A DNA stretch of 64,000 bases from Mycolicibacter hiberniae (lineage in GTDB: Bacteria > Actinomycetota > Actinomycetes > Mycobacteriales > Mycobacteriaceae): positions 2,914,001 to 2,978,000 of the forward strand of contig NZ_AP022609.1 in NCBI RefSeq assembly GCF_010729485.1, written 5' to 3'. Made by a program: the position numbers and the translations under genes. Every line of letters starts with the position of its first letter. The first letter of the stretch is position 1. The notes beneath the pieces were generated by a model that saw nothing but the letters and a program-made list of their open reading frames with translations, was not told the origin of the DNA and did not search any database. Below, piece by piece: positions 1 to 64,000 of this stretch.

Positions 1-45
1 GACAGAATATGGCATCGAGTGCCGTAAAGAAAGCGGGGCTGTCGG

Positions 46-642
46 ATGGGCGGTGCACTGGAGCCACACACCCGCGCCGGCCGGCGCCGGTCCACCACCC
101 CGCACCACATCACCGACGTGGCGATCGACCTCTTCGCCGCGCGCGGTTTCGGCGAGGTCAGCGTGGACGACGTGGCGCACGCCGCGGGTATCGGCCGCCG
201 CACGCTGTTCCGGTACTACGCCTCCAAGAGCGCCATCCCGTGGGGCGACTTCGACGCGCACCTGCAGCAACTGCGGGCCCTGCTGGACGCCATCGAGCCG
301 GCGGCGCCGCTGGGCGATGCGCTGCGCGCGGCACTGCTGGCGTTCAACACCTTTGACGAGAGCGAGACGGCGCGGCACCGGCGGCGCATGCGCGTGATCC
401 TGCAGACCGACGAACTGCAGGCGTACTCGATGACGATGTATGCCGGCTGGCGCGCGGTCATCGCGGAGTTCGTGGCCCGCCGGGCGGGCCTGCACCCAGA
501 CGACCTACGGCCGCAGACGGTGGCGTGGACCATGCTGGGCGTAGCACTGAGCGCCTACGAGCGCTGGCTGGGCGACGAGACGCTGGTCTTGCCGCAGGTG
601 TTGGGCGACGCGTTCGACGCCATCCGCGGCGGCCTGGACTGA
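46..642 (+). CDS. TetR-family regulator, MftR-like (mycofactocin-system type)
   Basis: This is a 198-residue DNA-binding repressor of the TetR family. An N-terminal helix-turn-helix (about residues 22-60) ends in the motif [11 protein letters not shown], followed by [10 protein letters not shown]. From memory, that combination is typical of MftR, the regulator found beside mycofactocin biosynthesis genes. The rest is an all-helical ligand-binding domain. The ATG at 46 is the first in-frame start and gives normal family length. Any mycofactocin biosynthesis genes would lie left of the window, so the MftR link rests on similarity alone. Two mycofactocin-type SDRs elsewhere in the window (45.7 and 60.7 kb) make it plausible. 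The next gene converges on it. Confidence 0.8.
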
Positions 643-666
643 TCCGGCCCCTGCCCGGTACCGGCC

Positions 667-1713
667 TCAGCCCACGGCGGTGCGGTACGCGGCGACGACG
701 GGCTCCAGTTCGTCGGGCGTGGCGCCGTGCAGGATCACCGCGTCGGCCCCGTAATCGAACTCCCGGCGGATGCGCCCGGCGCAGCGGCTCGCCGGGCCGG
801 TCGCCGCGGGCTCGAGCCATTCTGCGGGGATCAGCGTCGCGATGTGCTCGATCTGCTCGGCGGTGGCTTTGTGATCGATGCCGCCCGGAATCGACAGCAC
901 CACCGGATCGTCGCGGAAGCGCTGCAGCACGGCCGGATCCCAGTCGTTGGTGCGCACCATCAGGTCGCCGTAGCCCTGCAGGTAGGTCGCCAGGCGTGCG
1001 ACGGTCTTGTGCAACCGCAGCTCTTCGGGCAGGTGATCGCCTACGGTGGCCAGACAGGACCAGACGCGAACCTGCGCCGGGTCGCGGCCGGCGCGCTCGG
1101 CGGCTTCTTTCACCGTCCGCACACTGCGCTGCAGTGTCTGCGGGCTGAAGTAGGTGTGCAAGATGACGTCGTCGAACAGCGCCCCGCCCAGCGCCAGCGT
1201 CTTCGGCCCGAACGCCACCAGTGCCAGGCGGATGTCTTCGCCGAAGTCCGGGTCCAGGAACAGCACCGGGTAGCGCCCGATCGGCCCGTCGTGGTTGATG
1301 ATCGTCTCGCCGTTCCAGAGGCGGCGCATCACCTGCGCGAAGTCGGCCATCTGCGCGGTGGTGACGCTCGGTATGCCGAACGCGGCGTACATCGCGGCCA
1401 CACCGCGCCCGATGCCCAGCGTGAACCGCCCCCCGGACAACCGGTGCATGGTGGTGGCCCACGACGCGGTGATCAGCGGGTGGCGGGTGTTGTGGTTGGT
1501 TGCCGCGGTGGCGATCTGGGTCCGCTCGGTGACCGCGCATGCGGCGCCGACCAGCGACGCGGCCTCCTTGACGTTCCAGCGTTCGGAGATGAACGCCGTG
1601 CCCAGGCCCAGCTCCTCGCCCCGGCGCGCCTGTCCCGGGAGCGCGGCCGGTCCGTCGCCGCCGGCGCCGGCCAGCAGGTAGTAGCCCAGCTCACCGAGGA
1701 CCCGCTCAGTCAT
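667..1713 (-). CDS. F420-dependent LLM-class oxidoreductase
   Basis: This 348-residue protein has the luciferase-like monooxygenase TIM-barrel fold. Supporting segments are an N-terminal GYYLLAGA strand, the conserved middle segment GGRFTLGIGRGVAAMYAAFG, and a C-terminal ADAVILHGATPDEL segment. Many mycobacterial members of this family use the deazaflavin cofactor F420 rather than FMN, and I infer the same here. It probably oxidises or reduces a small organic substrate in the cytoplasm. It converges on the TetR gene and diverges from the Rieske gene, with a candidate operator in the 76-bp gap. The exact substrate is unknown. Confidence 0.85.
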   Translation of the reverse strand: MTERVLGELGYYLLAGAGGDGPAALPGQARRGEELGLGTAFISERWNVKEAASLVGAACAVTERTQIATAATNHNTRHPLITASWATTMHRLSGGRFTLGIGRGVAAMYAAFGIPSVTTAQMADFAQVMRRLWNGETIINHDGPIGRYPVLFLDPDFGEDIRLALVAFGPKTLALGGALFDDVILHTYFSPQTLQRSVRTVKEAAERAGRDPAQVRVWSCLATVGDHLPEELRLHKTVARLATYLQGYGDLMVRTNDWDPAVLQRFRDDPVVLSIPGGIDHKATAEQIEHIATLIPAEWLEPAATGPASRCAGRIRREFDYGADAVILHGATPDELEPVVAAYRTAVG

Positions 1714-1746
1714 TGGCCGCCTTCGCCGGTAGATGTATCGATGGGC

Positions 1747-1767
1747 TTACGGTACGGTATTCAGTTG
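1747..1767. promoter_or_regulatory. Candidate operator, 21-bp inverted repeat family (degenerate copy)
   Basis: The left half TTACGGTAC matches the consensus TTACTGTAA at 7 of 9 bases. The right half ATTCAGTTG matches TTACAGTAA at 5 of 9. It lies 23 bp upstream of the Rieske oxygenase start, in the divergent gap with the F420-type gene. It is the weakest convincing member of the set seen at 9107, 11926, 15103, 33218, 34928 and 38664. Confidence 0.4.
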
Positions 1768-1789
1768 ACTGCCCGTGGGAGGACACGCG

Positions 1790-2794
1790 ATGAAGGTTCC
1801 CTTCACCTGGAAGGTCACCGGCTGGTTCATGATCGGCTGGTCCCCGGAGTTCGTCCCGGGTCAGTCGCGCGCCCTGCACTACTTCGACGAAGACCTGGTC
1901 GCCTACCGGGACGCCCGCGGTGAATTGCATGTGATGGAGGCCCATTGCAAGCACATGGGCGCCCATCTCGGCCACGGCGGCGCCGTCGTCGAGGACCGTC
2001 TTGAGTGCCCCTTCCACGGCTGGCAGTGGGGCCCCGACGGCTGCAACAAATTCATCCCCTACCAACCGGACCGGCCGAACAAGGCGCTGCGCCTGCGGGT
2101 CTACCCGGTCCGCGAGCAGCACGGCTGCGTGTTCGTATGGCACCACCCCGACGGCGCCGAACCCCACTGGGAGATGCCCGACATCTTCGGCAAATTTCCC
2201 CAGTTCACCACCGGACCGCAGGGTTACTACCGGGCCTTCCCGGAGTTCTCCCGGCGCCTGGAAGGCGAACCGGTTCACCCGCAGATCGTCGCCGAGAACG
2301 CCGCTGACAGCGCACATTTCCAGTACGTGCACCACGCGACGGTGACGCCGAGGGTGCTTGAGTGGAAGATGGTCGACCAAGAGTGGCACTTCGTCGCCGG
2401 CTTTCCCGATGAACGCTCCGAGGACCCCGAGCAGATGGCGTTGCGCTTCCACAGCCACCTGTTCGGCCTGGGTGGGGCGATCAGCATCTTCGAGGGTGTG
2501 CAGCAGCACCGGCTGATCTTCGCCTGCACGCCGGTGGACGAGGGCCGCTCAGATCTGTTCTATTCGATCTGGTGGCCGCGGATTCCCGGTGATGATTCCG
2601 ACGCGCCGCCGGAGGACGTGCGGGCGCGCGTGGAGAAGCAGTTCCTGATCACCGTCGAAGACGACTTGGGGATCTGGCGTTACCAGCGCTACATCGAGAA
2701 TCCGGCACTGTCCAAGGTCGATGCGAAACCATTCATGACTCTGCGGAAATGGGCGACACAGTTTTATGACGTACCGCCCACCGACCTGAGCTGA
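1790..2794 (+). CDS. Rieske 2Fe-2S non-haem iron oxygenase, alpha-subunit type (KshA-like)
   Basis: This 334-residue terminal oxygenase should hydroxylate a ring or alicyclic substrate with electrons from a separate reductase. The Rieske centre is visible as C53/H55 and C73/H76 (CKH, then CPFHGW). The mononuclear iron site shows N170, the bridging D173 and iron ligands H176 and H181 in the order N-x2-D-x2-H-x4-H. Architecture and size resemble 3-ketosteroid 9-alpha-hydroxylase oxygenase KshA, but the substrate is not proven. I chose the ATG at 1790 because GGGAGG at 1777-1782 sits 7 bp upstream; an in-frame ATG five codons earlier lacks such a site. No reductase partner is encoded in the window. 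Confidence 0.88.
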   Translation: MKVPFTWKVTGWFMIGWSPEFVPGQSRALHYFDEDLVAYRDARGELHVMEAHCKHMGAHLGHGGAVVEDRLECPFHGWQWGPDGCNKFIPYQPDRPNKALRLRVYPVREQHGCVFVWHHPDGAEPHWEMPDIFGKFPQFTTGPQGYYRAFPEFSRRLEGEPVHPQIVAENAADSAHFQYVHHATVTPRVLEWKMVDQEWHFVAGFPDERSEDPEQMALRFHSHLFGLGGAISIFEGVQQHRLIFACTPVDEGRSDLFYSIWWPRIPGDDSDAPPEDVRARVEKQFLITVEDDLGIWRYQRYIENPALSKVDAKPFMTLRKWATQFYDVPPTDLS

Positions 2795-2936
2795 CCGCCG
2801 TCTTGCCATGACCGCCGACATGGCGGACCTGGCACGATGCGGTGGCCGGTGTCGCGGGCGAGTACGGTGCTGCCATTATCGACAACACCTTGTCCCTGCT
2901 GGCGACGATCACCACCACAGAGGAGCTGATGCACAC

Positions 2937-4586
2937 GTGGCACCCCTGACCCCGTTCACCGTGCCGGAAGTCTTCGACGCGGTAGCCGCCGCGATCGGCG
3001 ACCGCGACATGATCGTCCAGGGCGACCGGCGCTACAGCTACGCCCAGATCCTGGAGCGGTCCAACCGCTTGGCGTCCTACCTGCACTCCCGCGGGCTGGG
3101 GTGTCACACGCCGCGCTCCGAACTCGGCCAGCACGAGGCGGGCCAAGACCTCCTGGGCATCTACGCCTACAACGGCAATGAGTTCGTCGAGACCCTGCTG
3201 GGCAGCTTCCGCGCCCGGGTGGCGCCGTTCAACGTCAACTACCGGTACGTGCGCAACGAGTTGTCGTACCTGCTCGCGGATTCGGGCGCCACCGCGCTGG
3301 TGTACCACGCCGCTTTCGCGCCCACGCTGGCCGAGGTCCTTCCCGAGCTCCCCCAGCTCAAGGTGCTCATCCAGATCGCCGACGATTCCGGCAACGCGCT
3401 GCTCGATGGAGCCGTCGACTACGAGACCGTCCTGGCGGACAGCTCGCCGGAGCCGCCTCCGGTGCAGCCCTGCCCCGACGACCTTTATGTGCTCTACACC
3501 GGCGGCACCACCGGCATGCCCAAGGGCGTGCTCTGGCGTCAGCACGACATCTTCATGGGCTCGTTCGGCGGCCGCAATCTGATGACCGCCGAAGAAGTCA
3601 GCTCCATCGACGACATCGTGGGGCCGGCCCGGGAAAACCCCGGCGTCAAGCTGATGATCCTGCCGCCGCTGATCCACGGTGCCGCGCAGTGGGCAGTGAT
3701 GACCGCGATCAACACCGGCCAGACCCTGGTATTTCCGTCGGTGGTGGACCACTTCGACGCCGACGACGTGGTACGCGCCATTGAGCGGGAGAAGGTGCTG
3801 TCGGTGACCGTGGTCGGCGACGCGATGGCCCGGCCGCTGCTCGACGCGATTCGCAAAGGCAGTGCCGATGTGTCGTCGCTGCTGGTGGTCGCCAACGGCG
3901 GGGCGCTGCTGACGCCGTACGTCAAACAGCAGATCGTCGAGACCCTGCCCGGCGCCATGGTGATCGACGGGGTCGGTTCTTCCGAGACCGGCGCCCAGAT
4001 GCGGCACATGTCGACCTCGGGCGCGGTCTCCACCGGAACCTTCGCCGGTGGACCGGACACCTGCGTGGTGGCCGAAGACCTGGGTGCCGTCCTGCAGCCC
4101 GGGCACGACGGCCTGGGCTGGCTGGGTCAGCGCGGCTATGTCCCCCTGGGCTACAAGGGCGATGCCGCCAAGACCGCGGCGACGTTCCCGGTGATCGACG
4201 GGGCGCGCTTCGCTGTTCCCGGCGACCGTGCGCGGCATCTGGAGGACGGATCGATCGAGCTGCTCGGGCGGGATTCGGTGACGATCAACTCCGGCGGGGA
4301 GAAGATCTTCGCCGAAGAGGTCGAAACGGCTCTGGCCTCCCACCCGGGCGTCGTCGACGTGGTGGTCGCGGGCCGGCCCAGCGAACGCTGGGGACAGGAG
4401 GTGGTGGCCGTGGTGGCCCTCGCCGAGGGTGCCGACGTCACCGCCGCTGAGCTCATCGAGCATGCCGGCAAGTCGCTGGCCCGCTACAAGCTGCCCAAGG
4501 CCGTCGCCTTCCGGCCGGCGATCGTGCGCAGCCCCGCCGGCAAGGCCGACTACCGTTGGGCGCGCGAACAGGCCGAGCAGGGCTGA
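2937..4586 (+). CDS. Acyl-CoA synthetase (FadD17/FadD19-like)
   Basis: This 549-residue class I adenylate-forming enzyme activates a carboxylic acid to its CoA thioester through an acyl-adenylate. The phosphate-binding motif LYTGGTTGMPKG lies at residues 186-197, GSSETG follows near the middle, and the C-terminal NSGGEKIFAEEVE and SPAGKADYRWA carry the hinge and catalytic lysine regions. Similarity in memory is closest to mycobacterial FadD19 and FadD17, which activate steroid side-chain acids. The GTG at 2937 is chosen because AGGAG at 2921-2925 is well placed and the upstream in-frame stretch looks non-coding. It follows the Rieske gene in the same direction after about 140 bp and ends beside a convergent aldehyde dehydrogenase. 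Confidence 0.88.
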   Translation: MAPLTPFTVPEVFDAVAAAIGDRDMIVQGDRRYSYAQILERSNRLASYLHSRGLGCHTPRSELGQHEAGQDLLGIYAYNGNEFVETLLGSFRARVAPFNVNYRYVRNELSYLLADSGATALVYHAAFAPTLAEVLPELPQLKVLIQIADDSGNALLDGAVDYETVLADSSPEPPPVQPCPDDLYVLYTGGTTGMPKGVLWRQHDIFMGSFGGRNLMTAEEVSSIDDIVGPARENPGVKLMILPPLIHGAAQWAVMTAINTGQTLVFPSVVDHFDADDVVRAIEREKVLSVTVVGDAMARPLLDAIRKGSADVSSLLVVANGGALLTPYVKQQIVETLPGAMVIDGVGSSETGAQMRHMSTSGAVSTGTFAGGPDTCVVAEDLGAVLQPGHDGLGWLGQRGYVPLGYKGDAAKTAATFPVIDGARFAVPGDRARHLEDGSIELLGRDSVTINSGGEKIFAEEVETALASHPGVVDVVVAGRPSERWGQEVVAVVALAEGADVTAAELIEHAGKSLARYKLPKAVAFRPAIVRSPAGKADYRWAREQAEQG

Positions 4587-4593
4587 TACCCGC

Positions 4594-6042
4594 TCAGACG
4601 CGCCGGGACCGGCGTCGCGCGCGGTTGCGCGCCGAGCGCACCATCGCCTCGGCGTAGAAGCGCATCGCGGGCCGAAACGGCGGCGCAGCACTTCCCGTGA
4701 TGCTGAACGGGAGATCGGATCCCACCACGGTCCGGTAGTGGCTGAACGCGTCGAAGCCCACCTTGCCGTGGTAGGCGCCCATGCCGCTGCGCCCCACTCC
4801 GCCGAACGGCGCCCCGGGGGGAATCATGTGCGCGGCGAAGTCGTTGCGGGCCACTCCCCCACTTCGGCTGCGCCGGACGAAATCGCGAAAGTTCTTGTCG
4901 TCCGGCCCGAACCAGTAGGCGACCAGCGGGGCCGGACGTCCGTTGATGGTCTCGATCGCCTCATCCAGGCTAGTGTAGCCCTGCACCACCAACACCGGGC
5001 CGAAGATCTCCTCCTCGCAGATGCGCATGGTCGGCTCGACGCCGCGCACGATGGTGGGGGCGATCTTGCGCGAGATGCGATCCGGGAGTGCCTCGCCGGC
5101 GGGCGCGACGGTCTCCACCTCGGCGCCGCGCCGGCGAGCGTCCTCGATCAGGCCCAGCACCCGGTCGAAGTTGGCGTCGTTGACGCAGGAGCAGTAATCG
5201 TCGTTGGCCAGGATCGTCGGGAACATCGCCTGCAGGGCCTGGCGGGCCGCATCGACGAAGGCGTCCACCTCGCCCTCGGGCACCAGCACATGGTCCGGGC
5301 ACACGCAGGCCTGCCCGCCGTTGACCATTCGGCCCGCTGCGATCCGCTTCGCCGAGCGCCGGATGTCCGCGCCGGGGCCTACCACGACGGGGTTCTTGCC
5401 GCCCAGTTCCAATGTCACCGGAACAAGGTTTTGCGCGGCGGCCCGCTGCACCAGGGAGCCCACCGGCGGTGAGCCGGTGAAAAAAACATGGTCGAACGGC
5501 AGACCCGCGAAGGCGCCCGCCACCTCGGGGCCGCCGGTGACGACGGCCAGCTCGGCTTCATCGAAATAGTCCGGCGCAAGCCGCTGCATGAGCTCGGCGG
5601 TGCGCCAGGTGATCTCCGACATCTTGATCATCACCCGGTTGCCCGCCGCGAAAGCCGCCGCCGCCGGGACCACCACCAGTTGCAGTGGAAAGTTCCATGG
5701 TCCGATGATTCCCACCACGCCCAGCGGGGTCGGCTGCACCTGCGCCCGCAGTCCGGCCAGCCTGGCCGGGCGCAGCAGACTGCGGGGGCGCATCCATTGC
5801 CGCACATGCGATCTGGTGTGCTCCACGACGGGGATGATGCCGATCAGCTCAGTGGCCAGGGAGGCCTCCCGCGACCGGGTCCCGAAATCGTGCGCCATCG
5901 CCTCGGTGAAAGCGTCGACGTTGTCCAGCACCATCGCCATCAGCCGGTCGATGCGGTTGCGCCGGACAGCGGCGCTGGGCGGCCCGTCGTCGGCGAAGGA
6001 GCGCCGCTGCTTCTCCAGCAGATTTGCCAGGTCGGTAGTCAC
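4594..6042 (-). CDS. Aldehyde dehydrogenase, coniferyl-aldehyde dehydrogenase type
   Basis: This 482-residue NAD(P)-dependent enzyme oxidises an aldehyde to the acid. Visible landmarks are the cofactor-loop segment IIGPWNFPLQL, FFTGSPPVG, the general-base motif LELGGKNP (Glu about 212) and the nucleophile Cys246 in GGQACVCPDH. A second Cys at 248 follows. The C-terminus is basic (RNRARRRSRRV) and may contact membranes. Family members that start with a short helix and lack a long N-terminal arm include coniferyl aldehyde and fatty aldehyde dehydrogenases. It overlaps the upstream dehydrogenase gene by 4 bp (ATGA), so the two are co-translated. An alcohol-to-aldehyde-to-acid sequence is likely. 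Confidence 0.88.
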   Translation of the reverse strand: MTTDLANLLEKQRRSFADDGPPSAAVRRNRIDRLMAMVLDNVDAFTEAMAHDFGTRSREASLATELIGIIPVVEHTRSHVRQWMRPRSLLRPARLAGLRAQVQPTPLGVVGIIGPWNFPLQLVVVPAAAAFAAGNRVMIKMSEITWRTAELMQRLAPDYFDEAELAVVTGGPEVAGAFAGLPFDHVFFTGSPPVGSLVQRAAAQNLVPVTLELGGKNPVVVGPGADIRRSAKRIAAGRMVNGGQACVCPDHVLVPEGEVDAFVDAARQALQAMFPTILANDDYCSCVNDANFDRVLGLIEDARRRGAEVETVAPAGEALPDRISRKIAPTIVRGVEPTMRICEEEIFGPVLVVQGYTSLDEAIETINGRPAPLVAYWFGPDDKNFRDFVRRSRSGGVARNDFAAHMIPPGAPFGGVGRSGMGAYHGKVGFDAFSHYRTVVGSDLPFSITGSAAPPFRPAMRFYAEAMVRSARNRARRRSRRV

Positions 6043-6857
6043 GACAGGTCCAGCGGCCCGTTTTGGGCCACGGTCTGCAACTGGCCCAGTTCGACGCCAT
6101 GGTCGGCGGCGGCCTCGATGCAGGCCGCAACGTCCTTGCGCATGAAGGGCGCAACGATTTTGGCGAAGCTGTCCACACCCCCGGCCGACTGCACGTACCC
6201 CGCTGCCCGGCTACCGCCGCTGCACTGCTGCAGCGCCTCGAACAGGCTGGTGTCGCTCACTCCGAGGTTCTTGCCCAACTCAACCGCGGCGGCCACAAGT
6301 TGCGCGTTGGCGGCGAACAGCACGTTGTTGATCAGCTTGAGGTTCAAGGCGGTGCCCAGCGCGCCGGTGGGGATCACCGGCTCGGCGTAGGACGCCAGCA
6401 CCGGCCGCGCCCGGGCCACCGCGTCGTCGGGGCCGCCGAGCAGCACAGTGAGCGTGCCCGCCTCGATGTCGTGGGCGCCTCCGCTGACCGGGGCGTCCAC
6501 CAGCACCGGGCCGTCCGGAAACTCCGCCGCAAGGCCGGTCAGCGTGCCCACCGTGCCCGTGGTGTGGGAGACCACGACGGCGCCGGGGTCGGCATGGGCG
6601 AGCAATCCGTCGGCACCGGCGGCGACCTCGAGCAGTTGCGCGTCGGAGAACAGGCAGCTGATCACCACGCCGGCATCACGGGCGGCCGCGGCAACCGACT
6701 CCACCGGCACCGCTCCTGCGGCCGCGAGCCGTTCCCGCGCCTGGGGTCGGCGGGCGTACACCTGAACCCGGTACCCGGCGGCGGCCAGGCGCAGCACCAT
6801 GGGCTCGCCCATCCTGCCGGCTCCGACGAATCCGACGACCTGGCCGGTTGCGCTCAT
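6039..6857 (-). CDS. NAD(P)-dependent beta-hydroxyacid dehydrogenase (3-hydroxyisobutyrate dehydrogenase family)
   Basis: This 272-residue protein oxidises a beta-hydroxy acid or similar alcohol with NAD(P). It opens with the Rossmann motif GFVGAGRMGEPM and has the substrate motif DAPVSGG near residue 121. The catalytic lysine lies in the LNLKLINN helix, and the C-terminal helical domain is complete. Its stop overlaps the downstream aldehyde dehydrogenase start by 4 bp. The promoter region (6858-6982) is shared divergently with the SDR at 6983 and holds TTACAGT and TTACTGT half-sites. The substrate could be a branched beta-hydroxyacid released by side-chain degradation, which is inference. 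Confidence 0.87.
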   Translation of the reverse strand: MSATGQVVGFVGAGRMGEPMVLRLAAAGYRVQVYARRPQARERLAAAGAVPVESVAAAARDAGVVISCLFSDAQLLEVAAGADGLLAHADPGAVVVSHTTGTVGTLTGLAAEFPDGPVLVDAPVSGGAHDIEAGTLTVLLGGPDDAVARARPVLASYAEPVIPTGALGTALNLKLINNVLFAANAQLVAAAVELGKNLGVSDTSLFEALQQCSGGSRAAGYVQSAGGVDSFAKIVAPFMRKDVAACIEAAADHGVELGQLQTVAQNGPLDLS

Positions 6858-6930
6858 TCTCCGCTCCTCAGGGCAGCTTTCGGCTATCCGGTAAGGCCAA
6901 CCGTAGCATTGTTCACCAGCGCCGAATTCG

Positions 6931-6963
6931 TTACAGTCGTCCTTACTGTCGATATTTCGGGTG
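6931..6963. promoter_or_regulatory. Half-sites of the island operator in a divergent promoter
   Basis: TTACAGT at 6931-6937 and TTACTGT at 6943-6949 match the two consensus half-sites but stand in reversed order, 5 bp apart. The downstream half needed for a full 21-bp site (to 6963) is poor. They lie between the beta-hydroxyacid dehydrogenase (start 6857) and the SDR (start 6983). They may be a degenerate or overlapping operator pair. Confidence 0.3.
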
Positions 6964-6982
6964 CATCAGAAGGCTGGCGAGG

Positions 6983-7775
6983 ATGACCAACCAGCGGCGC
7001 AAAGTCGTGGTCGTGGGCGCGGGGTCGGGAATCGGCGCCGCCACGGCCGCGTACTTCCACCAGCGCGGCGATTGCGTGCTCGCGGTCGACGTACGCGCCC
7101 ACCACACGCCGGCCTCCCAGCACGCCACCTGCGACCTGAGGGATCCCGCGGCCATCGCCGAGTTCACCGCCGGAATCGGTGACGGCTGGGATCTGCTGGC
7201 TCACGTCGCCGGCGTTCGCGGCACCGCACCGGCCGCCGATGCGCTGACGGTCAATTACCTGGGCATGCGTCTGATGACCGAGGGCCTGCTGCCACGGCTT
7301 CGTCGCGGCGGCGCGGTGGTCGCGGTGACATCGACGGCGGCACTCGGGTGGGAGCAGCGCATTCCGGTGCTCAACGGCCTACTCGAAGCAACCGAAGCGC
7401 AGGAGGTCATGCGCCGGCAGGCGGGCCAGGACCCGACTTACCCCGTCTACAGCACCTCCAAGCAGGCGATGATCCTGTACGCCAAGCGCCGCGCCGCGCC
7501 GCGCCGCGACAGCACACGCCGAGTACGGCGTGCGGATCAACACGGTGAGCCCGGGCCCGGTGGAGACGCCGATATTGCCCGACTTCGAGCAGTCGATGGG
7601 CAAACAGATGCTCGACACCGTACGTACCGCCGTCGGCCGGCACGCCGGCGTCGAGGACATCGTCCCGGTGATCGACTTCCTGGGCTCTCCCGGCGCCGGC
7701 TGGATCACCGGCCAGGACGTTCTCGTCGACGGCGGCGTCATGAATGCGATCACCGTCGGGACACCCGTCCCCTAG
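6983..7775 (+). pseudogene. Short-chain dehydrogenase/reductase, frameshifted in a GCCGC repeat
   Basis: The first part (6983 to about 7510) encodes a normal SDR N-terminus: GAGSGIGAATAAYF, the catalytic serine in VTSTAALGW, and YPVYSTSKQAM with the YxxxK pair. The continuation (HAEYGVRINTVSPGPVETPI, then GWITGQDVLVDGG) is in the next frame, up to the stop at 7775. The break falls in four copies of GCCGC (7488-7507). Two copies, or five, would join the frames. With two copies the protein reads AKRRAATAHAEYGVRINTVSPGP, the expected SDR sequence. So this is a recent inactivation, a slippage-variable gene or a sequencing error. It should be a roughly 260-residue NAD(P)-dependent alcohol dehydrogenase, co-directional with the P450 gene that follows 24 bp later. 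Confidence 0.75.
7488..7507 (+). repeat. (GCCGC)4 pentanucleotide repeat at the SDR frameshift
   Basis: Four tandem GCCGC units interrupt the SDR reading frame. Because the unit is 5 bp, each gain or loss changes the frame. Only certain copy numbers (2 or 5) give an intact SDR. Confidence 0.85.
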
Positions 7776-7799
7776 GGCCAACCTTCCGAGAGGAAACCA

Positions 7800-9080
7800 A
7801 TGACACTGGATTCGTCACCTGACACGCCGATATCGCCGCACCCATACCATCGGCTCGACATCTCCGAAACTGAGTTCTGGGGCAAGGATTTCCGGACCCG
7901 GGACGAGACCTTCGCGACGCTGCGCGACGAGCCCGGACTGACCTGGCACCGGCCGTTGGACGCCGTGTTCCCCCACGAAGAGGACGGCTACTGGGCGGCG
8001 ACCCGGCACGCGGACGTCAAGTTCGTGAGCCAGCATGAAGAGCTGTTCTGTTCCCGCGAAGGCGTCAGCGTCGATCCGATGCCGGCCGAGATCCAGCGCA
8101 ACATGACGTTTTTCCTGGCGATGGACCCGCCCGACCACACCCGGTATCGCAAGCTCATCAGTTCGGGATTCACGCCGCGGCAGGTCCGGCGCATCGAGGA
8201 GCAGATCAAAGCCAACTCTCGCAGCATCGTTGACGACCTGCTGACCCAATTGCGCAGCGGCGACCAGATCGACTTCGTCGCAAGCTGTTCGGGCCTACTG
8301 CCTATGCGCACCGTCTCGGACATGATCGGTATCGACCCGGCCGACCAGCAGAAGGTCGCCTACGCCGCCGAATGTCTGTTCAGTAGCAGCGACGAGGAGT
8401 ACGCCTCGCTGGAGGAGCGGGCCGTGCACGTCATGACGCAGCTGGGCGTGCTGGCCGGTTCCGGCGTCGAGTTGGCTCAACGCCGCCGCGCCGAACCGCA
8501 CGATGACCTGATGACCGAGCTGGTCAACGCCGAGGTCGACGGCCACCGGCTGACCGACGCCGAGCTCGGCTCGTTCATGGTGTTGCTGGGATCTGCCGGC
8601 AACGACACCACCAAGCAGGCCACCACGCATGCGTTCAAGGCGCTCGTCGACCATCCCGAACAGCGCGCCTGGCTGCTGGCGGATTACGACAATCGGATCG
8701 GCGGGGCGGTCGAGGAGTTCGTGCGCTGGGCGACACCGGTACTCGCCTTCGGCCGCCACGCGGTGGTCGACACCGAGGTCGCCGGGACCGAGATCAAGGC
8801 CGGCGAGAAGGTGGCGCTGTTCTACTGCTCGGCCAATCGGGACCAGACCGTGTTCGACCGGCCGCATGAATTCGACATCACCCGCGCCACCAACCCGCAC
8901 CTGGGCTTCGGCGGCGGTGGCGCGCACTATTGCCTGGGCACCCATGTCGCCCGGATGGAGCTGCGGCACCTGTTCTACGAGCTGCTCACCCGCTTGCCCG
9001 AGGTCACCCTCGGCGAACCGGAGTACCTGCAGAGCACCTTCGTGCACGGCATCAAGCGGATGCCGATCAGTCTCGCCTGA
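7800..9080 (+). CDS. Cytochrome P450
   Basis: This is a 426-residue soluble bacterial P450 monooxygenase. The haem loop FGGGGAHYCLGTHVARM places the thiolate ligand at Cys378. The I-helix oxygen-activation motif reads GSAGNDTTKQA, with an acid-alcohol pair. An ETLR-like K-helix motif (EEFVRW) and the FDRPHEFDI segment are also present. The GNDTT form and HYCLG loop resemble mycobacterial lipid/steroid hydroxylases such as the CYP125/CYP142 group, but no closer assignment is safe. Redox partners (ferredoxin and reductase) are not in the window. It likely forms one transcript with the broken SDR ahead of it. Confidence 0.9.
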   Translation: MTLDSSPDTPISPHPYHRLDISETEFWGKDFRTRDETFATLRDEPGLTWHRPLDAVFPHEEDGYWAATRHADVKFVSQHEELFCSREGVSVDPMPAEIQRNMTFFLAMDPPDHTRYRKLISSGFTPRQVRRIEEQIKANSRSIVDDLLTQLRSGDQIDFVASCSGLLPMRTVSDMIGIDPADQQKVAYAAECLFSSSDEEYASLEERAVHVMTQLGVLAGSGVELAQRRRAEPHDDLMTELVNAEVDGHRLTDAELGSFMVLLGSAGNDTTKQATTHAFKALVDHPEQRAWLLADYDNRIGGAVEEFVRWATPVLAFGRHAVVDTEVAGTEIKAGEKVALFYCSANRDQTVFDRPHEFDITRATNPHLGFGGGGAHYCLGTHVARMELRHLFYELLTRLPEVTLGEPEYLQSTFVHGIKRMPISLA

Positions 9081-9106
9081 CCCTGGCGCACTACATACTA
9101 AATCGA

Positions 9107-9127
9107 TTACTGTAATTCTTACAGTAC
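9107..9127. promoter_or_regulatory. Operator, near-perfect 21-bp inverted repeat
   Basis: The left half TTACTGTAA matches the consensus at 9 of 9 bases. After a TTC spacer, the right half TTACAGTAC matches at 8 of 9. It lies 28 bp before the GTG start of the second P450, inside the 74-bp gap, where it could block RNA polymerase. It is one of the two best copies used to define the consensus. Confidence 0.7.
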
Positions 9128-9154
9128 GTTGCTACGCCCGACGGGAGATCAGCC

Positions 9155-10363
9155 GTGGAGAGCCAGGTTGACGACATCGCTGCCGCACTCGACAAGCCGG
9201 CCGACTACCTGAAGAACCCGTACCCCTACTTCCAGAGCAAGCGCGAGGGACTCGGGATCTTCCCCGGAACGGTCATGGACTACACCAAGACCCCGGCGTC
9301 GCTTCGGCCCAAAACTCAGTTCGCGGCCGTCTCTTTCGAGGCGGTCAACCAAGTCTTCCGCGATGCGGACTCGTTCAACTCGCATATCTACGATGTCACC
9401 ATCGGGCTGTTCATCGGACCGACGATCCTGGCGATGGAGGGCGAGCCGCACCGCAACCATCGCAACCTGGTCTCGTCAGCCTTCAAACGGAAGTCGCTGG
9501 TGCACTGGGAGCCGGAGGTGGTTCGGCCGGTCTGCACCGCGCTGATCGACGAGTTCATCGCCGAGGGCACCGCCGACCTGGTGTCGGGATTCACCTTCGA
9601 GTTCCCCACCCGGGTGATCGCCAGGCTGCTGGGGCTCCCCGAAGAAGACCTGCCCTGGTTTCGTCAGCGGGCCATCGAATTGATCAGCTACACCGTGGCC
9701 TACGAGCGGGCATTTCGTGCGTCGGCGGAACTCAAAGAGTATTTCCTGACCCAGATGGACAAACGCAAGTCCGCGCCCACCGACGACATCATCGGCGACC
9801 TGGTCACCGCGGAAGTCGATGGCGAGAAGCTCACCGACGAAGCGATCTTCTCGTTTCTGCGACTGCTGCTGCCGGCCGGCTTGGAGACCACCTACCGGGC
9901 TACCAGCAACCTGCTGTACCTGTTGCTCACCCATCCCGAACAGTTCGCAGCGGTACGCAACGACCACGATCTGATCGGCGCCGCCATCGAGGAGGGCCTG
10001 CGGTACGAAACTCCACTGACCACCGTGCAGCGCACCGCAATCCGCGACATCGAGGTGGCCGGCGTCGAGCTTCCCGCCGGCGCCGTCGTCGATGTGTGCA
10101 TCGGCTCGGCCAACCGTGACGAGAACCGGTGGGAACGGGCTGAGGAGTTCGACATCTTCCGAAAGTGGATTCCGCACATCACCTTCGCCGCCGGCGAACA
10201 CACCTGCATGGGTCTGCATCTGGCCCGCATGGAGATGCGGGTCGCCATGGAATGCCTGCTGGACCGCCTCGGTGACATCACTCTGGTCACCGACGACCAC
10301 CCGCACATCTACGGGCAGCCCTTCCGCTCCCCGCGTTCGCTTCCGGTGACGTTCACTGCGTGA
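9155..10363 (+). CDS. Cytochrome P450
   Basis: This 402-residue P450 is distinct from its neighbour. The haem loop TFAAGEHTCMGLHLARM puts the ligand at Cys351. The I-helix reads LLPAGLETTYRA, an A-G-x-E-T-T form. The K-helix EEGLRYETP and the SANRDENRW segment are in place. The GTG at 9155 follows GGGAGA at 9143-9148. Its own operator stands just upstream, so it may be expressed separately from the first P450. Two P450s and one Rieske oxygenase close together suggest several hydroxylations of one substrate. Its end overlaps the convergent aldehyde dehydrogenase end by 11 bp. Confidence 0.9.
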   Translation: MESQVDDIAAALDKPADYLKNPYPYFQSKREGLGIFPGTVMDYTKTPASLRPKTQFAAVSFEAVNQVFRDADSFNSHIYDVTIGLFIGPTILAMEGEPHRNHRNLVSSAFKRKSLVHWEPEVVRPVCTALIDEFIAEGTADLVSGFTFEFPTRVIARLLGLPEEDLPWFRQRAIELISYTVAYERAFRASAELKEYFLTQMDKRKSAPTDDIIGDLVTAEVDGEKLTDEAIFSFLRLLLPAGLETTYRATSNLLYLLLTHPEQFAAVRNDHDLIGAAIEEGLRYETPLTTVQRTAIRDIEVAGVELPAGAVVDVCIGSANRDENRWERAEEFDIFRKWIPHITFAAGEHTCMGLHLARMEMRVAMECLLDRLGDITLVTDDHPHIYGQPFRSPRSLPVTFTA

Positions 10364-11900
10364 GACCCGCCGACCGCGGCCGCCGGGAGCCGATCGTCTT
10401 GGTCTCCAGGTACTGCGCGAACCCCTCGATCCCGCACTGCCTGCCCCAGCCGCTGCTCTTGTAGCCGCCGAACGGAGCGTCGGCGCCGTAGTACATGCCT
10501 CCGTTGACGCCGATCGCCCCGGTCCGGATTCGGCGGGCCACGTTCAGCGCCCGTTCGTTCGACGCCGAGACCACTGCGCCGGCCAGCCCGTACGCGCTGT
10601 CGTTGGCGAGGCGCACGGCCTCGTCGTCGTCACCGAACGGCAGCATCACCAGCACGGGACCGAAGACCTCCTCCCGCGCGATCGCGGCGCTGTTGTCGAC
10701 CCCCACGATCACCGTCGGCTGCAGGTAGTGTCCCCCCGCCAGCTCGGCGGGCAGTCCTTCGACTTCGCCGCCGCCGGTGGTGATCTCGGCCCCGTCGAGG
10801 CGGGCCCGCGTGTAGGCGTCGAGCACTCGGCGCTTCTGCGCGGCACTGATCAGCGGGCCGACCAGCGTCTGCGGAAGGGCCGGATCGCCCACGGTCACGG
10901 CGGCAAAGGCCGCGGTGACTGCCGTGACGAGTTCATCGAACATGCTGGTGTGAACCAACATCCGGGTGGTTGCGGCACACGCCTGTCCGGCATGCACGCA
11001 TACCCCGACGGCGCCGGGAATGACCTTGGCGGGATCGGCGTCATCCAGCACGATCAACGCCGACTTGCCGCCGAGCTCGAGGAACGTCCGCTTCATGGTG
11101 TCAGCGCTGGCGCGGGCCAGGTGCTTGCCGACGGCCGTCGACCCGGTGAAAGAGATCATGTCGACTCGCGGATCGGTTCCCAGCAGGCCGGCAACCTCGT
11201 TGGACGGCGTGGGCACGACGTTGACCACCCCGGCGGGGATGTCGGTGTGCTCAGCGATCAGGCGTCCCAACCGGGTGGCGTTCCACGGGGTGTTCGGGTC
11301 GGGCTTGAGGACGACGGTATTGCCGGCCGCCAGAGCAGGACCCAGCTTGTTGAGGATCACCTCGACGGGGAAGTTGGACGGCGTGATCGCCGCAACCACA
11401 CCGACCGGCTCCTTGACCACCATGCGGACGTTGCGGTCTCCGAACAGTCCGCCGCCGTCGAGTAGCCGCTCCCAGTCGAATTCGTCGATCAACCGGCTTG
11501 GGTAACGCAGCCCGTCGACCAGCGGCCAATCCAGTTGCGCCAGGTGGGTCGTCATCACCGGGCAGCCGACCTCGGCGATCAACTCGGTGCGCAACTCTTC
11601 CTTCTCGGCTTCCAGCGCCGCCTGCAGTTGTCCCAGGCAGCGCTTGCGCAGGGCGCGGTTGGTCGCCCAATCGGTATCGTCAAAGGCCCGGCGGGCGGCA
11701 CCGATCGCCTGCCCCATGTCGGCCTCCCCGGCGGCAGCGGTAGTCCCCAACAGCCGCCCGGTGGCCGGGCTTACATTGTCGAAATGGGCCCCGGAGGCCG
11801 CCGCGACCAACTTGCCGTCGATCAGCATGCGCGATTCCGCGGCGGCCGCGGCCCGTCGGCCGATCTGGACGCTGCTAGCTTGCTGCCCGCCGTCGCTCAC
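10353..11900 (-). CDS. Aldehyde dehydrogenase (NAD-dependent, AldA-like)
   Basis: This enzyme of about 515 residues oxidises an aldehyde to an acid. It shows AAITPSNFPVEVI, ISFTGSTAVG, the general-base motif FLELGGKSALIV, the nucleophile Cys in HAGQACAATTRM and the C-terminal NGGMYYGADAPFGGYKSSG. It resembles M. tuberculosis Rv0768 (AldA) in these segments. The start is uncertain: GTG at 11900 keeps the conserved ESRMLIDGKL lead-in, while ATG at 11828 would give 491 residues. It is divergent from the CoA-transferase with an operator between them. An acid made here could be activated by one of the window's CoA ligases. Confidence 0.86.
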   Translation of the reverse strand: MSDGGQQASSVQIGRRAAAAAESRMLIDGKLVAAASGAHFDNVSPATGRLLGTTAAAGEADMGQAIGAARRAFDDTDWATNRALRKRCLGQLQAALEAEKEELRTELIAEVGCPVMTTHLAQLDWPLVDGLRYPSRLIDEFDWERLLDGGGLFGDRNVRMVVKEPVGVVAAITPSNFPVEVILNKLGPALAAGNTVVLKPDPNTPWNATRLGRLIAEHTDIPAGVVNVVPTPSNEVAGLLGTDPRVDMISFTGSTAVGKHLARASADTMKRTFLELGGKSALIVLDDADPAKVIPGAVGVCVHAGQACAATTRMLVHTSMFDELVTAVTAAFAAVTVGDPALPQTLVGPLISAAQKRRVLDAYTRARLDGAEITTGGGEVEGLPAELAGGHYLQPTVIVGVDNSAAIAREEVFGPVLVMLPFGDDDEAVRLANDSAYGLAGAVVSASNERALNVARRIRTGAIGVNGGMYYGADAPFGGYKSSGWGRQCGIEGFAQYLETKTIGSRRPRSAGLTQ

Positions 11901-11925
11901 CTGCGGGCAAGCCGTTTCGTGGATA

Positions 11926-11946
11926 CAACGGTAACCATTACAGTAG
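11926..11946. promoter_or_regulatory. Operator, 21-bp inverted repeat in a divergent promoter
   Basis: The right half TTACAGTAG matches the consensus at 8 of 9 bases and the left half CAACGGTAA at 6 of 9, with spacer CCA. It lies between the aldehyde dehydrogenase (start 11900) and the CoA-transferase (start 11989), where one bound repressor could control both directions. Confidence 0.6.
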
Positions 11947-11988
11947 AATACTTCAAAAGCTTTTGGGCGGCGGCAGGAGCGCGCTGAG

Positions 11989-13215
11989 TTGATCAAGGTC
12001 ATGAACGGCTTCCGCGTCCTGGAGGTCGCGCAGTTCACCTTCGTGCCCGCCGCCGGTGCGATATTGGCCGACTGGGGAGCCGACGTCATCAAGGTCGAGC
12101 ATCCGGTACGCGGCGACACCCAGCGGGGCTTCATCCGGATGGGCGGATTCGAGCTCAACCCCGACCGGCACCCGCTGATGGAACACCCCAACCGGGGCAA
12201 GCGCAGCGTCGGGATCGACGTCTCGCTGGCCGACGGGCAGCAGGTACTTTATGAATTGGCCGCTACCGCAGATGTTTTTCTGACCAACTACCTGCCGCGC
12301 GCCCGGCAGAAGAACAAGTTCGACGTCGAGCACATCCGCGCCGCCAACCCCGACATCGTCTACGCCCGGGGCAGTGCGTACGGCGACAAGGGCCCCGAGC
12401 GTGATGTCGGCGGCTTCGACGGCACTGCCTTTTGGACCCGCAGCGGCGTCGGCCACGCGCTGAGCCCCGAGGAGCTGGGGACCCCGCTGTCACAGGGAAT
12501 CCCCGCCTTCGGCGACTCAATCGGCGGAATGAACATCGCGGGCGGGATCGCCGCTGCGCTGCTGCACCGGGAGCGCACCGGCGAGGCCCTCGAGGTCGAC
12601 GTCTCGTTGCTGTCGACCGCGTGGTGGGCGGCCGGCGCCAGCGTGACACAGGGACTGGACACCGGCGAGGCCATGCGTGCGGCGATGCCGGAATCCGCCG
12701 GGTCGCAGGGCAACCCCTTTCTGGGCAACTACACCACCTCCGACGGTGGGACCATCAACCTGTGCATCGTCAGTCCGACCGGCTACATCCGGGACACCTT
12801 CGAGCACCTGGGCATCGGCGAGGCCGCCGATGACCCGCGCTTTTCCGATGTGCTGCCGCTGATGCGCAACGCGGCGGCGGCCGGGGCGCTGATCGCCGAC
12901 GCTATCGGCGCCAAGCCGTTCGACTACTGGCGCACACACCTCAAGACCATGAAAGGCCAGTGGGCGCCGTTCCAGAGCCTGGTCGACCTGGGCTCCGACG
13001 AGCAGGCCGTCGCCAACGACATGATCGCCGAAGTGGAACCGGCCGACGGCGGGCGGCCGTTCAAGGTGGTCCGGGGCCCGGTCCAGTTCAACCACGAGCC
13101 GCTGCAGACCACCCGGGCCCCGCAGGCCGCCGAGCACACCGAAATCGTCCTGACCGGACTCGGGATGGACTGGGACCGTATCGAAAAGCTCAAGGAATCC
13201 GGCGCTATCGCTTAA
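11989..13215 (+). CDS. CaiB/BaiF-type CoA-transferase (class III)
   Basis: This 408-residue family III CoA-transferase moves CoA between acids, forming an aspartyl-CoA thioester. The N-terminal GFRVLEVAQFTFVPAAGAIL and DVIKVEHPVRGD segments are typical. The expected catalytic residue is Asp144 in GGFDGTAFW. The length is that of a transferase rather than the shorter alpha-methylacyl-CoA racemase, although racemase activity cannot be ruled out. The TTG at 11989 is preferred because GGCAGGAG at 11972-11979 is ideally spaced; an ATG lies 4 codons later. It could activate the acid made by the divergent aldehyde dehydrogenase. It converges on the thioesterase with a 4-bp overlap. Confidence 0.86.
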   Translation: MIKVMNGFRVLEVAQFTFVPAAGAILADWGADVIKVEHPVRGDTQRGFIRMGGFELNPDRHPLMEHPNRGKRSVGIDVSLADGQQVLYELAATADVFLTNYLPRARQKNKFDVEHIRAANPDIVYARGSAYGDKGPERDVGGFDGTAFWTRSGVGHALSPEELGTPLSQGIPAFGDSIGGMNIAGGIAAALLHRERTGEALEVDVSLLSTAWWAAGASVTQGLDTGEAMRAAMPESAGSQGNPFLGNYTTSDGGTINLCIVSPTGYIRDTFEHLGIGEAADDPRFSDVLPLMRNAAAAGALIADAIGAKPFDYWRTHLKTMKGQWAPFQSLVDLGSDEQAVANDMIAEVEPADGGRPFKVVRGPVQFNHEPLQTTRAPQAAEHTEIVLTGLGMDWDRIEKLKESGAIA

Positions 13216-14018
13216 CCGGGCGTCGGCGGCCCGTCGTATTTCCGGTCGGCGTCGAAGTTGAAGTTGGCGACCGCGGTCGTCACGCCGATCCCGATCGGAC
13301 CGTGCGCGTCGAATAGGCTCGAACTCCCGGTCGCCACACCCGCGTCGCTGTAGTGGGTCATTGCCGCCAAACAGATATACGGACCGACCGGTAGCCGGCT
13401 CAGGGTCAAGGTGAAGTCGGCGTTGATGAAGGCCAATCCCTCGGTGCTGAAATTCGTCAGTGACGCGGTCACGTCGACCGCCATCGCAGCCCGCACGAAC
13501 GGCGAGATCTCCTCGCCGTCTACCAGATCGCGGATCTCGCGTATCCAGGCGAAGCGCGGCCCGGCGTACTGCCATTGGAAGCGCCCGGCCTCGTCGGTGC
13601 CGTAAGCCCGAATGAACATCGGCACCGACTCGTCGTGGCGTGCCGGTTCCGCCGGAATCGGCGGCAGCGTCACCGCGGTGGTGAAGAACTCGCCGTCGGG
13701 TTGCACCCCACGGCGCAGATACAGCGCCGAGGCGCGGGCCACCAGTTCGCCGTTCTGCGTCATCGCGGCGTCGACCGCCCGCATCCGCGAGCCCGACCGG
13801 ACCACGCCCGCGGTGACCTGCAACGGCTCGGTGGCGACTCGCCGAAGGATCTCGACGGTCAGGCGCGCGGGTTGCAGATCATCCTCGGGGACGTGGCCTT
13901 CGACCGCCCGGGCCAGCAGGCCGCCGACCACCTGGCCTCCCAGCGTCGGCCCCCACCCGCCCTGACCGATGGGATTCGGCAGGAAGTCGTTGTCCCGACG
14001 TACCACGAACGGGATCAT
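13212..14018 (-). CDS. Acyl-CoA thioesterase, double-hotdog (TesB-like)
   Basis: This 268-residue protein appears to contain two hotdog domains. The first has GGWGPTLGGQVVGGLLARAVE and the second SNFSTEGLAFINADFTLTLSRLPVG, a pattern typical of TesB/FadB-like acyl-CoA thioesterases. It should release free acid and CoA from a blocked or surplus CoA ester in the cytoplasm. The ATG at 14018 overlaps the stop of the upstream 3-beta-HSD-like gene by 4 bp, so the two are translationally coupled. Its substrate is not evident. Confidence 0.8.
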   Translation of the reverse strand: MIPFVVRRDNDFLPNPIGQGGWGPTLGGQVVGGLLARAVEGHVPEDDLQPARLTVEILRRVATEPLQVTAGVVRSGSRMRAVDAAMTQNGELVARASALYLRRGVQPDGEFFTTAVTLPPIPAEPARHDESVPMFIRAYGTDEAGRFQWQYAGPRFAWIREIRDLVDGEEISPFVRAAMAVDVTASLTNFSTEGLAFINADFTLTLSRLPVGPYICLAAMTHYSDAGVATGSSSLFDAHGPIGIGVTTAVANFNFDADRKYDGPPTPG

Positions 14019-15034
14019 GTCTTGCCTCGCTCCAGATAGAACTTCGCGGCGCGCCGAATCGCGAGTTCGGTCGGTTCGGGATGCCAGCCCAGTTCCCGGG
14101 TGGCCTTGCCGTGGCCGGCAGGCGACGTCGACGCCATCAGTCGCGCGCCGGTCGCGGTGAATACGAAGTCGCGGCGCAGCAGCGCGCCGACCAGGCCGAC
14201 CACATGGCCCACTACATGCAGGAAGGCCATCGGAATCCCGATGCGCGGGGGTGCGACCCCGACCGCTTCGGCCGCGATCGTGAGCATCTCCCGCTGGGTC
14301 ATGTAGCGCTCGGAGAGGATGTAGCGCTCGCCGATCCTGCCCCGCTCCGCTGCCAGCAGCATCCCGCGGGCAGCGTCGTCGATCCCGACCACCTCGGCGC
14401 CCACGCCGCGCGCGTATGCCGGCATCTTCCCCAGCGCCGCGAGCTGAACAAGCATCCCCTGCCGAGGCTGCCAGTCCGGCGGGCCGTACGGGTTCGACAC
14501 GTTGGTGATGACGGCGGGTAGCCCGCGCTCGGCCACGTATTCCAGCACCAGCCGCTCGGCCTCGCGCCGGGAGGCGATGTATCCCCCGCCCTGGCGGGTC
14601 CAGTTGAACGGCGTGTCTTCGTCCACGGTTTCGCCGGTGCGTCCCACCGCGATGGTTCCGATGGTGCTCAGGAACACGAACCTGTCGAGCTCGGCTGTTG
14701 CCGCCACCTCCAGGACGTTGCGCAGGCCCTCGACATTGGTCCGAAACAGCGGGGCGGGGTCGCGAAGCTCGGCCCGGGTGTCGACGACGCAGTAGTACAC
14801 GACGTCGCGGTCGGCCATAGCGGCGGCGAGCGCTTCGGTGTCGAAGATGTCGCCGTAACACCGCTGCACGTCGAGGCCGTCAATCCCCTTGGTGGAGCTG
14901 GAATGACGCAGCAACACGCGCACGTCGTCGCCGCGGGCGGCCAGCTGTCTGGTGACGCAGGCGCCGACATTGCCACTGGCCCCCATGACGAGGACTCGGC
15001 GCCCCTGCACCGCCGATCCCTCGTTCGCTGCCAT
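14015..15034 (-). CDS. NAD-dependent epimerase/dehydratase, 3-beta-hydroxysteroid dehydrogenase type
   Basis: This 339-residue extended SDR opens with VLVMGASGNVGACVTRQLAARG, the TGxxGxxG-type nucleotide site. It has the catalytic-region segments FLSTIGTIAVG and GGYIASRREAERL (a YxxxK variant), and then SNPYGPPDWQP. A hydrophobic stretch near residues 258-280 (FLHVVGHVVGLVGALL) suggests membrane association, as in steroid dehydrogenases of this family. It probably oxidises a secondary alcohol on a hydrophobic ring or side chain. The ATG at 15034 is followed by normal family sequence. Its promoter faces that of the OB-fold gene across a strong operator. Confidence 0.85.
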   Translation of the reverse strand: MAANEGSAVQGRRVLVMGASGNVGACVTRQLAARGDDVRVLLRHSSSTKGIDGLDVQRCYGDIFDTEALAAAMADRDVVYYCVVDTRAELRDPAPLFRTNVEGLRNVLEVAATAELDRFVFLSTIGTIAVGRTGETVDEDTPFNWTRQGGGYIASRREAERLVLEYVAERGLPAVITNVSNPYGPPDWQPRQGMLVQLAALGKMPAYARGVGAEVVGIDDAARGMLLAAERGRIGERYILSERYMTQREMLTIAAEAVGVAPPRIGIPMAFLHVVGHVVGLVGALLRRDFVFTATGARLMASTSPAGHGKATRELGWHPEPTELAIRRAAKFYLERGKT

Positions 15035-15102
15035 CCCAGAGCCTTTGCCGTGATTGCCAGACGGCGCCGGAAGGCCCGCTGTTCGCCTGGATCGATGATA
15101 CT

Positions 15103-15123
15103 TTACTGTAAGTATTACAGTTA
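15103..15123. promoter_or_regulatory. Operator, near-perfect 21-bp inverted repeat in a divergent promoter
   Basis: TTACTGTAA (9 of 9), spacer GTA, TTACAGTTA (8 of 9). It sits in the 113-bp gap between the 3-beta-HSD-like gene (start 15034) and the OB-fold gene (start 15148). With the site at 9107 it is the best copy in the window. Confidence 0.72.
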
Positions 15124-15147
15124 GCAGACCTGTTACGCGGAGGTCCC

Positions 15148-15561
15148 ATGCAGAAGGCGCTCGCACCCGACATCTCGACGTGGCCGGAGGAGAATCCACA
15201 GCTGATCGGCAGCCGCTGCGATGCCTGTGCCGCCACCGTTTTCCCGGCTCAGCCGCGCTGTCCGAGTTGCAGCGGCGACCAGATGAGCCAAGAACTCCTA
15301 CCGCGCACCGGCACCCTGGTGGCCTGGACCACGCAGGGGTTTGCGCCCGGGGCACCGTATCTGGGCCCCACCGGTAAGGACTTCGTACCCTTCGGCGTCG
15401 GCCTGGTGCAGCTGGGCGATGTCATCCGCGTGGAGGGCCGCCTCACCGAGAACGATCCGGACAAGCTGGAGTTCGGGATGCCGGTGGAACTGGTCATGAT
15501 TCCGTTCACCTCCGATGCCGACGGCAACGACATCATCACCTTCGCCTTCCGGCCGGTATAG
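15148..15561 (+). CDS. Zinc-ribbon OB-fold protein (DUF35), partner of the next thiolase-fold enzyme
   Basis: This 137-residue protein has an N-terminal rubredoxin-like zinc ribbon (C24, C27, C38, C41) and a C-terminal OB-fold with the GxL-type strand GTLVAWTTQG. In mycobacterial steroid degradation, DUF35 proteins form complexes with Ltp-type thiolase-fold aldolases or with hydratases, where they help bind CoA substrates. The next gene starts 13 bp later and encodes just such a thiolase-fold enzyme, so the two likely form one complex. No catalytic residues are expected in this subunit alone. Confidence 0.85.
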   Translation: MQKALAPDISTWPEENPQLIGSRCDACAATVFPAQPRCPSCSGDQMSQELLPRTGTLVAWTTQGFAPGAPYLGPTGKDFVPFGVGLVQLGDVIRVEGRLTENDPDKLEFGMPVELVMIPFTSDADGNDIITFAFRPV

Positions 15562-15574
15562 GAGCACGCGACCC

Positions 15575-16723
15575 ATGGGTAATGACGTAGCGATCATCGG
15601 CGTCGGCCTGCACCCGTTCGGCCGGTTCGAAGGCAAGTCGGCGATGGCAATGGGGGTCGACGCGATCTTCGCCGCGGTCGCCGACGCCGGCGTGGACTGG
15701 AATGACATCGGTGCCGCGACCGGCGGCAGCTGGACGGTCGCCAACCCGGACGCGATCGTCGGGATGGTCGGGTTGTCCGGCATCCCGTTCACCAACGTGT
15801 TCAACGCGTGCGCCACCGCGGCCAGCGCCGTCAAGGTCTGCGCCGACGGTATCCGGCTCGGCGACTACGACATCGGCATCGCCGTCGGCTTGGACAAGCA
15901 TCCCCGAGGAGCGTTCACCGAGGATCCGGCCCTGGTCGGGATGCCACGCTGGTACGCCGAGAACGGCCAGTATCTGACCACCCAGTTCTTCGGCATGAAG
16001 GCCAACCGCTACCTGCACGATCACGGCATCTCCCAGCAGACCCTCGCCAGGGTCGCCGCCAAGAACTTCCGCAACGGCGCGTTGAACCCCAACGCATTCC
16101 GGCGTAAGCCGATCTCCGAAGTGGAGATCCTGGATTCGACGATGCTGAACTACCCGCTCACGCAGTACATGTTCTGCGCCCCCGACGAAGGCGCCGCCGC
16201 AGTGGTGATGTGCCGCGCCGACATCGCGCACCGCTACACCGACAAACCGGTATACCTGCGCGCGGTCGAGGTACGCACCCGTCGTTACGGCGCCTATGAG
16301 GTGAACACCACCTTCGCTCCGGTCACCGAAGACGTGGCGCCCACGGTCTACGCCGCCCGCGCTGCCTTCGCCAAGGCCGGTGTGGCGCCCGAGGACGTCG
16401 ATGTCATCCAGCTGCAGGACACCGACGCCGGCGCCGAGATCATCCACATGGCCGAGTGCGGCTTCTGCGCCGACGGCGATCAGGAGAAGCTGCTCGCCGT
16501 CGGGGCGACCGAGATCACCGGGACACTGCCGGTCAACACCGACGGCGGGCTGATCGCCAACGGCGAGCCCATCGGCGCCTCGGGACTGCGCCAGATCCAC
16601 GAACTGGTGCGCCAGCTGCGCGGCCAGGCCGGCGACCGCCAAGTGCCCGGGAATCCCCGGGTGGGATTCGCCCAGCTCTACGGCGCGCCGGGCACGGCGG
16701 CCGCAACCATCCTCACCACCTGA
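15575..16723 (+). CDS. Thiolase-fold lipid-transfer/acetyl-CoA acetyltransferase-like protein (Ltp type)
   Basis: This 382-residue protein has the thiolase fold. Cys79 in VFNACATAASAV occupies the nucleophile position. The usual GHP catalytic-histidine motif reads NGEPIGASG, a Glu in place of His, so true thiolysis is doubtful. Related mycobacterial Ltp proteins act as retro-aldolases or condensing enzymes together with a DUF35 subunit, and a DUF35 gene lies directly upstream. The ATG at 15575 follows ATAGGAG. The likely role is C-C cleavage or formation on a CoA ester during side-chain breakdown. A long inverted repeat follows the stop. Confidence 0.83.
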   Translation: MGNDVAIIGVGLHPFGRFEGKSAMAMGVDAIFAAVADAGVDWNDIGAATGGSWTVANPDAIVGMVGLSGIPFTNVFNACATAASAVKVCADGIRLGDYDIGIAVGLDKHPRGAFTEDPALVGMPRWYAENGQYLTTQFFGMKANRYLHDHGISQQTLARVAAKNFRNGALNPNAFRRKPISEVEILDSTMLNYPLTQYMFCAPDEGAAAVVMCRADIAHRYTDKPVYLRAVEVRTRRYGAYEVNTTFAPVTEDVAPTVYAARAAFAKAGVAPEDVDVIQLQDTDAGAEIIHMAECGFCADGDQEKLLAVGATEITGTLPVNTDGGLIANGEPIGASGLRQIHELVRQLRGQAGDRQVPGNPRVGFAQLYGAPGTAAATILTT

Positions 16724-16733
16724 TTCCCATGCC

Positions 16734-16789
16734 GAGCAGACGCAGAATCGCACGATTGGTTGCCCGTGAATGCGACTCTGCGTCTGCTC
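16734..16789. repeat. Intergenic palindrome, 19-bp arms
   Basis: The left arm 16734-16752 starts GAGCAGACGCAGAATCGCA. The right arm 16771-16789 is its reverse complement at 18 of 19 positions, around an 18-bp loop. It would form a very stable stem-loop in RNA or a cruciform in DNA. Very similar GAGCAGACGC palindromes occur between genes in other mycobacteria, as I remember them. It separates the Ltp-type gene from the amidohydrolase and could attenuate transcription or protect mRNA ends. There is no T-run for a classical terminator. Confidence 0.7.
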
Positions 16790-16810
16790 GCGGTAGGAAA
16801 GGAGCGCTGC

Positions 16811-18040
16811 ATGAGCCAGTTCCGTGACGCGCCGATCTTCGATGCCGACCAGCACATGTACGAGACCCCCGATGCGCTGACCAAGTACCTGCCGGAGAAG
16901 TATTCGCGGGCAGTCCAGTTCGCCCAGATCGGCCGGCAGACCCGCATCATCATCAACAACCGCGTCAGCGACTTCATCCCCAACCCCACCTTCGAACGGG
17001 TTGCCGCGCCGGGCGCGCATGAGAAGTTCTTCGCCGGCGAGAACACCGAGGGGCTGAGCCTGCGCGAGATGCAGGGTCCGGCGATCGCCGCACCGCCCGC
17101 GACCCGCAACCCGCAGGACCGGGTCGCCGAGCTGGACCGCCAGGGCGTCACCGAGGCGCTGAACTATCCGACGCTGGCCAGCCTGGTCGAGCACGCCAGC
17201 GCCGACGACCCCGAGCTGACGTGCGCCATCATCCACGCGCTCAACCAGTGGATGGCCGAGCACTGGACGTACAACTACCACGGCCGAGTGTTCTCCACGC
17301 CGATCATCAACCTCTCCGAGGTGGACGCCGCCCAGCGCGAACTGGAGTACATCCTCGACCACGGCGCGGTCGTCGCGCTGGTCAAGCCGGGTCCGGTCAA
17401 CGGCGTCCGCGGCTGGCGCTCTCCCGCGCTGCCCGAGTTCGACCCGTTCTGGGGCGATGTGCAGGCCGCCGGCCTGCCGATCGTGCTGCACGCCAGCTTC
17501 CCGCCACTCGACGACTATGTCGGCCGGTGGGAACCGGCGTACACCCAGAACTTCATGGCGCAAAGCGCCTTTCGCTGGATGGTGCTGGGCCACCGCGAAA
17601 TCGCCGACATGATCACCAGTCTGATCTGTCATGGCACCCTGACCCGTTTTCCCGGACTGCGCATCGCCAGCGTGGAAAACGGCAGCTCCTGGATCCGGCC
17701 GCTCTTCGATGATTTCGGCGAACTGTACAAAAAGATGCCGCAGAACTTCCCGGAGCACCCGCATGAGGTCTTTCGCCGCAACATCTGGGTCAGCCCGTTC
17801 TGGGAGGGCCGCGTCTCCGACGTCGTAGACACCGTGGGATGGGACCGGGTGCTCTTCGGATCGGACTATCCGCATCCCGAGGGCCTGGCCGAGCCGAAAG
17901 GGTTCTGGCGCTACGCCGAGGGGATGGATGTCCGGCGCACCTATGACTTCATGGGCGACAACGCCCGGCGGTTCATGGGGCTGCCCATCGCGAACCCGGA
18001 TCCCGAAGCACGCAAACCGCCCGTGCTCACCGGCTCCTGA
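16811..18040 (+). CDS. Amidohydrolase-2 family metal-dependent hydrolase
   Basis: This 409-residue TIM-barrel protein belongs to the amidohydrolase-related (ACMSD-like) family. The first-strand motif is FDADQHMYETPDAL, in which the usual HxH is reduced to one His. Later motifs are IIHALNQWMAEHW, VLHASFPP, and the strand-8 aspartate in VLFGSDYPHPEGL. Such proteins hydrolyse, decarboxylate or hydrate ring-derived acids. The reaction here is unknown. AGGAAAGGAG (16795-16804) supports the ATG at 16811. It is one of five paralogues in the window (also at 24.2, 28.6, 31.1 and 53.7 kb), which implies several related steps or substrates. Confidence 0.85.
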   Translation: MSQFRDAPIFDADQHMYETPDALTKYLPEKYSRAVQFAQIGRQTRIIINNRVSDFIPNPTFERVAAPGAHEKFFAGENTEGLSLREMQGPAIAAPPATRNPQDRVAELDRQGVTEALNYPTLASLVEHASADDPELTCAIIHALNQWMAEHWTYNYHGRVFSTPIINLSEVDAAQRELEYILDHGAVVALVKPGPVNGVRGWRSPALPEFDPFWGDVQAAGLPIVLHASFPPLDDYVGRWEPAYTQNFMAQSAFRWMVLGHREIADMITSLICHGTLTRFPGLRIASVENGSSWIRPLFDDFGELYKKMPQNFPEHPHEVFRRNIWVSPFWEGRVSDVVDTVGWDRVLFGSDYPHPEGLAEPKGFWRYAEGMDVRRTYDFMGDNARRFMGLPIANPDPEARKPPVLTGS

Positions 18041-18530
18041 TCTGACCCGGCCCCGAGCGGCGGGCGAGCCTGGCCAGCACGGCGCGAACGCGCGGCGAGA
18101 GATAAACCGCGAACAGCCCGTTGAACAGATCCTCGCGCAGCCGGGTGAGCGTCGACGATGCGATCCGCCACTGGTCGTCGGCCTTGACGTAGGTCTCGGT
18201 GTAGTGGCCGTAGCCGCGCAGGTTGATCCCGGGACCGAGGCGCACCACATCTTCCAGCGCCCATACCCCGTGCGCGGTGGTCGGCGAGTCCAGCTCGATG
18301 TCGGGCGCATGGACCTGGTGGACCGTGGGCTGGCCTCGCAGGCTCTTGCGGGTGAAGGCCACGAACGCATCGGCTCCGGTGACGACTTTGCCGCCCGCAG
18401 CCGAGGTGTCGCTGACGAAGTCATCGGTGAACAGCGCGCGCCACGCCGCCCAGTCTTTGGTGTCCAGATAACGGCAGTAGCGGGATTTCAGCCGCTTGAT
18501 CGCCTCGATATCCGCGGCGTTCTCAGCCAC
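18027..18530 (-). CDS. SnoaL/NTF2-like fold protein
   Basis: This 167-residue protein has a cone-shaped alpha+beta barrel typical of SnoaL-like polyketide cyclases, ketosteroid isomerases and small hydratases. The N-terminal helix (IEAIKRLKSRYCRYLDTKDWAAW) and LFTDDFVSD are characteristic of the family. The C-terminus is arginine-rich. The GTG at 18530 overlaps the upstream DUF35 stop by 8 bp, so it is translated as part of the operon that starts at 25466. It may act as an isomerase, hydratase or dehydratase on a CoA ester. No catalytic residues can be named with confidence. The end converges on the amidohydrolase with a 14-bp overlap. Confidence 0.78.
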   Translation of the reverse strand: MAENAADIEAIKRLKSRYCRYLDTKDWAAWRALFTDDFVSDTSAAGGKVVTGADAFVAFTRKSLRGQPTVHQVHAPDIELDSPTTAHGVWALEDVVRLGPGINLRGYGHYTETYVKADDQWRIASSTLTRLREDLFNGLFAVYLSPRVRAVLARLARRSGPGQIRSR

Positions 18531-18945
18531 GATCCGCCGCCGGCTCGTAGCGCAGCATCGTGACGTCGTGTTCGGGGTAGTCGCAGAACACCGGCTGCAC
18601 CCGCATTCCGACCGCCAGATCGGCCGGGTCGACGTTGACCAGCTCGGTGGAGAACCGCGGGCCCTCATCCCATTCGACGATCCCCAGCAGTTGCGGCACC
18701 GCGCCGGCGAAGTGCGGTCCCACCGGCCGGCGGGCCACGGTGAAGGAGTACAACGTGCCCATCCCGGAGATTTCCCGCCACTGAAGGTCATCGGCCAGGG
18801 TGCGTGGGGCGCGGACTCGGGGGTAGAACACGTAGCTCTGCGAAGACGGCGAATACTGGATGACAATCCGGTGCTCGGCCAGCGCGTCCCAGAACGGTGC
18901 GGTGGTCGGCGTTTTGACCGGCATCGGTCGCTCAAAGCTCATCAT
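18523..18945 (-). CDS. OB-fold protein (DUF35) lacking zinc-ribbon cysteines
   Basis: This 140-residue protein is a DUF35/OB-fold relative, recognised from the helix APFWDALAEHRIVIQYSPSS and the OB strand GTLYSFTVARRP. Where the zinc ribbon should hold four cysteines it reads YSPSSQSYVFYPRVRAP, with none, so no zinc can be bound there. It is followed in the operon by the SnoaL-like gene and preceded, 6 bp away, by a thiolase-fold gene that has lost its catalytic Cys. The two probably form an Ltp2/ChsH2-like complex. This contrasts with the pair at 15.1-16.7 kb, where both cysteine features are kept. Confidence 0.82.
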   Translation of the reverse strand: MMSFERPMPVKTPTTAPFWDALAEHRIVIQYSPSSQSYVFYPRVRAPRTLADDLQWREISGMGTLYSFTVARRPVGPHFAGAVPQLLGIVEWDEGPRFSTELVNVDPADLAVGMRVQPVFCDYPEHDVTMLRYEPAADRG

Positions 18946-18951
18946 CTGCTG

Positions 18952-20160
18952 CTAGTCCCCTTCCAGAATGAGGGTCGTCTGCTCCGACAGGATCCCGCCG
19001 TTGCCCGAGACGAAGGCCCGGTTGCAGTCGGCCACCTGCGCGTCCCCGGCGCGACCCATGATCTGGCGGGTGGCGTCGCAGACATGGTGCATGCCGCCGG
19101 CCAGGCCGGCCTGCCCGAATCCGAGTTGCCCGCCGGCGGTGTTGAGCGGGAAGTCACCACGGAAGGTCAGGTCGTGATCGGCCAGGAACTGCATGCCTTT
19201 GCCTTTCTCGCAGAAGCCGGCATCCTCCAGCGAGAGCACCACGGTGATCGTGTAGCAGTCGTAGATGGAAACCATGTCCATGTCCGCCCGCGTCAGATCC
19301 GTCATGGCGAACGCGGTGTCGGCCGCCTCCCGGATCGGGGTGGCCAACAGGTCGGCGGCGTAGGTCAGGGTCTTGAACGGCACATGCTCACCGAAACCTT
19401 TGATCCACACCGGCCGGTTGCGGGCCCGCTTGGCGACCTCTGCGCTGGCGATCACCACCGCTGCCCCGCCGACGCAGGGCATCACGATCTCCAACATGTG
19501 CAGCGGATCGGCGATCACCGGGCTGGCCAGAACATCCTCGACGGTCAGCGGCGTGTCGCGCCAGATGGCACCGTCGGTGTGGTTGGCGTTGACACGTTGA
19601 TCGACGACCAATTTGGCCATCGCCCGTTCGTCGTAGCCGTAGACGGCGCCGTAGCGGGTGGCAACCTGGCCGTAGGGGCCGTTCTGTCCCAGGTTGCCGT
19701 AGGGGATCTCGAACTCTGCTTGCGGAGAGCCGAATTGGTTGCTCGACGAGCCGAAGAACATCGCGTCGACAAGCGGCCTGGGCTTACGTTCCGACATCGG
19801 GGTGATGTAGCGGGCGGGCAACGCGCACAGCACCACATCACAGATGCCCAGCTCGATCGCCGCTGCGGCGCGCCAGACCATGGCAGCCGCGCTGGCCCCG
19901 CCCAGGTCGACGATTTCGGCGAACCGCGCTGGAATCCCCAAGTATTCGGCGATTGTGGAAGGTACGAAGATCTCGGATTCGCCCAGGTGCGAGGTGACGA
20001 TGCCGTTGGCCAGCTCAGCGGGAAGGCCCGCGTCGGCCAGTGCCGCCGCGCTCAGCTCTGCCCACTGCTCCAGCGTGAACGGGGCCGGCGTCGCCTTGTT
20101 CATCCGCTCCGGCGGCAGCTCGACGTAACCGACGATCGCGGCGTCTCCACGTAATCCCAT
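18952..20160 (-). CDS. Thiolase-fold protein lacking the nucleophilic Cys (Ltp2-like putative aldolase)
   Basis: This 402-residue protein has the thiolase fold. The nucleophile loop reads VDLGGASAAAMV, with Gly at the Cys position. The histidine motif reads LGFGQAGLAGG, with Gln for His. It retains SIYDCYTITVVLSLE and the C-terminal SGNGGILSE loop. Those losses rule out ordinary thiolysis and match the Ltp2 group, which performs retro-aldol cleavage of steroid side-chain CoA esters with a DUF35 partner. The partner is the gene 6 bp downstream. I infer release of propionyl-CoA or acetyl-CoA plus a ketone from a beta-hydroxy or tertiary-alcohol acyl-CoA. Confidence 0.83.
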   Translation of the reverse strand: MGLRGDAAIVGYVELPPERMNKATPAPFTLEQWAELSAAALADAGLPAELANGIVTSHLGESEIFVPSTIAEYLGIPARFAEIVDLGGASAAAMVWRAAAAIELGICDVVLCALPARYITPMSERKPRPLVDAMFFGSSSNQFGSPQAEFEIPYGNLGQNGPYGQVATRYGAVYGYDERAMAKLVVDQRVNANHTDGAIWRDTPLTVEDVLASPVIADPLHMLEIVMPCVGGAAVVIASAEVAKRARNRPVWIKGFGEHVPFKTLTYAADLLATPIREAADTAFAMTDLTRADMDMVSIYDCYTITVVLSLEDAGFCEKGKGMQFLADHDLTFRGDFPLNTAGGQLGFGQAGLAGGMHHVCDATRQIMGRAGDAQVADCNRAFVSGNGGILSEQTTLILEGD

Positions 20161-20175
20161 GTGGTGTCCTTTATC

Positions 20176-22401
20176 TCATTTGCGAGGTAGGCCGAGGATC
20201 ATCTGCGCGATGATGTTCAGCTGGATTTCCTTGGTACCGCCTCCGATCAGCTCGGCCGGAGACAACAGATAGGGCTCGATGACGGCCGGGTCGGAGTCGA
20301 CGACCATGGCCAGGCGACCGACGGTGGCAAGTGTCGCCCGGAAGGTACGGCGCAGCAGCACGTTCATCGCCACTTTGGCGATGCTCGAGGATGCCGCGAG
20401 ACCCGCACCGTCGAGCATCCTGATGGTCTCGCGCACCCCGAGCGCCCTGATCGCGTTGGCGTAGGCGTCGAGTTCGCCCAACGCGCGCACCGCGTCGTCG
20501 CGCGACGGCCCCGCGGCGGCGGCGAGGGCCCGTAGCGCGACCGCCCGGTCGTTTTCGACGTATCCGCTGATGGCGGTGCGCTCCTGGGCCATCGTGGCGA
20601 TCGCGAGCTGCCAGCCCTCGGTGGGCGCGCCCAGCAGCATCTCGTCGGGGACGAAGACGTCGGCGAGGAAGACTTCGTTGAACTCGGCAGCTCCGGTGGC
20701 CATCTGAATCGGCTGCACTTCGATACCCGGCGAGCGCATGTCCACGATGAAGTAGCCGATACCGCGGTGTTTGGGTGCCGCGGGGTCGGTACGGGCGAGC
20801 AGGGCGCCGTAATCGGCACGCTGGGCCGCCGAGGTCCAGATCTTGTGACCGTTGATGCGCCATCCGCCGTCGACCTTGGCCGCCCGGGTGGTCAGCGACG
20901 CCAGATCGGAGCCCGCACCCGGCTCGGAAAACAACTGGCACCAGGCAAGTTCACCGCGCTGTGTCGCCGGAATCAGCCGCTGCGCCACCGCATCAGATGC
21001 GGCGTGAATCAGCGACGGCAGGATCCATTCGGCGATGCCCAGCGACGGCCGCACCAGTCCGGGCCGTTTGGCGAACTCCTCGATGATGATCAACTGCTGC
21101 AGGGGGGAGGCATCGCGCCCCCACGGTGCGGGCCACTGCGGGGCGATCAGCCCGGCTTCGGCGATCAGCGTGCGCTGCGGGCCGGTTTCGAAGTGCGGGT
21201 AGTCGCCTTGGCGCCCCGGGCCGTCGTTGGCCAGGGCCGCGGCGGCGTCGAGCGTTGCGGCGACACCGGCTCGGAACTCGGCCTCAGCGCCGCCGAGATC
21301 GACGGTGAAGTCCCGCTGCTGCGCGATCGCCGGCTCACCGAGTCGACGGGCCCAGTCGGTTGCCGCGCCGATCGAGGCGGCGATGCTGGTGGCCCGGCGC
21401 CAGTACAGGTGCAGATCGTGTTCCCAGGTGAACCCGATGGCGCCGAACATCGTCAGGGTGTCGAACACGATGTCGGGACAGGGCGCGACCGCCGTCAGCG
21501 CCGCGGTGGCGGCGGCCATCCGGTGCTGTTCAGGGGTGTCGGTGATGGCCCGAAGTGCGTCCCAGGCCGCGGCGCAGGCCAGTTCGGCGTTGACCAGCAA
21601 CATGGCCGCCTGATGCTGCAGTGCCTGGAACGTGCCGATGGCCACGCCGAACTGCTCTCGGGTGCGCAGATGCGCGGTGGCCGCCTCCACACACCACCCG
21701 GCGATGCCGGCGCACACCGCTGCGGCCAGGCCCACGGCGAGGTAGTCCGCACGCTCGGTGTCCACGCCGGCCAGGACATCGCCGGCGTTCGCCGGGTAAT
21801 CGGCCAACGTGATGGTGGCCAGGTCGGTGAGCAGGTCGGTGCCGGCCACCGACCGAGTCGCCACCTGCGCCTCGGCGACATCGACCACCGCCCAGAGATG
21901 GGTGCCGTCGTCACAGCGGGCGCAGACCAGCACCAGCCGAGCCGCGCGGGCACCCGGGATCACCTCGGAGACACCGCTGACCCGCCATCCGTCGTCGGTT
22001 CGCGCAGCGGTGAAGTCCGACTGGCCGGCCAGCACCACCGTGGCCGGCGCGCCGGCAGCGAGGGCGCGCAGAAACCGCTCCTGCGCAGGGGTGCCCGTGC
22101 CGAGCAGGCCGACCGCTCCGGCTGTCACCGTCGGCAACAGCGGTCCCGGCAGCGACACCGTACCCGCGGCCTCGAGGACCGCGGCGGCGTCGTGCAGCCC
22201 ACCTCCCTGTCCGCCGTAGTGTTCCGGAATGTGGATCGCGTGAAACCCGTGTGAGACCAGGTCATTCCACCACGACGGCAATTCGCCGTCTGCCAGCGCG
22301 TCGAGCGCCTCACGGGTATCGGTCATCGGCGCGTGCCGGGCGGCGAACTGCCGCAGCGACTCGCCGAGTTGGCGCTGTTCGGCACTGAGCGTCACGCTCA
22401 C
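20176..22401 (-). CDS. Fused double acyl-CoA dehydrogenase (FadE34-like)
   Basis: This 741-residue protein contains two acyl-CoA dehydrogenase units in tandem, about residues 1-360 and 370-741. The N-terminal half has IPEHYGGQGGGLHDAAAVLE and LRTREQFGVAIGTFQALQH. The C-terminal half has WCQLFSEPGAGSDLASLTTRA, INGHKIWTSAAQRADY and the terminal GGGTKEIQLNIIAQMILGLPRK. This layout matches mycobacterial FadE34/ChsE3, a single-chain version of the alpha2beta2 dehydrogenases acting on short steroid side chains. It would introduce a double bond into a bulky acyl-CoA using FAD. Its start overlaps the IclR gene stop by 4 bp. Confidence 0.87.
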   Translation of the reverse strand: MSVTLSAEQRQLGESLRQFAARHAPMTDTREALDALADGELPSWWNDLVSHGFHAIHIPEHYGGQGGGLHDAAAVLEAAGTVSLPGPLLPTVTAGAVGLLGTGTPAQERFLRALAAGAPATVVLAGQSDFTAARTDDGWRVSGVSEVIPGARAARLVLVCARCDDGTHLWAVVDVAEAQVATRSVAGTDLLTDLATITLADYPANAGDVLAGVDTERADYLAVGLAAAVCAGIAGWCVEAATAHLRTREQFGVAIGTFQALQHQAAMLLVNAELACAAAWDALRAITDTPEQHRMAAATAALTAVAPCPDIVFDTLTMFGAIGFTWEHDLHLYWRRATSIAASIGAATDWARRLGEPAIAQQRDFTVDLGGAEAEFRAGVAATLDAAAALANDGPGRQGDYPHFETGPQRTLIAEAGLIAPQWPAPWGRDASPLQQLIIIEEFAKRPGLVRPSLGIAEWILPSLIHAASDAVAQRLIPATQRGELAWCQLFSEPGAGSDLASLTTRAAKVDGGWRINGHKIWTSAAQRADYGALLARTDPAAPKHRGIGYFIVDMRSPGIEVQPIQMATGAAEFNEVFLADVFVPDEMLLGAPTEGWQLAIATMAQERTAISGYVENDRAVALRALAAAAGPSRDDAVRALGELDAYANAIRALGVRETIRMLDGAGLAASSSIAKVAMNVLLRRTFRATLATVGRLAMVVDSDPAVIEPYLLSPAELIGGGTKEIQLNIIAQMILGLPRK

Positions 22402-23309
22402 GAGCTCTCCTCATGTTTGTCGCGTGCAGTCTGGGATTGGATACGCGCCGCGGTTTCGCGCACGGCCGCGCCGAGTTCGGCGACCTCCCCAGCGGTCAGG
22501 GCGGCGAAGGGGGCGATTCCCACCGACATCACGGCCGTGCCGTCGGCGTCGCGAACCGGGGCCGAGACGCTGGCGACCGGATGGCGCTCGCCCTGTGCGA
22601 GTTCGTCGGGCAGGTAGTCGACCTCGGTGAGATCGGCGAACGCCGTGGCGACGCGCGCGGTGATCTCGTCGGGCTCGCCGTCGGCAGCCAGGGCTTGCAG
22701 CGCCGAGTACACCCGGATGTACTCGCGACTCATCCGGTCGATCGCGTAGCCGCGCCGACCGACTTCGTCGAGCACCGCACCCAGCCGGCGCCGCAATCGC
22801 GGCGAGGGTGCGCCCAGCCCGCTGAGCCAATCCTTCTTGACGGCCTCGCTGGTCCCGGCGATGAATTCGCGGCCGAAGGGGGCCACCAGCGGCATCCGGA
22901 ATCCAGGTTCGAGTCGCAGCCCGGCGATCGACTCCCCGACCGAGTCGGTTACCACCACCGTCGCCCCCTGGCGAACGCCGAGGATCGCCTGCCTGCCGAC
23001 CGCGCCGAAAAGCCGCTGCAGCTCGGGCCGGAAGGCCTGCTTGTTGACCGGGCGCGCCAGGGCGGACAGGGCGGGCCCCCAGGAGTAGCGCCCGGAGTCG
23101 CGGTCCCGCACCAGCCACCGCCGATTGGCGAGGGTGGACACGATGGCGTGGCAGGTGCCGTGGCTGATGCCCAGGGTGTGCGAGATCTCCGAGAGGGACA
23201 GGTGCCGTTGCGCGTCGGCGGCCAGCAGCTCAAGGATCCGCATGACCCGCTCGGTCGGCGGCGATGACACCGGGCGGCCGGTGCCGACCGCATCGCTGAC
23301 GCCCGTCAT
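22398..23309 (-). CDS. IclR-family transcriptional regulator
   Basis: This 303-residue regulator has an N-terminal winged helix (about residues 18-80, including LSLSEISHTLGISHGTCHAIVSTLANRRWL) and a C-terminal effector-binding GAF-like domain (QGATVVVTDSVGESIAGLRLEPG to the end). IclR proteins often sense aromatic or ring-derived acids and control the adjoining catabolic genes. Here it lies inside the operon between the SDR and the fused dehydrogenase, so it is expressed with its likely targets. The ATG at 23309 gives the usual family length. A 7-bp-arm palindrome begins 13 bp upstream and may be its site. The spacing from the SDR gene is 50 bp. Confidence 0.87.
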   Translation of the reverse strand: MTGVSDAVGTGRPVSSPPTERVMRILELLAADAQRHLSLSEISHTLGISHGTCHAIVSTLANRRWLVRDRDSGRYSWGPALSALARPVNKQAFRPELQRLFGAVGRQAILGVRQGATVVVTDSVGESIAGLRLEPGFRMPLVAPFGREFIAGTSEAVKKDWLSGLGAPSPRLRRRLGAVLDEVGRRGYAIDRMSREYIRVYSALQALAADGEPDEITARVATAFADLTEVDYLPDELAQGERHPVASVSAPVRDADGTAVMSVGIAPFAALTAGEVAELGAAVRETAARIQSQTARDKHEESS

Positions 23310-23322
23310 ACTTTCGAAAAAT

Positions 23323-23340
23323 ACGTCGAATAATCGACGT
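23323..23340. promoter_or_regulatory. Palindrome upstream of the IclR gene, candidate operator
   Basis: ACGTCGA, four bases, TCGACGT form a perfect 7-bp-arm inverted repeat. It lies in the 50-bp gap between the SDR stop (23360) and the IclR start (23309). It differs from the 21-bp operator family, so it may serve IclR autoregulation or an internal promoter. Confidence 0.45.
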
Positions 23341-23359
23341 CCGCAAATCCCGGGAGACG

Positions 23360-24184
23360 TCAGCCGGCGCCGGCGACCCGCGTCCGCTCGCGCACCGAAG
23401 CCACCACGCCGCCGTCGTTGAGGATGTCGGTGCCGGTGAGGTAACCCGCCTTGGCACTGACGCAGAATGCCATCAGCTCGGCCATCTCCTCGGCCGTGCC
23501 CCAGCGCGGCACGGCGGCGTCGGCGACCAGTGCCCCGGCGCCGGCCTGCTCCTCCAAGCGGCCCATCTCGGTGTCCACCGAGCCTGGGGACACCGAGACG
23601 ATGCGCAGCCCCCGGCCGTTGAACCGCTCGGCCTGCGCGCTGGAATACCAGCGCACGAACGCCTTGCTCACCGCGTAGGCGATCCCCGATCGCACCTCCG
23701 GCGGCATCGGGTCGCAGACCGCCGCCATGGCCCCGGCGAATGCGCCGGGGTCCTGCAACGCCAGCGGGAATCGGTCGGTGGGTATCAGGTCCTCGGGCAG
23801 CAGGTGCGCGGCCATCGATGCGACGTTGACGATCGTGGCCCCCTCGGGGGCCACGGCGTAGAAGACCTCGTTGACGTTGAGGGTGCCGACGGCGTTGGTG
23901 CGCATGACGTAGTCCGCGTCGCCCATGCTTGGGCTGACGCCGGCAGTGTGGATCACCGACGTGACCGGTCCGATTCCCGCCGCGATGTCGAAGAGCCGGA
24001 CGACGGCAGCGCGGTCGGTGACGTCGCCGTTGACGGCGGTGACCTCCACCCCGTTCAGCGCCCTCACCGCGGCATCCAGCCGATCCTGCCGGACGTCGCA
24101 CAGCACGACCGGCTGCTCGCGGCCGACGATCGCGGCGGTGGCAAGGCCCATCCCGCCGGCGCCACCGGTGATCACTGCGACCAT
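23360..24184 (-). CDS. Short-chain dehydrogenase/reductase (3-alpha-HSD-like)
   Basis: This 274-residue SDR has the cofactor motif VITGGAGGMGLA and a conserved Asp (LCDVRQDRLD) that favours NAD. The catalytic serine lies in IVNVASMAAHLL and the YxxxK pair in AYAVSKAFVRWYS. The middle insertion between the Ser and Tyr motifs is long (about 45 residues), as in 3-alpha-hydroxysteroid dehydrogenase/carbonyl reductases. The ATG at 24184 is preferred over upstream starts, which would run into the previous gene. The amidohydrolase stop lies 4 bp away. It likely interconverts a ring or side-chain alcohol and ketone. Confidence 0.87.
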   Translation of the reverse strand: MVAVITGGAGGMGLATAAIVGREQPVVLCDVRQDRLDAAVRALNGVEVTAVNGDVTDRAAVVRLFDIAAGIGPVTSVIHTAGVSPSMGDADYVMRTNAVGTLNVNEVFYAVAPEGATIVNVASMAAHLLPEDLIPTDRFPLALQDPGAFAGAMAAVCDPMPPEVRSGIAYAVSKAFVRWYSSAQAERFNGRGLRIVSVSPGSVDTEMGRLEEQAGAGALVADAAVPRWGTAEEMAELMAFCVSAKAGYLTGTDILNDGGVVASVRERTRVAGAG

Positions 24185-24188
24185 CGCG

Positions 24189-25466
24189 CTACACCCCTGC
24201 CCGTCGCGCCGGCGCCGGTTGTTTGGCGGCATAGCGGCGTGCCCACTCGGCACGCGGCCGGATCGAGGTGTCCACATCGGTGGCCGTCGCCCGCAACGCA
24301 CCTACCGTCGCCTGCGGTCGCGGGGTGTGCGCGAAGGGATCCCAGTTGAAGAACCGGCAGGAGTTCTGCCAAGTGATCTTGTTGATGTCGGAGTCGTCGG
24401 CTCCGGCGGCCTCTAGCTCGGCAAGCACCTGCTCGGGGGCGTCCGGCCAGAAGCAGTCCGAGTGCGGGTAGTCGCACTCCCAGGCGATGGTGTCGATGCC
24501 GATCTCGTGGCGCAGCTTCAGTGAGGTCTTGTCGGTGACGTAGCAGGCCAGTGAGTGCTCGCGAAACACCTCGCTGGGCAGCTTGTCGCCGAAGTCGCGG
24601 CGCAGCCACTTCTGGTTGGTGTAGTGCCGGTCGCTGCGATCGAGGTAGAACGGGATCCAGCCGATTCCCCCCTCGGAGAACGCGAACTTCAGATCGGGAT
24701 AGTTGCGCATCGCGGGCCCCCAGAGCAGGTCCTGGGCGCACATCGCCGACACCTGGGTGGCCAGGATGATCATGTTGTCGATCGGCGCGTTGGGTGCCAT
24801 GCTGATCGCCCCGAAGCCGGTGCCGATGTGCAGGCACATCACCACGTCGCACTCCGAGAGGGTGGTGAACACCGGTCCCCAGTAGTCGTCGTCGTGGTAG
24901 CTGGGCAGTCCCTCCAGGTGTGGCAGCTCGGGCATGGTGACCGCGCGGCAACCCTTGGCCGCCACCCGGCGGATCTCGGCGCACATCGCCTCGGGATTCC
25001 AGGTCGGCAGGATCGCGATCGGGATGAACCGGCCCGGGTAGGCTCCGGCCCACTCGTCGATGTGCCAATCGTTATAGGCAGACACCATCACCAGGGTGAC
25101 GTTCTCCCGGGTCATGTTGAGGTGCCGCGCGGAGAATCCGGTGAAGGTCGGGAAGCACATCGAGGCGAGGATGCCGTTGCGGCTCATGTCGCGGACCCGC
25201 TCGTGCACGTCGTAGACGCCGGGGCGCATCTCGGCGAAGCCTGCGGGGTCACGGCCCCACTCCTCAGCCGGCCACGACACCACCGCATTGAGTCCGCTGA
25301 CCCCTTGCGGGCGGCCCTGATACATCCACTGGTCGACGCCATTGTCGTCGGTGACGACGATCGGCGCCTCCGCCTTGTATTTGGCCGGGACGTGGCGCAG
25401 GAACATGTCGGGCGGCTCTACCACGTGGTCGTCGATGCTGACCAGAATCATGTCGTCGAGGTGCAC
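24189..25466 (-). CDS. Amidohydrolase-2 family metal-dependent hydrolase
   Basis: This 425-residue ACMSD-like TIM-barrel protein begins with HLDDMILVSIDDHVVEPPDM, the usual start of a mycobacterial subfamily. It carries ILPTWNPEAMCAEIRR, MCLHIGTGFG, the strand-6 region FAFSEGGIGWIPFYLDR, and WECDYPHSDCFWPDAP with the metal/catalytic Asp. The GTG at 25466 fits homologous N-termini better than the far upstream ATG, which would overlap the divergent AraC gene. It is the first gene of a seven-gene operon running to 18027. The reaction could be decarboxylation, hydrolysis or hydration of a ring-derived acid; sequence does not decide. Confidence 0.85.
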   Translation of the reverse strand: MHLDDMILVSIDDHVVEPPDMFLRHVPAKYKAEAPIVVTDDNGVDQWMYQGRPQGVSGLNAVVSWPAEEWGRDPAGFAEMRPGVYDVHERVRDMSRNGILASMCFPTFTGFSARHLNMTRENVTLVMVSAYNDWHIDEWAGAYPGRFIPIAILPTWNPEAMCAEIRRVAAKGCRAVTMPELPHLEGLPSYHDDDYWGPVFTTLSECDVVMCLHIGTGFGAISMAPNAPIDNMIILATQVSAMCAQDLLWGPAMRNYPDLKFAFSEGGIGWIPFYLDRSDRHYTNQKWLRRDFGDKLPSEVFREHSLACYVTDKTSLKLRHEIGIDTIAWECDYPHSDCFWPDAPEQVLAELEAAGADDSDINKITWQNSCRFFNWDPFAHTPRPQATVGALRATATDVDTSIRPRAEWARRYAAKQPAPARRAGV

Positions 25467-25491
25467 AGCTCTACTAGTACCCTGGAAAATC

Positions 25492-26310
25492 GTGACCGTC
25501 TCCGCGCGTTCGGCCATAGATTTTGCAGAACCGGCCAACATCGATCTGCGCCGTGGGGGTCGGGCCCGGGCCGGCAGCTATCTGTACGAGGGCCGCCATC
25601 TGGTCACCGGATGGCACTCCCACGACATGCACCAGATCGAGTACGCCGTCGGCGGGGTGGTCGAGGTCGAGACCGCCGCAGCGCACTATCTGCTGCCGCC
25701 CCAACAGGCGGCCTGGATCCCGGCCGGCCTGGACCATCAGGCCGTGATGCGTGCGGAAGTCCGCACCGTGGCGGTGATGTTCGCCCCTGAGCTGGTCGCC
25801 CACGCCGGCGACCGGGCCCGCATCCTGACCGTCTCACCGCTGATCCGGGAGATGATGCTGCACTCGCTGCGGTGGCCGATCGAGCGACCTGACGGCGACA
25901 GCGTCTCCGACGACTTCTTCCGCACTTTGGGACACCTGGTGTCCGCGGCGCTGGAGCATGAGGCGCCGCTGAGCCTGCCGGTGTCCGACCATCCGATCGT
26001 CGGAGCGGCCATGACCTACACCAAGCAACACCTGGCCTCGGTGACCGCCGCCGAGGTCGCGCACGCCGTCGCGGTGTCCGAACGCACCCTGCGCCGGCAG
26101 TTCGACACGGTGATCGGCATGTCGTGGCGCACCTACCTGCTGCATGCCCGGATGTTGCAGGCCATGGCGCTGCTGGCCGCCCCCGATCAGGGCGTCCAGC
26201 AGACCGCCGCCGCCGTCGGTTTCGACAGCCTGTCGGCGTTCACCCGGGCGTTCACCCGATTCGCCGGCGAAACCCCGTCGGGCTATCACCGCAGGATCAC
26301 GACGTCGTGA
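25492..26310 (+). CDS. AraC-family transcriptional regulator
   Basis: This 272-residue regulator has an N-terminal cupin-like effector domain (GWHSHDMHQIEYAVGGVVEVE, then LLPPQQAAWIPAGLDHQ). Its C-terminal double helix-turn-helix includes VTAAEVAHAVAVSERTLRRQF and AAAVGFDSLSAFTRAFTRFAGETPSGYHRR. AraC proteins usually activate neighbouring genes in response to a small molecule. The GTG at 25492 gives the expected length and leaves 25 bp to the divergent amidohydrolase start, so its binding sites may overlap coding sequence or both promoters. No 21-bp island operator is seen here, so this operon may answer to AraC and IclR instead. Confidence 0.88.
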   Translation: MTVSARSAIDFAEPANIDLRRGGRARAGSYLYEGRHLVTGWHSHDMHQIEYAVGGVVEVETAAAHYLLPPQQAAWIPAGLDHQAVMRAEVRTVAVMFAPELVAHAGDRARILTVSPLIREMMLHSLRWPIERPDGDSVSDDFFRTLGHLVSAALEHEAPLSLPVSDHPIVGAAMTYTKQHLASVTAAEVAHAVAVSERTLRRQFDTVIGMSWRTYLLHARMLQAMALLAAPDQGVQQTAAAVGFDSLSAFTRAFTRFAGETPSGYHRRITTS

Positions 26311-26317
26311 CCGGCGA

Positions 26318-27487
26318 CTACTTCGCTGCCGGCGAGTAGTTCGGCTTGCCCAGGCCCAGGACGTACTGGGCGATCATATTGCGGAAGACCTCCAGGGTGC
26401 CGCCGTAGATGCCGACCAGCGGCGCGAACCGGAACACGTATTCCGAGGCACCGCCGTCGATGGCCCCGTCGGTATCGATCGGCAGCGCCGATGCGCTTCC
26501 GAGCAGGTCCATCAGATCCGGCGAGACGTCCCGCATGGCCTGCGCCAGGGCCACCCGCCCGAATATCGAGGGCGTCGAAAGGGAGGCCTCCACCCGGGCG
26601 GCGGCCCGTCCCAGCCGGTAGGCCACCGAGCGGTCGGCAATACTGCCCGATCGCCCGGCCACTTCGCCGGCCTTGTCCACGGCCACCGCCATGAAGTTGG
26701 CCTGGTGCATCATGATCGAGACGTCGGCCAATCCGTCGGCGGCGGCATCCACCGCGCCATGTTCGACGTTGAGAGGCTCACGCAACACTGTCCAGCCACC
26801 GTTGACCTCTCCGAGCCGGTACTTGTCGTCGACGCGCACGTCGCTGTAGTAGACGATGTTGGTGCGGTCTCCGTCGACGGTGCGCAGGCCCTGGATCTCG
26901 ATGCCCGGGGAGTCCAAGGGCACCAGGAACATGGTCAGGCTCTTGTGTTTCCGCGCGTCCGGATCGGTGTTGGTGATCAGGAAGACGTACTGGCAGTTGT
27001 GCGCGCCGGTGGTGAACATCTTGGAGCCGTTGATAATCCAGTTGTCCCCGTCGCGCACCGCGCGGGTTTTGCAGGTCGCGACGTCCGAACCGCCTTCGGG
27101 TTCGGTGTAACCCAGACACAGCCTGATGTGGCCGCTGAAGACCCCTGGCAGGATCTCCTCGCACAGCTCGGGCGAGCCGAAGGAGGCGACCGACCGGGCC
27201 ACCATCGACGTGGTTCCCCAGGTGACCCAAGGGACGTGCGCGCGACGTTTCTCCAGCTCCCAGATGCGCCGGCGCACTCGGGTGAAGCCACCGTCGTCCT
27301 CGGTTTTCCACTCCGCTTCCAGGTAGCCTGCGGCGCCGAGAGCCAGGTGCACGCCCTCGTCGAAGTTGTCCCCGGTCTCGCGGTCTCGGCGCTTGACCGC
27401 CTCGGTGACATGAGTGGCCAGGAACGCGCGCACCTCCTCGCGAAAAGCCAGGTCCTCGTCGGTCAGCTGCGGTTGTGAGAAGTCCAT
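26318..27487 (-). CDS. Acyl-CoA dehydrogenase, FadE26-like subunit
   Basis: This 389-residue acyl-CoA dehydrogenase has the FAD/substrate segments LCLGYTEPEGGSDVATCKTRA and INGSKMFTTGAHNCQYVFL, and the C-terminal GGTLEVFRNMIAQYVLGLGKP. It lies 27 bp after a second, more divergent dehydrogenase gene. In mycobacteria such pairs (FadE26/27, FadE28/29) form alpha2beta2 enzymes for bulky steroid-like CoA esters, with one subunit binding FAD. I infer that these two form one complex that introduces an alpha,beta double bond. It is the last gene of the operon that starts at 33155 and converges on AraC. Confidence 0.86.
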   Translation of the reverse strand: MDFSQPQLTDEDLAFREEVRAFLATHVTEAVKRRDRETGDNFDEGVHLALGAAGYLEAEWKTEDDGGFTRVRRRIWELEKRRAHVPWVTWGTTSMVARSVASFGSPELCEEILPGVFSGHIRLCLGYTEPEGGSDVATCKTRAVRDGDNWIINGSKMFTTGAHNCQYVFLITNTDPDARKHKSLTMFLVPLDSPGIEIQGLRTVDGDRTNIVYYSDVRVDDKYRLGEVNGGWTVLREPLNVEHGAVDAAADGLADVSIMMHQANFMAVAVDKAGEVAGRSGSIADRSVAYRLGRAAARVEASLSTPSIFGRVALAQAMRDVSPDLMDLLGSASALPIDTDGAIDGGASEYVFRFAPLVGIYGGTLEVFRNMIAQYVLGLGKPNYSPAAK

Positions 27488-27514
27488 GATGCTCCCGTTC
27501 TGCTGGGTTGCGCG

Positions 27515-28579
27515 CTAGGCGGTTTCGCGGGCGGCGATGATGTCGGCGATGTGACATGCGCTGGCGCCGGGGTCGCCTCCGGCCAGCGGCCAGCCACGGG
27601 CCCGCACCAGATAGGCGGTGGCCGCGGCTTCTGCCGAAACCCCCAGTCCGCCTTGGATGTGTACCGCCATGGTGGCGGCCTTGGCGGCCTCCTCGGCCAT
27701 GAAGACGAACGCCGAGGCGGCCAGTTCCGGGCGCTCGTCGGGCTCGTTGTCCATGAACCACCCCGCCCGGTAGGACAGGTTGCGTCCCGAGGCGACGGTG
27801 ATCGCCATGTTCGCCAAGGGGTGCGAGATGGCCTGCAGGGTGCCGATCGGCACCCCGAGGGTGTAGCGGGTCTTGGCGAACTCCGCGGCGATCGTCATGG
27901 TCTGCTCCACCATCCCGACGAGCGCCGAGGCGGTCAGCAGTCGCCATTCATCCAGCGCACGCTGGTATTCGGCCAGCGCCGCGGGACCGCGGCCCAGCAC
28001 CCTGCGGGTGTCGGCGTCAGCGGGGTCGACCCAGGCCATCGGCAACCGGCCGATGTTGTCGACGCGTGCCGGGCGGGTGCCGAAGGAAAGGAGAACCACC
28101 TCTTGATTGTCGGGGCCATCGCGCACGATGACCGTGTCGGCGATCGACCCGGTCGGTAGCAGCCGGGGGCCCGCCACCGCGTCCTGGTGCGGATCGAACG
28201 CGACCAGGCGCGTCCCGCCGACGATCTCGGCGGTTTCGTCAGCGTCCGGTGACAATCCGGATAGCCGGTTCAAAAGCCTTGTGGCGCAGACCTGGTCGAC
28301 CCAGGGTACTGGCGCCAAGCAACGGCCGATCTCCTCGGCTACCAGCACAAGATCGACCAGGGTCGCACCGTCGCCGCCGGCAGCCTCCGGCAACGCCATG
28401 GTGGTGGCACCCATCGCGCACAGCCGCTCCCACAGGTTCTTGTCGAAGCCGGATTCTTCTGCGGCGCGCACCGTTTCGATTCCGCAGTGGGTGGCGAAGA
28501 ACTGCCCGTAGGCGGCCTGCAGGGCAACGTGGTCCTCGGTCAGGCTGTAATCCAGCCTGCGCAGTTCGAAGCGATCCAT
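27515..28579 (-). CDS. Acyl-CoA dehydrogenase, FadE27-like subunit
   Basis: This 354-residue acyl-CoA dehydrogenase relative is shorter and more divergent than its neighbour. It shows LPEAAGGDGATLVDLVLVAEEIG, TRYTLGVPIGTLQAISHPLANMAI, and HIQGGLGVSAEAAATAYLVRARGW at the C-terminus. The weak FAD-contact region and the close spacing to the FadE26-like gene fit the second subunit of an alpha2beta2 dehydrogenase. AGGAGAGCTGAG directly before the ATG at 28579 decides the start. Its start is 1 bp from the stop of the preceding amidohydrolase. No other role is evident. Confidence 0.85.
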   Translation of the reverse strand: MDRFELRRLDYSLTEDHVALQAAYGQFFATHCGIETVRAAEESGFDKNLWERLCAMGATTMALPEAAGGDGATLVDLVLVAEEIGRCLAPVPWVDQVCATRLLNRLSGLSPDADETAEIVGGTRLVAFDPHQDAVAGPRLLPTGSIADTVIVRDGPDNQEVVLLSFGTRPARVDNIGRLPMAWVDPADADTRRVLGRGPAALAEYQRALDEWRLLTASALVGMVEQTMTIAAEFAKTRYTLGVPIGTLQAISHPLANMAITVASGRNLSYRAGWFMDNEPDERPELAASAFVFMAEEAAKAATMAVHIQGGLGVSAEAAATAYLVRARGWPLAGGDPGASACHIADIIAARETA

Positions 28580-28580
28580 C

Positions 28581-29423
28581 TCAGCTCTCCTGTTCGGGTA
28601 CGGCGCCGCGTTCGGCGAAGAAGAAATCGGCGGCATTGCGGTAGAGGTATCGGTCGAGAACCTCAGGGGGCAGGTCCAGAGCGCGAGCCTCGGGCACCAC
28701 CCGGTCCATGCGGAGCACCGGCCAGTCCGAGGCGAAGATGATCTTGTCGGCGCCCCGGGTCCGCAGGAAGTGCAACAGGGCCTCCGGCAGCCGCTTGGGC
28801 GACCAGGCCGAGGTCATCAACCGCAGGTTGCGGTATTTGAGGAGCATGCGGACGGCGACGTCCCACCAGGGGTCGGCGCCGTGGATCATGCACAGCCGCA
28901 GTTCGGGGAACCGCACGCAGACCCGGTCGAGGTGGATCGGATGCTGGACCTCGCCGGGGACCGGCGGGCCCGGGATACCGGTGTTGACGCACAGCGGCAG
29001 ATCCAGTTCGGCGCACTTGGCATACAGCGGGTAGTAGACCGCGTCGCTCGGCGGGTACTGGCCGTCGCCCCAGAAGCTGGGACCCACCACGGTGTAGACC
29101 ACCGGCAGATCGTTGGCGACGGCGCTCAGTTCCCGCAGCGCGGGTACCGGCCGCAGCAGGTTCACGCCGCCCATCGCCAGCGCGAACCGATCAGGCCGGG
29201 CCGCCACGAACTTTCGCGCGGTCACCGACGGTTTGACCAGGTTGTCCATCAGGACGGCCTTGGTCACCCCGTTGGCGTCCATCTCGTCGAGCAGCGCCGA
29301 CATGTCAACGGGCGCGAACATCGACGCCGGCCCCTTGAAGTAGTCGTCACGCGCGCGAACCATCCATCCGGGCTGTTCGCTCTCGCCGAAGTGCACATTG
29401 ACCAGGCAGTCGATGGCTTTCAT
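28581..29423 (-). CDS. Amidohydrolase-2 family protein with degenerate N-terminal metal motif
   Basis: This 280-residue protein is a short member of the ACMSD-like amidohydrolase family. The later motifs are present: PLCVNTGIPGPPVPGE, LCMIHGADPWWDVAVRML and the strand-8 aspartate in IIFASDWPVLRMDRVV. The usual opening IDCHVH is replaced by AIDCLVNVHFG, so the HxH metal pair is lost or shifted. It may be a decarboxylase or lyase working with an altered metal site, or a non-hydrolytic relative. It overlaps the upstream CoA-ligase stop by 4 bp, which places it firmly inside the operon. Confidence 0.82.
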   Translation of the reverse strand: MKAIDCLVNVHFGESEQPGWMVRARDDYFKGPASMFAPVDMSALLDEMDANGVTKAVLMDNLVKPSVTARKFVAARPDRFALAMGGVNLLRPVPALRELSAVANDLPVVYTVVGPSFWGDGQYPPSDAVYYPLYAKCAELDLPLCVNTGIPGPPVPGEVQHPIHLDRVCVRFPELRLCMIHGADPWWDVAVRMLLKYRNLRLMTSAWSPKRLPEALLHFLRTRGADKIIFASDWPVLRMDRVVPEARALDLPPEVLDRYLYRNAADFFFAERGAVPEQES

Positions 29424-31057
29424 GATCGCTCGCTCACGGGCATGGCAACCCCTTCATTCGCCTGTCGTTTGGCCCAGCGGTAGTCGGCCTTCCCGTTGCC
29501 CAGACGGCGCACCTGCGGCACCAGGAGGAACGCCTTGGGAACCTTGAATCCGGCCAGCGCAGCTCGGCAGTGGGCATCCAACTGTTCGCCGATGACCGCC
29601 GAATCGGGTTGCGCAGCAACCAGTGCGACCAGTTCTTCGCCCCACCGCGCACTGGGTCGCCCCACCACCAGCGCGTCGGCCACTGCCGGATGCGCGCGCA
29701 GCACATCTTCGACCTCCTCGACGAACACCTTCTCCCCACCGGTGTTGACCACCAGCGCGTCCCGGCCGAACAGTCGTAGCGTGCCGTCTTTCTCGATGCC
29801 GGCGCGATCACCGGAGATCACCACCCGTTGCCCGTCGATCTGCCCGAAGGTACGCCGCGTCGCGTCGGCGTCGTCGAAGTATCCGAGCGGGATCCGCCCG
29901 GTCCGCACCGCCCAGCCGACCTCGGCGTCACCGGGACGCAGGAACCGGGTCCGGTCATCCGATACCACCGATCCCCCTTCCCTCAGGTCGAAGGTGTCGC
30001 GGCGCTGGTCTCGTTGACTGCGACCGAAGCCCAGATTCCCGGTCTCCGAGGAGCCGTAGCCGTTGATCAGGGTGATCTGCGGAAGCAGCCGCAGCAGCTC
30101 TGCCTGATACAACGGATTCGTTGCGGCGCCGCCCGTTGCGATCGAGTGCAGGGACGTCAAATCGTAGGTCTCCCGGTGCAGCTCGGCGACCAGGGGTGCG
30201 GCGTAGGCGTCGCCCACCATGGTCATCAGACCGACTTTCTCGCGTGCGGCGATTTCCAACACCGTGCGGGGGTCGAATCCGGTGCGGGTGTCGTTGAGGA
30301 TCACCGTCTGCCCGCTCAGAATGGCCGAGAACGCAGTCCACATCCCAGCGGCGTGCATCAGTGGCGACAGCGCGAACCAGGGCGGACCGGCATGCTGCAC
30401 CTTCTGGTGGATCTCTGCCGCACAACTGTGGTCATCGCCGGTCATCGACGAGACGTAGACATCGCTTTGCCGCCACAACACCCCCTTGGGGCGCCCGGTC
30501 GTTCCGCCGGTGCAGATCATCAGCAGATCGTCGGGAGACGGCGCCCGCGCTTGGTCGGTGTCGCCCAGCGCCAGGGCGTCGTCCAGCGACACCGCCGGCA
30601 GGTCCGAGCCCCCGGTGTCGCCGCCGTCGCCGATCCGGATCAGCAGTTCGGCGCCGGATTCGCGCAGCACGGCTGCGAACTTCGCCTCCAAACACGCGTG
30701 GTAGATGACCGCCCGCGGTCGCAGATACGCGAAGAGGTCGCCGGCCTCGGCCGGCGTGTAGTAATGGTTGACGTTGACCGGGACCGTGCGCGCCTTGAGA
30801 CAGCCGATCACCATGTCGGGGTAGCGATCGTTGTGCATGAGCAGCGCAACCCGGTCTTGACCGCACTCCCAGTCCTGCAACTCCGCGCGCTCACGCCACG
30901 CGCCGAGACCGCGGCCGGCCAGGTAATTGGCCAGTCGGCGGGTGCACTCGGCGGATTCGGCGAAGGTAGTGCGCCGGTCCCCGCAGATCGTCATGGTCCG
31001 GTCGGGCACGACCTCGGCGATCGCGTCGAGGACGGCGCCGAGTGTCCATTCGCGCAC
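29420..31057 (-). CDS. Acyl-CoA synthetase (FadD17/FadD19-like)
   Basis: This 545-residue ligase activates an acid to its CoA ester. Motifs are MICTGGTTGRPKGVLWRQ for ATP phosphates, NGYGSSETGNLG, ISGDRAGIEKDG, and the C-terminal NTGGEKVFVEEVE and NGKADYRWAKRQ. It is clearly related to the ligase at 2937; both share an unusual insertion in the N-terminal domain (WRERAELQDWECGQDRV here) just before the loop preceding the second strand. The GTG at 31057 stands 2 bp after the amidohydrolase stop. It is the third gene of the 33155-26318 operon, upstream of the FadE26/27-like pair, so it probably supplies that pair with a CoA ester. Confidence 0.88.
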   Translation of the reverse strand: MREWTLGAVLDAIAEVVPDRTMTICGDRRTTFAESAECTRRLANYLAGRGLGAWRERAELQDWECGQDRVALLMHNDRYPDMVIGCLKARTVPVNVNHYYTPAEAGDLFAYLRPRAVIYHACLEAKFAAVLRESGAELLIRIGDGGDTGGSDLPAVSLDDALALGDTDQARAPSPDDLLMICTGGTTGRPKGVLWRQSDVYVSSMTGDDHSCAAEIHQKVQHAGPPWFALSPLMHAAGMWTAFSAILSGQTVILNDTRTGFDPRTVLEIAAREKVGLMTMVGDAYAAPLVAELHRETYDLTSLHSIATGGAATNPLYQAELLRLLPQITLINGYGSSETGNLGFGRSQRDQRRDTFDLREGGSVVSDDRTRFLRPGDAEVGWAVRTGRIPLGYFDDADATRRTFGQIDGQRVVISGDRAGIEKDGTLRLFGRDALVVNTGGEKVFVEEVEDVLRAHPAVADALVVGRPSARWGEELVALVAAQPDSAVIGEQLDAHCRAALAGFKVPKAFLLVPQVRRLGNGKADYRWAKRQANEGVAMPVSERS

Positions 31058-31059
31058 CG

Positions 31060-32310
31060 TCAGACCGAAGCTGCCGGGTGGGCGACGCCCGGTGCGGAAC
31101 GGTTCTGATTACCTAGCAGGGTTAGTGCATTGTCTCGCATCACCATTCGGGTATCTTCTACGCTGAACTCAGGAAACTGCGGTATGTCTGCGGTGAAGGT
31201 CGTCGGGTCGGCCAGGCCCTCACCGTGCGGCCAGTCCGAGCCGAACAGGATCTTGTCAACGCCAATGGTGTCGGCTAGCAGCTTCACGTCATCCTCGTAG
31301 TAGGGGGCAATCCAGACGTTGTTGCGCAGCTGCTCGATCGGATCTTCCTTGTAGTGGTAGGGCGCATTGTTGGCCGACTTCTTCAACCGCTTGATCAGCC
31401 GATAGACGAAGTACGAGCCGTTCTCGATGCTGACCACCTTGAGCTTGGGGTGACGGGTGAACACCTGGTGCACGATCATCGAGGCGATGGTGTCGTGGAT
31501 CGCGCGATCATCCATGATCACCATGTCCAGCGGGTCGCGCTTGCCGAATCCCTTGAACACACCGCTGCCGCCCCACAACGCCGGGATCGCCATGTAACCG
31601 GAGTCGGACAGGTGGAAGACGACTGCGACGCCCGCCTCGGCAAGACGCGCCCACACCGGGTCGTGCACCGGGTCACCGAGGGACCTGGGCCGAACCTCGC
31701 CGGGCACCGGCGCCGGGCGCACACACACCAGCTTGGCGCCGCGGCTGATCACGAATTCGACTTCCTCGACAGCCTTCTCGGGGTCGGCCAGAGAGATGAT
31801 CGGTGCGGATATCACGCGGCCGTCGGGGCGGTCGAAGCCCCAGTCCTCGTCGAGCCAAAGGTTGAACGCGTGCACCGAAGCCATGGTGGCGGGGATGTCG
31901 TGCTTGAGTCCCTCCTCCACGCCACAGGCGAAAGTCGGCAGCATAAACACCGTCTCCAGGCGTTGCCGGTCGAGCACCTGCACGCGGGCATCGCGGTTCT
32001 GGTATTCGGGATGCTCGGAGAGCCGGTCGACCCTCATCAACGACGCCGGATCCACACCTTCGGGGATCTCGCCGCGGAACAGCAGATCCAGGCAGCCGGG
32101 TTCGATGATCGGGTCGAAGCTCGGGTTCGGGATGAAGTGATTGACGACCCCGCCGAACACCGCCAGGGTCCGCTTGCCGTCCTGCACCATCTGGACACCG
32201 CGGCTGTGGAATTCTTTGGGCAGGTGCCGAGTGAAGGCATCCAGCGGCTCGTAGTAGTGGTTGTCGACATCGACGGCCAGGTACGGGAGTCGTTCACGTG
32301 CGGCAGTCAT
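31060..32310 (-). CDS. Amidohydrolase-2 family metal-dependent hydrolase
   Basis: This 416-residue TIM-barrel protein opens with YLAVDVDNHYYEPLDAFTRHLP, a VDxDNHxxEP form with one histidine in place of HxH. It has VVFHLSDSGY on the strand-5 side, VVSIENGSYFVYRLIKRLKK, and KILFGSDWPHGEGLADP with the conserved Asp. It is close in design to the paralogues at 16811 and 53706. It overlaps the upstream crotonase stop by 4 bp and precedes the FadD-like gene by 2 bp, so it belongs to one tightly coupled operon. The exact reaction is unknown. Ring hydrolysis and decarboxylation both occur in the family. Confidence 0.85.
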   Translation of the reverse strand: MTAARERLPYLAVDVDNHYYEPLDAFTRHLPKEFHSRGVQMVQDGKRTLAVFGGVVNHFIPNPSFDPIIEPGCLDLLFRGEIPEGVDPASLMRVDRLSEHPEYQNRDARVQVLDRQRLETVFMLPTFACGVEEGLKHDIPATMASVHAFNLWLDEDWGFDRPDGRVISAPIISLADPEKAVEEVEFVISRGAKLVCVRPAPVPGEVRPRSLGDPVHDPVWARLAEAGVAVVFHLSDSGYMAIPALWGGSGVFKGFGKRDPLDMVIMDDRAIHDTIASMIVHQVFTRHPKLKVVSIENGSYFVYRLIKRLKKSANNAPYHYKEDPIEQLRNNVWIAPYYEDDVKLLADTIGVDKILFGSDWPHGEGLADPTTFTADIPQFPEFSVEDTRMVMRDNALTLLGNQNRSAPGVAHPAASV

Positions 32311-33155
32311 GTGCTCAACCTTTCTCCAGTAAGGGGCGGGAAGTTGGGCGGTCGCTTCTGAAGGAAGCTGGTGACTCCCTCGATGACGTCGGGACGCGCC
32401 AGCGATTCGTACATCAGGGCTTCGGCGCGCGCGGTCACCGCGGCCACGTCATCGAGCGCGTCACCGTAGGCCTGTGCTTTGATCACCGCCAATGACGCCG
32501 GTGAGCAGTGCGCCGCGAGGTCTCGCGCGTAGTCCATGGCACGTTGCACCAGCAGGTCGGGCGCGACGACCTGGCTGACCAGGCCGAGCTCGCGGGCTTC
32601 CTCGGCGAGGAAGGTGCGCCCACTGAGCAGCAGGTCCATTGCCGCACCCCAGCCGGCCAGCCGCGGCAATATCCAGGAAATGCCGTATTCGGCGATCAGC
32701 CCCCGCCGGGTGAACGCGGTGGCGAACTTGGCCCCGGCGGCGGCGAACCGCACGTCGCACATCAGAGCGTGGGTGAGGCCGATCCCCACACACGAGCCGT
32801 TGATCGCCGCGATCACGGGTTTGCGCAGCTCGGTGAGGAAGTGCGGATGACGCTCTCCGACCAGCTGCGCCACATCGGTTCCGGCAGTGTCGGATTCGGG
32901 ATCTTGCAGGCCGCCGGCGGACCCCAGGTCGGCCCCGGCACAAAAGCCGCGGCCGCGGCCGGTCACCAGGATCGCTCGCACCGCGGGGTCCGCCTCGGCA
33001 TGGTCGATCGCGGCGTAGAAGCCCGCCGCGATATCAGGCCCCCAGGCGTTGAGACGCCGCGGGCGGTTGAAGGTGATCAGCGCAACGCCGTCGCTGACGT
33101 CGTAGAGCACGGGGGCGCCGGCGTCGACGAGGGTGTCATCGTCGGCAGCGGTCAT
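32307..33155 (-). CDS. Enoyl-CoA hydratase/isomerase family protein (crotonase)
   Basis: This 282-residue crotonase has VALITFNRPRRLNAWGP, the oxyanion-hole segment GRGFCAGADLGSAGG, and INGSCVGIGLTHALMCD. In the last, the first catalytic Glu position is Thr; the second acid may be the Glu in RRGLIAEYGISW. It therefore may be an isomerase, hydrolase or C-C lyase rather than a standard hydratase. It is the first gene of the six-gene operon (33155 to 26318) that also holds two amidohydrolases, a CoA ligase and a two-gene acyl-CoA dehydrogenase. A 21-bp operator lies 63 bp upstream. Confidence 0.87.
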   Translation of the reverse strand: MTAADDDTLVDAGAPVLYDVSDGVALITFNRPRRLNAWGPDIAAGFYAAIDHAEADPAVRAILVTGRGRGFCAGADLGSAGGLQDPESDTAGTDVAQLVGERHPHFLTELRKPVIAAINGSCVGIGLTHALMCDVRFAAAGAKFATAFTRRGLIAEYGISWILPRLAGWGAAMDLLLSGRTFLAEEARELGLVSQVVAPDLLVQRAMDYARDLAAHCSPASLAVIKAQAYGDALDDVAAVTARAEALMYESLARPDVIEGVTSFLQKRPPNFPPLTGERLST

Positions 33156-33217
33156 CGGTGCCGCACCTCCTCGCCCCGGATACCTTGCCGCCGTCGGGAG
33201 TCCGACTGGAACAGTTC

Positions 33218-33238
33218 TTACTGTATACCTTTCGGTAG
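33218..33238. promoter_or_regulatory. Operator, 21-bp inverted repeat
   Basis: The left half TTACTGTAT matches the consensus at 8 of 9 bases and the right half TTTCGGTAG at 6 of 9, with spacer ACC. An overlapping ACAGT, 4 bp, ACTGT palindrome starts at 33211. It is placed to control the six-gene operon starting with the crotonase at 33155. The remaining gap up to 33311 shows nothing else I can name. Confidence 0.6.
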
Positions 33239-33311
33239 CGCATTCCGCAACTGGCGTCCCGCCCGGCTAAACTGCCATGACTCCAGGTCAGGGGCATTTC
33301 CTGCCAGGTTG

Positions 33312-34109
33312 TCAGGTGAAATCCGAGCCGCCGTCGACGTTGACGTTGGCACCGGTCATGTAGGAGTTGCGGCGCGAGGCCAAAAAGGCCGCCACCGCGC
33401 CGACTTCGTCGGGCAGACCGGCCCGCGGCATCTGCGCCGGGTGGCCGAAGTGCTCGGCGATTACCTGCATCAGCCGGTAGGGGTCGTCACCGTCGGCTCC
33501 CTTGGAGCGGGCCCAGCCCACCAGCGCCTCGGAGGCAACGCTGCCGGGCGAGACCACGTTCACCAGAATCTCGTCGGGAGCCAGCAGCAGCGCCAGGTTC
33601 TTCGAGATGCTGTTCACCATCGCCTTGGCCGCCGTGTAGGCGACCAGGACGGTGCTCTGGCGCTGCGTCGACTGCGCCGAGAAGTTGACGATCCGGGCCC
33701 ATTCGGCATTGCGCAACAAGGGCAACGCAGCACGGACGGTATGCACCATCCCCATCGCACCCTGGTCGATCGCCCGGCGCCACTGGTCATCGTCGAGCTC
33801 GTCGAACGTGCCCTGCACGTCGGGTCCGGCCGCGTTGACCAAGATGTTGAGTTGGCCGCCCCAGCGGCTCCCGAGTTCAGCGAAGACCTGTTGCACCCGT
33901 TGCTCGTCCCCGGCGTCGGCGACCAGTGCGATCGCCTCCGGACTGCCGCGACCGCGCAGGTCCGCGCAGGCACGGTCCAGATCGGCGACACAGCGGGCCA
34001 TCACCGCTACCCGGGCCCCGTCGTCGGCCAGGCACCGGGCCGTGGCCAGTCCCATCCCCCGGCTCCCGCCGACGACGACGGCGCGTGCGTCGCGCAAACC
34101 CAGGTCCAT
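33312..34109 (-). CDS. Short-chain dehydrogenase/reductase
   Basis: This 265-residue SDR has the cofactor motif VVVGGSRGMGLATARCL, NAAGPD for the adenine region, the catalytic serine in IVNFSAQSTQR and the YxxxK pair in VAYTAAKAMVNSI. NVDGGSDFT closes it. It resembles the 3-oxoacyl reductase type and likely oxidises a beta-hydroxyacyl-CoA or ring alcohol. It lies 15 bp after a crotonase gene, a natural pair of hydration and then oxidation in beta-oxidation. The two form a short operon driven from the divergent promoter at 34887-35053. Confidence 0.87.
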   Translation of the reverse strand: MDLGLRDARAVVVGGSRGMGLATARCLADDGARVAVMARCVADLDRACADLRGRGSPEAIALVADAGDEQRVQQVFAELGSRWGGQLNILVNAAGPDVQGTFDELDDDQWRRAIDQGAMGMVHTVRAALPLLRNAEWARIVNFSAQSTQRQSTVLVAYTAAKAMVNSISKNLALLLAPDEILVNVVSPGSVASEALVGWARSKGADGDDPYRLMQVIAEHFGHPAQMPRAGLPDEVGAVAAFLASRRNSYMTGANVNVDGGSDFT

Positions 34110-34124
34110 ACGCCAGGCCCAGGG

Positions 34125-34886
34125 TCAGGCGCCGGTCCAGTTCGGGGCGCGCTTCTCGGCGAACGCGATGGCGCCTTCCTTGGCGTCGTGCGAGGTGAAG
34201 ACCGGCGCGATCAGTTCGCCCTGCTTCTTCCAGATCTCGTCCTGGCTCCAGCCGGCGGACTTCACCATGATCTCCTTCGTCACCGCTACGGCCAGCGGGC
34301 CGTTGGCGGTGATCCGCTCGGCCAGCGCGATGGCCCCGGCCAGCGCTTCACCGGGCTCGGTGAGCACGTTGACAAATCCCCACTCGGCGCCCTGTTCGGC
34401 GGTGAAGGTCTCACCGGTCAATGCCAATTCGAGGGCCTTCTGATACGGGATCCGGTGTGGCAGACGCAGTAGACCACCACCGGCCGCCACCAAGCCCCGC
34501 TTGACCTCCGGGATGCCGAATTTCGCGCCCTTGGCAGCGACCACCAGGTCAGTGGCCAGCACCAGTTCGGTGCCGCCGGCCACCGCGTGGCCCTCGACAG
34601 CGGAGATCAGCGGTTTGCGCGGCGGGCGCTCGGTGAAGCCGAGCCCGCGCCCGGGGACATAGGCCAACTCCCCGGCTGCGAACGCCTTGAGGTCCATCCC
34701 CGCACAGAAATTGCCGCCGGCCCCGGTGAGCACCCCGACCGACAACTCCGGGGTGTCGTCGAGCTCGTCGCAGGCCGCGGCCAAGCCCTCCGCGACGGCC
34801 TTGTTGGCCGCGTTGCGCGCCTCCGGACGATTGATCGTGATGACGAGAATCCGTCCACGACGCTCACGCAGCACCACTTCGGACAC
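34125..34886 (-). CDS. Enoyl-CoA hydratase family protein (crotonase, EchA-like)
   Basis: This 253-residue crotonase shows VITINRPEARNAANKAVAEGL, GGNFCAGMDLKAFAAGE and VEGHAVAGGTELVLATD, with one catalytic Glu (TELVLA). The second Glu position falls in KRGLVAAGGGLL and is not acidic. That arrangement is common in mycobacterial EchA proteins, whose reactions are often unassigned. The GTG at 34886 begins the gene. It probably hydrates or isomerises an unsaturated CoA ester, and the next gene could oxidise the product. An operator lies 42 bp upstream in the gap shared with a TetR gene. Confidence 0.87.
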   Translation of the reverse strand: MSEVVLRERRGRILVITINRPEARNAANKAVAEGLAAACDELDDTPELSVGVLTGAGGNFCAGMDLKAFAAGELAYVPGRGLGFTERPPRKPLISAVEGHAVAGGTELVLATDLVVAAKGAKFGIPEVKRGLVAAGGGLLRLPHRIPYQKALELALTGETFTAEQGAEWGFVNVLTEPGEALAGAIALAERITANGPLAVAVTKEIMVKSAGWSQDEIWKKQGELIAPVFTSHDAKEGAIAFAEKRAPNWTGA

Positions 34887-34927
34887 GGCTCACCCTTCAG
34901 ACGTTGGGGCACGATTTATCAAAATGC

Positions 34928-34948
34928 TTACCATATGGTTTACGGTAA
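34928..34948. promoter_or_regulatory. Operator between a crotonase and a TetR gene
   Basis: TTACCATAT (6 of 9), spacer GGT, TTACGGTAA (8 of 9). The outer TTACC/GGTAA bases form their own clean palindrome. It sits between the divergent crotonase (34886) and TetR (35054) genes, as expected for an autoregulated repressor. This suggests that the TetR reads the whole 21-bp family. Confidence 0.6.
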
Positions 34949-35053
34949 GAGAAGCTCAATGACCGGTGCCAGCGCCGGGTACAGGTAGGTTTGACGGCTA
35001 GGTTTAAGGGCGAAGAATCCGGCCGTGTCGACCAGAACTGGAGGTACCCCGCA

Positions 35054-35809
35054 GTGGCAAAGCAGCCAGTCGCCGAGAAACGGCAACGGCGCGAACGCGG
35101 CTCGATCAACCCCGATGACATCATCGACGGCGCCTTCGAGCTCGCCGAGCAGATCGGTGTCGACAACCTGAGCATGCCGTTGCTCGGCAAGCATCTGGGC
35201 GTCGGGGTGACGAGCATCTACTGGTACTTCCGCAAAAAGGACGACCTCCTCAACGCGATGACCAGCCGAGCCTTGCGCCAGTATGTTTTCGCCACCCCGT
35301 ACGTGGAGGCCAAGGACTGGCGCCAGACGTTGCACGACCACGCGCACAGCATGCGGTCGACTTTTCTGGGCAACCCGATCCTGTGCGACCTCATCTTGAT
35401 CCGGGCGGCGTTGAGCCCCCGTGCCGCCCAGATCGGCGTCCAGGAGGTGGAACGCGCGATCGCCAGCCTGGTGGAGGCCGGCCTGTCGCCGCAGGACGCC
35501 TTCGACACCTATTCGACGATCTCGGTGCACATTCGCGGGTCGGTGGTGCTCCGGCGCCTCTACGAAAAGAACCGGGCGTCGGATGCCGAGGGGCCCTCCG
35601 ATTTCGAGGAAGCACTCGTGATCGACCCGGCCGTGACCCCGCTGCTGGCAGAGGCCACCAGGCAGGGCCATCGGGTGGGAGCGGCGGACGACGCCAACTT
35701 CGAATACGGCCTCAACTGCATCCTCGATCACGCCGAGCGGCTGATCGCGCAGAACACCAAGTCGGCGCGCCGGCGCGCCGCACCGGCTTCGTCGGCCAAA
35801 CGCCGCTAG
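35054..35809 (+). CDS. TetR-family regulator, candidate master repressor of the island
   Basis: This 251-residue regulator has an N-terminal helix-turn-helix (NLSMPLLGKHLGVGVTSIYWYFRKKDDLL) and a long C-terminal helical ligand domain, ending in a basic Arg/Lys tail. The GTG at 35054 is chosen because GGAGG at 35039-35043 is well spaced. An upstream in-frame extension to 34991 lacks such a site. It is not KstR or KstR2 by sequence, and the nearby operator differs from their known motifs. Its divergent position beside a 21-bp operator makes it the best candidate for controlling the seven related sites. The ligand is probably a pathway CoA ester or acid. Confidence 0.85.
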   Translation: MAKQPVAEKRQRRERGSINPDDIIDGAFELAEQIGVDNLSMPLLGKHLGVGVTSIYWYFRKKDDLLNAMTSRALRQYVFATPYVEAKDWRQTLHDHAHSMRSTFLGNPILCDLILIRAALSPRAAQIGVQEVERAIASLVEAGLSPQDAFDTYSTISVHIRGSVVLRRLYEKNRASDAEGPSDFEEALVIDPAVTPLLAEATRQGHRVGAADDANFEYGLNCILDHAERLIAQNTKSARRRAAPASSAKRR

Positions 35810-36981
35810 ACCTCGACCACCACCGCGCCGCCCTGCCCACCACCGGCGCACATGGCGGCCACACCGATGCCACCGCCACGCCGCTGCAGTTCATAGAGCA
35901 GCGTGGTCACCATCCGGGCACCGGACGCGGCGATGGGGTGGCCGAGGCTGCAGCCGCTGCCGGAGAAGTTCACCAGCTCTTCGTCGATGCCGTATTCCTT
36001 GCACGCCGCGATCGGCACCGAGGCGAAGGCCTCGTTGATCTCCCACAGTGCGACATCGCCGACGGACAGCCCGGCCCGCTGCAACACCTTGCCGATCACT
36101 TTGACGCCGCCGAGCCCGGTGTCGCGGGGCGCCACACCGACCGAGCCCCAGGCCTTGACGGTTCCCATCACGGTCAGCCCGTTGTCGCGCGCGTAGTCGG
36201 AGTCGACGAGCGCGACCGCGGCCGCGGCATCGTTGGTGCCGCTGCTGTTGCCGGCGGTGATGGAGAAGCCCTCGATCTCGGGGTGCAACACCTTCAGGGC
36301 CGCCAGCTTCTCCGCGGTGGTGTCGCGACGCGGGAATTCGTCGACCTTGAACTCGGTCACCGAACCGTCGGGCAGTTCGACCTTGAGCGGGATGATCTCG
36401 TCGACGAATTTGCCGGCGTCGATCGCCGCGATCGCCCGTTGATGCGACCGCGCCGCCCAGGCATCCATCTGCTCACGGGTGATACCGGCAGCCTGTGCGG
36501 TGTTCCAGCCCACCGTGATCGACATGTCCCGGGTGGGCGCATCCGGGGTCTCCGGGTGCGTCGGCGGCATCCAGGGCTCGACGAAGGTCACCTCCGGGCC
36601 GGGCACCCGCCACTTGGTCAGCGGCGTCATCGACAGCGACTGCACACCGCCGGCGATCAGCACGCGCTCCATACCGGAACCGATCTGCGCGGAGGCGTTG
36701 CCGATAGCGGTCAGGCTGCCCGCACAGTGCCGGTTGACCGATTGGCCCGGCACCGATTCCATGCCGCATGCAGCTGCCGCGTAGCGAGCGAGATCGCCGC
36801 CACCGTAGTGTGATTCGGCGAAGATGATGTCGTCGATCACAGCCGGTTCGATGCCGGCCCGGCGAACGACCTCGGGCAGCACCGTGGTGATCAGGGTCTC
36901 CGGCGGCGTGTTGACCAGAGTCCCCTTGAACGAACGTCCGATAGCCGTGCGGACAGCGCCGACGATGACAGGCGTAGACAT
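35806..36981 (-). CDS. Thiolase, acetyl-CoA acyltransferase (FadA5-like)
   Basis: This 391-residue true thiolase has the nucleophile Cys86 in VNRHCAGSL, NEAFASVP, the histidine in GSGCSLGHPIAASGAR, and the second cysteine in MCAGGGQGGA. All the residues needed for thiolysis of a beta-ketoacyl-CoA are present, unlike the two Ltp-type proteins in the window. The short, deep-pocket type resembles FadA5, the steroid side-chain thiolase. It lies 63 bp after a crotonase and may be read from the operon starting at 38627 or from its own weak promoter region (36982-37044). It overlaps the TetR end by 4 bp. Confidence 0.9.
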   Translation of the reverse strand: MSTPVIVGAVRTAIGRSFKGTLVNTPPETLITTVLPEVVRRAGIEPAVIDDIIFAESHYGGGDLARYAAAACGMESVPGQSVNRHCAGSLTAIGNASAQIGSGMERVLIAGGVQSLSMTPLTKWRVPGPEVTFVEPWMPPTHPETPDAPTRDMSITVGWNTAQAAGITREQMDAWAARSHQRAIAAIDAGKFVDEIIPLKVELPDGSVTEFKVDEFPRRDTTAEKLAALKVLHPEIEGFSITAGNSSGTNDAAAAVALVDSDYARDNGLTVMGTVKAWGSVGVAPRDTGLGGVKVIGKVLQRAGLSVGDVALWEINEAFASVPIAACKEYGIDEELVNFSGSGCSLGHPIAASGARMVTTLLYELQRRGGGIGVAAMCAGGGQGGAVVVEV

Positions 36982-37044
36982 TTTTCCAACCTTACATTAT
37001 TGGTCACTTTTGTAAAGCAAACGACTGGCTCCGGGGAACCGGCG

Positions 37045-37938
37045 TCACGGCTCGGGCACATGGAAGTGCTCGTCACGCAACCGGAATGCCTCTTTGGTGC
37101 CGTATTGCGCCCGGGTTTTGACGAAGTTGAACTCCCCCGGCGCAAACTGCAAGTTCGTTCCGAAGGCGTGAAACAGATAGCTCGCCACCTCTTCGCCCTG
37201 ATAGGCCTGACTCTGCTCGACGAGGCGAAACGCCTCTTTGGCGATGACGATCCCGTCGGCCGGCATCTTGGCCACCTTGCACGCCCAGTACCGGGCCCGT
37301 GCGGTCACGGCCTCGGGCGCGCAGGTCTCGGTGAAGACTCCCAGGTGTTCGACCGCGCCAGCATCGATGATGTCGCCGGTCAGCAGCAGTCGCCGGGCCA
37401 GCACCGGGCCGAGGCGGTGGAAGAACATGTGCAGGCTGCCCAGAGCCGGCCCCAGGAACCGCGTTGCGGGCATGCCGATCCTGGTATCGCGCGCGATCAC
37501 CGAGATATCGGCCATCAGCGCCATCTCGAAACCGCCGCCGAGGGCATAGCCGCTGATCTCGCCCACCGTGACCTTCGGAAAGCCCATCAGGTTGTGATAG
37601 AAGCCGAACGACTTGCGGTCCACGGCGAGCCGGCGGCGCTGACTCGGCCTCCCCTTGGCCGCCGCTGCGGAGGGCGAGGGCGACCCGCCCTCGCCGTACC
37701 AGCCGTAGGCGTTGTTCATGTCGGCCCCGGCGCTGAACACCCCGTCCGCGCCACGCAGCAGCACCACCACCAGGTCGTCGTCGCCAGCGACCCGGTCCAG
37801 GCAGCGGTCCACCGCGTCGCGCATCGCGGCGTCGTAGGAATTGCGTCGGCCGGGGTTGTTCAGCGTGATGGTGGCGATTCGCCCCTGCGGATCGACGTCG
37901 AAGAGCACCCGCTCGTCGGTGGTCTCGACAGCACTCAT
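37045..37938 (-). CDS. Enoyl-CoA hydratase/isomerase family protein (crotonase)
   Basis: This 297-residue crotonase has IATITLNNPGRRNSYDAAM, GVFSAGADMNNAYGWYGEGG and ISGYALGGGFEMALMAD, with one catalytic Glu (GFEMA). A charged, alanine-rich insertion of about 25 residues follows the oxyanion loop (residues 80-105). The C-terminus is longer than usual. It overlaps the thioesterase gene upstream by 4 bp. The insertion suggests a bulky substrate or an altered reaction such as ring cleavage, which is inference. Confidence 0.86.
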   Translation of the reverse strand: MSAVETTDERVLFDVDPQGRIATITLNNPGRRNSYDAAMRDAVDRCLDRVAGDDDLVVVLLRGADGVFSAGADMNNAYGWYGEGGSPSPSAAAAKGRPSQRRRLAVDRKSFGFYHNLMGFPKVTVGEISGYALGGGFEMALMADISVIARDTRIGMPATRFLGPALGSLHMFFHRLGPVLARRLLLTGDIIDAGAVEHLGVFTETCAPEAVTARARYWACKVAKMPADGIVIAKEAFRLVEQSQAYQGEEVASYLFHAFGTNLQFAPGEFNFVKTRAQYGTKEAFRLRDEHFHVPEP

Positions 37939-38627
37939 CGGTGGGACTCCTCACCCGGCTGCCGCCGGCCGAATCGAATGGCACTCAGTTTCTCCGGCGC
38001 CGCAGCCGCCGTGGTGACCTCGCCGGTGCACAGCAGCTCGCCCCGATGACTCAGACGCGCCGTGGAGGCGATGCCGCGTTCGACCTCGCGTCGCGCGATG
38101 TCGAAGTTCAACTCGGTGAGAATGGGCGTGGGACGCCGGTAGGTGACCAGCAATGAGCGGGTGCGCCCCGCCGCGCCCACCGCACAGCTCTGATGCTGGG
38201 TCACGCAGTCAAAGAAGACGCCGAGAAATCCACCGTGCACCAGTCCCGGGGGCCCCTCGTAGGGAAGCGGGAATGTGACTGTACCCGAGGCGGTCTCGGC
38301 ATCCAGGTGGTCGAACCGGTACTCCGGGAAACAGGGGTTGTAGGACCCGACGTCGAAGGCGTGCTCCAAGTAGACCCGGCCTTGGTCGCCGTCAACGGCC
38401 TCCAGCCGGGGGATCGCCTCCATCGGGGCCGACGGAGCCAGTTGCCGCTCCCAGTCGGCGACACGGGCCAGCATGTCATCGACGGCCGGGTGCGGGCGCT
38501 CCAGCGCGAGCAGCAGTCCGGTCAGGCGGCGCAGGGCACCGGCCGCCGCAACGGTCTGGGCCAGCGGCAACTCGCCGAAACGGGCGGCATCACCAGCCGA
38601 AACCACGTTGCCCGGACGCTGCGCCAT
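37935..38627 (-). CDS. Hotdog-fold thioesterase (PaaI-like)
   Basis: This 230-residue protein carries one hotdog domain in its C-terminal half. Its active-site helix motif is GPPGLVHGGFLGVFFDCV, the HGG form typical of PaaI-type acyl-CoA thioesterases. The first 90 residues are helical and unlike the family core. The ATG at 38627 is favoured by GGAGAAGGG just upstream; a GTG at 38651 is possible. It likely hydrolyses a dead-end CoA ester to save CoA. It is first in the minus-strand operon and divergent from the crotonase at 38696. Confidence 0.82.
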   Translation of the reverse strand: MAQRPGNVVSAGDAARFGELPLAQTVAAAGALRRLTGLLLALERPHPAVDDMLARVADWERQLAPSAPMEAIPRLEAVDGDQGRVYLEHAFDVGSYNPCFPEYRFDHLDAETASGTVTFPLPYEGPPGLVHGGFLGVFFDCVTQHQSCAVGAAGRTRSLLVTYRRPTPILTELNFDIARREVERGIASTARLSHRGELLCTGEVTTAAAAPEKLSAIRFGRRQPGEESHR

Positions 38628-38663
38628 AGACCCTTCTCCGTCGGACCGCACAAATCGTATAGC

Positions 38664-38684
38664 CTACTGTAGCTATCACGATAT
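38664..38684. promoter_or_regulatory. Operator, degenerate 21-bp inverted repeat in a divergent promoter
   Basis: CTACTGTAG (7 of 9), spacer CTA, TCACGATAT (5 of 9). It lies in the 68-bp gap between the thioesterase (38627) and crotonase (38696) starts, a position that would control both operons. It is weaker than the sites at 9107 and 15103. Confidence 0.45.
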
Positions 38685-38695
38685 AGCGTTGAAAG

Positions 38696-39535
38696 GTGGA
38701 TACCACCGTGGCCGATTCCGGCGATTCCAGGTCCGGCTCCGCCCCTGACGGTGCGGTGACGGTCCTGCGCGACGGCGCGCTGCTCCGCTTGACGCTGCAG
38801 CGCCCGGCCCGCCGGAATTCCCTGAGCTGGCCGATGACCGACGCGCTGGTCAAGACCCTCACCGAGGCGGCGAGCGACGACACGCTGCGCGCCATCCACA
38901 TCCGCGGCGCCGGGGACGACTTCTGCGCGGGCGCGGACTGGGTCACCACGAATGCCGGCGACCGGCGGCCACGCACCGGCGACCTGGTACGCCGGGTCCC
39001 ACACGCCGGGCACCGGGTGATCGAACTGGTGCAGACCATCCAACTGCCGGTCGTGTGCAGCGTCCGGGGGTGGGCGGTGGGCTTGGGCTGCAACCTCGCC
39101 CTGGCCGCCGACTTCACCGTGGCCGCCGACGACGCCGTGTTCTGGGAACCGTTCCTGGCGCGTGGTTTCAGCCCGGACTCGGGAGCCACCTGGCTGCTGC
39201 CCCGCCTGGTGGGCCTGGCCCGGGCCAGACGGATGCTGCTGCTGGGCGAACAGATCACCGGCGGTTCCGCACAGGACTGGGGACTGATCCATCAGGCCGT
39301 GGCTCCGGCCGACGTGGACACCGCCACCGAAGAGCTGCTGGCGACCCTGACGTGCGGTCCCACCGTAGCGATCGGCCTGACCAAACAGGCACTGCACCAC
39401 GGGCTGCACACGACACTGCCGCAAGCTATGACCCAGGAGTTGTTCAACCTCGAACTCAGCTGCCGCACCAGTGATTTCAAAGAAGGACTGGCCGCATTCG
39501 CGCAGCGCCGGCCCCCGGACTTCACCGGCCGCTGA
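38696..39535 (+). CDS. Enoyl-CoA hydratase/isomerase family protein (crotonase)
   Basis: This 279-residue crotonase opens with LLRLTLQRPARRNSLSWPM and has DDFCAGADWVTTNAGD. The segment VRGWAVGLGCNLALAAD has Asn where the first catalytic Glu is normally found, and the second site reads RGFSPDSGATW. Neither hydratase Glu is obvious, so it may be an isomerase, hydrolase or another crotonase-fold lyase. The start is either GTG at 38696 or GTG at 38708, which is better spaced from GAAAGG. It heads a seven-gene plus-strand operon of three crotonases, three adenylate-forming enzymes and one SDR. Confidence 0.84.
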   Translation: MDTTVADSGDSRSGSAPDGAVTVLRDGALLRLTLQRPARRNSLSWPMTDALVKTLTEAASDDTLRAIHIRGAGDDFCAGADWVTTNAGDRRPRTGDLVRRVPHAGHRVIELVQTIQLPVVCSVRGWAVGLGCNLALAADFTVAADDAVFWEPFLARGFSPDSGATWLLPRLVGLARARRMLLLGEQITGGSAQDWGLIHQAVAPADVDTATEELLATLTCGPTVAIGLTKQALHHGLHTTLPQAMTQELFNLELSCRTSDFKEGLAAFAQRRPPDFTGR

Positions 39536-39553
39536 GAGACAAGGATCCAGCCC

Positions 39554-40360
39554 ATGCCGACCTTCGACACCATTGCCTACGACGTACGCGGGCACACCGC
39601 CACCATCACGCTGAACCGCCCGGAGGCGCTCAACGCCCTGAGCCCGCACATGATCACCGAACTTCGAACCGCCTACGACCGGGCCGAGAACGACGACACG
39701 GTATGGACGATCATCGTCACCGGCAATGGTCGGGCGTTTTGTACCGGGGCCGACGTCAAAGCGATCCCCGGCGACGGCAAAGTGATCAATGAACGGCCCT
39801 ATCTGTCGACCTACGAACAATGGGAGGCTCCGCAGGAGGGCACTCCGCCGTTCCGGACGATGGCCAAGCCGGTGCTGGCGGCGATCAACGGGCTCTGTTG
39901 CGGCGCGGGACTGGACTGGGTGACCACCTGCGACATCGTGATCGCCTCGGACCGCGCGACGTTCTTCGATCCGCATGTTTCGATCGGCCTGGTCGCCGGG
40001 CGCGAAGTGGTGCGACTGGCCCGGGTGTTGCCCCGTTCCGTCGCATTGCGAATGGCCATGATGGGCAAGCACGAACGCATGGATGCGCAGCGCGCCTACG
40101 AGCTCGGCATGATCAGCGAGGTGGTCGCGCACGACGGATTGCTGGCGCGCGCCCACGAGATCGCCGACACCGTCAACTCCAACGCACCCCTTGCGGTACG
40201 CGGGACGCGGCTGGCGATCCTCAAAGGTTTGGACCTGCCGCTGCACGAGGCGGAAATGCTCGCCGAGTCGTTCCGAGAACGCAACCTACACACCGCGGAT
40301 TCGCTCGAGGGTCCGCGGGCCTTCGTCGAGAAGCGGGCCCCGGAGTGGCAGTGCCGATGA
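39554..40360 (+). CDS. Enoyl-CoA hydratase/isomerase family protein (crotonase)
   Basis: This 268-residue crotonase shows TATITLNRPEALNALSPHM, GRAFCTGADVKAIPGDG and INGLCCGAGLDWVTTCD. The first Glu position is Asp here (GLDWVTT). The second site (VSIGLVAGREVVRL) has a nearby Glu. It lies 18 bp after the previous crotonase and overlaps the next by 4 bp. The three tandem crotonases share some sequence but differ at catalytic positions, which suggests successive reactions rather than backups. Confidence 0.87.
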   Translation: MPTFDTIAYDVRGHTATITLNRPEALNALSPHMITELRTAYDRAENDDTVWTIIVTGNGRAFCTGADVKAIPGDGKVINERPYLSTYEQWEAPQEGTPPFRTMAKPVLAAINGLCCGAGLDWVTTCDIVIASDRATFFDPHVSIGLVAGREVVRLARVLPRSVALRMAMMGKHERMDAQRAYELGMISEVVAHDGLLARAHEIADTVNSNAPLAVRGTRLAILKGLDLPLHEAEMLAESFRERNLHTADSLEGPRAFVEKRAPEWQCR

Positions 40361-41145
40361 GTCCTGCGTTCACCACGATCCTGCTCGACTTCGACCGCGG
40401 CGACCGCGTCGCCACCATCACGTTGAATCGCCCGGAGCGGCTGAACGCATTCGACCGCACCATGTGCGAGGAATTGGCGGCCGCATGGCGCATCGTCAAA
40501 CTCGACGCGGGCGTCAACGCCGTTGTGCTGCGCGCCGCCGGCGACCGGGCGTTCAGCGCCGGCCTGGACATCAAAGAGCCCTACGGCCAGCCCGACAATG
40601 TCTGGAACCACGAGGATCCCGGCGAAGCGCTCAGTCCCAAGTGGCAGAAGATGTTCAAACCCGTCATCTGCGCCGTGCAGGGAATGTGCACCGCGGGCGC
40701 GTTCTACTTCATCAACGAGGCCGACGTGGTGATCTGTTCGGAGGAGGCCACCTTCTTCGACTCCCACGTCTCGGCGGGGCTGGTCTGCGCACTTGAGCCG
40801 ATCGGACTGATGCGCAAGATCGGATTGGGCGAAGCACTGCGAATCGCTTTGATGGGCAACGACGAACGGGTCGGGGCGCAGACCGCCTTACGCCTCGGCC
40901 TGGTGTCGGAGGTCGTGGCCCGCGACCAGCTCTGGGAGCGCGCACACCAGATCGCCGCGACGATCGCGGCCAAGCCGCCGTCGGCCACCCAGGGCACGGT
41001 CAAGGCCATCTGGGAGTCGCTGGACAAGCCGTACCGGGCCGCCTTGGACCAGGGCCTGATCTACACCCGGCTGGGCAACCCCCTGGGCAAGGCCGAACTC
41101 GACGCGCTGCCCCCGCGCCCCGCCACACCGCCACGGTTGCGCTGA
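40357..41145 (+). CDS. Enoyl-CoA hydratase/isomerase family protein (crotonase)
   Basis: This 262-residue crotonase has VATITLNRPERLNAFDRTM, DRAFSAGLDIKEPYGQ and VQGMCTAGAFYFINEAD, with Tyr in the usual Glu position. The second site reads SAGLVCALEPIGLMRKIG. The oxyanion hole is intact, so a CoA thioester enolate is still expected. It starts inside the upstream stop (ATGA), and its own stop shares one base with the next ATG. It differs from its neighbours most at the active site. Confidence 0.86.
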   Translation: MSPAFTTILLDFDRGDRVATITLNRPERLNAFDRTMCEELAAAWRIVKLDAGVNAVVLRAAGDRAFSAGLDIKEPYGQPDNVWNHEDPGEALSPKWQKMFKPVICAVQGMCTAGAFYFINEADVVICSEEATFFDSHVSAGLVCALEPIGLMRKIGLGEALRIALMGNDERVGAQTALRLGLVSEVVARDQLWERAHQIAATIAAKPPSATQGTVKAIWESLDKPYRAALDQGLIYTRLGNPLGKAELDALPPRPATPPRLR

Positions 41146-42611
41146 TGACCCATCCGCTGAACCGGCGCATCGCCGACGTGCTCGAGCTGGACCCCGATGC
41201 GGCGGCGCTGCAGTACGAAAACGATTGGCACTCCTGGTCCGCACTGGCGACCCAGGCATGGCGCATCGCCGGCACGGTTGAGCCCGGCGCTCGGGTGGGG
41301 ATACTGCTGCGCAACCGTCCCCCCCAGGTGGCCGCCCTGCTCGGAGTGCTGCTGGCCGGCGGGTGCGTGGTGGTGATCAATCCCGCTCGCGGCGATGACC
41401 GCACCCGCGCCGAGATAGCCGCGCTGGACCTGCCGGTGATCATCGGTTCCCCAGACGACCTGGCGGCGCTGGTCCCCGCGACGTCGCGCACCACCAGGGT
41501 GGCGATCTCCGATCTGGCCGTCGAGCCGAAGATCCAAGCCGCCGAAGCCCACCTCGGTCCCGGACGGCCCGGGGTGGCGGTGTCGATGCTGACCAGCGGA
41601 ACCACCGGGCCGCCCAAACGCGTCGACCTGCGCTACGACATGCTGGCGCACAGCGTCATCGGACCCGACTATGCCGTCGCCCCGGCCCCGGAGCAGCTGC
41701 GCCGCGGTATCGCGATCGTCAACGCACCGTTGGTGCACATCGGAGGCGTGTACCGGGTGCTGCAGTGCATCGCCGAGGCGCGGCCCTTTGTACTGCTGGA
41801 GCGATTCGAGCTGCGACGCTGGGCCCAAGCGGTGCGTCAGTGCCGGCCGCGTGCCGTGTCGCTGGTACCGGCCGCTTTGCGCACGGTCCTGCACTCCGAC
41901 CTGGGCCGCGAGGATCTGGAGAGCATCCGCGCCGTCACCTCGGGTACCGCCCCGCTGTCCGCCGACGACGCCGATGCCTTCACCGCCAAGTTCGGGATAC
42001 CCGTTCTGACGTCCTATGCGGCAACCGAATTCGGTGGCGGGGTGGCCAGCTGGACACTGGAGGACCATCGGCGGTTCTGGCAGCGCAAACGCGGCAGCGT
42101 CGGGCGCGCGAGCCTCGGCGCACAGCTGCGCGTCGTCGACCAGGACGGCACCCCGCTCGGGGCGGACCAGCCGGGCCTGCTGGAGGCCAAACCGGGACAA
42201 CTGGGCCCCGAAGCGGACTGGATCCGCACCACCGACTTGGCGCGCATCGATGCCGACGGTTTCCTGTGGATTCTGGGCCGGGCGGATCAGGCCATCATCC
42301 GGGGCGGGTTCAAAGTGCTGCCCGACGACGTGCGGGTGGCCCTGGAGGCCCACCCGGCCGTCCACAGTGCCGCGGTGGTGGCCCGGGCCGACGCACGGCT
42401 CGGCCAGACGCCGGTGGCCGCTGTCGAACTGCGCGACGGTGCCCACACCGACCCCGAGACCCTGACGGCGTTCCTGCGCGAGCGGTTGGCCCGCTATGAG
42501 ATTCCCACCGAGATCGCGATCGTCGATGCCCTTCCGCGCACGTCTTCGGGCAAGGCCGATCTGGGTGCCGTGCGAGAGCTGATCACGACGCGGAGCAGAC
42601 ATGCTCGCTGA
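41145..42611 (+). CDS. Class I adenylate-forming enzyme (acyl-CoA ligase type)
   Basis: This 488-residue AMP-binding protein has the phosphate-loop motif MLTSGTTGPPKRVDL, where the usual final GV is changed to RV. It also has SYAATEFGGGVASW, RTTDLARIDADGFLWILGRAD, the C-terminal IIRGGFKVLPDDVRVAL, and TSSGKADLGAVREL with the catalytic Lys. It is shorter than the FadD enzymes. It may activate a small acid such as an aliphatic or aromatic carboxylate. It is the first of three tandem related genes overlapping by 11 and 8 bp. Substrate assignment is not possible from sequence. Confidence 0.85.
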   Translation: MTHPLNRRIADVLELDPDAAALQYENDWHSWSALATQAWRIAGTVEPGARVGILLRNRPPQVAALLGVLLAGGCVVVINPARGDDRTRAEIAALDLPVIIGSPDDLAALVPATSRTTRVAISDLAVEPKIQAAEAHLGPGRPGVAVSMLTSGTTGPPKRVDLRYDMLAHSVIGPDYAVAPAPEQLRRGIAIVNAPLVHIGGVYRVLQCIAEARPFVLLERFELRRWAQAVRQCRPRAVSLVPAALRTVLHSDLGREDLESIRAVTSGTAPLSADDADAFTAKFGIPVLTSYAATEFGGGVASWTLEDHRRFWQRKRGSVGRASLGAQLRVVDQDGTPLGADQPGLLEAKPGQLGPEADWIRTTDLARIDADGFLWILGRADQAIIRGGFKVLPDDVRVALEAHPAVHSAAVVARADARLGQTPVAAVELRDGAHTDPETLTAFLRERLARYEIPTEIAIVDALPRTSSGKADLGAVRELITTRSRHAR

Positions 42612-44121
42612 AACCCTGCCGGCGCTGCTGCGCGCTCAGGCACGCGCACGCGGCGCCCACCCCCTGCTGATCTGCGACAGCGACCGGATCAGCTACGCCG
42701 ACGCCGAACAACGCTCGGCCGCGCTGGCCCGTCGGCTCCTGGCGCTGGGCGCCGGCCCGGGCAGCCACATCGGGCTGTTGTACCCGAACGGCACGGCATT
42801 CGTCATCGGGCTGCTCGCCGCGGGCCGGATCGGCGCCGTGGTGGTACCGTTCGCCACCCTGGCGGCGACGGCGGAACTGCGGGTGCAGTTGGTGCACAGC
42901 GACGTGAGCATGCTGCTGGCCGCGCCCTCCTACCGATCGCACGACTACCGGGCCCAGCTGACCGAGATCCTCGCCGACGTGGATCTCGACGGCGGCGCTG
43001 CACTGCTGAGCAGCAATGTGCCGCAACTGCGTCATGTGCTCTTCGACGCCGAACACTCCAGCGCTGCCGGCGACCAGGACGCCGCGACGTCCCTGCGAGC
43101 CCTGGAGGACGCTGTTGCCGGCGCTGACCAGCTGGCGATCGTCTACACCTCCGGTTCGACCGGCGCGCCCAAGGGCGCGGTGCACACGCACGCCGGTCTG
43201 ATCGGCCATCAACGCGACCTCAATGCGATCCGGCGGCTGACCGCCGAGGACACCCTGTTCTGCAACTCACCGTTCTTCTGGATCGGCGGGTTCGCGTTCG
43301 CGCTGCTGGCAACCATGATCGCCGGGGCGACGCTGCTGTGCTCCAACGCCACCGACCCCGGCCTCACTCTGGACCTGTTGGAGGCCGAGAAGCCCACGAT
43401 GGCCAACGGTTTCCTCAGCGGTATCGCCGCGCTGGCACAACACCCGAGCCTTCCCTCCCGTGACCTGTCCAGCCTGCGGCGCGGGAATCTGTACCCGTTG
43501 ATGCCGCCGGACGCACGGCCCTGCGACCCCGAACTGCGGCACGGCATGCTCGGGATGACCGAGTCCGGGGGCCCGATACTGGTCAGCGGCGACGACTCCG
43601 TTCAGCCCGAGCACCGGCGGGGTAGCTTCGGTAAACCGGCCCCCGGATTCGAATGCCGGGTGCACGACGGGGAGCTGTGGGTACGCGGCCGCTACATGAT
43701 GCAGCGTTACCACAAGCGCAGCAGGGAAGAGTGTTTCGATGCCGATGGGTGGTTCCACACCGGCGATCTGGTCCGCACCGACGCGGACGGCTTCTATTAC
43801 TACCTCGGCCGGCGCGACCGGATGATCAAGACCGCGGGCGCCAGCGTCTTCCCGGCGGAGGTGGAACGAGCCATTGCCAAGGTGACCGGCGGATCGGTCG
43901 CGCACGTCTTCGGCGTCCCCGACCCCGACCGGGGCCACCTGGTCGCGGCGGTGATCGTCGCCGACGATGTCGACCAGGCACACCTACGCGCCCGGCTTGC
44001 CGCCGAGCTCGCCAGCTTCAAGATTCCGCGCCGGATCACCGCAGTCCCGGCCGCCCGGATCCCGCTGCGGCCCGGCGGGAAGGTCGACCTGCGCCGGCTG
44101 GCGGAGTTCCTCGATGACTGA
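42601..44121 (+). CDS. Class I adenylate-forming enzyme (acyl-CoA ligase type)
   Basis: This 506-residue AMP-binding enzyme shows IVYTSGSTGAPKGAVHTHAG, LGMTESGGPILVS, WFHTGDLVRTDADGFYYYLGRRD, MIKTAGASVFPAEVERAI, and the C-terminal LRPGGKVDLRRL with the catalytic Lys. The N-terminal domain and order of motifs are standard. It overlaps the gene before by 11 bp and the gene after by 8 bp, so all three adenylate-forming enzymes are translated together. It is more similar in motifs to the third enzyme (44114) than to the first. Confidence 0.87.
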   Translation: MLAETLPALLRAQARARGAHPLLICDSDRISYADAEQRSAALARRLLALGAGPGSHIGLLYPNGTAFVIGLLAAGRIGAVVVPFATLAATAELRVQLVHSDVSMLLAAPSYRSHDYRAQLTEILADVDLDGGAALLSSNVPQLRHVLFDAEHSSAAGDQDAATSLRALEDAVAGADQLAIVYTSGSTGAPKGAVHTHAGLIGHQRDLNAIRRLTAEDTLFCNSPFFWIGGFAFALLATMIAGATLLCSNATDPGLTLDLLEAEKPTMANGFLSGIAALAQHPSLPSRDLSSLRRGNLYPLMPPDARPCDPELRHGMLGMTESGGPILVSGDDSVQPEHRRGSFGKPAPGFECRVHDGELWVRGRYMMQRYHKRSREECFDADGWFHTGDLVRTDADGFYYYLGRRDRMIKTAGASVFPAEVERAIAKVTGGSVAHVFGVPDPDRGHLVAAVIVADDVDQAHLRARLAAELASFKIPRRITAVPAARIPLRPGGKVDLRRLAEFLDD

Positions 44122-45682
44122 TCCCGCCCCGGTCGCGCTGACCGTCGATGCGGTGGTGCGTGCGCGTGCCGCCGCCGACCCGAACAAGCCGATGGTGATC
44201 GACCCGGCTCAGCGCCTCAGCTACGGCGATCTGGACGCATCGACGCGGGAGCTTGCCGCGGTCTTCGTCCAGGGCGGAGTCGGCAAGGGCACACGGGTGG
44301 GGCTGCTCATGCCCAACGGCGTCGACTGGGTCCGCATCGCGATTGCGCTGACCCGGATCGGGGCGGTGCTGGTGCCGCTGAGCACCTTGCTGCCGCCGCC
44401 CGAACTCGCGGCTCAGTTGCGAGTCGCCGGCGTGTCGGTCCTGATCAGCGTCGAGGAGTTTCGCGGCCGCCGCTATCTCGACGACCTGCGCACCCCCTCG
44501 GCCGAGCTGCCGGCCTTGCAGCAGGTTTGGTCGACCGGTTGGGTGGCCCGCGCCACCGCGGCGTCCGCTGCCCGCCGAATCGTCGACGCCATGACCGCGA
44601 CCGTGACTCCTGCCGACCTGCTGCTGATCGTCTTCACCTCCGGCAGCAGCGGCCCCCCGAAAGGAGTGGTGCATTCGCACGGCAGTGCGCTGGGCGCCGT
44701 CGAATCCGGATTGGCTGCCCGCTGCATCACCGCGAACACGCGGCTGTACCTGCCGATGCCGTTCTTCTGGGTGGGCGGATTGGGCGGCGGAGTGCTGTCG
44801 GCACTGATGGCCGGGGCCACCCTGGTCACCGAGGAGCGCCCGACACCCGAGTCCACCTGCAGGTTGCTGGAAGCCGAACGAGTGACGCTGTTCCGGGGCT
44901 GGCCGGATCAGGCCGCCGCGTTGGCAAGCCATGCGGGCGACACCGACCTTTCCGCCTTACAACCGGGCAGTCTGGACGCGCTGCTGCCACCGCAATTGCG
45001 CGCCGAGCCCGGGGCCCGGGCCAATCTCTTCGGTATGACGGAGTCTTTCGGGCCGTACTGCGGCTACGCCGCAGACACCGACTTGCCGCGCTCGGCCTGG
45101 GGAAGCTGCGGTAAGCCGTTCGCCGGCATGGACGTTCGCATCGTCGACAGCGCGACCGGCGCTCCGGTGGCCGCCGAGACGATCGGCATGATCCAACTGC
45201 GCGGGCCGCACACGCTGCGCGGCCTCTGCGGACGCTCCCGGGAACAGACCTTCACCGCCGACGGCTACTACCCCACCGGGGATCTCGGCCGCCTCGATCA
45301 GGACGGATTCCTGTACTACCACGGACGATCCGATGACATGTTCAAGGTCAGCGGCGCCACGGTCTATCCCAGCGAAGTCGAGAAGGCACTGCGGAGCATC
45401 ACCGGTGTGCGCGACGCGGTGGTCGTCAACCTCGCCGACCGAGCGGGAAACCGGGTGGCGGCGGTGATCGCCGGTGCCGGGCTGAGCGTCGAGATGCTGC
45501 GTGATCGCGCCCGGGATGTGTTGAGCCCGTTCAAGGTGCCGACGGTATGGCTGGTGGTGCCGGGCACCGACGCCATACCCCGTGGTCCGACGGGCAAGGT
45601 CGACAAACGCCGAATACAGGACATGCTGACGACGCGCGACCGCGCTGTCGCGGGCGCAGAGCAACGGAGGGAACGCATATGA
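44114..45682 (+). CDS. Class I adenylate-forming enzyme (acyl-CoA ligase type)
   Basis: This 522-residue AMP-binding enzyme has IVFTSGSSGPPKGVVHSHGS, LFGMTESFGPYCG, YYPTGDLGRLDQDGFLYYHGRSD, VSGATVYPSEVEKAL, and GPTGKVDKRRI with the catalytic Lys. It is a paralogue of the enzyme at 42601; both share the PFFWVGG / PFFWIGG segment after the ATP loop. The ATG at 44114 lies within the end of the previous gene. Its stop overlaps the SDR start by 4 bp. Ligases that differ slightly like this could activate successive or stereoisomeric acids of the pathway. Confidence 0.87.
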   Translation: MTDPAPVALTVDAVVRARAAADPNKPMVIDPAQRLSYGDLDASTRELAAVFVQGGVGKGTRVGLLMPNGVDWVRIAIALTRIGAVLVPLSTLLPPPELAAQLRVAGVSVLISVEEFRGRRYLDDLRTPSAELPALQQVWSTGWVARATAASAARRIVDAMTATVTPADLLLIVFTSGSSGPPKGVVHSHGSALGAVESGLAARCITANTRLYLPMPFFWVGGLGGGVLSALMAGATLVTEERPTPESTCRLLEAERVTLFRGWPDQAAALASHAGDTDLSALQPGSLDALLPPQLRAEPGARANLFGMTESFGPYCGYAADTDLPRSAWGSCGKPFAGMDVRIVDSATGAPVAAETIGMIQLRGPHTLRGLCGRSREQTFTADGYYPTGDLGRLDQDGFLYYHGRSDDMFKVSGATVYPSEVEKALRSITGVRDAVVVNLADRAGNRVAAVIAGAGLSVEMLRDRARDVLSPFKVPTVWLVVPGTDAIPRGPTGKVDKRRIQDMLTTRDRAVAGAEQRRERI

Positions 45683-46500
45683 CAGGCCGGCTGACCGACA
45701 AGGTGGCATTCATCACCGGCGCAGCGCGGGGACAGGGCCGCGCCCACGCCGTGCGGATGGCAAGCGAGGGAGCCGACATCATCGCCGTCGACATCGCCGG
45801 CAAGCTGCCCGACTGCGTGCCGTACAACCCGGCGAGCCCCGAAGACCTGGCCGAAACGGTCCGGCTGGTGCAGGCCGCCGGCCGGCGCATGGTGTCCGCG
45901 GTCGTCGACACCCGCGACTTCGACGGCCTGCGCGAGGCGGTAGCCGACGGGGTGGCGAGCCTGGGGCGCCTGGACATCGTCGTCGCCAATGCCGGTGTCG
46001 CAGCGCCGCAGGCCTGGGATGCCATCTCTCCGGGGAATTTTCGCGACGTCATGGAGATCAACGTGACCGGTACCTGGAACACCGTGATGGCAGGTGCCCC
46101 GCACATCATCGCCGGCAAGCGTGGCGGCTCGATCATCTTGATCAGTTCCGCCGCGGGCATCAAGATGCAGCCGTTCATGGTCCACTACACCGCAAGCAAG
46201 CACGCGGTCACCGGCATGGCCCGTGCGTTCGCCGCCGAACTGGGCAAGCACGCGATCCGGGTCAACAGCGTGCACCCGGGTCCGGTGAACACCGACATGG
46301 GCACCGGCGACATGATCAGCGCGCTGGGCCAGGCGATGGAGAGCAATCCACAACTCTCGCAGATGCTCACCCCGTTTCTGCCCACCTGGATAGCCGAGCC
46401 CGACGACATCGCCGGCACGGTGTGCTGGCTGGCCAGTGCCGACTCCCATCTGGTGACCGCGGCCGCGATTCCGGTGGATCAGGGCTGCACACAGTACTGA
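45679..46500 (+). CDS. Mycofactocin-type short-chain dehydrogenase/reductase (nicotinoprotein)
   Basis: This 273-residue SDR has the sequence signature of the mycofactocin-coupled family: KVAFITGAARGQGRAHAVRMA, GADIIAVDIAG and the long insertion after it (LPDCVPYNPASPEDLAETVRLV). The catalytic serine is in ILISSAAG and the YxxxK pair in VHYTASKHAVTG. Such enzymes hold NAD(H) tightly and pass electrons to the redox peptide mycofactocin instead of free NAD. They usually oxidise alcohols. It ends the seven-gene operon begun at 38696. An MftR-like regulator lies at the left edge of the window. Confidence 0.88.
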   Translation: MTGRLTDKVAFITGAARGQGRAHAVRMASEGADIIAVDIAGKLPDCVPYNPASPEDLAETVRLVQAAGRRMVSAVVDTRDFDGLREAVADGVASLGRLDIVVANAGVAAPQAWDAISPGNFRDVMEINVTGTWNTVMAGAPHIIAGKRGGSIILISSAAGIKMQPFMVHYTASKHAVTGMARAFAAELGKHAIRVNSVHPGPVNTDMGTGDMISALGQAMESNPQLSQMLTPFLPTWIAEPDDIAGTVCWLASADSHLVTAAAIPVDQGCTQY

Positions 46501-46605
46501 ACGCCGGGCAGGCGGACCGTATCCTGGTGATCCGCACGTGGATCCGATGGCGCAGGACTAGGGTGAGCTGCTGACAGGTCAGCCGCGCCCCGACGACAAA
46601 CAGAG

Positions 46606-46965
46606 ATGAGGACGGCAATGAGTCCACTGCTCCGGTATCGCGCCACACTGCCGGTATTCGCCCTTGCTGTGACATCAGTCGCGCTGATCGGTCTGGCTTC
46701 ACCCGCCGTCAGCCGGGCCGTGCCGCTGGATGGCTGCGGCTACGGCATGTACTTCAACACCGAGACAAACCAGTGCGAGCCCGGGGGCGTGGACCCGCAT
46801 CCGTTCATCGGGCCCGTCGGACCGGCCGGCGTCGGTGTCGGCGGCCCCGTCGGACCCGGTGGCGTCGTCGGCCCCGTCGGCGTCGGTCCGGCCGGCCCCG
46901 GGCCTATCGGACCCGGCCCGGCGGGACCCGGCCCTGGCGGACCGGGCGGACCTGGCCGGCACTAG
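46606..46965 (+). CDS. Small secreted Gly/Pro-rich protein
   Basis: This 119-residue protein has an N-terminal signal peptide with a hydrophobic core (PVFALAVTSVALIGLASPAV) and likely cleavage after an SRA-type site near residue 36. A short mature head with two cysteines (LDGCGYGMYFNTETNQCEPGG) could form a disulfide. The remaining tail is low-complexity Gly/Pro/Val (PVGPGG-type repeats) of collagen-like character. Mycobacteria encode many secreted proteins of this plan with unknown, probably cell-wall, roles. The start may be 46606 or 46618; the second has GAGG upstream. The 105-bp gap before it shows no clear terminator. It is not obviously part of either flanking operon. Confidence 0.75.
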   Translation: MRTAMSPLLRYRATLPVFALAVTSVALIGLASPAVSRAVPLDGCGYGMYFNTETNQCEPGGVDPHPFIGPVGPAGVGVGGPVGPGGVVGPVGVGPAGPGPIGPGPAGPGPGGPGGPGRH

Positions 46966-46988
46966 CTATCTCCTGGCGGCCTTGGCGG

Positions 46989-47372
46989 CTAGTCCTGCTG
47001 GGCAATCCGCTCGTTATGGATGCGCACCAGTTCCCGGAAACGCAGCCGGTGGTAGTGGGGTACGGGCTGGATGCCCCATTCGTCTTGCGCACTGGCTTTG
47101 CCGGCGGCCCCTTCGGGTGGCCCGAGCGGCGGGTAGGGATACTTGCACTCCAGGGTGTCGTCGGAGAAGCGGGTCTTGAGCAGTTCGCTGCAGATCTCTG
47201 TGAGGCTCAGCGTCGGATAGCCGTAGTAGACCGCCATGAACGGCAGGGTGAAGGCGCCCTCGATCACCAGCGCCACCAAACACACCAGGGTGGCCCGCTT
47301 GATCCAGGTGTGCATCCGGGCGTAGTAGGGGGTGGTGCCCGGCGGCAGCGCTTCGGTAGCAGGTGTTGTCAT
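46989..47372 (-). CDS. Small single-pass membrane protein of unknown family
   Basis: This 127-residue protein has one transmembrane helix (about residues 26-50, [23 protein letters not shown]). A C-terminal region of about 75 residues follows, with two cysteines, a PPLGPPEG turn, and a histidine cluster ([17 protein letters not shown]). I do not recognise the family. It is the last gene of the minus-strand operon, 15 bp after a multi-pass membrane protein, with AAGGAG before the ATG at 47372. The His/Cys-bearing tail is a plausible metal site or docking arm for the neighbouring complex, which is inference. Confidence 0.75.
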
Positions 47373-47387
47373 CGTTGGGCTCCTTGA

Positions 47388-48089
47388 TCAGTCGGAGAAG
47401 ATCTCCCGGTTGACGGTGTGCAGGTAGGGGATGGCCAAAAACGGTGTGATGTAGAAGATGTCGTAGAGCCACCAGCCGATCACCGGGAACACCACGCCGG
47501 CGTAGCGCACATCGGCATACATGGTCATGTTGAACACGTAGAGAATCCAGATGAGTACGCCCATCCAGCAGGTGACGATCATCCATTGGTGACCCCAGCG
47601 CTTCATCTGCAGGAATCCGATCGCCGCCGCGCAGCGCATCGCAAAAACGGTGAGGATCATGCCGAAGACCATGGACTTCTCGCCGGGCCCGGCTGAGCCC
47701 CCGATCCACAACTCGTTGTAGTGCCAGAAGTAGCCGGCGTCGAACATCCCGCCCCAGCCGATCATCAGGACCCGGTTGATCAGGGTGTGGTTGGCGACCA
47801 GGTCCAGCGCCCACCCGAGACTGTTGAGGGCACCGTCGATCAACACCAGATAGCCGATCAGGGTGACGATCATGGGCCGTACTGCCAAACCCGCCTGCAG
47901 CGATTGCCGCTGCAGCCAGACCCCGCGCAGGAAGACCGGCAGACCGATGATGCCCGGCACCCACATGCCCATCAGCGCCGCGCCGGCGATCATCCAGCGG
48001 TCCGCCCGGCGTTGGGCGGTGCGCGATAGCGTCTCGTGCTCCTCGATCCCGGCGAAGTCCGCCGTGGAGCCCTGCACGGTTGGCCTCAC
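47388..48089 (-). CDS. Multi-pass membrane protein, paralogue 2 (weakly AveC/spirocyclase-like)
   Basis: This 233-residue integral membrane protein has about six transmembrane helices. Conserved blocks shared with the paralogue at 50687 are MFDAGYFWHYNELWIGG, AIGFLQMKRWGHQW, NMTMYADVRYAG, and the C-terminal PFLAIPYLHTVNREIF. Histidines in FWHY, WGHQ and YLHT lie at or near predicted membrane segments and could bind a metal or haem. I recall only a weak resemblance to the AveC spirocyclase family, so the function is open. The GTG at 48089 overlaps the TGA of the 42-residue peptide gene (GTGA), which indicates coupled translation. Its 3' part is nearly identical in DNA to the paralogue's. Confidence 0.8.
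   Translation of the reverse strand: MRPTVQGSTADFAGIEEHETLSRTAQRRADRWMIAGAALMGMWVPGIIGLPVFLRGVWLQRQSLQAGLAVRPMIVTLIGYLVLIDGALNSLGWALDLVANHTLINRVLMIGWGGMFDAGYFWHYNELWIGGSAGPGEKSMVFGMILTVFAMRCAAAIGFLQMKRWGHQWMIVTCWMGVLIWILYVFNMTMYADVRYAGVVFPVIGWWLYDIFYITPFLAIPYLHTVNREIFSD
47434..47531 (-). repeat. 98-bp tract identical to 50733-50830
   Basis: This stretch in the 3' part of paralogue 2 matches paralogue 1 at all 98 bases, including third codon positions. Both sides of the tract differ at wobble bases. The pattern points to recent gene conversion or very strong constraint. Confidence 0.8.
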
Positions 48090-48214
48090 AGCTGCCACCA
48101 ACCCCGGGCGAACGACATGTAGAGCTGAATGCCGAACATGATCGCCAGATAGCCGTAGATGAAGATCTGAAAGACGATGAGGGCTCTTTTGCGATTGCGT
48201 TCCTGCTGATCCAT
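48086..48214 (-). CDS. 42-residue single-helix membrane peptide
   Basis: This small gene encodes a charged head (MDQQERNRKRA), one hydrophobic helix (LIVFQIFIYGYLAIMFGIQLYM) and a short aromatic tail (ARGWWQL). AGGAAAGGAAG precedes the ATG at 48214. It fits exactly between the NorQ-type ATPase and the second multi-pass membrane protein, whose GTG start overlaps its stop. A similar mini-protein follows the first multi-pass paralogue. Such peptides are typical accessory subunits of membrane enzyme complexes. No family is recognised. Confidence 0.78.
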   Translation of the reverse strand: MDQQERNRKRALIVFQIFIYGYLAIMFGIQLYMSFARGWWQL

Positions 48215-48231
48215 TTCTGCGACTTCCTTTC

Positions 48232-49017
48232 CTAGGGGCGCTCGCTGATCACGCCGGCTGCCACTTCACGTAGGCCGTCATGGATTGCGCCATCGGTGGT
48301 CAGTGGCGCGAGGATGCATGCTTGAGCGGCTTCGAACTCGCCCGCACCGGCGGCCACCAGTTCCGCGGCATTGACCAGCGTGCGGGTGGAGGGCGGTTCG
48401 AAATGAAACGCCTGATCGGCGGTGCGCAGCGCCGTGGCGCATTGCACCAGACGGGCGGCGATCTGCGGCTCGACGCCGGTTTCGGCGACGATCACCGCGG
48501 CTTCGCGCTCCGGTGGCAGATAGTCCATGGGCAGCGTGGCGAACCGCTGACGGAAGGACGGCTTGAGCTCCTTGAGCGAGCTCCGGTACGCCGGGTTGTA
48601 GGAGCAGACCAGCATGAAGGTGTCCGGGGCGTTGACAGTTTCGGCGGCACGATCCAAGAACAAGGTGCGCCGATGATCGGTCAGCGAGTGCAGTACGGCC
48701 AGCGAGTCGTGCCGCGCCTCGACGACTTCGTCGAGATAGCAGATCGCACCGGTCTTCACCGCCGTGGTCAGCGGCCCGTCGGTCCACACCACATCGCCAC
48801 CGGCCACCATGAACCGGCCCACCAGATCCGAGCTGGTCAGATCATCGTGGCAGCTGATGGTGATCACCGGGCGCCCCAGCAGTTGGCCCATGTGCTCGAC
48901 GAGGCGGGTCTTGCCGCAGCCGGTGGGACCGGTGAGCATCACCGGGATGCGGCGCAGGTACGCCTTCTCGAACAACTGCACTTCATTGCCGTTGGCGAAG
49001 TAGACATCGCTGCTCAT
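48232..49017 (-). CDS. MoxR-type AAA+ ATPase, CbbQ/NirQ/NorQ family
   Basis: This 261-residue ATPase has Walker A at residues 30-37 (GPTGCGKT), Walker B near residue 95 (CYLDEVVEA) and a sensor-1 segment (LVCSYNPAYRSS). It continues through a C-terminal VWA-interacting lid. In this family the ATPase works with a VWA-domain partner to insert metals into, or remodel, an enzyme: CbbQ on Rubisco, NorQ on nitric-oxide reductase. The partner here is the gene 22 bp upstream. No Rubisco or NorBC genes are present; the neighbouring membrane proteins are the likely client. It acts in the cytoplasm at the membrane face. Confidence 0.92.
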   Translation of the reverse strand: MSSDVYFANGNEVQLFEKAYLRRIPVMLTGPTGCGKTRLVEHMGQLLGRPVITISCHDDLTSSDLVGRFMVAGGDVVWTDGPLTTAVKTGAICYLDEVVEARHDSLAVLHSLTDHRRTLFLDRAAETVNAPDTFMLVCSYNPAYRSSLKELKPSFRQRFATLPMDYLPPEREAAVIVAETGVEPQIAARLVQCATALRTADQAFHFEPPSTRTLVNAAELVAAGAGEFEAAQACILAPLTTDGAIHDGLREVAAGVISERP

Positions 49018-49039
49018 TGCGATCCTTGCACGTCGTCGG

Positions 49040-50548
49040 TCATGCTGCGGTCAGTTCGCGGTGCACGTGGGCCAGTACTCGCGGTAGCTCCGCGGCCCGC
49101 CGAATCCGTTGGGAGCGGCGCGGTCCGAACACCTCGGGAAGCGGGTCGACCCGTACGGGACCGACGCCGACGTAGTACACGCACACCCCTGCTTGATCGG
49201 CTTCGGCGACGGCATGGGCCACATCGGCCCACGCATATCGGCCTTCATAGCCCTCATCGGACATCAGGCCGTCGCCGATCATCAGAAGTAGCCGCCGCTG
49301 CCCGGGTTGTGTCAGCAGCCGGCTGGTCAGATGGCGCAGCGGCGCACCCAGGCGGGTATAACCACCGGCGATCAGGCCCAGCCCGCTCGGCGCTACGAAC
49401 CTGCGGTCGCCGAAGTCCTTGAGGCAATGCACCTCTACGCGGTGGCGCGTGTTGCCGGTGAAGGCAAAGATGCCATGGCGCTGCCGTGCACCGGTCATCG
49501 CTGCCGAGAGTGCATCAGCGCAGGCGAGCTCCAGTCCGAACAACCGACCCCCGTGCGCCCCCAGCGACGAGCTCGCGTCCAGCAGCACCGCGGTGGTCAC
49601 GTCCCGGCTCGCCGGCAGCAATTCCCGGAAGATCCGCGGCTCTTCGGCTTGCCCGGCCAAGACGTCGAGGCGGTGGCTGACATAGGCGTCGACGTCAAGA
49701 TCGCATCCGTCGACAAGGCGATTGGTCATGGCCCGAACCGTGGGTTGTTCGAACCACTTACGCAGGTCGACCGCGGCTGCCGAGGGTTGGCCGGCCGATG
49801 TTCGGCGGCTGAGTTCGATGACGGCGACGTGGTCGGGCAGCAGGCTGCCGGTGTGGGTGTTCCACTCCGGGTACGGGATGCCCGGCCGCCGGTCGCGGCC
49901 GATGAAACGATCGTCCTCTTCGGGCCGGCTGGGCGGCGGCAACGCGGTGTTGCGAACTCCCCCGTCCCCGCCGACCGGAATCGAATAGGGCCGGGGGCGC
50001 CGCTTCTGGTTGCTGGACCACGGCATTCGGCCGGCCCGGCGCACCGATGAGCTCAAGCTCTGCGGTGTCGTCCACGCGGACGGCAGGGCCCCTATCAAGG
50101 GGTGGGCGGTCAGTGGTCGCCGGCTACGCGCCAGCTCGACAGCGCGGTCGAACATCTCGGCGGCCGGCATGTCGGCATCGCCGGGATCGAGATCCGGCAG
50201 CACCCGCTGCAGCTCGCCCATCAGACCCGGCCACCGCCCGGCGATCCAGTCCACGGCGACCTGCGCCTCGATGAGGGTCAGTGCCCGACGCTCGCGTGGC
50301 GAGAGGTCCCCCAGCTGATACTGCGCGATGCGCTCCTTGGACGGCGAGCACTGCAGCGCCACCCCGCAGCTCACCGTCCGCCTGGTCCAGCCGGGCTCGC
50401 CTGGGTGGGGCACATAGACAGTGGACAGGTTCGGGTTCAGGCCGAAGCTTCGCTGCGCGCCGGTCAGCAACCGCGCTCCGTCGCGGCGCCCGCCGCTGAG
50501 CGCGACGGCCGTCAGCGCGCAGCTGCTCTCCAGCGCCATCGGGTGCAT
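49040..50548 (-). CDS. NorD-like von Willebrand factor A domain protein
   Basis: This 502-residue protein has a C-terminal VWA domain with the MIDAS start LLDASSSLG (D324, S326, S328), a conserved Thr in GGYTRLGAPLRHL and the Asp in MIGDGLMSDEG. The N-terminal 300 residues are helical and family-specific. Together with a NorQ/CbbQ ATPase it forms a metal-dependent chaperone that activates a client enzyme. The order is VWA gene first and then ATPase, the reverse of many norQD loci. Two ATG codons (50548, 50539) are possible starts; neither has a strong ribosome-binding site, and the gene lies 12 bp after the mini-protein. Confidence 0.87.
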   Translation of the reverse strand: MHPMALESSCALTAVALSGGRRDGARLLTGAQRSFGLNPNLSTVYVPHPGEPGWTRRTVSCGVALQCSPSKERIAQYQLGDLSPRERRALTLIEAQVAVDWIAGRWPGLMGELQRVLPDLDPGDADMPAAEMFDRAVELARSRRPLTAHPLIGALPSAWTTPQSLSSSVRRAGRMPWSSNQKRRPRPYSIPVGGDGGVRNTALPPPSRPEEDDRFIGRDRRPGIPYPEWNTHTGSLLPDHVAVIELSRRTSAGQPSAAAVDLRKWFEQPTVRAMTNRLVDGCDLDVDAYVSHRLDVLAGQAEEPRIFRELLPASRDVTTAVLLDASSSLGAHGGRLFGLELACADALSAAMTGARQRHGIFAFTGNTRHRVEVHCLKDFGDRRFVAPSGLGLIAGGYTRLGAPLRHLTSRLLTQPGQRRLLLMIGDGLMSDEGYEGRYAWADVAHAVAEADQAGVCVYYVGVGPVRVDPLPEVFGPRRSQRIRRAAELPRVLAHVHRELTAA

Positions 50549-50560
50549 GTCTGACGTGGT

Positions 50561-50665
50561 TCAGAAGGTCCCGATGCTGGAGAACATCCAGTACCAGAAC
50601 GCGATGATCAAACAGGTCCCGCCCCATGCGGCGACGTAGCGGAGAATCTCCCAGAGCCAGGTCAT
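50561..50665 (-). CDS. 34-residue single-helix membrane peptide
   Basis: This short gene lies between the first multi-pass protein and the NorD-like gene. The product is almost entirely one hydrophobic helix with tryptophans at both ends (MTWLWEILRYVAAWGG, then TCLIIAFWYWMFSSIG). AAGGAGACG lies upstream of the ATG at 50665. Its position matches that of the 42-residue peptide beside the other multi-pass paralogue, so each large membrane protein seems to have its own mini-subunit. It is too short for family assignment. Confidence 0.72.
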   Translation of the reverse strand: MTWLWEILRYVAAWGGTCLIIAFWYWMFSSIGTF

Positions 50666-50686
50666 CGTCGTCTCCTTGGTGTCTTG

Positions 50687-51403
50687 TCAGTCGGCGAAGA
50701 TCTCGCGGTTGACGGTGTGCAGGTAGGGGATCGCCAAAAACGGTGTGATGTAGAAGATGTCGTAGAGCCACCAGCCGATCACCGGGAACACCACGCCGGC
50801 GTAGCGCACATCGGCATACATGGTCATGTTCAACACGTAGCCGACCCAGATCAGCACACCCATCCAGCAGGTCACCACCATCCACTGGTGACCCCAACGC
50901 TTCATCTGCAGGAACCCGATTGCCGCCGCGATGCGCATGGTGAAGACGGTGAAGATCAGGCCGACCTCCCAGCCCTTCTCGCCCGGGCCGGCCGCCCCGC
51001 CGATCCACAGCTCGTTGTAGTGCCAGAAATAGCCGGCGTCGAACATCGCACCCCAGCCGTTGAGCAGCACCCGGGCCAGCAGGGTGTGGTTGGCCACCGT
51101 GTCCAGGGCCCACCCCACGGCGTTGATCGCGGCATCGATGATGACCAGGTAGCCCAGCAACGTCACGAGCATCGGCCGCACGGTCAGCCCGTCGCGTTGA
51201 GCCTTGCGCTGCAACCAGATTCCGCGCAGGAACAGCGGCAGGCCGAAGACACCGGCCGCCGCGGTACCGATCAGCATGCCGCCGCTGATCAACCAGCGGT
51301 CGGCACGCCGCTGGGCCGCATGGGACAGCTCCAGGTGCTCGTCCAGCCCGAGCCCGTCGTGGTGTTGCTGCGATGCGGTTCGCACGGGGCCACCCCTCGC
51401 CAT
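50687..51403 (-). CDS. Multi-pass membrane protein, paralogue 1 (weakly AveC/spirocyclase-like)
   Basis: This 238-residue integral membrane protein is closely related to the one at 47388. It has about six transmembrane helices and the shared blocks MFDAGYFWHYNELWIGG, MKRWGHQW, MYADVRYAG and YLHTVNREIF. The N-terminal 60 residues diverge most. Keeping two linked paralogues suggests a heterodimeric membrane enzyme or pore, as in two-subunit membrane oxidases. ATG at 51403 is preferred over an upstream TTG. It is the first structural gene after the TetR, and a perfect palindrome begins 34 bp upstream of its start. Catalytic function is unassigned. Confidence 0.8.
   Translation of the reverse strand: MARGGPVRTASQQHHDGLGLDEHLELSHAAQRRADRWLISGGMLIGTAAAGVFGLPLFLRGIWLQRKAQRDGLTVRPMLVTLLGYLVIIDAAINAVGWALDTVANHTLLARVLLNGWGAMFDAGYFWHYNELWIGGAAGPGEKGWEVGLIFTVFTMRIAAAIGFLQMKRWGHQWMVVTCWMGVLIWVGYVLNMTMYADVRYAGVVFPVIGWWLYDIFYITPFLAIPYLHTVNREIFAD
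50733..50830 (-). repeat. 98-bp tract identical to 47434-47531
   Basis: This is the partner copy of the identical tract in paralogue 1. Mismatches resume at 50732 and 50831. Length and total identity, against diverged flanks, favour a recent conversion event between the two genes 3.3 kb apart. Confidence 0.8.
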
Positions 51404-51436
51404 GTTGGACAACGCCTACGACGGTAGGGCCGTCAC

Positions 51437-51448
51437 TGACTTAAGTCA
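51437..51448. promoter_or_regulatory. Perfect palindromic operator TGACTTAAGTCA (copy 1)
   Basis: This 12-bp perfect palindrome overlaps the stop codon of the TetR gene and lies 34 bp before the ATG of the first membrane-protein gene. With flanking CA/TG it extends to an 18-bp near-palindrome. The same 12 bases recur at 52155 upstream of the TetR, so this is very likely the TetR binding site for the structural part of the operon. Confidence 0.7.
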
Positions 51449-52075
51449 ATGACTTTCGGGCGGCCTCCGCACACCGAGCCCTCGGAGCGTTCTGGTCAGG
51501 TAATCGGCGACCAACTCCGGACGCGAGGGCCAGTCATGCGTGGTGATGAGCAGTGCATACAGACCCAGCAGGTAAAACACCGCGCTGTTCATCGCGACGA
51601 CGTCGCCGTCGACCTCGCCGCGCTGCCTTGCCCGTTCGATGCATTCGGCGATCAGAACGATCAACGGATGATGCTCGCCGTTTTCGGCGGATGGGCGGGT
51701 CGGCGAGAAGTGCAGTGCCAGAAACTCGGTGAACAGCGGGTCGCCCAGCCGGCTCTCCAGGTCGATGACCAGGCGGGCAGATTCGGCCAAAATGCCCGAG
51801 AGGTCCTGGGGCGCAGACAGGAACTTCTCGAACTGCTTGGCGATTCGCTCTTCCTCTCGGCGTTCGAGCTCCAGCAGCACATGCTCTTTGGTCGGGAAGT
51901 GGAAGAAGAACGTGCCGTGCGCGACGCCGGCGGCAGCCACAATCGCGCCGACGTCGGCCTGGGCCATCCCGGTTCGCTTGAATTCGGCGGTCGCCGCGCC
52001 GAGCAGCCGCTCCCGGGTCTGCAGGCGCCGGACCTCGCGCGCCGTCATCTTCTCCGGCTTGTCCGCCACGGCCAT
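51446..52075 (-). CDS. TetR-family regulator of the membrane-protein/NorQD operon
   Basis: This 209-residue regulator has an N-terminal helix-turn-helix (MAQADVGAIVAAAGVAHGTFFFHFPTK), a family-typical recognition helix with FFFHF, and a helical ligand domain. It is transcribed in the same direction as the genes that follow. Perfect TGACTTAAGTCA palindromes lie 80 bp before its start and across its stop. It probably represses itself and the operon until a ligand is present. The ligand may be the substrate of the membrane enzyme. The 159-bp gap before it holds the palindrome and no other gene. Confidence 0.86.
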   Translation of the reverse strand: MAVADKPEKMTAREVRRLQTRERLLGAATAEFKRTGMAQADVGAIVAAAGVAHGTFFFHFPTKEHVLLELERREEERIAKQFEKFLSAPQDLSGILAESARLVIDLESRLGDPLFTEFLALHFSPTRPSAENGEHHPLIVLIAECIERARQRGEVDGDVVAMNSAVFYLLGLYALLITTHDWPSRPELVADYLTRTLRGLGVRRPPESH

Positions 52076-52154
52076 GCCCTGCCCCTCCGCCCGCCGACTC
52101 TGCAGGCCTCGCAGTGATGACAGTATCGCCTCACCAGGAGCGGGCGCATTCGAT

Positions 52155-52166
52155 GACTTAAGTCAG
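52155..52166. promoter_or_regulatory. Perfect palindromic operator TGACTTAAGTCA (copy 2)
   Basis: The same 12-bp perfect palindrome as at 51437 stands 80 bp upstream of the TetR start. It lies in the gap between the TetR and the stop of the FadD3-like ligase. It probably mediates autoregulation. Confidence 0.7.
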
Positions 52167-52234
52167 CGGCTCCGAATCGTGCAGGGTCCCCGCGATCAGC
52201 CCCCGGATGTTGTTTCGGCACCGGCCACGACGTA

Positions 52235-53704
52235 TCACGCCCCGGCCGCGGCGGACCTCGCCTGCAACTGCTGCTTGTCCACCTTGCCGGTGGCGTTCAG
52301 CGGCAGCGCATCCACGAAGCGCACCGAGCGCGGCACCTTGAATCCGGCCATCCGCTCGCGACTCCAGGCGATCACATCCGCCTCATCGATCTGCGCACCC
52401 GCCGCCTTGACCACGAACGCCTTGCCCACTTGGCCGAGTCGCTCGTCGGGCACCCCGATCACCGCGGCGTGCGCGATCTCCGGATGCTCCAGCAGGAAGC
52501 CCTCGATCTCTGCCGGGTAGGCGTTGAAGCCACCGACGATGAACATGTCCTTCTTACGGCCGACGATGCGCAACCGCCCGGCGTCATCGAGCGTGCCGAT
52601 GTCGCCGGTGTGCAACCAGCCCGCTGCGTCGATAGCCTCGGCGGTCGCGGCGGGGTCGTCGAGGTAGCCGACCATCACGTTGTAGCCGCGCACCAGGACC
52701 TCTCCGGTTTCCGCGTCGCCGGCGATGCGGACCTCGATGTCGGCGCAGGCCTGGCCTGCCGTGGTCGCGATGTCCTCGAACGAGTCGCCGGGTCGCGACG
52801 CCGTCACCGTGCCGGCTTCGGTGAGCCCGTAACCGGTCATGATGGACCGGAACGGCAGTTCGCTGCGGATCCGGCGGATCAGGTCCACCGGGATGTCCGC
52901 GGCCCCGGTGACGGCGGCACGCAGCGACGACAGGTCTCGATTCCCACCCGCCTCCAGCAGCGACTGATACAGCGTCGGCGGACCGGGCAGCATGGTGATG
53001 CGTTCGGACTCAACGAGTTCCAGCACGGTCTCGGCGTCGAAGACCCGCACCGGCACCATGGTGGCTCCGCGGATGCACGCGGCGATGCAGCCCGCCTTGT
53101 AGCCGAAAGTGTGAAAGTAGGGATTGACCATCAGATACCGGTCGCCCTGCCGCAGATCGGCCAGATCGCACCATTCGGCATACAGGCGCAGGTTCTGCCG
53201 GTGGGTCATCATCACGCCCTTGGGCCGGCCCGTCGTGCCGGAGGTGAAGATGATGTCGGCGACATCGCTGCCGTCGACCGTGCGGTGCAGCGGTGATCCG
53301 TTGCTCAGGAAGTCCGAGTTCAGGTCGATCACCGGAACTCCGGTCGGTGCGCTGAAATCCACGCCGAGGAAGCCCTGCTCTGCCAGGACGAGCTTCGCGC
53401 CGCTGCGGCCGATGATGTCGTCGGCCTCGGCCTGCTTGAACCGGGTGCTGACCGGAACCAGCACCCCGCCCGCGGTGAGCAGCCCGAACGCCGCGATGAT
53501 CCACGCCGCCGAATTCGGCGCCCAGACCGCCACCCGATCACCCTTGGCGACGCCCGCCTCCGCGAATGCGCCTGCCGCGCAACGGACGCGGTCGGCCAAC
53601 TCGGCGAAACTCAGATGTGTCGAGCCGTCGACGATCGCCTCAGCGTCTCCAAAGCGATCGCCGACACTGAGGACCATCTCGGGAATGGTCTGCCAGCGCG
53701 GCAC
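52235..53704 (-). CDS. Acyl-CoA synthetase, FadD3-like
   Basis: This 489-residue AMP-binding ligase strongly resembles M. tuberculosis FadD3, which activates the last two-ring acid of steroid breakdown (HIP). Shared segments include IIFTSGTTGRPKGVMMTHRQ, DRYLMVNPYFHTFGYKAG, TMLPGPPTLYQSLLEAGG, MTGYGLTEAG and the C-terminal LNATGKVDKQQLQ with the catalytic Lys. The GTG at 53704 is 1 bp from the amidohydrolase stop (TAG), so the two form an operon. The other HIP-pathway genes (ipdAB, echA20) are not here, so the actual acid may be only HIP-like. Confidence 0.87.
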   Translation of the reverse strand: MPRWQTIPEMVLSVGDRFGDAEAIVDGSTHLSFAELADRVRCAAGAFAEAGVAKGDRVAVWAPNSAAWIIAAFGLLTAGGVLVPVSTRFKQAEADDIIGRSGAKLVLAEQGFLGVDFSAPTGVPVIDLNSDFLSNGSPLHRTVDGSDVADIIFTSGTTGRPKGVMMTHRQNLRLYAEWCDLADLRQGDRYLMVNPYFHTFGYKAGCIAACIRGATMVPVRVFDAETVLELVESERITMLPGPPTLYQSLLEAGGNRDLSSLRAAVTGAADIPVDLIRRIRSELPFRSIMTGYGLTEAGTVTASRPGDSFEDIATTAGQACADIEVRIAGDAETGEVLVRGYNVMVGYLDDPAATAEAIDAAGWLHTGDIGTLDDAGRLRIVGRKKDMFIVGGFNAYPAEIEGFLLEHPEIAHAAVIGVPDERLGQVGKAFVVKAAGAQIDEADVIAWSRERMAGFKVPRSVRFVDALPLNATGKVDKQQLQARSAAAGA

Positions 53705-53705
53705 C

Positions 53706-54896
53706 CTAGACGGTGACGAGCCGGCCGAGGTTTCCGCCCATGATCTTGGCCTGGTCCTCAAGAGGCAGATGCGACAGCGCGGTGATGTAGTGGGTCGGCT
53801 CCGCCAGGCCCTCCGGGTGCGGCCAGTCAGAACCGTAGAGCACCTGGTCCACGCCCACCAGGTTGATCAGGTCGTCGATGCCCTCCTCATAGAACGGGCT
53901 GACGTAGATCCGGTTCTTGATCTCCTCCATCGGGTTGCCGAGGAACGCCTCGGGCGCCTTCCGGTAGACCTCGGCCATGGAGTCCAACAGCGGGAACATC
54001 CACTTGGAGCCGGCTTCCACAATGCCGACCTTGAGCTTCGGGTGCCGGAACAGCGCACCGTGGATCACCCAGGAAGCGACCGCGTCCTGGATCGGACGCC
54101 ACTCGTTGAGGATGCCCATGGCGTTGGTCTGGAACGGCAGCATCTCTTCGACGGCGCCGTCCCATTCGGAGGTGTACCGGGAGTAGCCGCTGTCCGACGA
54201 GTGCATCCCGATGAAGACGTCGTATTCGACGCACTTCTCCCAGAAGGGGTCGAACTCGGGCAACGCGAACGAACGCGGGCCGCGGAAGCCGGGCACCGGA
54301 GCCGGCCGGATCAGGATGGCCCGGGCGCCGCGCTTGACCACCCACTCCAGCTCTTCGATGGCTTTCTCGACGATCGGAAGGGTGATGACCGGAGTGGTGA
54401 AGATGCGGTTCTGGTAGTTGAAGCCCCAGACCTCGTCCAGCCACTGATTCAGCGCGTGCACGATGACGTGGATGGCGACCGGGTCGTCGCGCAGCCGTTC
54501 CTCGATGAGACTGGCCAGCGTCGGAAACATCAGCGAGCGGTCGATGCCCAGCTCGTCCATCAGCTTCAGCCGGGGGGCGGGCTCGAAGAACGCCGGGATG
54601 GACTTCATCGGCTCGCCGAACAGCTCACGCTTGCTCTTGCCGTCGGGGTTGCCGTACTTGAAGTACTCCTCCCACGCACCCGGCTTGGCCACCACCGAGA
54701 ACGTCGGGTTGGGAATGTAATTACTGATCTGGCCGCGGATGGCGATCTTGGTGCGCCCATTGATCTCGACGTACTGAACGATGTCCTTGTATTCCTTGGG
54801 CAGGTACTTGGTCAGCGCTTCCGGCGGCTCGTAAAGGTGATTGTCCGCATCAAACAAGGGGAACGGTACGTCGACGCGATGTGACAGTTGACCCAT
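53706..54896 (-). CDS. Amidohydrolase-2 family metal-dependent hydrolase
   Basis: This 396-residue ACMSD-like TIM-barrel protein opens with FDADNHLYEPPEALTKYLP. It has VHALNQWLDEVWGF, IGMHSSDSGYSRY, VGIVEAGSKWMFPLLDS, and QVLYGSDWPHPEGLAEP with the conserved Asp. It closely parallels the paralogues at 16811 and 31060. AAGGAG lies before the ATG at 54896. It precedes the FadD3-like gene with 1-bp spacing. A GAGAAT/ATTCTC operator begins 22 bp upstream of the start. Reaction type is not clear. Confidence 0.86.
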   Translation of the reverse strand: MGQLSHRVDVPFPLFDADNHLYEPPEALTKYLPKEYKDIVQYVEINGRTKIAIRGQISNYIPNPTFSVVAKPGAWEEYFKYGNPDGKSKRELFGEPMKSIPAFFEPAPRLKLMDELGIDRSLMFPTLASLIEERLRDDPVAIHVIVHALNQWLDEVWGFNYQNRIFTTPVITLPIVEKAIEELEWVVKRGARAILIRPAPVPGFRGPRSFALPEFDPFWEKCVEYDVFIGMHSSDSGYSRYTSEWDGAVEEMLPFQTNAMGILNEWRPIQDAVASWVIHGALFRHPKLKVGIVEAGSKWMFPLLDSMAEVYRKAPEAFLGNPMEEIKNRIYVSPFYEEGIDDLINLVGVDQVLYGSDWPHPEGLAEPTHYITALSHLPLEDQAKIMGGNLGRLVTV

Positions 54897-54918
54897 GAAA
54901 TGCTCCTTTTCAGCTTAC

Positions 54919-54933
54919 GAGAATCATATTCTC
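54919..54933. promoter_or_regulatory. Candidate operator GAGAAT-CAT-ATTCTC
   Basis: A perfect 6-bp-arm palindrome with a 3-bp centre overlaps the stop of the upstream CoA ligase gene and lies just before the amidohydrolase-FadD3 operon. Related half-sites occur at 56564-56582. It is a plausible target of the TetR at 57346. Confidence 0.55.
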
Positions 54934-56548
54934 ATAGCGGTGTCGTTGCAACACGCTCGGCCAGCTGCTTGCGCACCAGGTACTTCTGCACCTTGCCGCT
55001 CGCGGTGCGAGGGAAGTCCTCGACCTCATGCAGATCCTCCGGCCACTTCTGCCGCGCCACCCCCATGCGCTCGAAGTGCTCCCGGACGTTCGCCATGGTC
55101 GGCAAGGCGTGCCCCGGCTTGACCCGCAGGACCGCGACCGCGCGCTCCCCCAGTCGCACATCCGGTACCGCCACCACGATCGCCTCGGCCACAGCCGGCA
55201 TGGCCAGCAGGACATCTTCGACCTCGACCGCACTGATGTTCTCGCCACCGCGGATGATCACGTCGGCCTTGCGGTCGGTGATGGTCAGATACCCGTCGGC
55301 GTCGAACACGCCGATGTCGCCGGTGTGATACCAGCCCTCGGCGTCGAACGCCGCCTCGGTCAGGGCATCGTCGGTGTAGCCCAGACACAGGTCCGGGCCG
55401 CGGCTCAAGATCTCGCCATCGGCAGCCAGCCGCACCTCGACGCCGGGACGGGCATCCCCGTCGGTGAACAGCCGTTTGTCCTCCGCCGCATTGGGGCGCG
55501 AACCGGTGATCGACGGGTGCTCGGTGCTGCCGTAGGAGCGGAACACGAAGATGCCCAGATCGGCCAGCCGGCGGGTGACCGCACCGGGCACCGTCGACCC
55601 GCCCAGGCCGACGTGGCGGATATGGCGCAGATGCGCGTCGGTGAAATCCGGATGGTCGAGCAGGCTGGTGACGAAGTACGGCGGACCGCCGCCGATCGAA
55701 ACCCCTTGCTCGGACATCAGCGCCAGCACCTTGGCCGGGTCCCAGACATCGGCAAGATCGATCGGCGCGCCGTCGAGCACCGGGATCAAAAACGCGCCGA
55801 CCATGCCGATGAAGTGTCCGACCGGGGTGGCGGTCAGCTGCCGCCCACGGTCTGCGGGGTAGTTGGCCAGCAACTGGCGCGTCTCGCAGCACAGCGTCTG
55901 GTGACTGTGGATGACCCCCTTGGGGTCACGGGTGGTCCCCGAGGTGAACGCGATCAGGGCCGGCCCCGCCGGGTCGGTGTCGAGCGTGCCCGCCATCGGC
56001 TCGTCGGCGAGCAGATCCTCGAAGTCGACGACGCTCGCGTCTCTCCCGCCCACCACGCTCGCATCGTTCCCGCCCACCACGCTCGCGTCTCTCCCGCCCA
56101 CCACCCCGACAATCGGGACGTCGGCGCACAGCTCGGGACGGAAGCACATCCGCCCGAACCGCTCGGCGGTGATGAACACCCGCGGGCGGCTGGCGGCCAG
56201 GATGTAGCTCAGCTCCCGGGGGCCGTAGAAGTGCACGACGGGCACCACCACCGCGCCCAGGAACGCCGCCGCCCAGAACGCCGCGGCGGCCTCCATCCAG
56301 TTGGGCAGCTGTAGCGCCACCACATCGCCCGGACCGACGCCGCGGGCCAGCAGCCCCGCCGCCAACCGACGGGCGACGAGCTCCACATCGCCGAAACTCC
56401 CCCGCCATGGCCGCACCGCCGAATGCACCTCGAACCCGGTGTCCGGGTTGCCCGCCAGCCCCGCGGAGAGCAGGTCACCAAGGGTTTCGCGGGTCCACCA
56501 CCCCTGCTCTTCGTAGCGCTGAACCAGCTCGGCGGGAATCTTTCGCAT
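54932..56548 (-). CDS. AMP-dependent CoA ligase (cyclohexanecarboxylate/FadD type)
   Basis: This 538-residue adenylate-forming ligase has IAFTSGTTRDPKGVIHSHQT, FRSYGSTEHPSITG, WYHTGDIGVFDADGYLTITDRK, RGGENISAVEVEDVLL, and RTASGKVQKYLV with the catalytic Lys. The N-terminus (PAELVQRYEEQGWWTRETLGDLL) resembles ligases acting on alicyclic acids such as cyclohexanecarboxylate. It contains an odd in-frame triple repeat of eight residues (VVGGRDAS type, 56031-56102) in the N-terminal domain. The start may be ATG 56548 or ATG 56572; the latter lies within the operator at 56564. It is divergent from a crotonase gene. Confidence 0.85.
   Translation of the reverse strand: MRKIPAELVQRYEEQGWWTRETLGDLLSAGLAGNPDTGFEVHSAVRPWRGSFGDVELVARRLAAGLLARGVGPGDVVALQLPNWMEAAAAFWAAAFLGAVVVPVVHFYGPRELSYILAASRPRVFITAERFGRMCFRPELCADVPIVGVVGGRDASVVGGNDASVVGGRDASVVDFEDLLADEPMAGTLDTDPAGPALIAFTSGTTRDPKGVIHSHQTLCCETRQLLANYPADRGRQLTATPVGHFIGMVGAFLIPVLDGAPIDLADVWDPAKVLALMSEQGVSIGGGPPYFVTSLLDHPDFTDAHLRHIRHVGLGGSTVPGAVTRRLADLGIFVFRSYGSTEHPSITGSRPNAAEDKRLFTDGDARPGVEVRLAADGEILSRGPDLCLGYTDDALTEAAFDAEGWYHTGDIGVFDADGYLTITDRKADVIIRGGENISAVEVEDVLLAMPAVAEAIVVAVPDVRLGERAVAVLRVKPGHALPTMANVREHFERMGVARQKWPEDLHEVEDFPRTASGKVQKYLVRKQLAERVATTPL
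56031..56102 (-). repeat. Three 24-bp in-frame tandem repeats inside the CoA ligase
   Basis: Three consecutive 24-bp units (56031, 56055, 56079) encode VVGGRDAS, VVGGNDAS and VVGGRDAS-like octapeptides. Units 1 and 3 are identical; unit 2 differs at four bases. The repeat adds a surface loop between VPIVG and the DFEDLL segment and keeps the frame open. It probably arose by recent slippage. Confidence 0.85.
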
Positions 56549-56563
56549 AGCGCCCGTGATGAT

Positions 56564-56582
56564 ATTCTCCATTTTTGAGAAT
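56564..56582. promoter_or_regulatory. Candidate operator ATTCTC-N7-GAGAAT in a divergent promoter
   Basis: ATTCTC and GAGAAT form an inverted pair separated by 7 bp. Just right of it, GAGAAT followed by GCC and AATATC is a weaker copy of the 15-bp form seen at 54919. The site lies between the CoA ligase and crotonase starts, and one possible ligase ATG falls within it. It would allow shared control of both genes, probably by the nearby TetR. Confidence 0.5.
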
Positions 56583-56605
56583 GCCAATATCTTGAGCGGA
56601 GAGCC

Positions 56606-57349
56606 ATGGGTCACGACTGTCCGGATGACCTGGACGTGCAGCTGGAGGACGGCCTGGCCGTCATCACCATCGACCGGCCACAGGCCCGCAACGCGATCGC
56701 GCCCCAGACCATGGAGCAGCTCGACCGGGCGCTGGACAAAGTCGCCGGGGCGCAGGCACTGGTGATCACCGGCGGTGGCGATCGCGCCTTCGTCTCCGGC
56801 GGTGACCTCAAACAGCTCGCCGCTCTGCGCACCGAGGCCGAAGCCGCGGCCATGGCGTGGCGGATGCGCACCCTGTGCGATCGGATCGCGGCGTTTCCGG
56901 CGCCGGTGATCGCCGCACTGAACGGCCACGCGCTGGGCGGCGGCGCCGAAGTCGCGGTCGCCGCAGACATCCGTATCGCGGCCGCGGACATCAAGATCGC
57001 GTTCAATCAGGTGTCATTGGCGATCATGCCGGCCTGGGGCGGCGCCGAGCGACTGGGCGCGCTGGTCGGACGCAGTCAGGCATTGCTGCTGGCCGGAACC
57101 GGAACCGTGCTCGAGGCCGCGGCCGCCGAACGGATCGGCCTGATCAACCGGGTGGTACCCCGCGACTCCTTCGACGCCGAATGGCGCGCCCTGGCCCGGT
57201 CATTGGCGAACCCCTCGGCCGGTGAGATCAAGCGGGTGCTCGGCGGGGCGTCGGCGGACGAGGCGGTGGGCGCCTTCGCCCGGCTGTGGGTAGCCGATGA
57301 GCACTGGGAAGCCGCAGATCGTCTCCAACAGGGCAGAAAACAGCGCTAA
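56606..57349 (+). CDS. Enoyl-CoA hydratase family protein (crotonase)
   Basis: This 247-residue crotonase has LAVITIDRPQARNAIAPQTM, DRAFVSGGDLKQLAAL and LNGHALGGGAEVAVAAD, with one catalytic Glu (AEVAV). The second site reads LAIMPAWGGAERLG, with a Glu further on. It looks like a working hydratase or isomerase. GGAGAG precedes the ATG at 56606. It is divergent from the CoA ligase and likely acts on that ligase's product after dehydrogenation. It ends in a 4-bp overlap with the convergent TetR gene. Confidence 0.87.
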   Translation: MGHDCPDDLDVQLEDGLAVITIDRPQARNAIAPQTMEQLDRALDKVAGAQALVITGGGDRAFVSGGDLKQLAALRTEAEAAAMAWRMRTLCDRIAAFPAPVIAALNGHALGGGAEVAVAADIRIAAADIKIAFNQVSLAIMPAWGGAERLGALVGRSQALLLAGTGTVLEAAAAERIGLINRVVPRDSFDAEWRALARSLANPSAGEIKRVLGGASADEAVGAFARLWVADEHWEAADRLQQGRKQR

Positions 57350-57999
57350 TGGCCGATGCGACCCGAGGCCGGCCCGCCGCCGAAGGGCTGCGTCTCTGGC
57401 GGCGGATCACCCTCGAGCCGGGTCAGCCAACGCTCGACGAACTCGACGGTCTCGGCATGACCGAGGGTCATACCCAATGCCTCGTGCTCGATGATCAGCA
57501 TCCGCGAGGCGCTGGTCATCAGCACCATCAGCACCGTCGGCGGGAACTCCACGTCATCGATGCCGTACCGCTCCAGCAGTCCGGCGACGGCCGCGACCTG
57601 TTCGGCGCGCAGCCGTTCGGCATACGAGGCGATCTCGCTCCGCAGGGCCGCACGCTCGTTGGCGACAGTGATGAACTGCATGGTCAGCGCCGTCCACGCC
57701 GGATCGGTGTTGAATCGCCACAGCGCCCACAGCGGCTGCGGCGACGCCAACGCCGCCGCCTGCTCAGCCAACCCCTGATCGCCGCGCCGGCGGAACATCT
57801 CCAGGAACAGATCGTCCATCGTGCGGAAGTAATAGTGCACGAGCTGGTGCTTGAGCCCGGCCCGCTCGGCGACGCGACGCGAGCTGACGGCGCCGGCACC
57901 GGCGGTCAGCAGAAGCTCTTCGGCGGCGTCGAGCAACAGGGTTCGGTTTTTCGCGTCCGGGGCCCCAATTCTGCGCTGTCCCTTACCCGATTCGGACAT
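57346..57999 (-). CDS. TetR-family regulator
   Basis: This 217-residue regulator has an N-terminal helix-turn-helix (AVSSRRVAERAGLKHQLVHYYFRTMDDLF) with the HYYF recognition-helix ending typical of TetR, and a helical ligand domain. It is convergent with the crotonase and divergent from the P450 at 58136. The two GAGAAT/ATTCTC sites at 54.9 and 56.6 kb are its probable targets, controlling the ligase, amidohydrolase and crotonase. The 136-bp gap to the P450 gene shows no clear copy of that motif. Ligand unknown. Confidence 0.87.
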   Translation of the reverse strand: MSESGKGQRRIGAPDAKNRTLLLDAAEELLLTAGAGAVSSRRVAERAGLKHQLVHYYFRTMDDLFLEMFRRRGDQGLAEQAAALASPQPLWALWRFNTDPAWTALTMQFITVANERAALRSEIASYAERLRAEQVAAVAGLLERYGIDDVEFPPTVLMVLMTSASRMLIIEHEALGMTLGHAETVEFVERWLTRLEGDPPPETQPFGGGPASGRIGH

Positions 58000-58135
58000 C
58001 CCGTTCGCTCCGCATCATCGTCGGCACCGTTACACCCACGGCGGCCATCGTAGTGCCGCCGCAACCCTTGACCCCCAACTCCGCCCATGCTAAGCAGGTG
58101 CACAGCAGCTGTCAGCCCGTTCTGCAGAGAGGTCC

Positions 58136-59437
58136 ATGTTGACTGACTTCGCCACGATCGATTTCTTCACCGATCAGTCTCTGGTGCCCGATCCCCACCC
58201 GTACTTCGATTACCTGCGGGCCCAGAATCCGGTCACCCCACTGGGGGTGTACGACGTGGTCGCGGTGACCGGTCACGAAGAGGCCAACGAGATCTATCGC
58301 GACTCCGACACCTATTCCAACCTGGTCGCGGTCGGCGGGCCGTTCCCGCCCCTGCCGTTCACCCCCGAGGGCGACGACATCAGCGAGCAGATCGAGGCGC
58401 ATCGCCATCTGATGCCGATGACCGAGCACATGGTCACCATGGACCCGCCGATGCACACCAAAGCCCGGTCGCTGCTGAGCCGGCTGCTCACGCCCAAGCG
58501 GCTCAAGGAGAACCAGGACTTCATGTGGCAGCTGGCCGACCGCCAGCTCAACTACTTCATCGACAGCGGCACCTGCGAATTCCTCACCTCCTATGCCCGG
58601 CCGTTCGCCCTGCTGGTGGTCGCCGACCTGCTCGGCGTGCCCGACGAGGACCGGCCGGCGTTCCAGCAGGTGCTCGGCGCACCGCAGCCCGGTGCCCGCA
58701 TCGGATCGCTGGACCACGAAGAACTGGCCCACGACCCCCTGGCCTGGCTGGACGACAAGTTCAGCCGCTACCTGCGCGACCGGCGGGAGAGCCCGCGCGG
58801 CGACGTGCTGACCGACCTGGCCACCGCCACCTACGAGGACGGCTCGATTCCCGAGATCGCCGACGTGGTCAAGAGCGCCACATTCCTGTTCGGCGCCGGC
58901 CAGGAGACCACCACCAAGCTGCTCAGTGCCGCACTGCGGTTCATGGCCGAGGACCCGTCGCTGGTCGAGCAGCTGCGCAGTGACCGCAGCAAGATCCCGA
59001 ACTTCCTCGAGGAGACCCTGCGCCTGGAGAGCCCGGTCAAGACCGACCCCCGGCTGGTGCGCAAGACCACCACCCTGGGTGGCGTCGAACTCAAAGCCGG
59101 CACCGTGGTGGTGATGTTCCCCGGCGCGGTCAACCGCGACCCGCGCAAGTTCGAGAACCCGCACGAACTGCGCATCGACCGGCCCAATGTGCGCGAGCAC
59201 CTGGCATTCGCCCGGGGCAGCCACACCTGTCCGGGCTCACCGTTGGCACGTGCCGAGAGCCGCATCTCGCTGGAGCGAATCCTGGACCGCATGACCGACA
59301 TCCGGCTCGATGAGGCCCAGCACGGCCCGGCCGGAGATCGCCGGTTCACCTTCGAACCGACTTTCATCCTGCGTGGCCTGACCGAACTGCACCTGGAATT
59401 CACCCCGGTAGCCGCACCTGTCAGCGCCGGCCTGTGA
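58136..59437 (+). CDS. Cytochrome P450
   Basis: This 433-residue P450 has the haem loop AFARGSHTCPGSPLARAE with ligand Cys365, the I-helix FGAGQETTTKLL (A-G-Q-E-T-T) and the K-helix EETLRLESP. The PGSPLARAE ending of the haem loop, instead of LG, sets it apart from the other three P450s in the window. It is co-directional with a second P450 gene 34 bp downstream and an SDR, so the three probably form one operon for hydroxylation followed by alcohol oxidation. Electron-transfer partners are not visible nearby. Confidence 0.9.
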   Translation: MLTDFATIDFFTDQSLVPDPHPYFDYLRAQNPVTPLGVYDVVAVTGHEEANEIYRDSDTYSNLVAVGGPFPPLPFTPEGDDISEQIEAHRHLMPMTEHMVTMDPPMHTKARSLLSRLLTPKRLKENQDFMWQLADRQLNYFIDSGTCEFLTSYARPFALLVVADLLGVPDEDRPAFQQVLGAPQPGARIGSLDHEELAHDPLAWLDDKFSRYLRDRRESPRGDVLTDLATATYEDGSIPEIADVVKSATFLFGAGQETTTKLLSAALRFMAEDPSLVEQLRSDRSKIPNFLEETLRLESPVKTDPRLVRKTTTLGGVELKAGTVVVMFPGAVNRDPRKFENPHELRIDRPNVREHLAFARGSHTCPGSPLARAESRISLERILDRMTDIRLDEAQHGPAGDRRFTFEPTFILRGLTELHLEFTPVAAPVSAGL

Positions 59438-59471
59438 ACCGCTGCCCTGCCGAGACGAGGGACGCATAGCC

Positions 59472-60674
59472 ATGACGGTGACCACCACTGAGGACGTCCG
59501 CTACGACCCCTATGACGTCGACCTCAACAATGACCCGTATCCGATGTTTCGCCGGCTTCGCGAAGAGGCGCCGCTTTACTACAACGCCGAGCACGACTTC
59601 TACGCGCTGACCCGGTTCGACGACGTCAACAAGGCGCTCGTCGATCACCAGACCTTCAGCTCGGCGCGCGGCGCGATTCTCGAGCTGATCAAGGCCAACA
59701 CCCCCATCCCCCCGGGTCTGATCCTCTTCGAGGATCCGCCGGTACACGACATCCATCGCAAACTGCTGGCCCGGATGTTCACGCCGCGCAAGATCGCCGA
59801 ACTCGAGTCCAAGATCCGCGAATACTGCGCCCGGTGTCTTGATCCGCTGATCGGAACCGGAAGCCTGGACTTCGTCGCCGACCTGGGCGCGCAGATGCCC
59901 ATGCGGGTCATCGGCATGCTGGTGGGCATCCCCGAGGCGGACCAGGAGATCATTCGGGACCGCTCGAACGACAACATGCGCACCGAGGCCGGAAAGCCGA
60001 TGAGCATCGCCTCGGACGGGTTCGACGACGGCTCGATCTTCGCCGACTACCTCGACTGGCGTGTGAAGCATCCGTCCGACGACATCATGACGGAGTTGCT
60101 CAATGTCGAGTTCACCGACGAATCCGGCACCACCCGGCGGCTCTCGCGTGACGAGTTGCTGATGTACGTGATGCTGGTGGCCGGGGCCGGAAACGAGACC
60201 ACCACCCGGCTGATCGGCTGGACCGGCAAGGTGCTGGCCGAGCATCCCGATCAGCGCCGCGACCTGGTACAGAACCCGGCGCTGATCCCGCAGGCCATCG
60301 AAGAACTGCTGCGCTTCGAAGCGCCGGCGCCGCACGTCGCCCGCTACGTCACCCGCGATGTGCAGTACTACGGCCAGACCGTGCCGGAAGGCGCCGTGAT
60401 GATGATGCTGATCGGGGCGGCCAACCGCGACCATCGCCGCTTCGCCCCCGACGGCGATGTCTTCGACATCCACCGCGAAGCCCGCCAGCACCTGACGTTC
60501 AGCGTGGGCGCGCATTACTGCCTGGGTGCCGCACTGGCGCGGCTGGAAGGGCGTATCGCGCTGGAGGAGGTGCTCAAGCGCTTTCCCGAGTGGGACGTCG
60601 ACCTCACCAAGGCCGCACTGTCACCGACGTCCACGGTCCGCGGCTGGGAGTCCATGCCGGCACAAATCAGATGA
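59472..60674 (+). CDS. Cytochrome P450
   Basis: This 400-residue P450 has the haem loop TFSVGAHYCLGAALARLEG with ligand Cys350, the I-helix VAGAGNETTTRLIG and the K-helix EELLRFEAP. The AGNETT form matches many mycobacterial lipid P450s. It is 36 bp upstream of a mycofactocin-type SDR, an arrangement that suggests hydroxylation by the P450 and oxidation of the new alcohol by the nicotinoprotein SDR. No specific CYP family number can be given safely. Confidence 0.9.
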   Translation: MTVTTTEDVRYDPYDVDLNNDPYPMFRRLREEAPLYYNAEHDFYALTRFDDVNKALVDHQTFSSARGAILELIKANTPIPPGLILFEDPPVHDIHRKLLARMFTPRKIAELESKIREYCARCLDPLIGTGSLDFVADLGAQMPMRVIGMLVGIPEADQEIIRDRSNDNMRTEAGKPMSIASDGFDDGSIFADYLDWRVKHPSDDIMTELLNVEFTDESGTTRRLSRDELLMYVMLVAGAGNETTTRLIGWTGKVLAEHPDQRRDLVQNPALIPQAIEELLRFEAPAPHVARYVTRDVQYYGQTVPEGAVMMMLIGAANRDHRRFAPDGDVFDIHREARQHLTFSVGAHYCLGAALARLEGRIALEEVLKRFPEWDVDLTKAALSPTSTVRGWESMPAQIR

Positions 60675-60710
60675 ATCCACTTCTACAAGTTACGAATTGA
60701 GGTTAATGCC

Positions 60711-61550
60711 ATGGCTGGACGTGTTGAGGGCAAGGTCGCATTCATCACTGGCGCGGCCCACGGTCAGGGCCGCAGCCACGCGGTGCGGCTGGCCGAGGAG
60801 GGCGCCGACATCATCGCGATTGACGTCTGTAAGCCGATCGTGGAGAACTCGCCGATTCCGCCGGCCACTCCCGAGGAACTGGCGGAGACCGTCGACCTGG
60901 TCAAGGCTCGGGGCCGCCGGATCTTCACGGCCGAAGTCGATGTGCGCGACTTCGACGGCCTCAAGGCCGCGGTAGACGCCGGAGTGGAGGAACTGGGCGG
61001 CCTGGACATCATCGTCGCCAACGCCGGCATCGGCAACGGCGGCGACACCCTCGACCAGTGCACCGAACACGACTGGCAGGAGATGATCGACATCAACCTG
61101 TCGGGTGTGTGGAAGACCGTCAAGGCCGGTGTGCCGCATCTGATTTCCGGAGGAAAGGGCGGCTCTATCGTCCTGACCAGCTCCGTCGGCGGGCTGAAGG
61201 CCTACCCGCACTGCGGCAACTATGTCGCGGCCAAGCACGGCGTCGTGGGGATCATGCGCTCCTTCGCCGTGGAGTTGGGTCACCACAACATCCGCGTCAA
61301 CACCGTGCACCCCACTCATGTCAGCACCGGCATGATCATGAACGAGGGCACCTGGAAGATGTTCCGTCCGGACCTGGAGAACCCGGGCCCCGACGACATG
61401 GCGCCCATCTGCCAGATGTTCCACACCTTGCCCGTTCCGTGGGTGGACGCGGTGGATATCAGCAACGCCGTGCTTTTCCTGGTATCCGACGAGGCCCGCT
61501 ACATCACCGGAGTCACCCTGCCCGTGGACGCGGGAAGCTGCCTGAAATAA
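60711..61550 (+). CDS. Mycofactocin-type short-chain dehydrogenase/reductase (nicotinoprotein)
   Basis: This 279-residue SDR carries the mycofactocin-coupled signature KVAFITGAAHGQGRSHAVRLAEEG, DIIAIDVCKPI and the insertion that follows it. The catalytic serine is in IVLTSSVGG, and the YxxxK pair is in NYVAAKHGVVG. VTLPVDAGS closes it. Family members keep NAD bound and hand electrons to mycofactocin. It follows two P450 genes and likely oxidises their alcohol products. A decayed phosphotransferase gene overlaps its stop. Confidence 0.9.
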   Translation: MAGRVEGKVAFITGAAHGQGRSHAVRLAEEGADIIAIDVCKPIVENSPIPPATPEELAETVDLVKARGRRIFTAEVDVRDFDGLKAAVDAGVEELGGLDIIVANAGIGNGGDTLDQCTEHDWQEMIDINLSGVWKTVKAGVPHLISGGKGGSIVLTSSVGGLKAYPHCGNYVAAKHGVVGIMRSFAVELGHHNIRVNTVHPTHVSTGMIMNEGTWKMFRPDLENPGPDDMAPICQMFHTLPVPWVDAVDISNAVLFLVSDEARYITGVTLPVDAGSCLK

Positions 61551-62125
61551 CCGCCTCGGCGACTCCGGACAGCTGGGAAGCGATATCCCCGGAGTGGATG
61601 AGCGCTGCGCTCAGCGCTCACCACCCGGGGCGGTCGTGGACGCGGTCTCGGTCGCAGCCCGCGACAACCGCACCAATCGGCGCGCCCGCCTGGCCCTGAG
61701 TTACGCCGCCGGCAGCAGGCCGGCCACCGTGTTCGCCAAAGCCATCGACCCCCAGCACGCCGACTCGGCAACACCTACGTGCTGCCCGATGGCGACGTCG
61801 GCTTCCTGGACTGGCAGATGGTGCGGCGCGGCAATGTCTCCTTGGACGTGGGCTATTTCCTGCAGGGTGCACTGACCACCACCGACCGGCGGGCCGGCGA
61901 ACGCGCGCTGCTCGAGGAATACCGCGGCGCACGGTCTGGCGATCTGGATCGCGACCCTGTCTGGTGGCGACAACTGGCAACGGCCGGATATCAGTCTGGC
62001 CTTCGCGCAGCACTACGCCGCGGTGTTCACCGACCTGGACACCCGCGGGGCGCTGGACGCCCTCGACGCTGCTGCCGAATAACACCGTTCTCGCGCTGCT
62101 GGATTCGATCGAGCTCGCGGCCTAG
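61547..62125 (+). pseudogene. Degraded aminoglycoside-phosphotransferase-like (APH fold) gene
   Basis: Fragments of one protein lie in successive frames. They are SWEAISPEWMSAALSAHHPG (from 61574), AVVDAVSVAARDNRTNRRARL, NTYVLPDGDVGFLDWQMVRRG with VSLDVGYFLQGAL, then HGLAIWIATLSGGDNWQ with ISLAFAQHYAAVFTDLDTRG (from 61930), and finally VLALLDSIELAA before a TAG at 62123. The FLDWQ segment with its catalytic-loop neighbour and the C-terminal helices match APH-type kinases. At least four frame changes and a large internal deletion (near 61767, removing most of the N-lobe and the catalytic-loop region) make it non-functional. The original ATG may have become ATA at 61547, overlapping the SDR stop. 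Confidence 0.75.
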
Positions 62126-64000
62126 GCAGGTGCATTGCCGATGACGCCGGCGGCTGCAAGCGCCGCGATCTCGGTCTCGGTGAGGCCCAGCTCGGTGAGC
62201 AACTGATGGTTGTGCTGACCGAGCAACGGCGCGGGGCGGGCGTGAACCGTCCGCGGCCCGCGCGAGAGCCGGGCCGGCAGCGTGCTGTGGGATGCGGGAC
62301 CGTTGAGCGGGTGGCCCACCTGCTCGAAGAAGTCCCGCGCGGCCAACTGCGGCAACTCGGTCTGGCGATGCGGCTGCATCACCTTGGCCACCGGAACCCC
62401 GGCGCCCCAGAGTGTCTCGACGACCTCGTCGGCGCTGCGGGTAGCGCACCAGGCGGACAGCTCTTGGTCGATGGCGTCGTGCTGGGCGCGCCGCCCGGCA
62501 GCGTCGGACAGGGCCGGGTCGGCGGCCCAGGACGGGTCGCCCAGCGCACCGCACAGGCCCGTCCACTGCTCGTCGGTGGCGACCGCAATCGCGACCCAGC
62601 AGTCTTCTCGCCCGAATTCGTCGACTCCGGTGGTCCGGTAGAAGTTCTGCGGAGCGGCCGCGGGTCCGCGGTTTCCGTCGCGCTGCAGCAACGCACCGTT
62701 TGCCGAGTATTCGATCACCTGCTCGGCGGCGATGTTGAGGGCGGCGTCGATCATGGCGGCCTCCACCAGGACTCCCTCGCCGGTCCGGCGCCGGTGCTCC
62801 AGTGCCAGCAGCAGCGCGGTCAGCGCGTGCACACCCGCATTCGGGTCGCCGATCGAGTACGGCTCGTACGGGTTGCGGTCGGGGTAACCGGTCAGCCAGC
62901 TCAGCCCGGCGGCGTCTTCGATGACGTAGGCGAAGGCCGGGTTGTCCCGCCAAGGGCCGTCCAGGCCGAATCCGGGCATCCGCAGCATGATCACGTCATT
63001 GCGCAGCGACTGCACGAACCCGAAATCCAGGCCGAGGTTCTCGATCACCCGCGGGGTGAAGTTCTCGACGATGACGTCGCAGTCCGCGATCAGACGGTGC
63101 AGCACGTCGCGGCCGTCCTCGGTCGCGAAGTCCAGGGTGAGGCTCTTCTTGTTGGTGTTGAGTGCGGAGAATATCGGTGAACGTTCCCACCACGACTCCT
63201 CGCTGACCGGTATTCCGGCGATCAGCCGGGTGCCGTCGGGATGGCGGGCGGACTCCAGATGGATCACCTCGGCACCGAGCATGGCGAGCAGGTGAGTGCA
63301 CGACGGGCCGGCCCAGAAGGTGGTCATGTCCAGCACACGTATGCCCTTGAGCGGCAGTCGGTCATCAGGGGCCGGCGAGACGGGGGCAGTTCGCCGCCGC
63401 GGCGGCAGGCGCCGGTAGGTGTCGGTGTGTTCGCCCAGGTGCGGCGCCGGAGCCGGCTCGGCAGGCGCCACACCATCCAGCCGGTAGGGGGGCGCCGGCT
63501 GGATGAACCCGTCCCGCGGATTGCACGTGAACAGCCGCCGATGCCGGAAGTGGTCGAAGCCTGCGACGTTCGCGCCGTTGCCGACCGGCGAGTTCGGTAT
63601 CCGGAACGCCGAGGCCAGGTCGCGGACCTCCTCGACGGTGTGATTGCGCACCCACTCGTAGAGTTCGGGGGCGTGCAGGTTCGCCTGCTCGGTGATCGAC
63701 AGCGGCGAGTCCTCGTCGATCCACTCGTCATGGCCGGTCATGACGCACAGGTCGAACCACTGCTGGGCGGTGCCACAGCCCAGCGCGACCAGACCGTCGG
63801 CGGCCTGCGCCACGCCCGGTACCGTCGGCCTGCGCTCGGACCGCCACGGGCGCCCCAGCATTTCGAAGTAGGTCACGGGATAGTAAGTGAGGCCGAGTAT
63901 CTGGGCTTCCAGGGCCGAGAGGTCGATCAGTTCTCCGCGACCGTCGCGCAAGGCACGCAGCCGCGACGCCAAGGTCATGGCCGCGGCGTAGGCCCCGGCG
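62122..64000 (-). CDS. Double-domain CaiB/BaiF CoA-transferase (5' end outside window)
   Basis: At least 625 residues are visible, and the frame stays open through the right edge. An internal Met at 63978 is not the true start: residues just before it (AGAYAAAM) and after it (TLASRLRALRDGRGELIDLSAL) belong to a CaiB-type transferase domain. After a proline-rich linker a second complete domain begins (LKGIRVLDMTTFWAGPSCTHLLAMLG, VIHLESARHPDGTRL), with catalytic-region PGFGLDGPWRDNPAF. Tandem CaiB proteins of about 800 residues are known in mycobacteria. It would move CoA between acids in the catabolic block. The stop overlaps the end of the pseudogene. Confidence 0.85.
   Translation of the reverse strand, partial: AGAYAAAMTLASRLRALRDGRGELIDLSALEAQILGLTYYPVTYFEMLGRPWRSERRPTVPGVAQAADGLVALGCGTAQQWFDLCVMTGHDEWIDEDSPLSITEQANLHAPELYEWVRNHTVEEVRDLASAFRIPNSPVGNGANVAGFDHFRHRRLFTCNPRDGFIQPAPPYRLDGVAPAEPAPAPHLGEHTDTYRRLPPRRRTAPVSPAPDDRLPLKGIRVLDMTTFWAGPSCTHLLAMLGAEVIHLESARHPDGTRLIAGIPVSEESWWERSPIFSALNTNKKSLTLDFATEDGRDVLHRLIADCDVIVENFTPRVIENLGLDFGFVQSLRNDVIMLRMPGFGLDGPWRDNPAFAYVIEDAAGLSWLTGYPDRNPYEPYSIGDPNAGVHALTALLLALEHRRRTGEGVLVEAAMIDAALNIAAEQVIEYSANGALLQRDGNRGPAAAPQNFYRTTGVDEFGREDCWVAIAVATDEQWTGLCGALGDPSWAADPALSDAAGRRAQHDAIDQELSAWCATRSADEVVETLWGAGVPVAKVMQPHRQTELPQLAARDFFEQVGHPLNGPASHSTLPARLSRGPRTVHARPAPLLGQHNHQLLTELGLTETEIAALAAAGVIGNAPA

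Follow-up and report, generated by a model that had tools for sequence, protein, structure and literature searches.

A conserved operon joining membrane proteins of predicted EXPERA fold to a NorQ/NorD-type chaperone pair in Mycolicibacter hiberniae

Introduction

The best-studied chaperone pairs of their type are NorQ/NorD and CbbQ/CbbO, whose targets are nitric oxide reductase (NOR) and Rubisco, and the activation of Rubisco by CbbQO is not known to involve metal insertion. EBP, of the EXPERA superfamily, is an animal sterol delta8-delta7 isomerase with the catalytic residues His76, Glu80, Glu122, Asn193 and Trp196. A conserved acidic residue is described for this superfamily (EBP D108, TMEM97 D56, TM6SF2 E101/E255; PMC4263179), and EXPERA genes have been noted in mycobacteria (PMC9903846, PMC4818103). 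In Mycobacterium sp. UM_CSW, a genomic island that is compared here by its description carries three EBP-like hypothetical proteins, and a TetR gene and a gene for a probable cholesterol dehydrogenase lie in it too; that description names no NorQ/NorD and the main text of the article does not contain the term 'von Willebrand' (PMC4818103).

In this study, we explored an operon within a window of 64,000 nucleotides of the M. hiberniae genome, the window being the whole stretch of DNA that was analysed. We consider it fairly probable that the operon encodes one membrane enzyme together with its own activation machine, in which an EXPERA core would be remodelled by NorQ/NorD and would carry out a reaction on a hydrophobic substrate.

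Gene content and conservation

All eight minus-strand open reading frames listed in a preliminary description of this DNA are present, at the following coordinates:

51446..52075, minus strand: TetR-family regulator (TetR_N, 41.5 bits), first gene of the operon
50687..51412, minus strand: mp1, multi-pass protein 1 of predicted EXPERA fold, 241 aa, listed with a TTG start
50561..50665, minus strand: p34, single-pass peptide of 34 aa
49040..50548, minus strand: NorD-like VWA protein, 502 aa, with MIDAS and a match to solved NorD
48232..49017, minus strand: NorQ-like MoxR AAA+ ATPase, 261 aa, with AAA_5, CbbQ_C and Walker motifs
48086..48214, minus strand: p42, single-pass peptide of 42 aa with a basic N-terminus
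47388..48101, minus strand: mp2, multi-pass protein 2, paralogue of predicted EXPERA fold, 237 aa, TTG start
46989..47372, minus strand: s127, single-pass protein of 127 aa whose C-terminal tail is conserved (two Cys, PYP..GPP)

The start of mp2 overlaps the end of p42 by 16 bases and 12–33 bases lie between the remaining genes; the true start of mp1 may lie a few codons downstream of the listed TTG.

The gene block is carried by many mycobacteria and nocardias, one example being the environmental strain Mycolicibacterium austroafricanum DSM 44191 (locus L054). Its order, which the preliminary description had proposed to look for in other genomes, was found again in 78 of 80 named loci and is thus far from chance, these loci being the best 80 of 343 by mp1 similarity and therefore biased to close relatives. 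The tie between the NorQ/NorD pair and the multi-pass proteins, claimed from the one locus, proved equally stable, with the linkage kept in 78 of the 80. A match to TetR, which in other loci also sits between mp1 and p34, was present at one or both positions in every named locus (80/80).

The small proteins belong to the block as well. Among the 87 loci searched, a best match at E<=1 was obtained in 86 for p34 and in 84 for p42, while s127 was matched in 84 of 87. Ratios of pN/pS were low for p34 (0.191; 28 pairs from 8 sequences) and p42 (0.195; 15 pairs from 6 sequences), the sequences having been chosen for equal length, which indicates that both peptides are under purifying selection; the two mini-subunits noted earlier are real genes. 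In Pfam, p34 matched only DUF3149 below cut-off (15 bits). Distant mp homologues have a companion gene, with whose product the membrane segment of s127 could tentatively be aligned at 22–23% identity. We regard p34, p42 and s127 as putative small subunits of the EXPERA-fold membrane enzyme.

The operon is flanked by catabolic enzymes, and its flanking genes vary from locus to locus. This variation is what would speak for a chance cluster of unrelated genes within a catabolic region; given an order that is preserved across genera, the tight spacing, the purifying selection on the peptides and the co-inheritance, we consider such a cluster next to impossible.

The NorQ/NorD pair and its client

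The pair resembles NorQ/NorD of cNOR, sharing an AAA+ ATPase with CbbQ_C, the Walker motifs and a VWA protein with a full MIDAS of equal T-D spacing. NorQ matched AAA_5 (125 bits, cut-off 22) and CbbQ_C (PF08406; 78.6 bits, cut-off 20.6), with Walker A GPTGCGKT at 30 and Walker B ICYLDE at 92, and aligned to solved NorQ 9qh4 with 257.3 bits and to solved CbbQ chains with 236–239 bits. The VWA domain of NorD stayed below cut-off with the Pfam VWA models; its MIDAS (DxSxS-T-D) is complete (D324-S326-S328, T398, D426), and solved NorD chains were matched with 120 and 89 bits, residues 216–476 aligning to 9qhd_G with 120.5 bits. Small membrane genes are another feature in common with the cNOR cluster, where norE/norF are described (PMC13036017). 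Unlike that cluster, the operon lacks norB and norC and has EXPERA-like neighbours instead, and no match covers the first ~215 residues of its NorD. Since the parts aligned to solved NorD by phmmer are confined to residues 216–476 and 225–500, the N-terminal part, proposed as one NOR contact point (PMC13036017), is not recognisably kept. CbbQ/CbbO is of the same AAA+/VWA type; however, its target Rubisco was not found in the M. hiberniae genome.

The absence of NorBC and Rubisco asserted in the preliminary description needs one qualification. Rubisco was indeed not found in the genome, and both COX1-family (NorB-type) matches of the genome are located beyond the window, at 2.33 and 2.56 Mb compared to 2.96 Mb for the operon; no norB was found next to norQ/norD. 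The 2.56-Mb gene, however, encodes a nitric oxide reductase (779 aa, 476 bits to solved chains), which means that a NOR is present elsewhere in this genome. As cNOR is the classic NorQ/NorD target, the pair could act in trans on this enzyme, its linkage to mp being incidental. We hold this to be very unlikely, since the linkage is kept in 78/80 loci, the proposed NOR contact part of NorD is not recognisably kept, a second NorQ/NorD pair exists in the same genome beside an AveC-like gene, and NorQ clades follow the type of neighbour. The last point was obtained from a NorQ tree in which 10 of the 80 named loci with mp were included, with matches of less than 200 columns dropped; NorQ is co-inherited with its mp neighbour.

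The AveC-like spirocyclase (PF17198) next to the second pair shares the chaperone type with our operon. In contrast, mp1 and mp2 gave no PF17198 match in Pfam, the profile comparison with mp was unconvincing (E 0.0064, probability 6%) and the AveC-adjoining NorQ belongs to a separate clade. The comparison of CbbQ_C with AveC-like genes covered 27 of 57 CbbQ_C matches (the window's family plus genomes G121, G055 and G046) and 28 of 29 AveC-like matches, one below cut-off being omitted; the genomes of the remaining 30 CbbQ_C matches have neither an mp nor an AveC-like match. AveC itself catalyses spiroketalisation and dehydration (PMC13303154). The idea that the AveC-like protein is an mp fused to s127 was dropped because the profile comparison of s127 was unconvincing too (E 0.022, probability 2%). 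Neither the EXPERA fold nor the AveC-adjoining pair nor the genome's nitric oxide reductase had appeared in the preliminary description.

The neighbouring membrane proteins, as had been proposed, would thus be the most likely client. We propose that NorD, as VWA adaptor, docks the membrane protein and that ATP hydrolysis by NorQ, as AAA+ motor, remodels mp into its active form, either by inserting a metal or by merely opening or clearing the site.

The multi-pass proteins

The two paralogues share 74% identity over 230 aa (DNA 80% over 682 columns), and no further copy was found in the M. hiberniae genome at E<=0.01. Homologues of mp1 numbered 542 at E<=0.001; the homologue listings comprise the best 120 of 542 and the best 120 of 642. 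In four genomes the other genes of the operon are accompanied by one mp only, which has the mp2 position between p42 and s127; this speaks against an obligatory mp1+mp2 pair and with it the two-paralogue enzyme originally envisaged, and such a pair was rejected.

Neither mp1 nor mp2 matched the Pfam EBP family (PF05241) at E<=1, and a distant relative in genome G121 reached 19.7 bits, below the curated cut-off of 25.7; across 249 genomes of G121's class this distant clade was represented by G121 and one short weak match. Against the PDB, mp1 yielded three matches only (best E 0.49) and profile A3 none. In NCBIfam, mp1, mp2, p34, p42 and s127 together produced a single match, at E 0.2 and well short of the cut-off, whereas there was none for four further queries: a distant mp, the mp of M. 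branderi, the AveC-like protein, and the nitric oxide reductase. Profile comparisons of mp with EXPERA-like proteins were unconvincing.

An AF2 model of mp1 built from 94 sequences reached a pLDDT of 90.6 and was used instead of an earlier, poor one from 39 sequences (pLDDT 71). Its best matches in the PDB are EBP and the sigma-2 receptor, and proteins of the EXPERA superfamily, to which TMEM97 and TM6SF2 belong, take ranks 1–6, so that mp1 and mp2 are predicted to have the EXPERA transmembrane fold. Compared to EBP, the model has an extra N-terminal helix, the Pfam EBP score is below cut-off or absent, and mp sits in a chaperone operon with small subunits. A pMMO/AMO-like or heme-copper enzyme was absent from the 50 structure matches listed for mp1, which counts against this candidate short of proof.

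Candidate active site and the metal question

Across 94 mp sequences a polar set is near-invariant, Asp, Asn and Glu positions are conserved, and position E145 is acidic in 94/94. Read by eye, E145 may correspond to EBP D108, and D93, N97, R160, D218 and Y221 would occupy the catalytic positions of EBP, whose H76, E80 and E122 seem not to be kept; on this reading the residues of mp are not identical to those of EBP. A polar stripe of D93, N97, W101 and D104 on one helix, together with D125, N133, E145 and R160, would form the likely active site. The reaction would probably be a proton-transfer isomerisation, a cyclisation or a (de)hydration. Its substrate would be hydrophobic, similar to a sterol or terpene, and one that the neighbouring catabolic genes act on; the cyclase-like role suggested earlier would fit the modelled fold.

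The His blocks that had been taken for metal ligands fared less well: in the distant mp clade H131 is kept in 0/40, H175 in 1/40 and H232 in 5/40 sequences, and a His-based metal site was rejected on these grounds. A metal could instead be inserted by NorQ/NorD at a carboxylate-rich site (D93, N97, D104, D125, E145), making mp a metal-dependent EXPERA-fold enzyme. A metal requirement is not known for any EXPERA protein. NorQ/NorD do insert FeB into cNOR (PMC13036017, PMC9976466) and the Asp, Asn and Glu positions are conserved; yet the His residues are not, the carboxylates could equally serve proton transfer, and the closely similar CbbQO pair is described as a Rubisco activase (PMC13036017). 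We regard metal insertion as possible, on the doubtful side. It amounts to the metalloenzyme idea of the preliminary description with other ligands.

Alternatively, mp1 and mp2 could be a sterol-binding receptor, a transporter part or a scaffold, as is presumed for TMEM97, with NorQ/NorD merely assembling the complex. The near-invariance of the polar set in 94 sequences and the catabolic enzymes in the flanks favour catalysis, leaving this reading unlikely.

Conclusions

The gene block points to a client of a new kind for a NorQ/NorD-type chaperone. No report of a link between EXPERA and NorQ/NorD was found among the literature matches listed, a set mostly outside subscription journals and without bioRxiv preprints. 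More speculatively, and with distinct reservation, actinobacteria may hold a second client world of membrane isomerase/cyclase proteins of an EXPERA-like and an AveC-like kind, the two served by separate chaperone lineages and the EXPERA-like kind being metal-loaded at a carboxylate site. If true, the EXPERA-like kind would be the first metal-dependent EXPERA enzyme, and metal loading would explain why small subunits and motor are retained together. Through links to EBP-like and AveC-like proteins, the known clients of these chaperones would come to include non-respiratory membrane enzymes. With one membrane protein, three small subunits and two chaperones, the system would offer a compact test bed for metal insertion versus remodelling. 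EBP and TMEM97 are drug targets, for which a bacterial relative could act as a model.

Conservation of the operon

The host genome of the window (G000), a single actinobacterial contig of 4.4 Mb (C1), carries the two paralogous multi-pass membrane proteins mp1 and mp2 in a compact operon with intergenic gaps of 12–33 bases and a 16-base overlap between p42 and mp2. The following positions refer to the window.

52075 to 46989, minus strand: operon of TetR, mp1, the 34-residue peptide p34, NorD-like VWA protein, NorQ-like AAA+ ATPase, the 42-residue peptide p42, mp2 and the 127-residue protein s127 (ORF positions)
about 50687-50810: 3' end of mp1, DNA near-identical to the 3' end of mp2 (codon comparison)
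about 47388-47510: 3' end of mp2, the counterpart stretch

Conserved synteny in other genomes, by which the preliminary description had proposed to check its reading, is found: among the 80 named loci, which are the best 80 of 343, the order mp-p34-NorD-NorQ-p42-mp-s127 is kept in 78, the two exceptions (L039 and L066) being short pieces truncated by contig ends. In these 78 loci TetR lies ahead of mp1 (49), between mp1 and p34 (15) or in both places (14), and the closest named locus within the same best 80, a listing from which entries of the window's own genome may be missing, is that of Mycolicibacter engbaekii, with mp1 97% identical. The small genes have a best match at E ≤ 1 in 86 of 87 loci for p34 and in 84 of 87 each for p42 and s127. 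Both peptides look translated and under selection, since the 28 pairs from 8 chosen p34 sequences give a pN/pS of 0.191 and the 15 pairs from 6 chosen p42 sequences one of 0.195.

The operon had also been inferred to encode a two-paralogue enzyme, which does not hold as a fixed pair, since four further genomes of the same family (G646, G631, G694 and G050) carry p34-NorD-NorQ-p42-mp-s127 with a single mp. A much more distant genome sharing only the phylum, G121, likewise has one mp, between a 101-residue single-pass gene and NorD and NorQ, so that the second mp is an addition. In G634 the order is NorQ-mp-p42-mp-s127. Overall, the distribution of the operon is patchy: of 396 phylum genomes 9 carry mp, 8 of them from the window's family, which is represented by 15 genomes in the sample, and a distant mp used as query finds matches in 12 of 111 family genomes.

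Between mp1 and mp2, residue identity is 74% and DNA identity 80% overall, but one stretch close to the 3' end has 29 of 30 codons identical. This could point to recent gene conversion, of which other loci show weaker traces. Across the 76 loci with both copies, identical codons make up a median 0.645 of the same-residue codons over the first 170 codons (of 220) vs 0.765 over the last 45, which may reflect occasional gene conversion.

The chaperone pair and its possible clients

NorQ of the operon contains AAA_5 and CbbQ_C domains and scores 257.3 bits against solved NorQ and 239 bits against CbbQ; multi-domain midasin chains reach 257.9 bits, as a sum over several stretches. NorD has a complete MIDAS, in which the T398–D426 spacing of 28 equals that of T534–D562 in Paracoccus NorD (PMC9976466, in excerpt). 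Solved NorD is matched by residues 216–476 at 120 bits, while the search against solved chains returned no NorD for the N-terminal 215 residues. The N-terminal domain is one of the contacts in a published model, as excerpted from PMC13036017, in which NorD grips the nitric oxide reductase cNOR via this domain and via MIDAS or linker; an exchanged NorD N-terminus would therefore fit an exchanged client.

G000 holds a second NorQ/NorD pair, adjoining an AveC-like protein (353 bits to PF17198) in the vicinity of TauD and Rieske oxygenase genes, as well as a nitric oxide reductase whose assignment to the quinol type is judged by length and matches.

L110:4878-8532; G000:C1 about 3087877-3091531: second NorQ/NorD pair, directly after the AveC-like (PF17198) membrane protein
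L240:652-2988; G000:C1 2563685-2565022 and flanks: nitric oxide reductase, 779 aa
L212:13910-16096, NZ_AP022607.1: M. branderi plasmid mp homologue, 38% identical

At the second pair, Rieske oxygenase genes lie on both sides, a pattern that repeats within the family. Of the CbbQ_C matches among the 396 sampled phylum genomes, 22 belong to the window's family; an AveC-like gene is no more than 1.6 kb away in 12 of these, and mp no more than 0.24 kb away in 8. The remaining two, near neither gene type, contain an internal stop (G150) or occupy a 114-residue open frame next to a Rieske gene (G325). Outside the family only 2 of 35 CbbQ_C matches come within 4 kb of either gene type, those of G055 (AveC-like at 3.4 kb) and G121 (mp at 2.0 kb); the others are in another setting. 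A tree of 55 NorQs places the 18 mp-linked sequences on one side of a single branch (100/99) and groups 13 AveC-linked ones with one G121 gene (99/100), which has no AveC-like gene within 16 kb. The long G121 branch leaves its exact placement unsure. NorQ lies within 6 kb of 14 of the 28 AveC-like genes entered, so not all AveC-like genes are accompanied by a NorQ. Further NorQ genes with a NorD-like gene downstream occur in distant actinobacteria (L172, with an acyl-CoA ligase upstream, and similar loci in families f21, f22 and others of the phylum), in whose genomes no mp and no AveC-like gene was found.

Two points speak against mp as the client. The 779-residue nitric oxide reductase, which is unlinked to both NorQ/NorD pairs, could be an in-trans client of the chaperone pair. 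Furthermore, the operon of the M. branderi homologue consists of TetR, an 82-residue gene, mp and DUF4286, in this order and without NorQ/NorD. It lies in a catabolic region whose annotated genes include an acyl-CoA dehydrogenase, Rieske genes and a mycofactocin-coupled SDR, and this plasmid record has no CbbQ_C match, so that mp without a linked chaperone is possible. The pairing of chaperone and mp as such is real and conserved, and well supported.

Conserved residues and genomic setting

In 94 mp sequences (54 close, 40 distant), D93, N97, W101 and Y128 are invariant, D104 and K146 are each kept in 93, N133 in 92, E145 in 92 (Asp in the other 2), D125 in 91 (Glu in 2) and R160 in 89 (Lys in 4). 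Positions 93, 97, 101 and 104 lie on the same face of the modelled helix 81–105, as calculated with a turn of 100 degrees per residue. The histidines on which the proposed metalloenzyme had been built prove clade-specific, H131, H175 and H232 occurring in 0, 1 and 5 of the 40 distant sequences. The M. branderi homologue keeps D93, N97, W101, D104, D125, N133, E145, K146 and R160, with Y128 replaced by F and the three histidines by N, L and Y. Acidic positions 80 and 108 of the sterol isomerase EBP are named as kept across the EXPERA superfamily in the excerpted PMC4263179, and by eye E145 is a candidate counterpart of EBP 108.

Flank families were taken as single-linkage clusters over 75 loci, leaving aside several other large clusters that resemble antisense shadows. 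Frequent are SDRs (49 and 17 loci), P450s (28, 21 and 18) and a DAP_DH_C-type oxidoreductase, found near the operon in 61 of the 75 loci (L039-L108, L232-L235, L237), often in more than one copy. Scanned neighbours within the window comprise two acyl-CoA ligases, an SDR, an amidohydrolase, an enoyl-CoA hydratase and a thiolase. This gene content fits lipid, sterol or terpene catabolism, at pathway level only. Elsewhere, G000 encodes another weakly EXPERA-like membrane protein, and a related genome (L199) has a similar one.

L194:1054-1809; G000:C1 1353164-1353430 and flanks: weakly EXPERA-like membrane protein (PF05241 16.8 bits, below cut-off)

Mycobacterial EXPERA genes are noted in an excerpt of PMC9903846, while excerpts of PMC4818103 describe a genomic island that encodes EBP-like proteins. 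The predicted EXPERA fold of mp is reasonably supported; its putative catalysis, substrate and metal are not well supported. For a known type of chaperone, mp looks like a new client class; among the matches listed in the literature search, no paper ties EXPERA/EBP-like or AveC-like proteins to NorQ/NorD or describes such clients.
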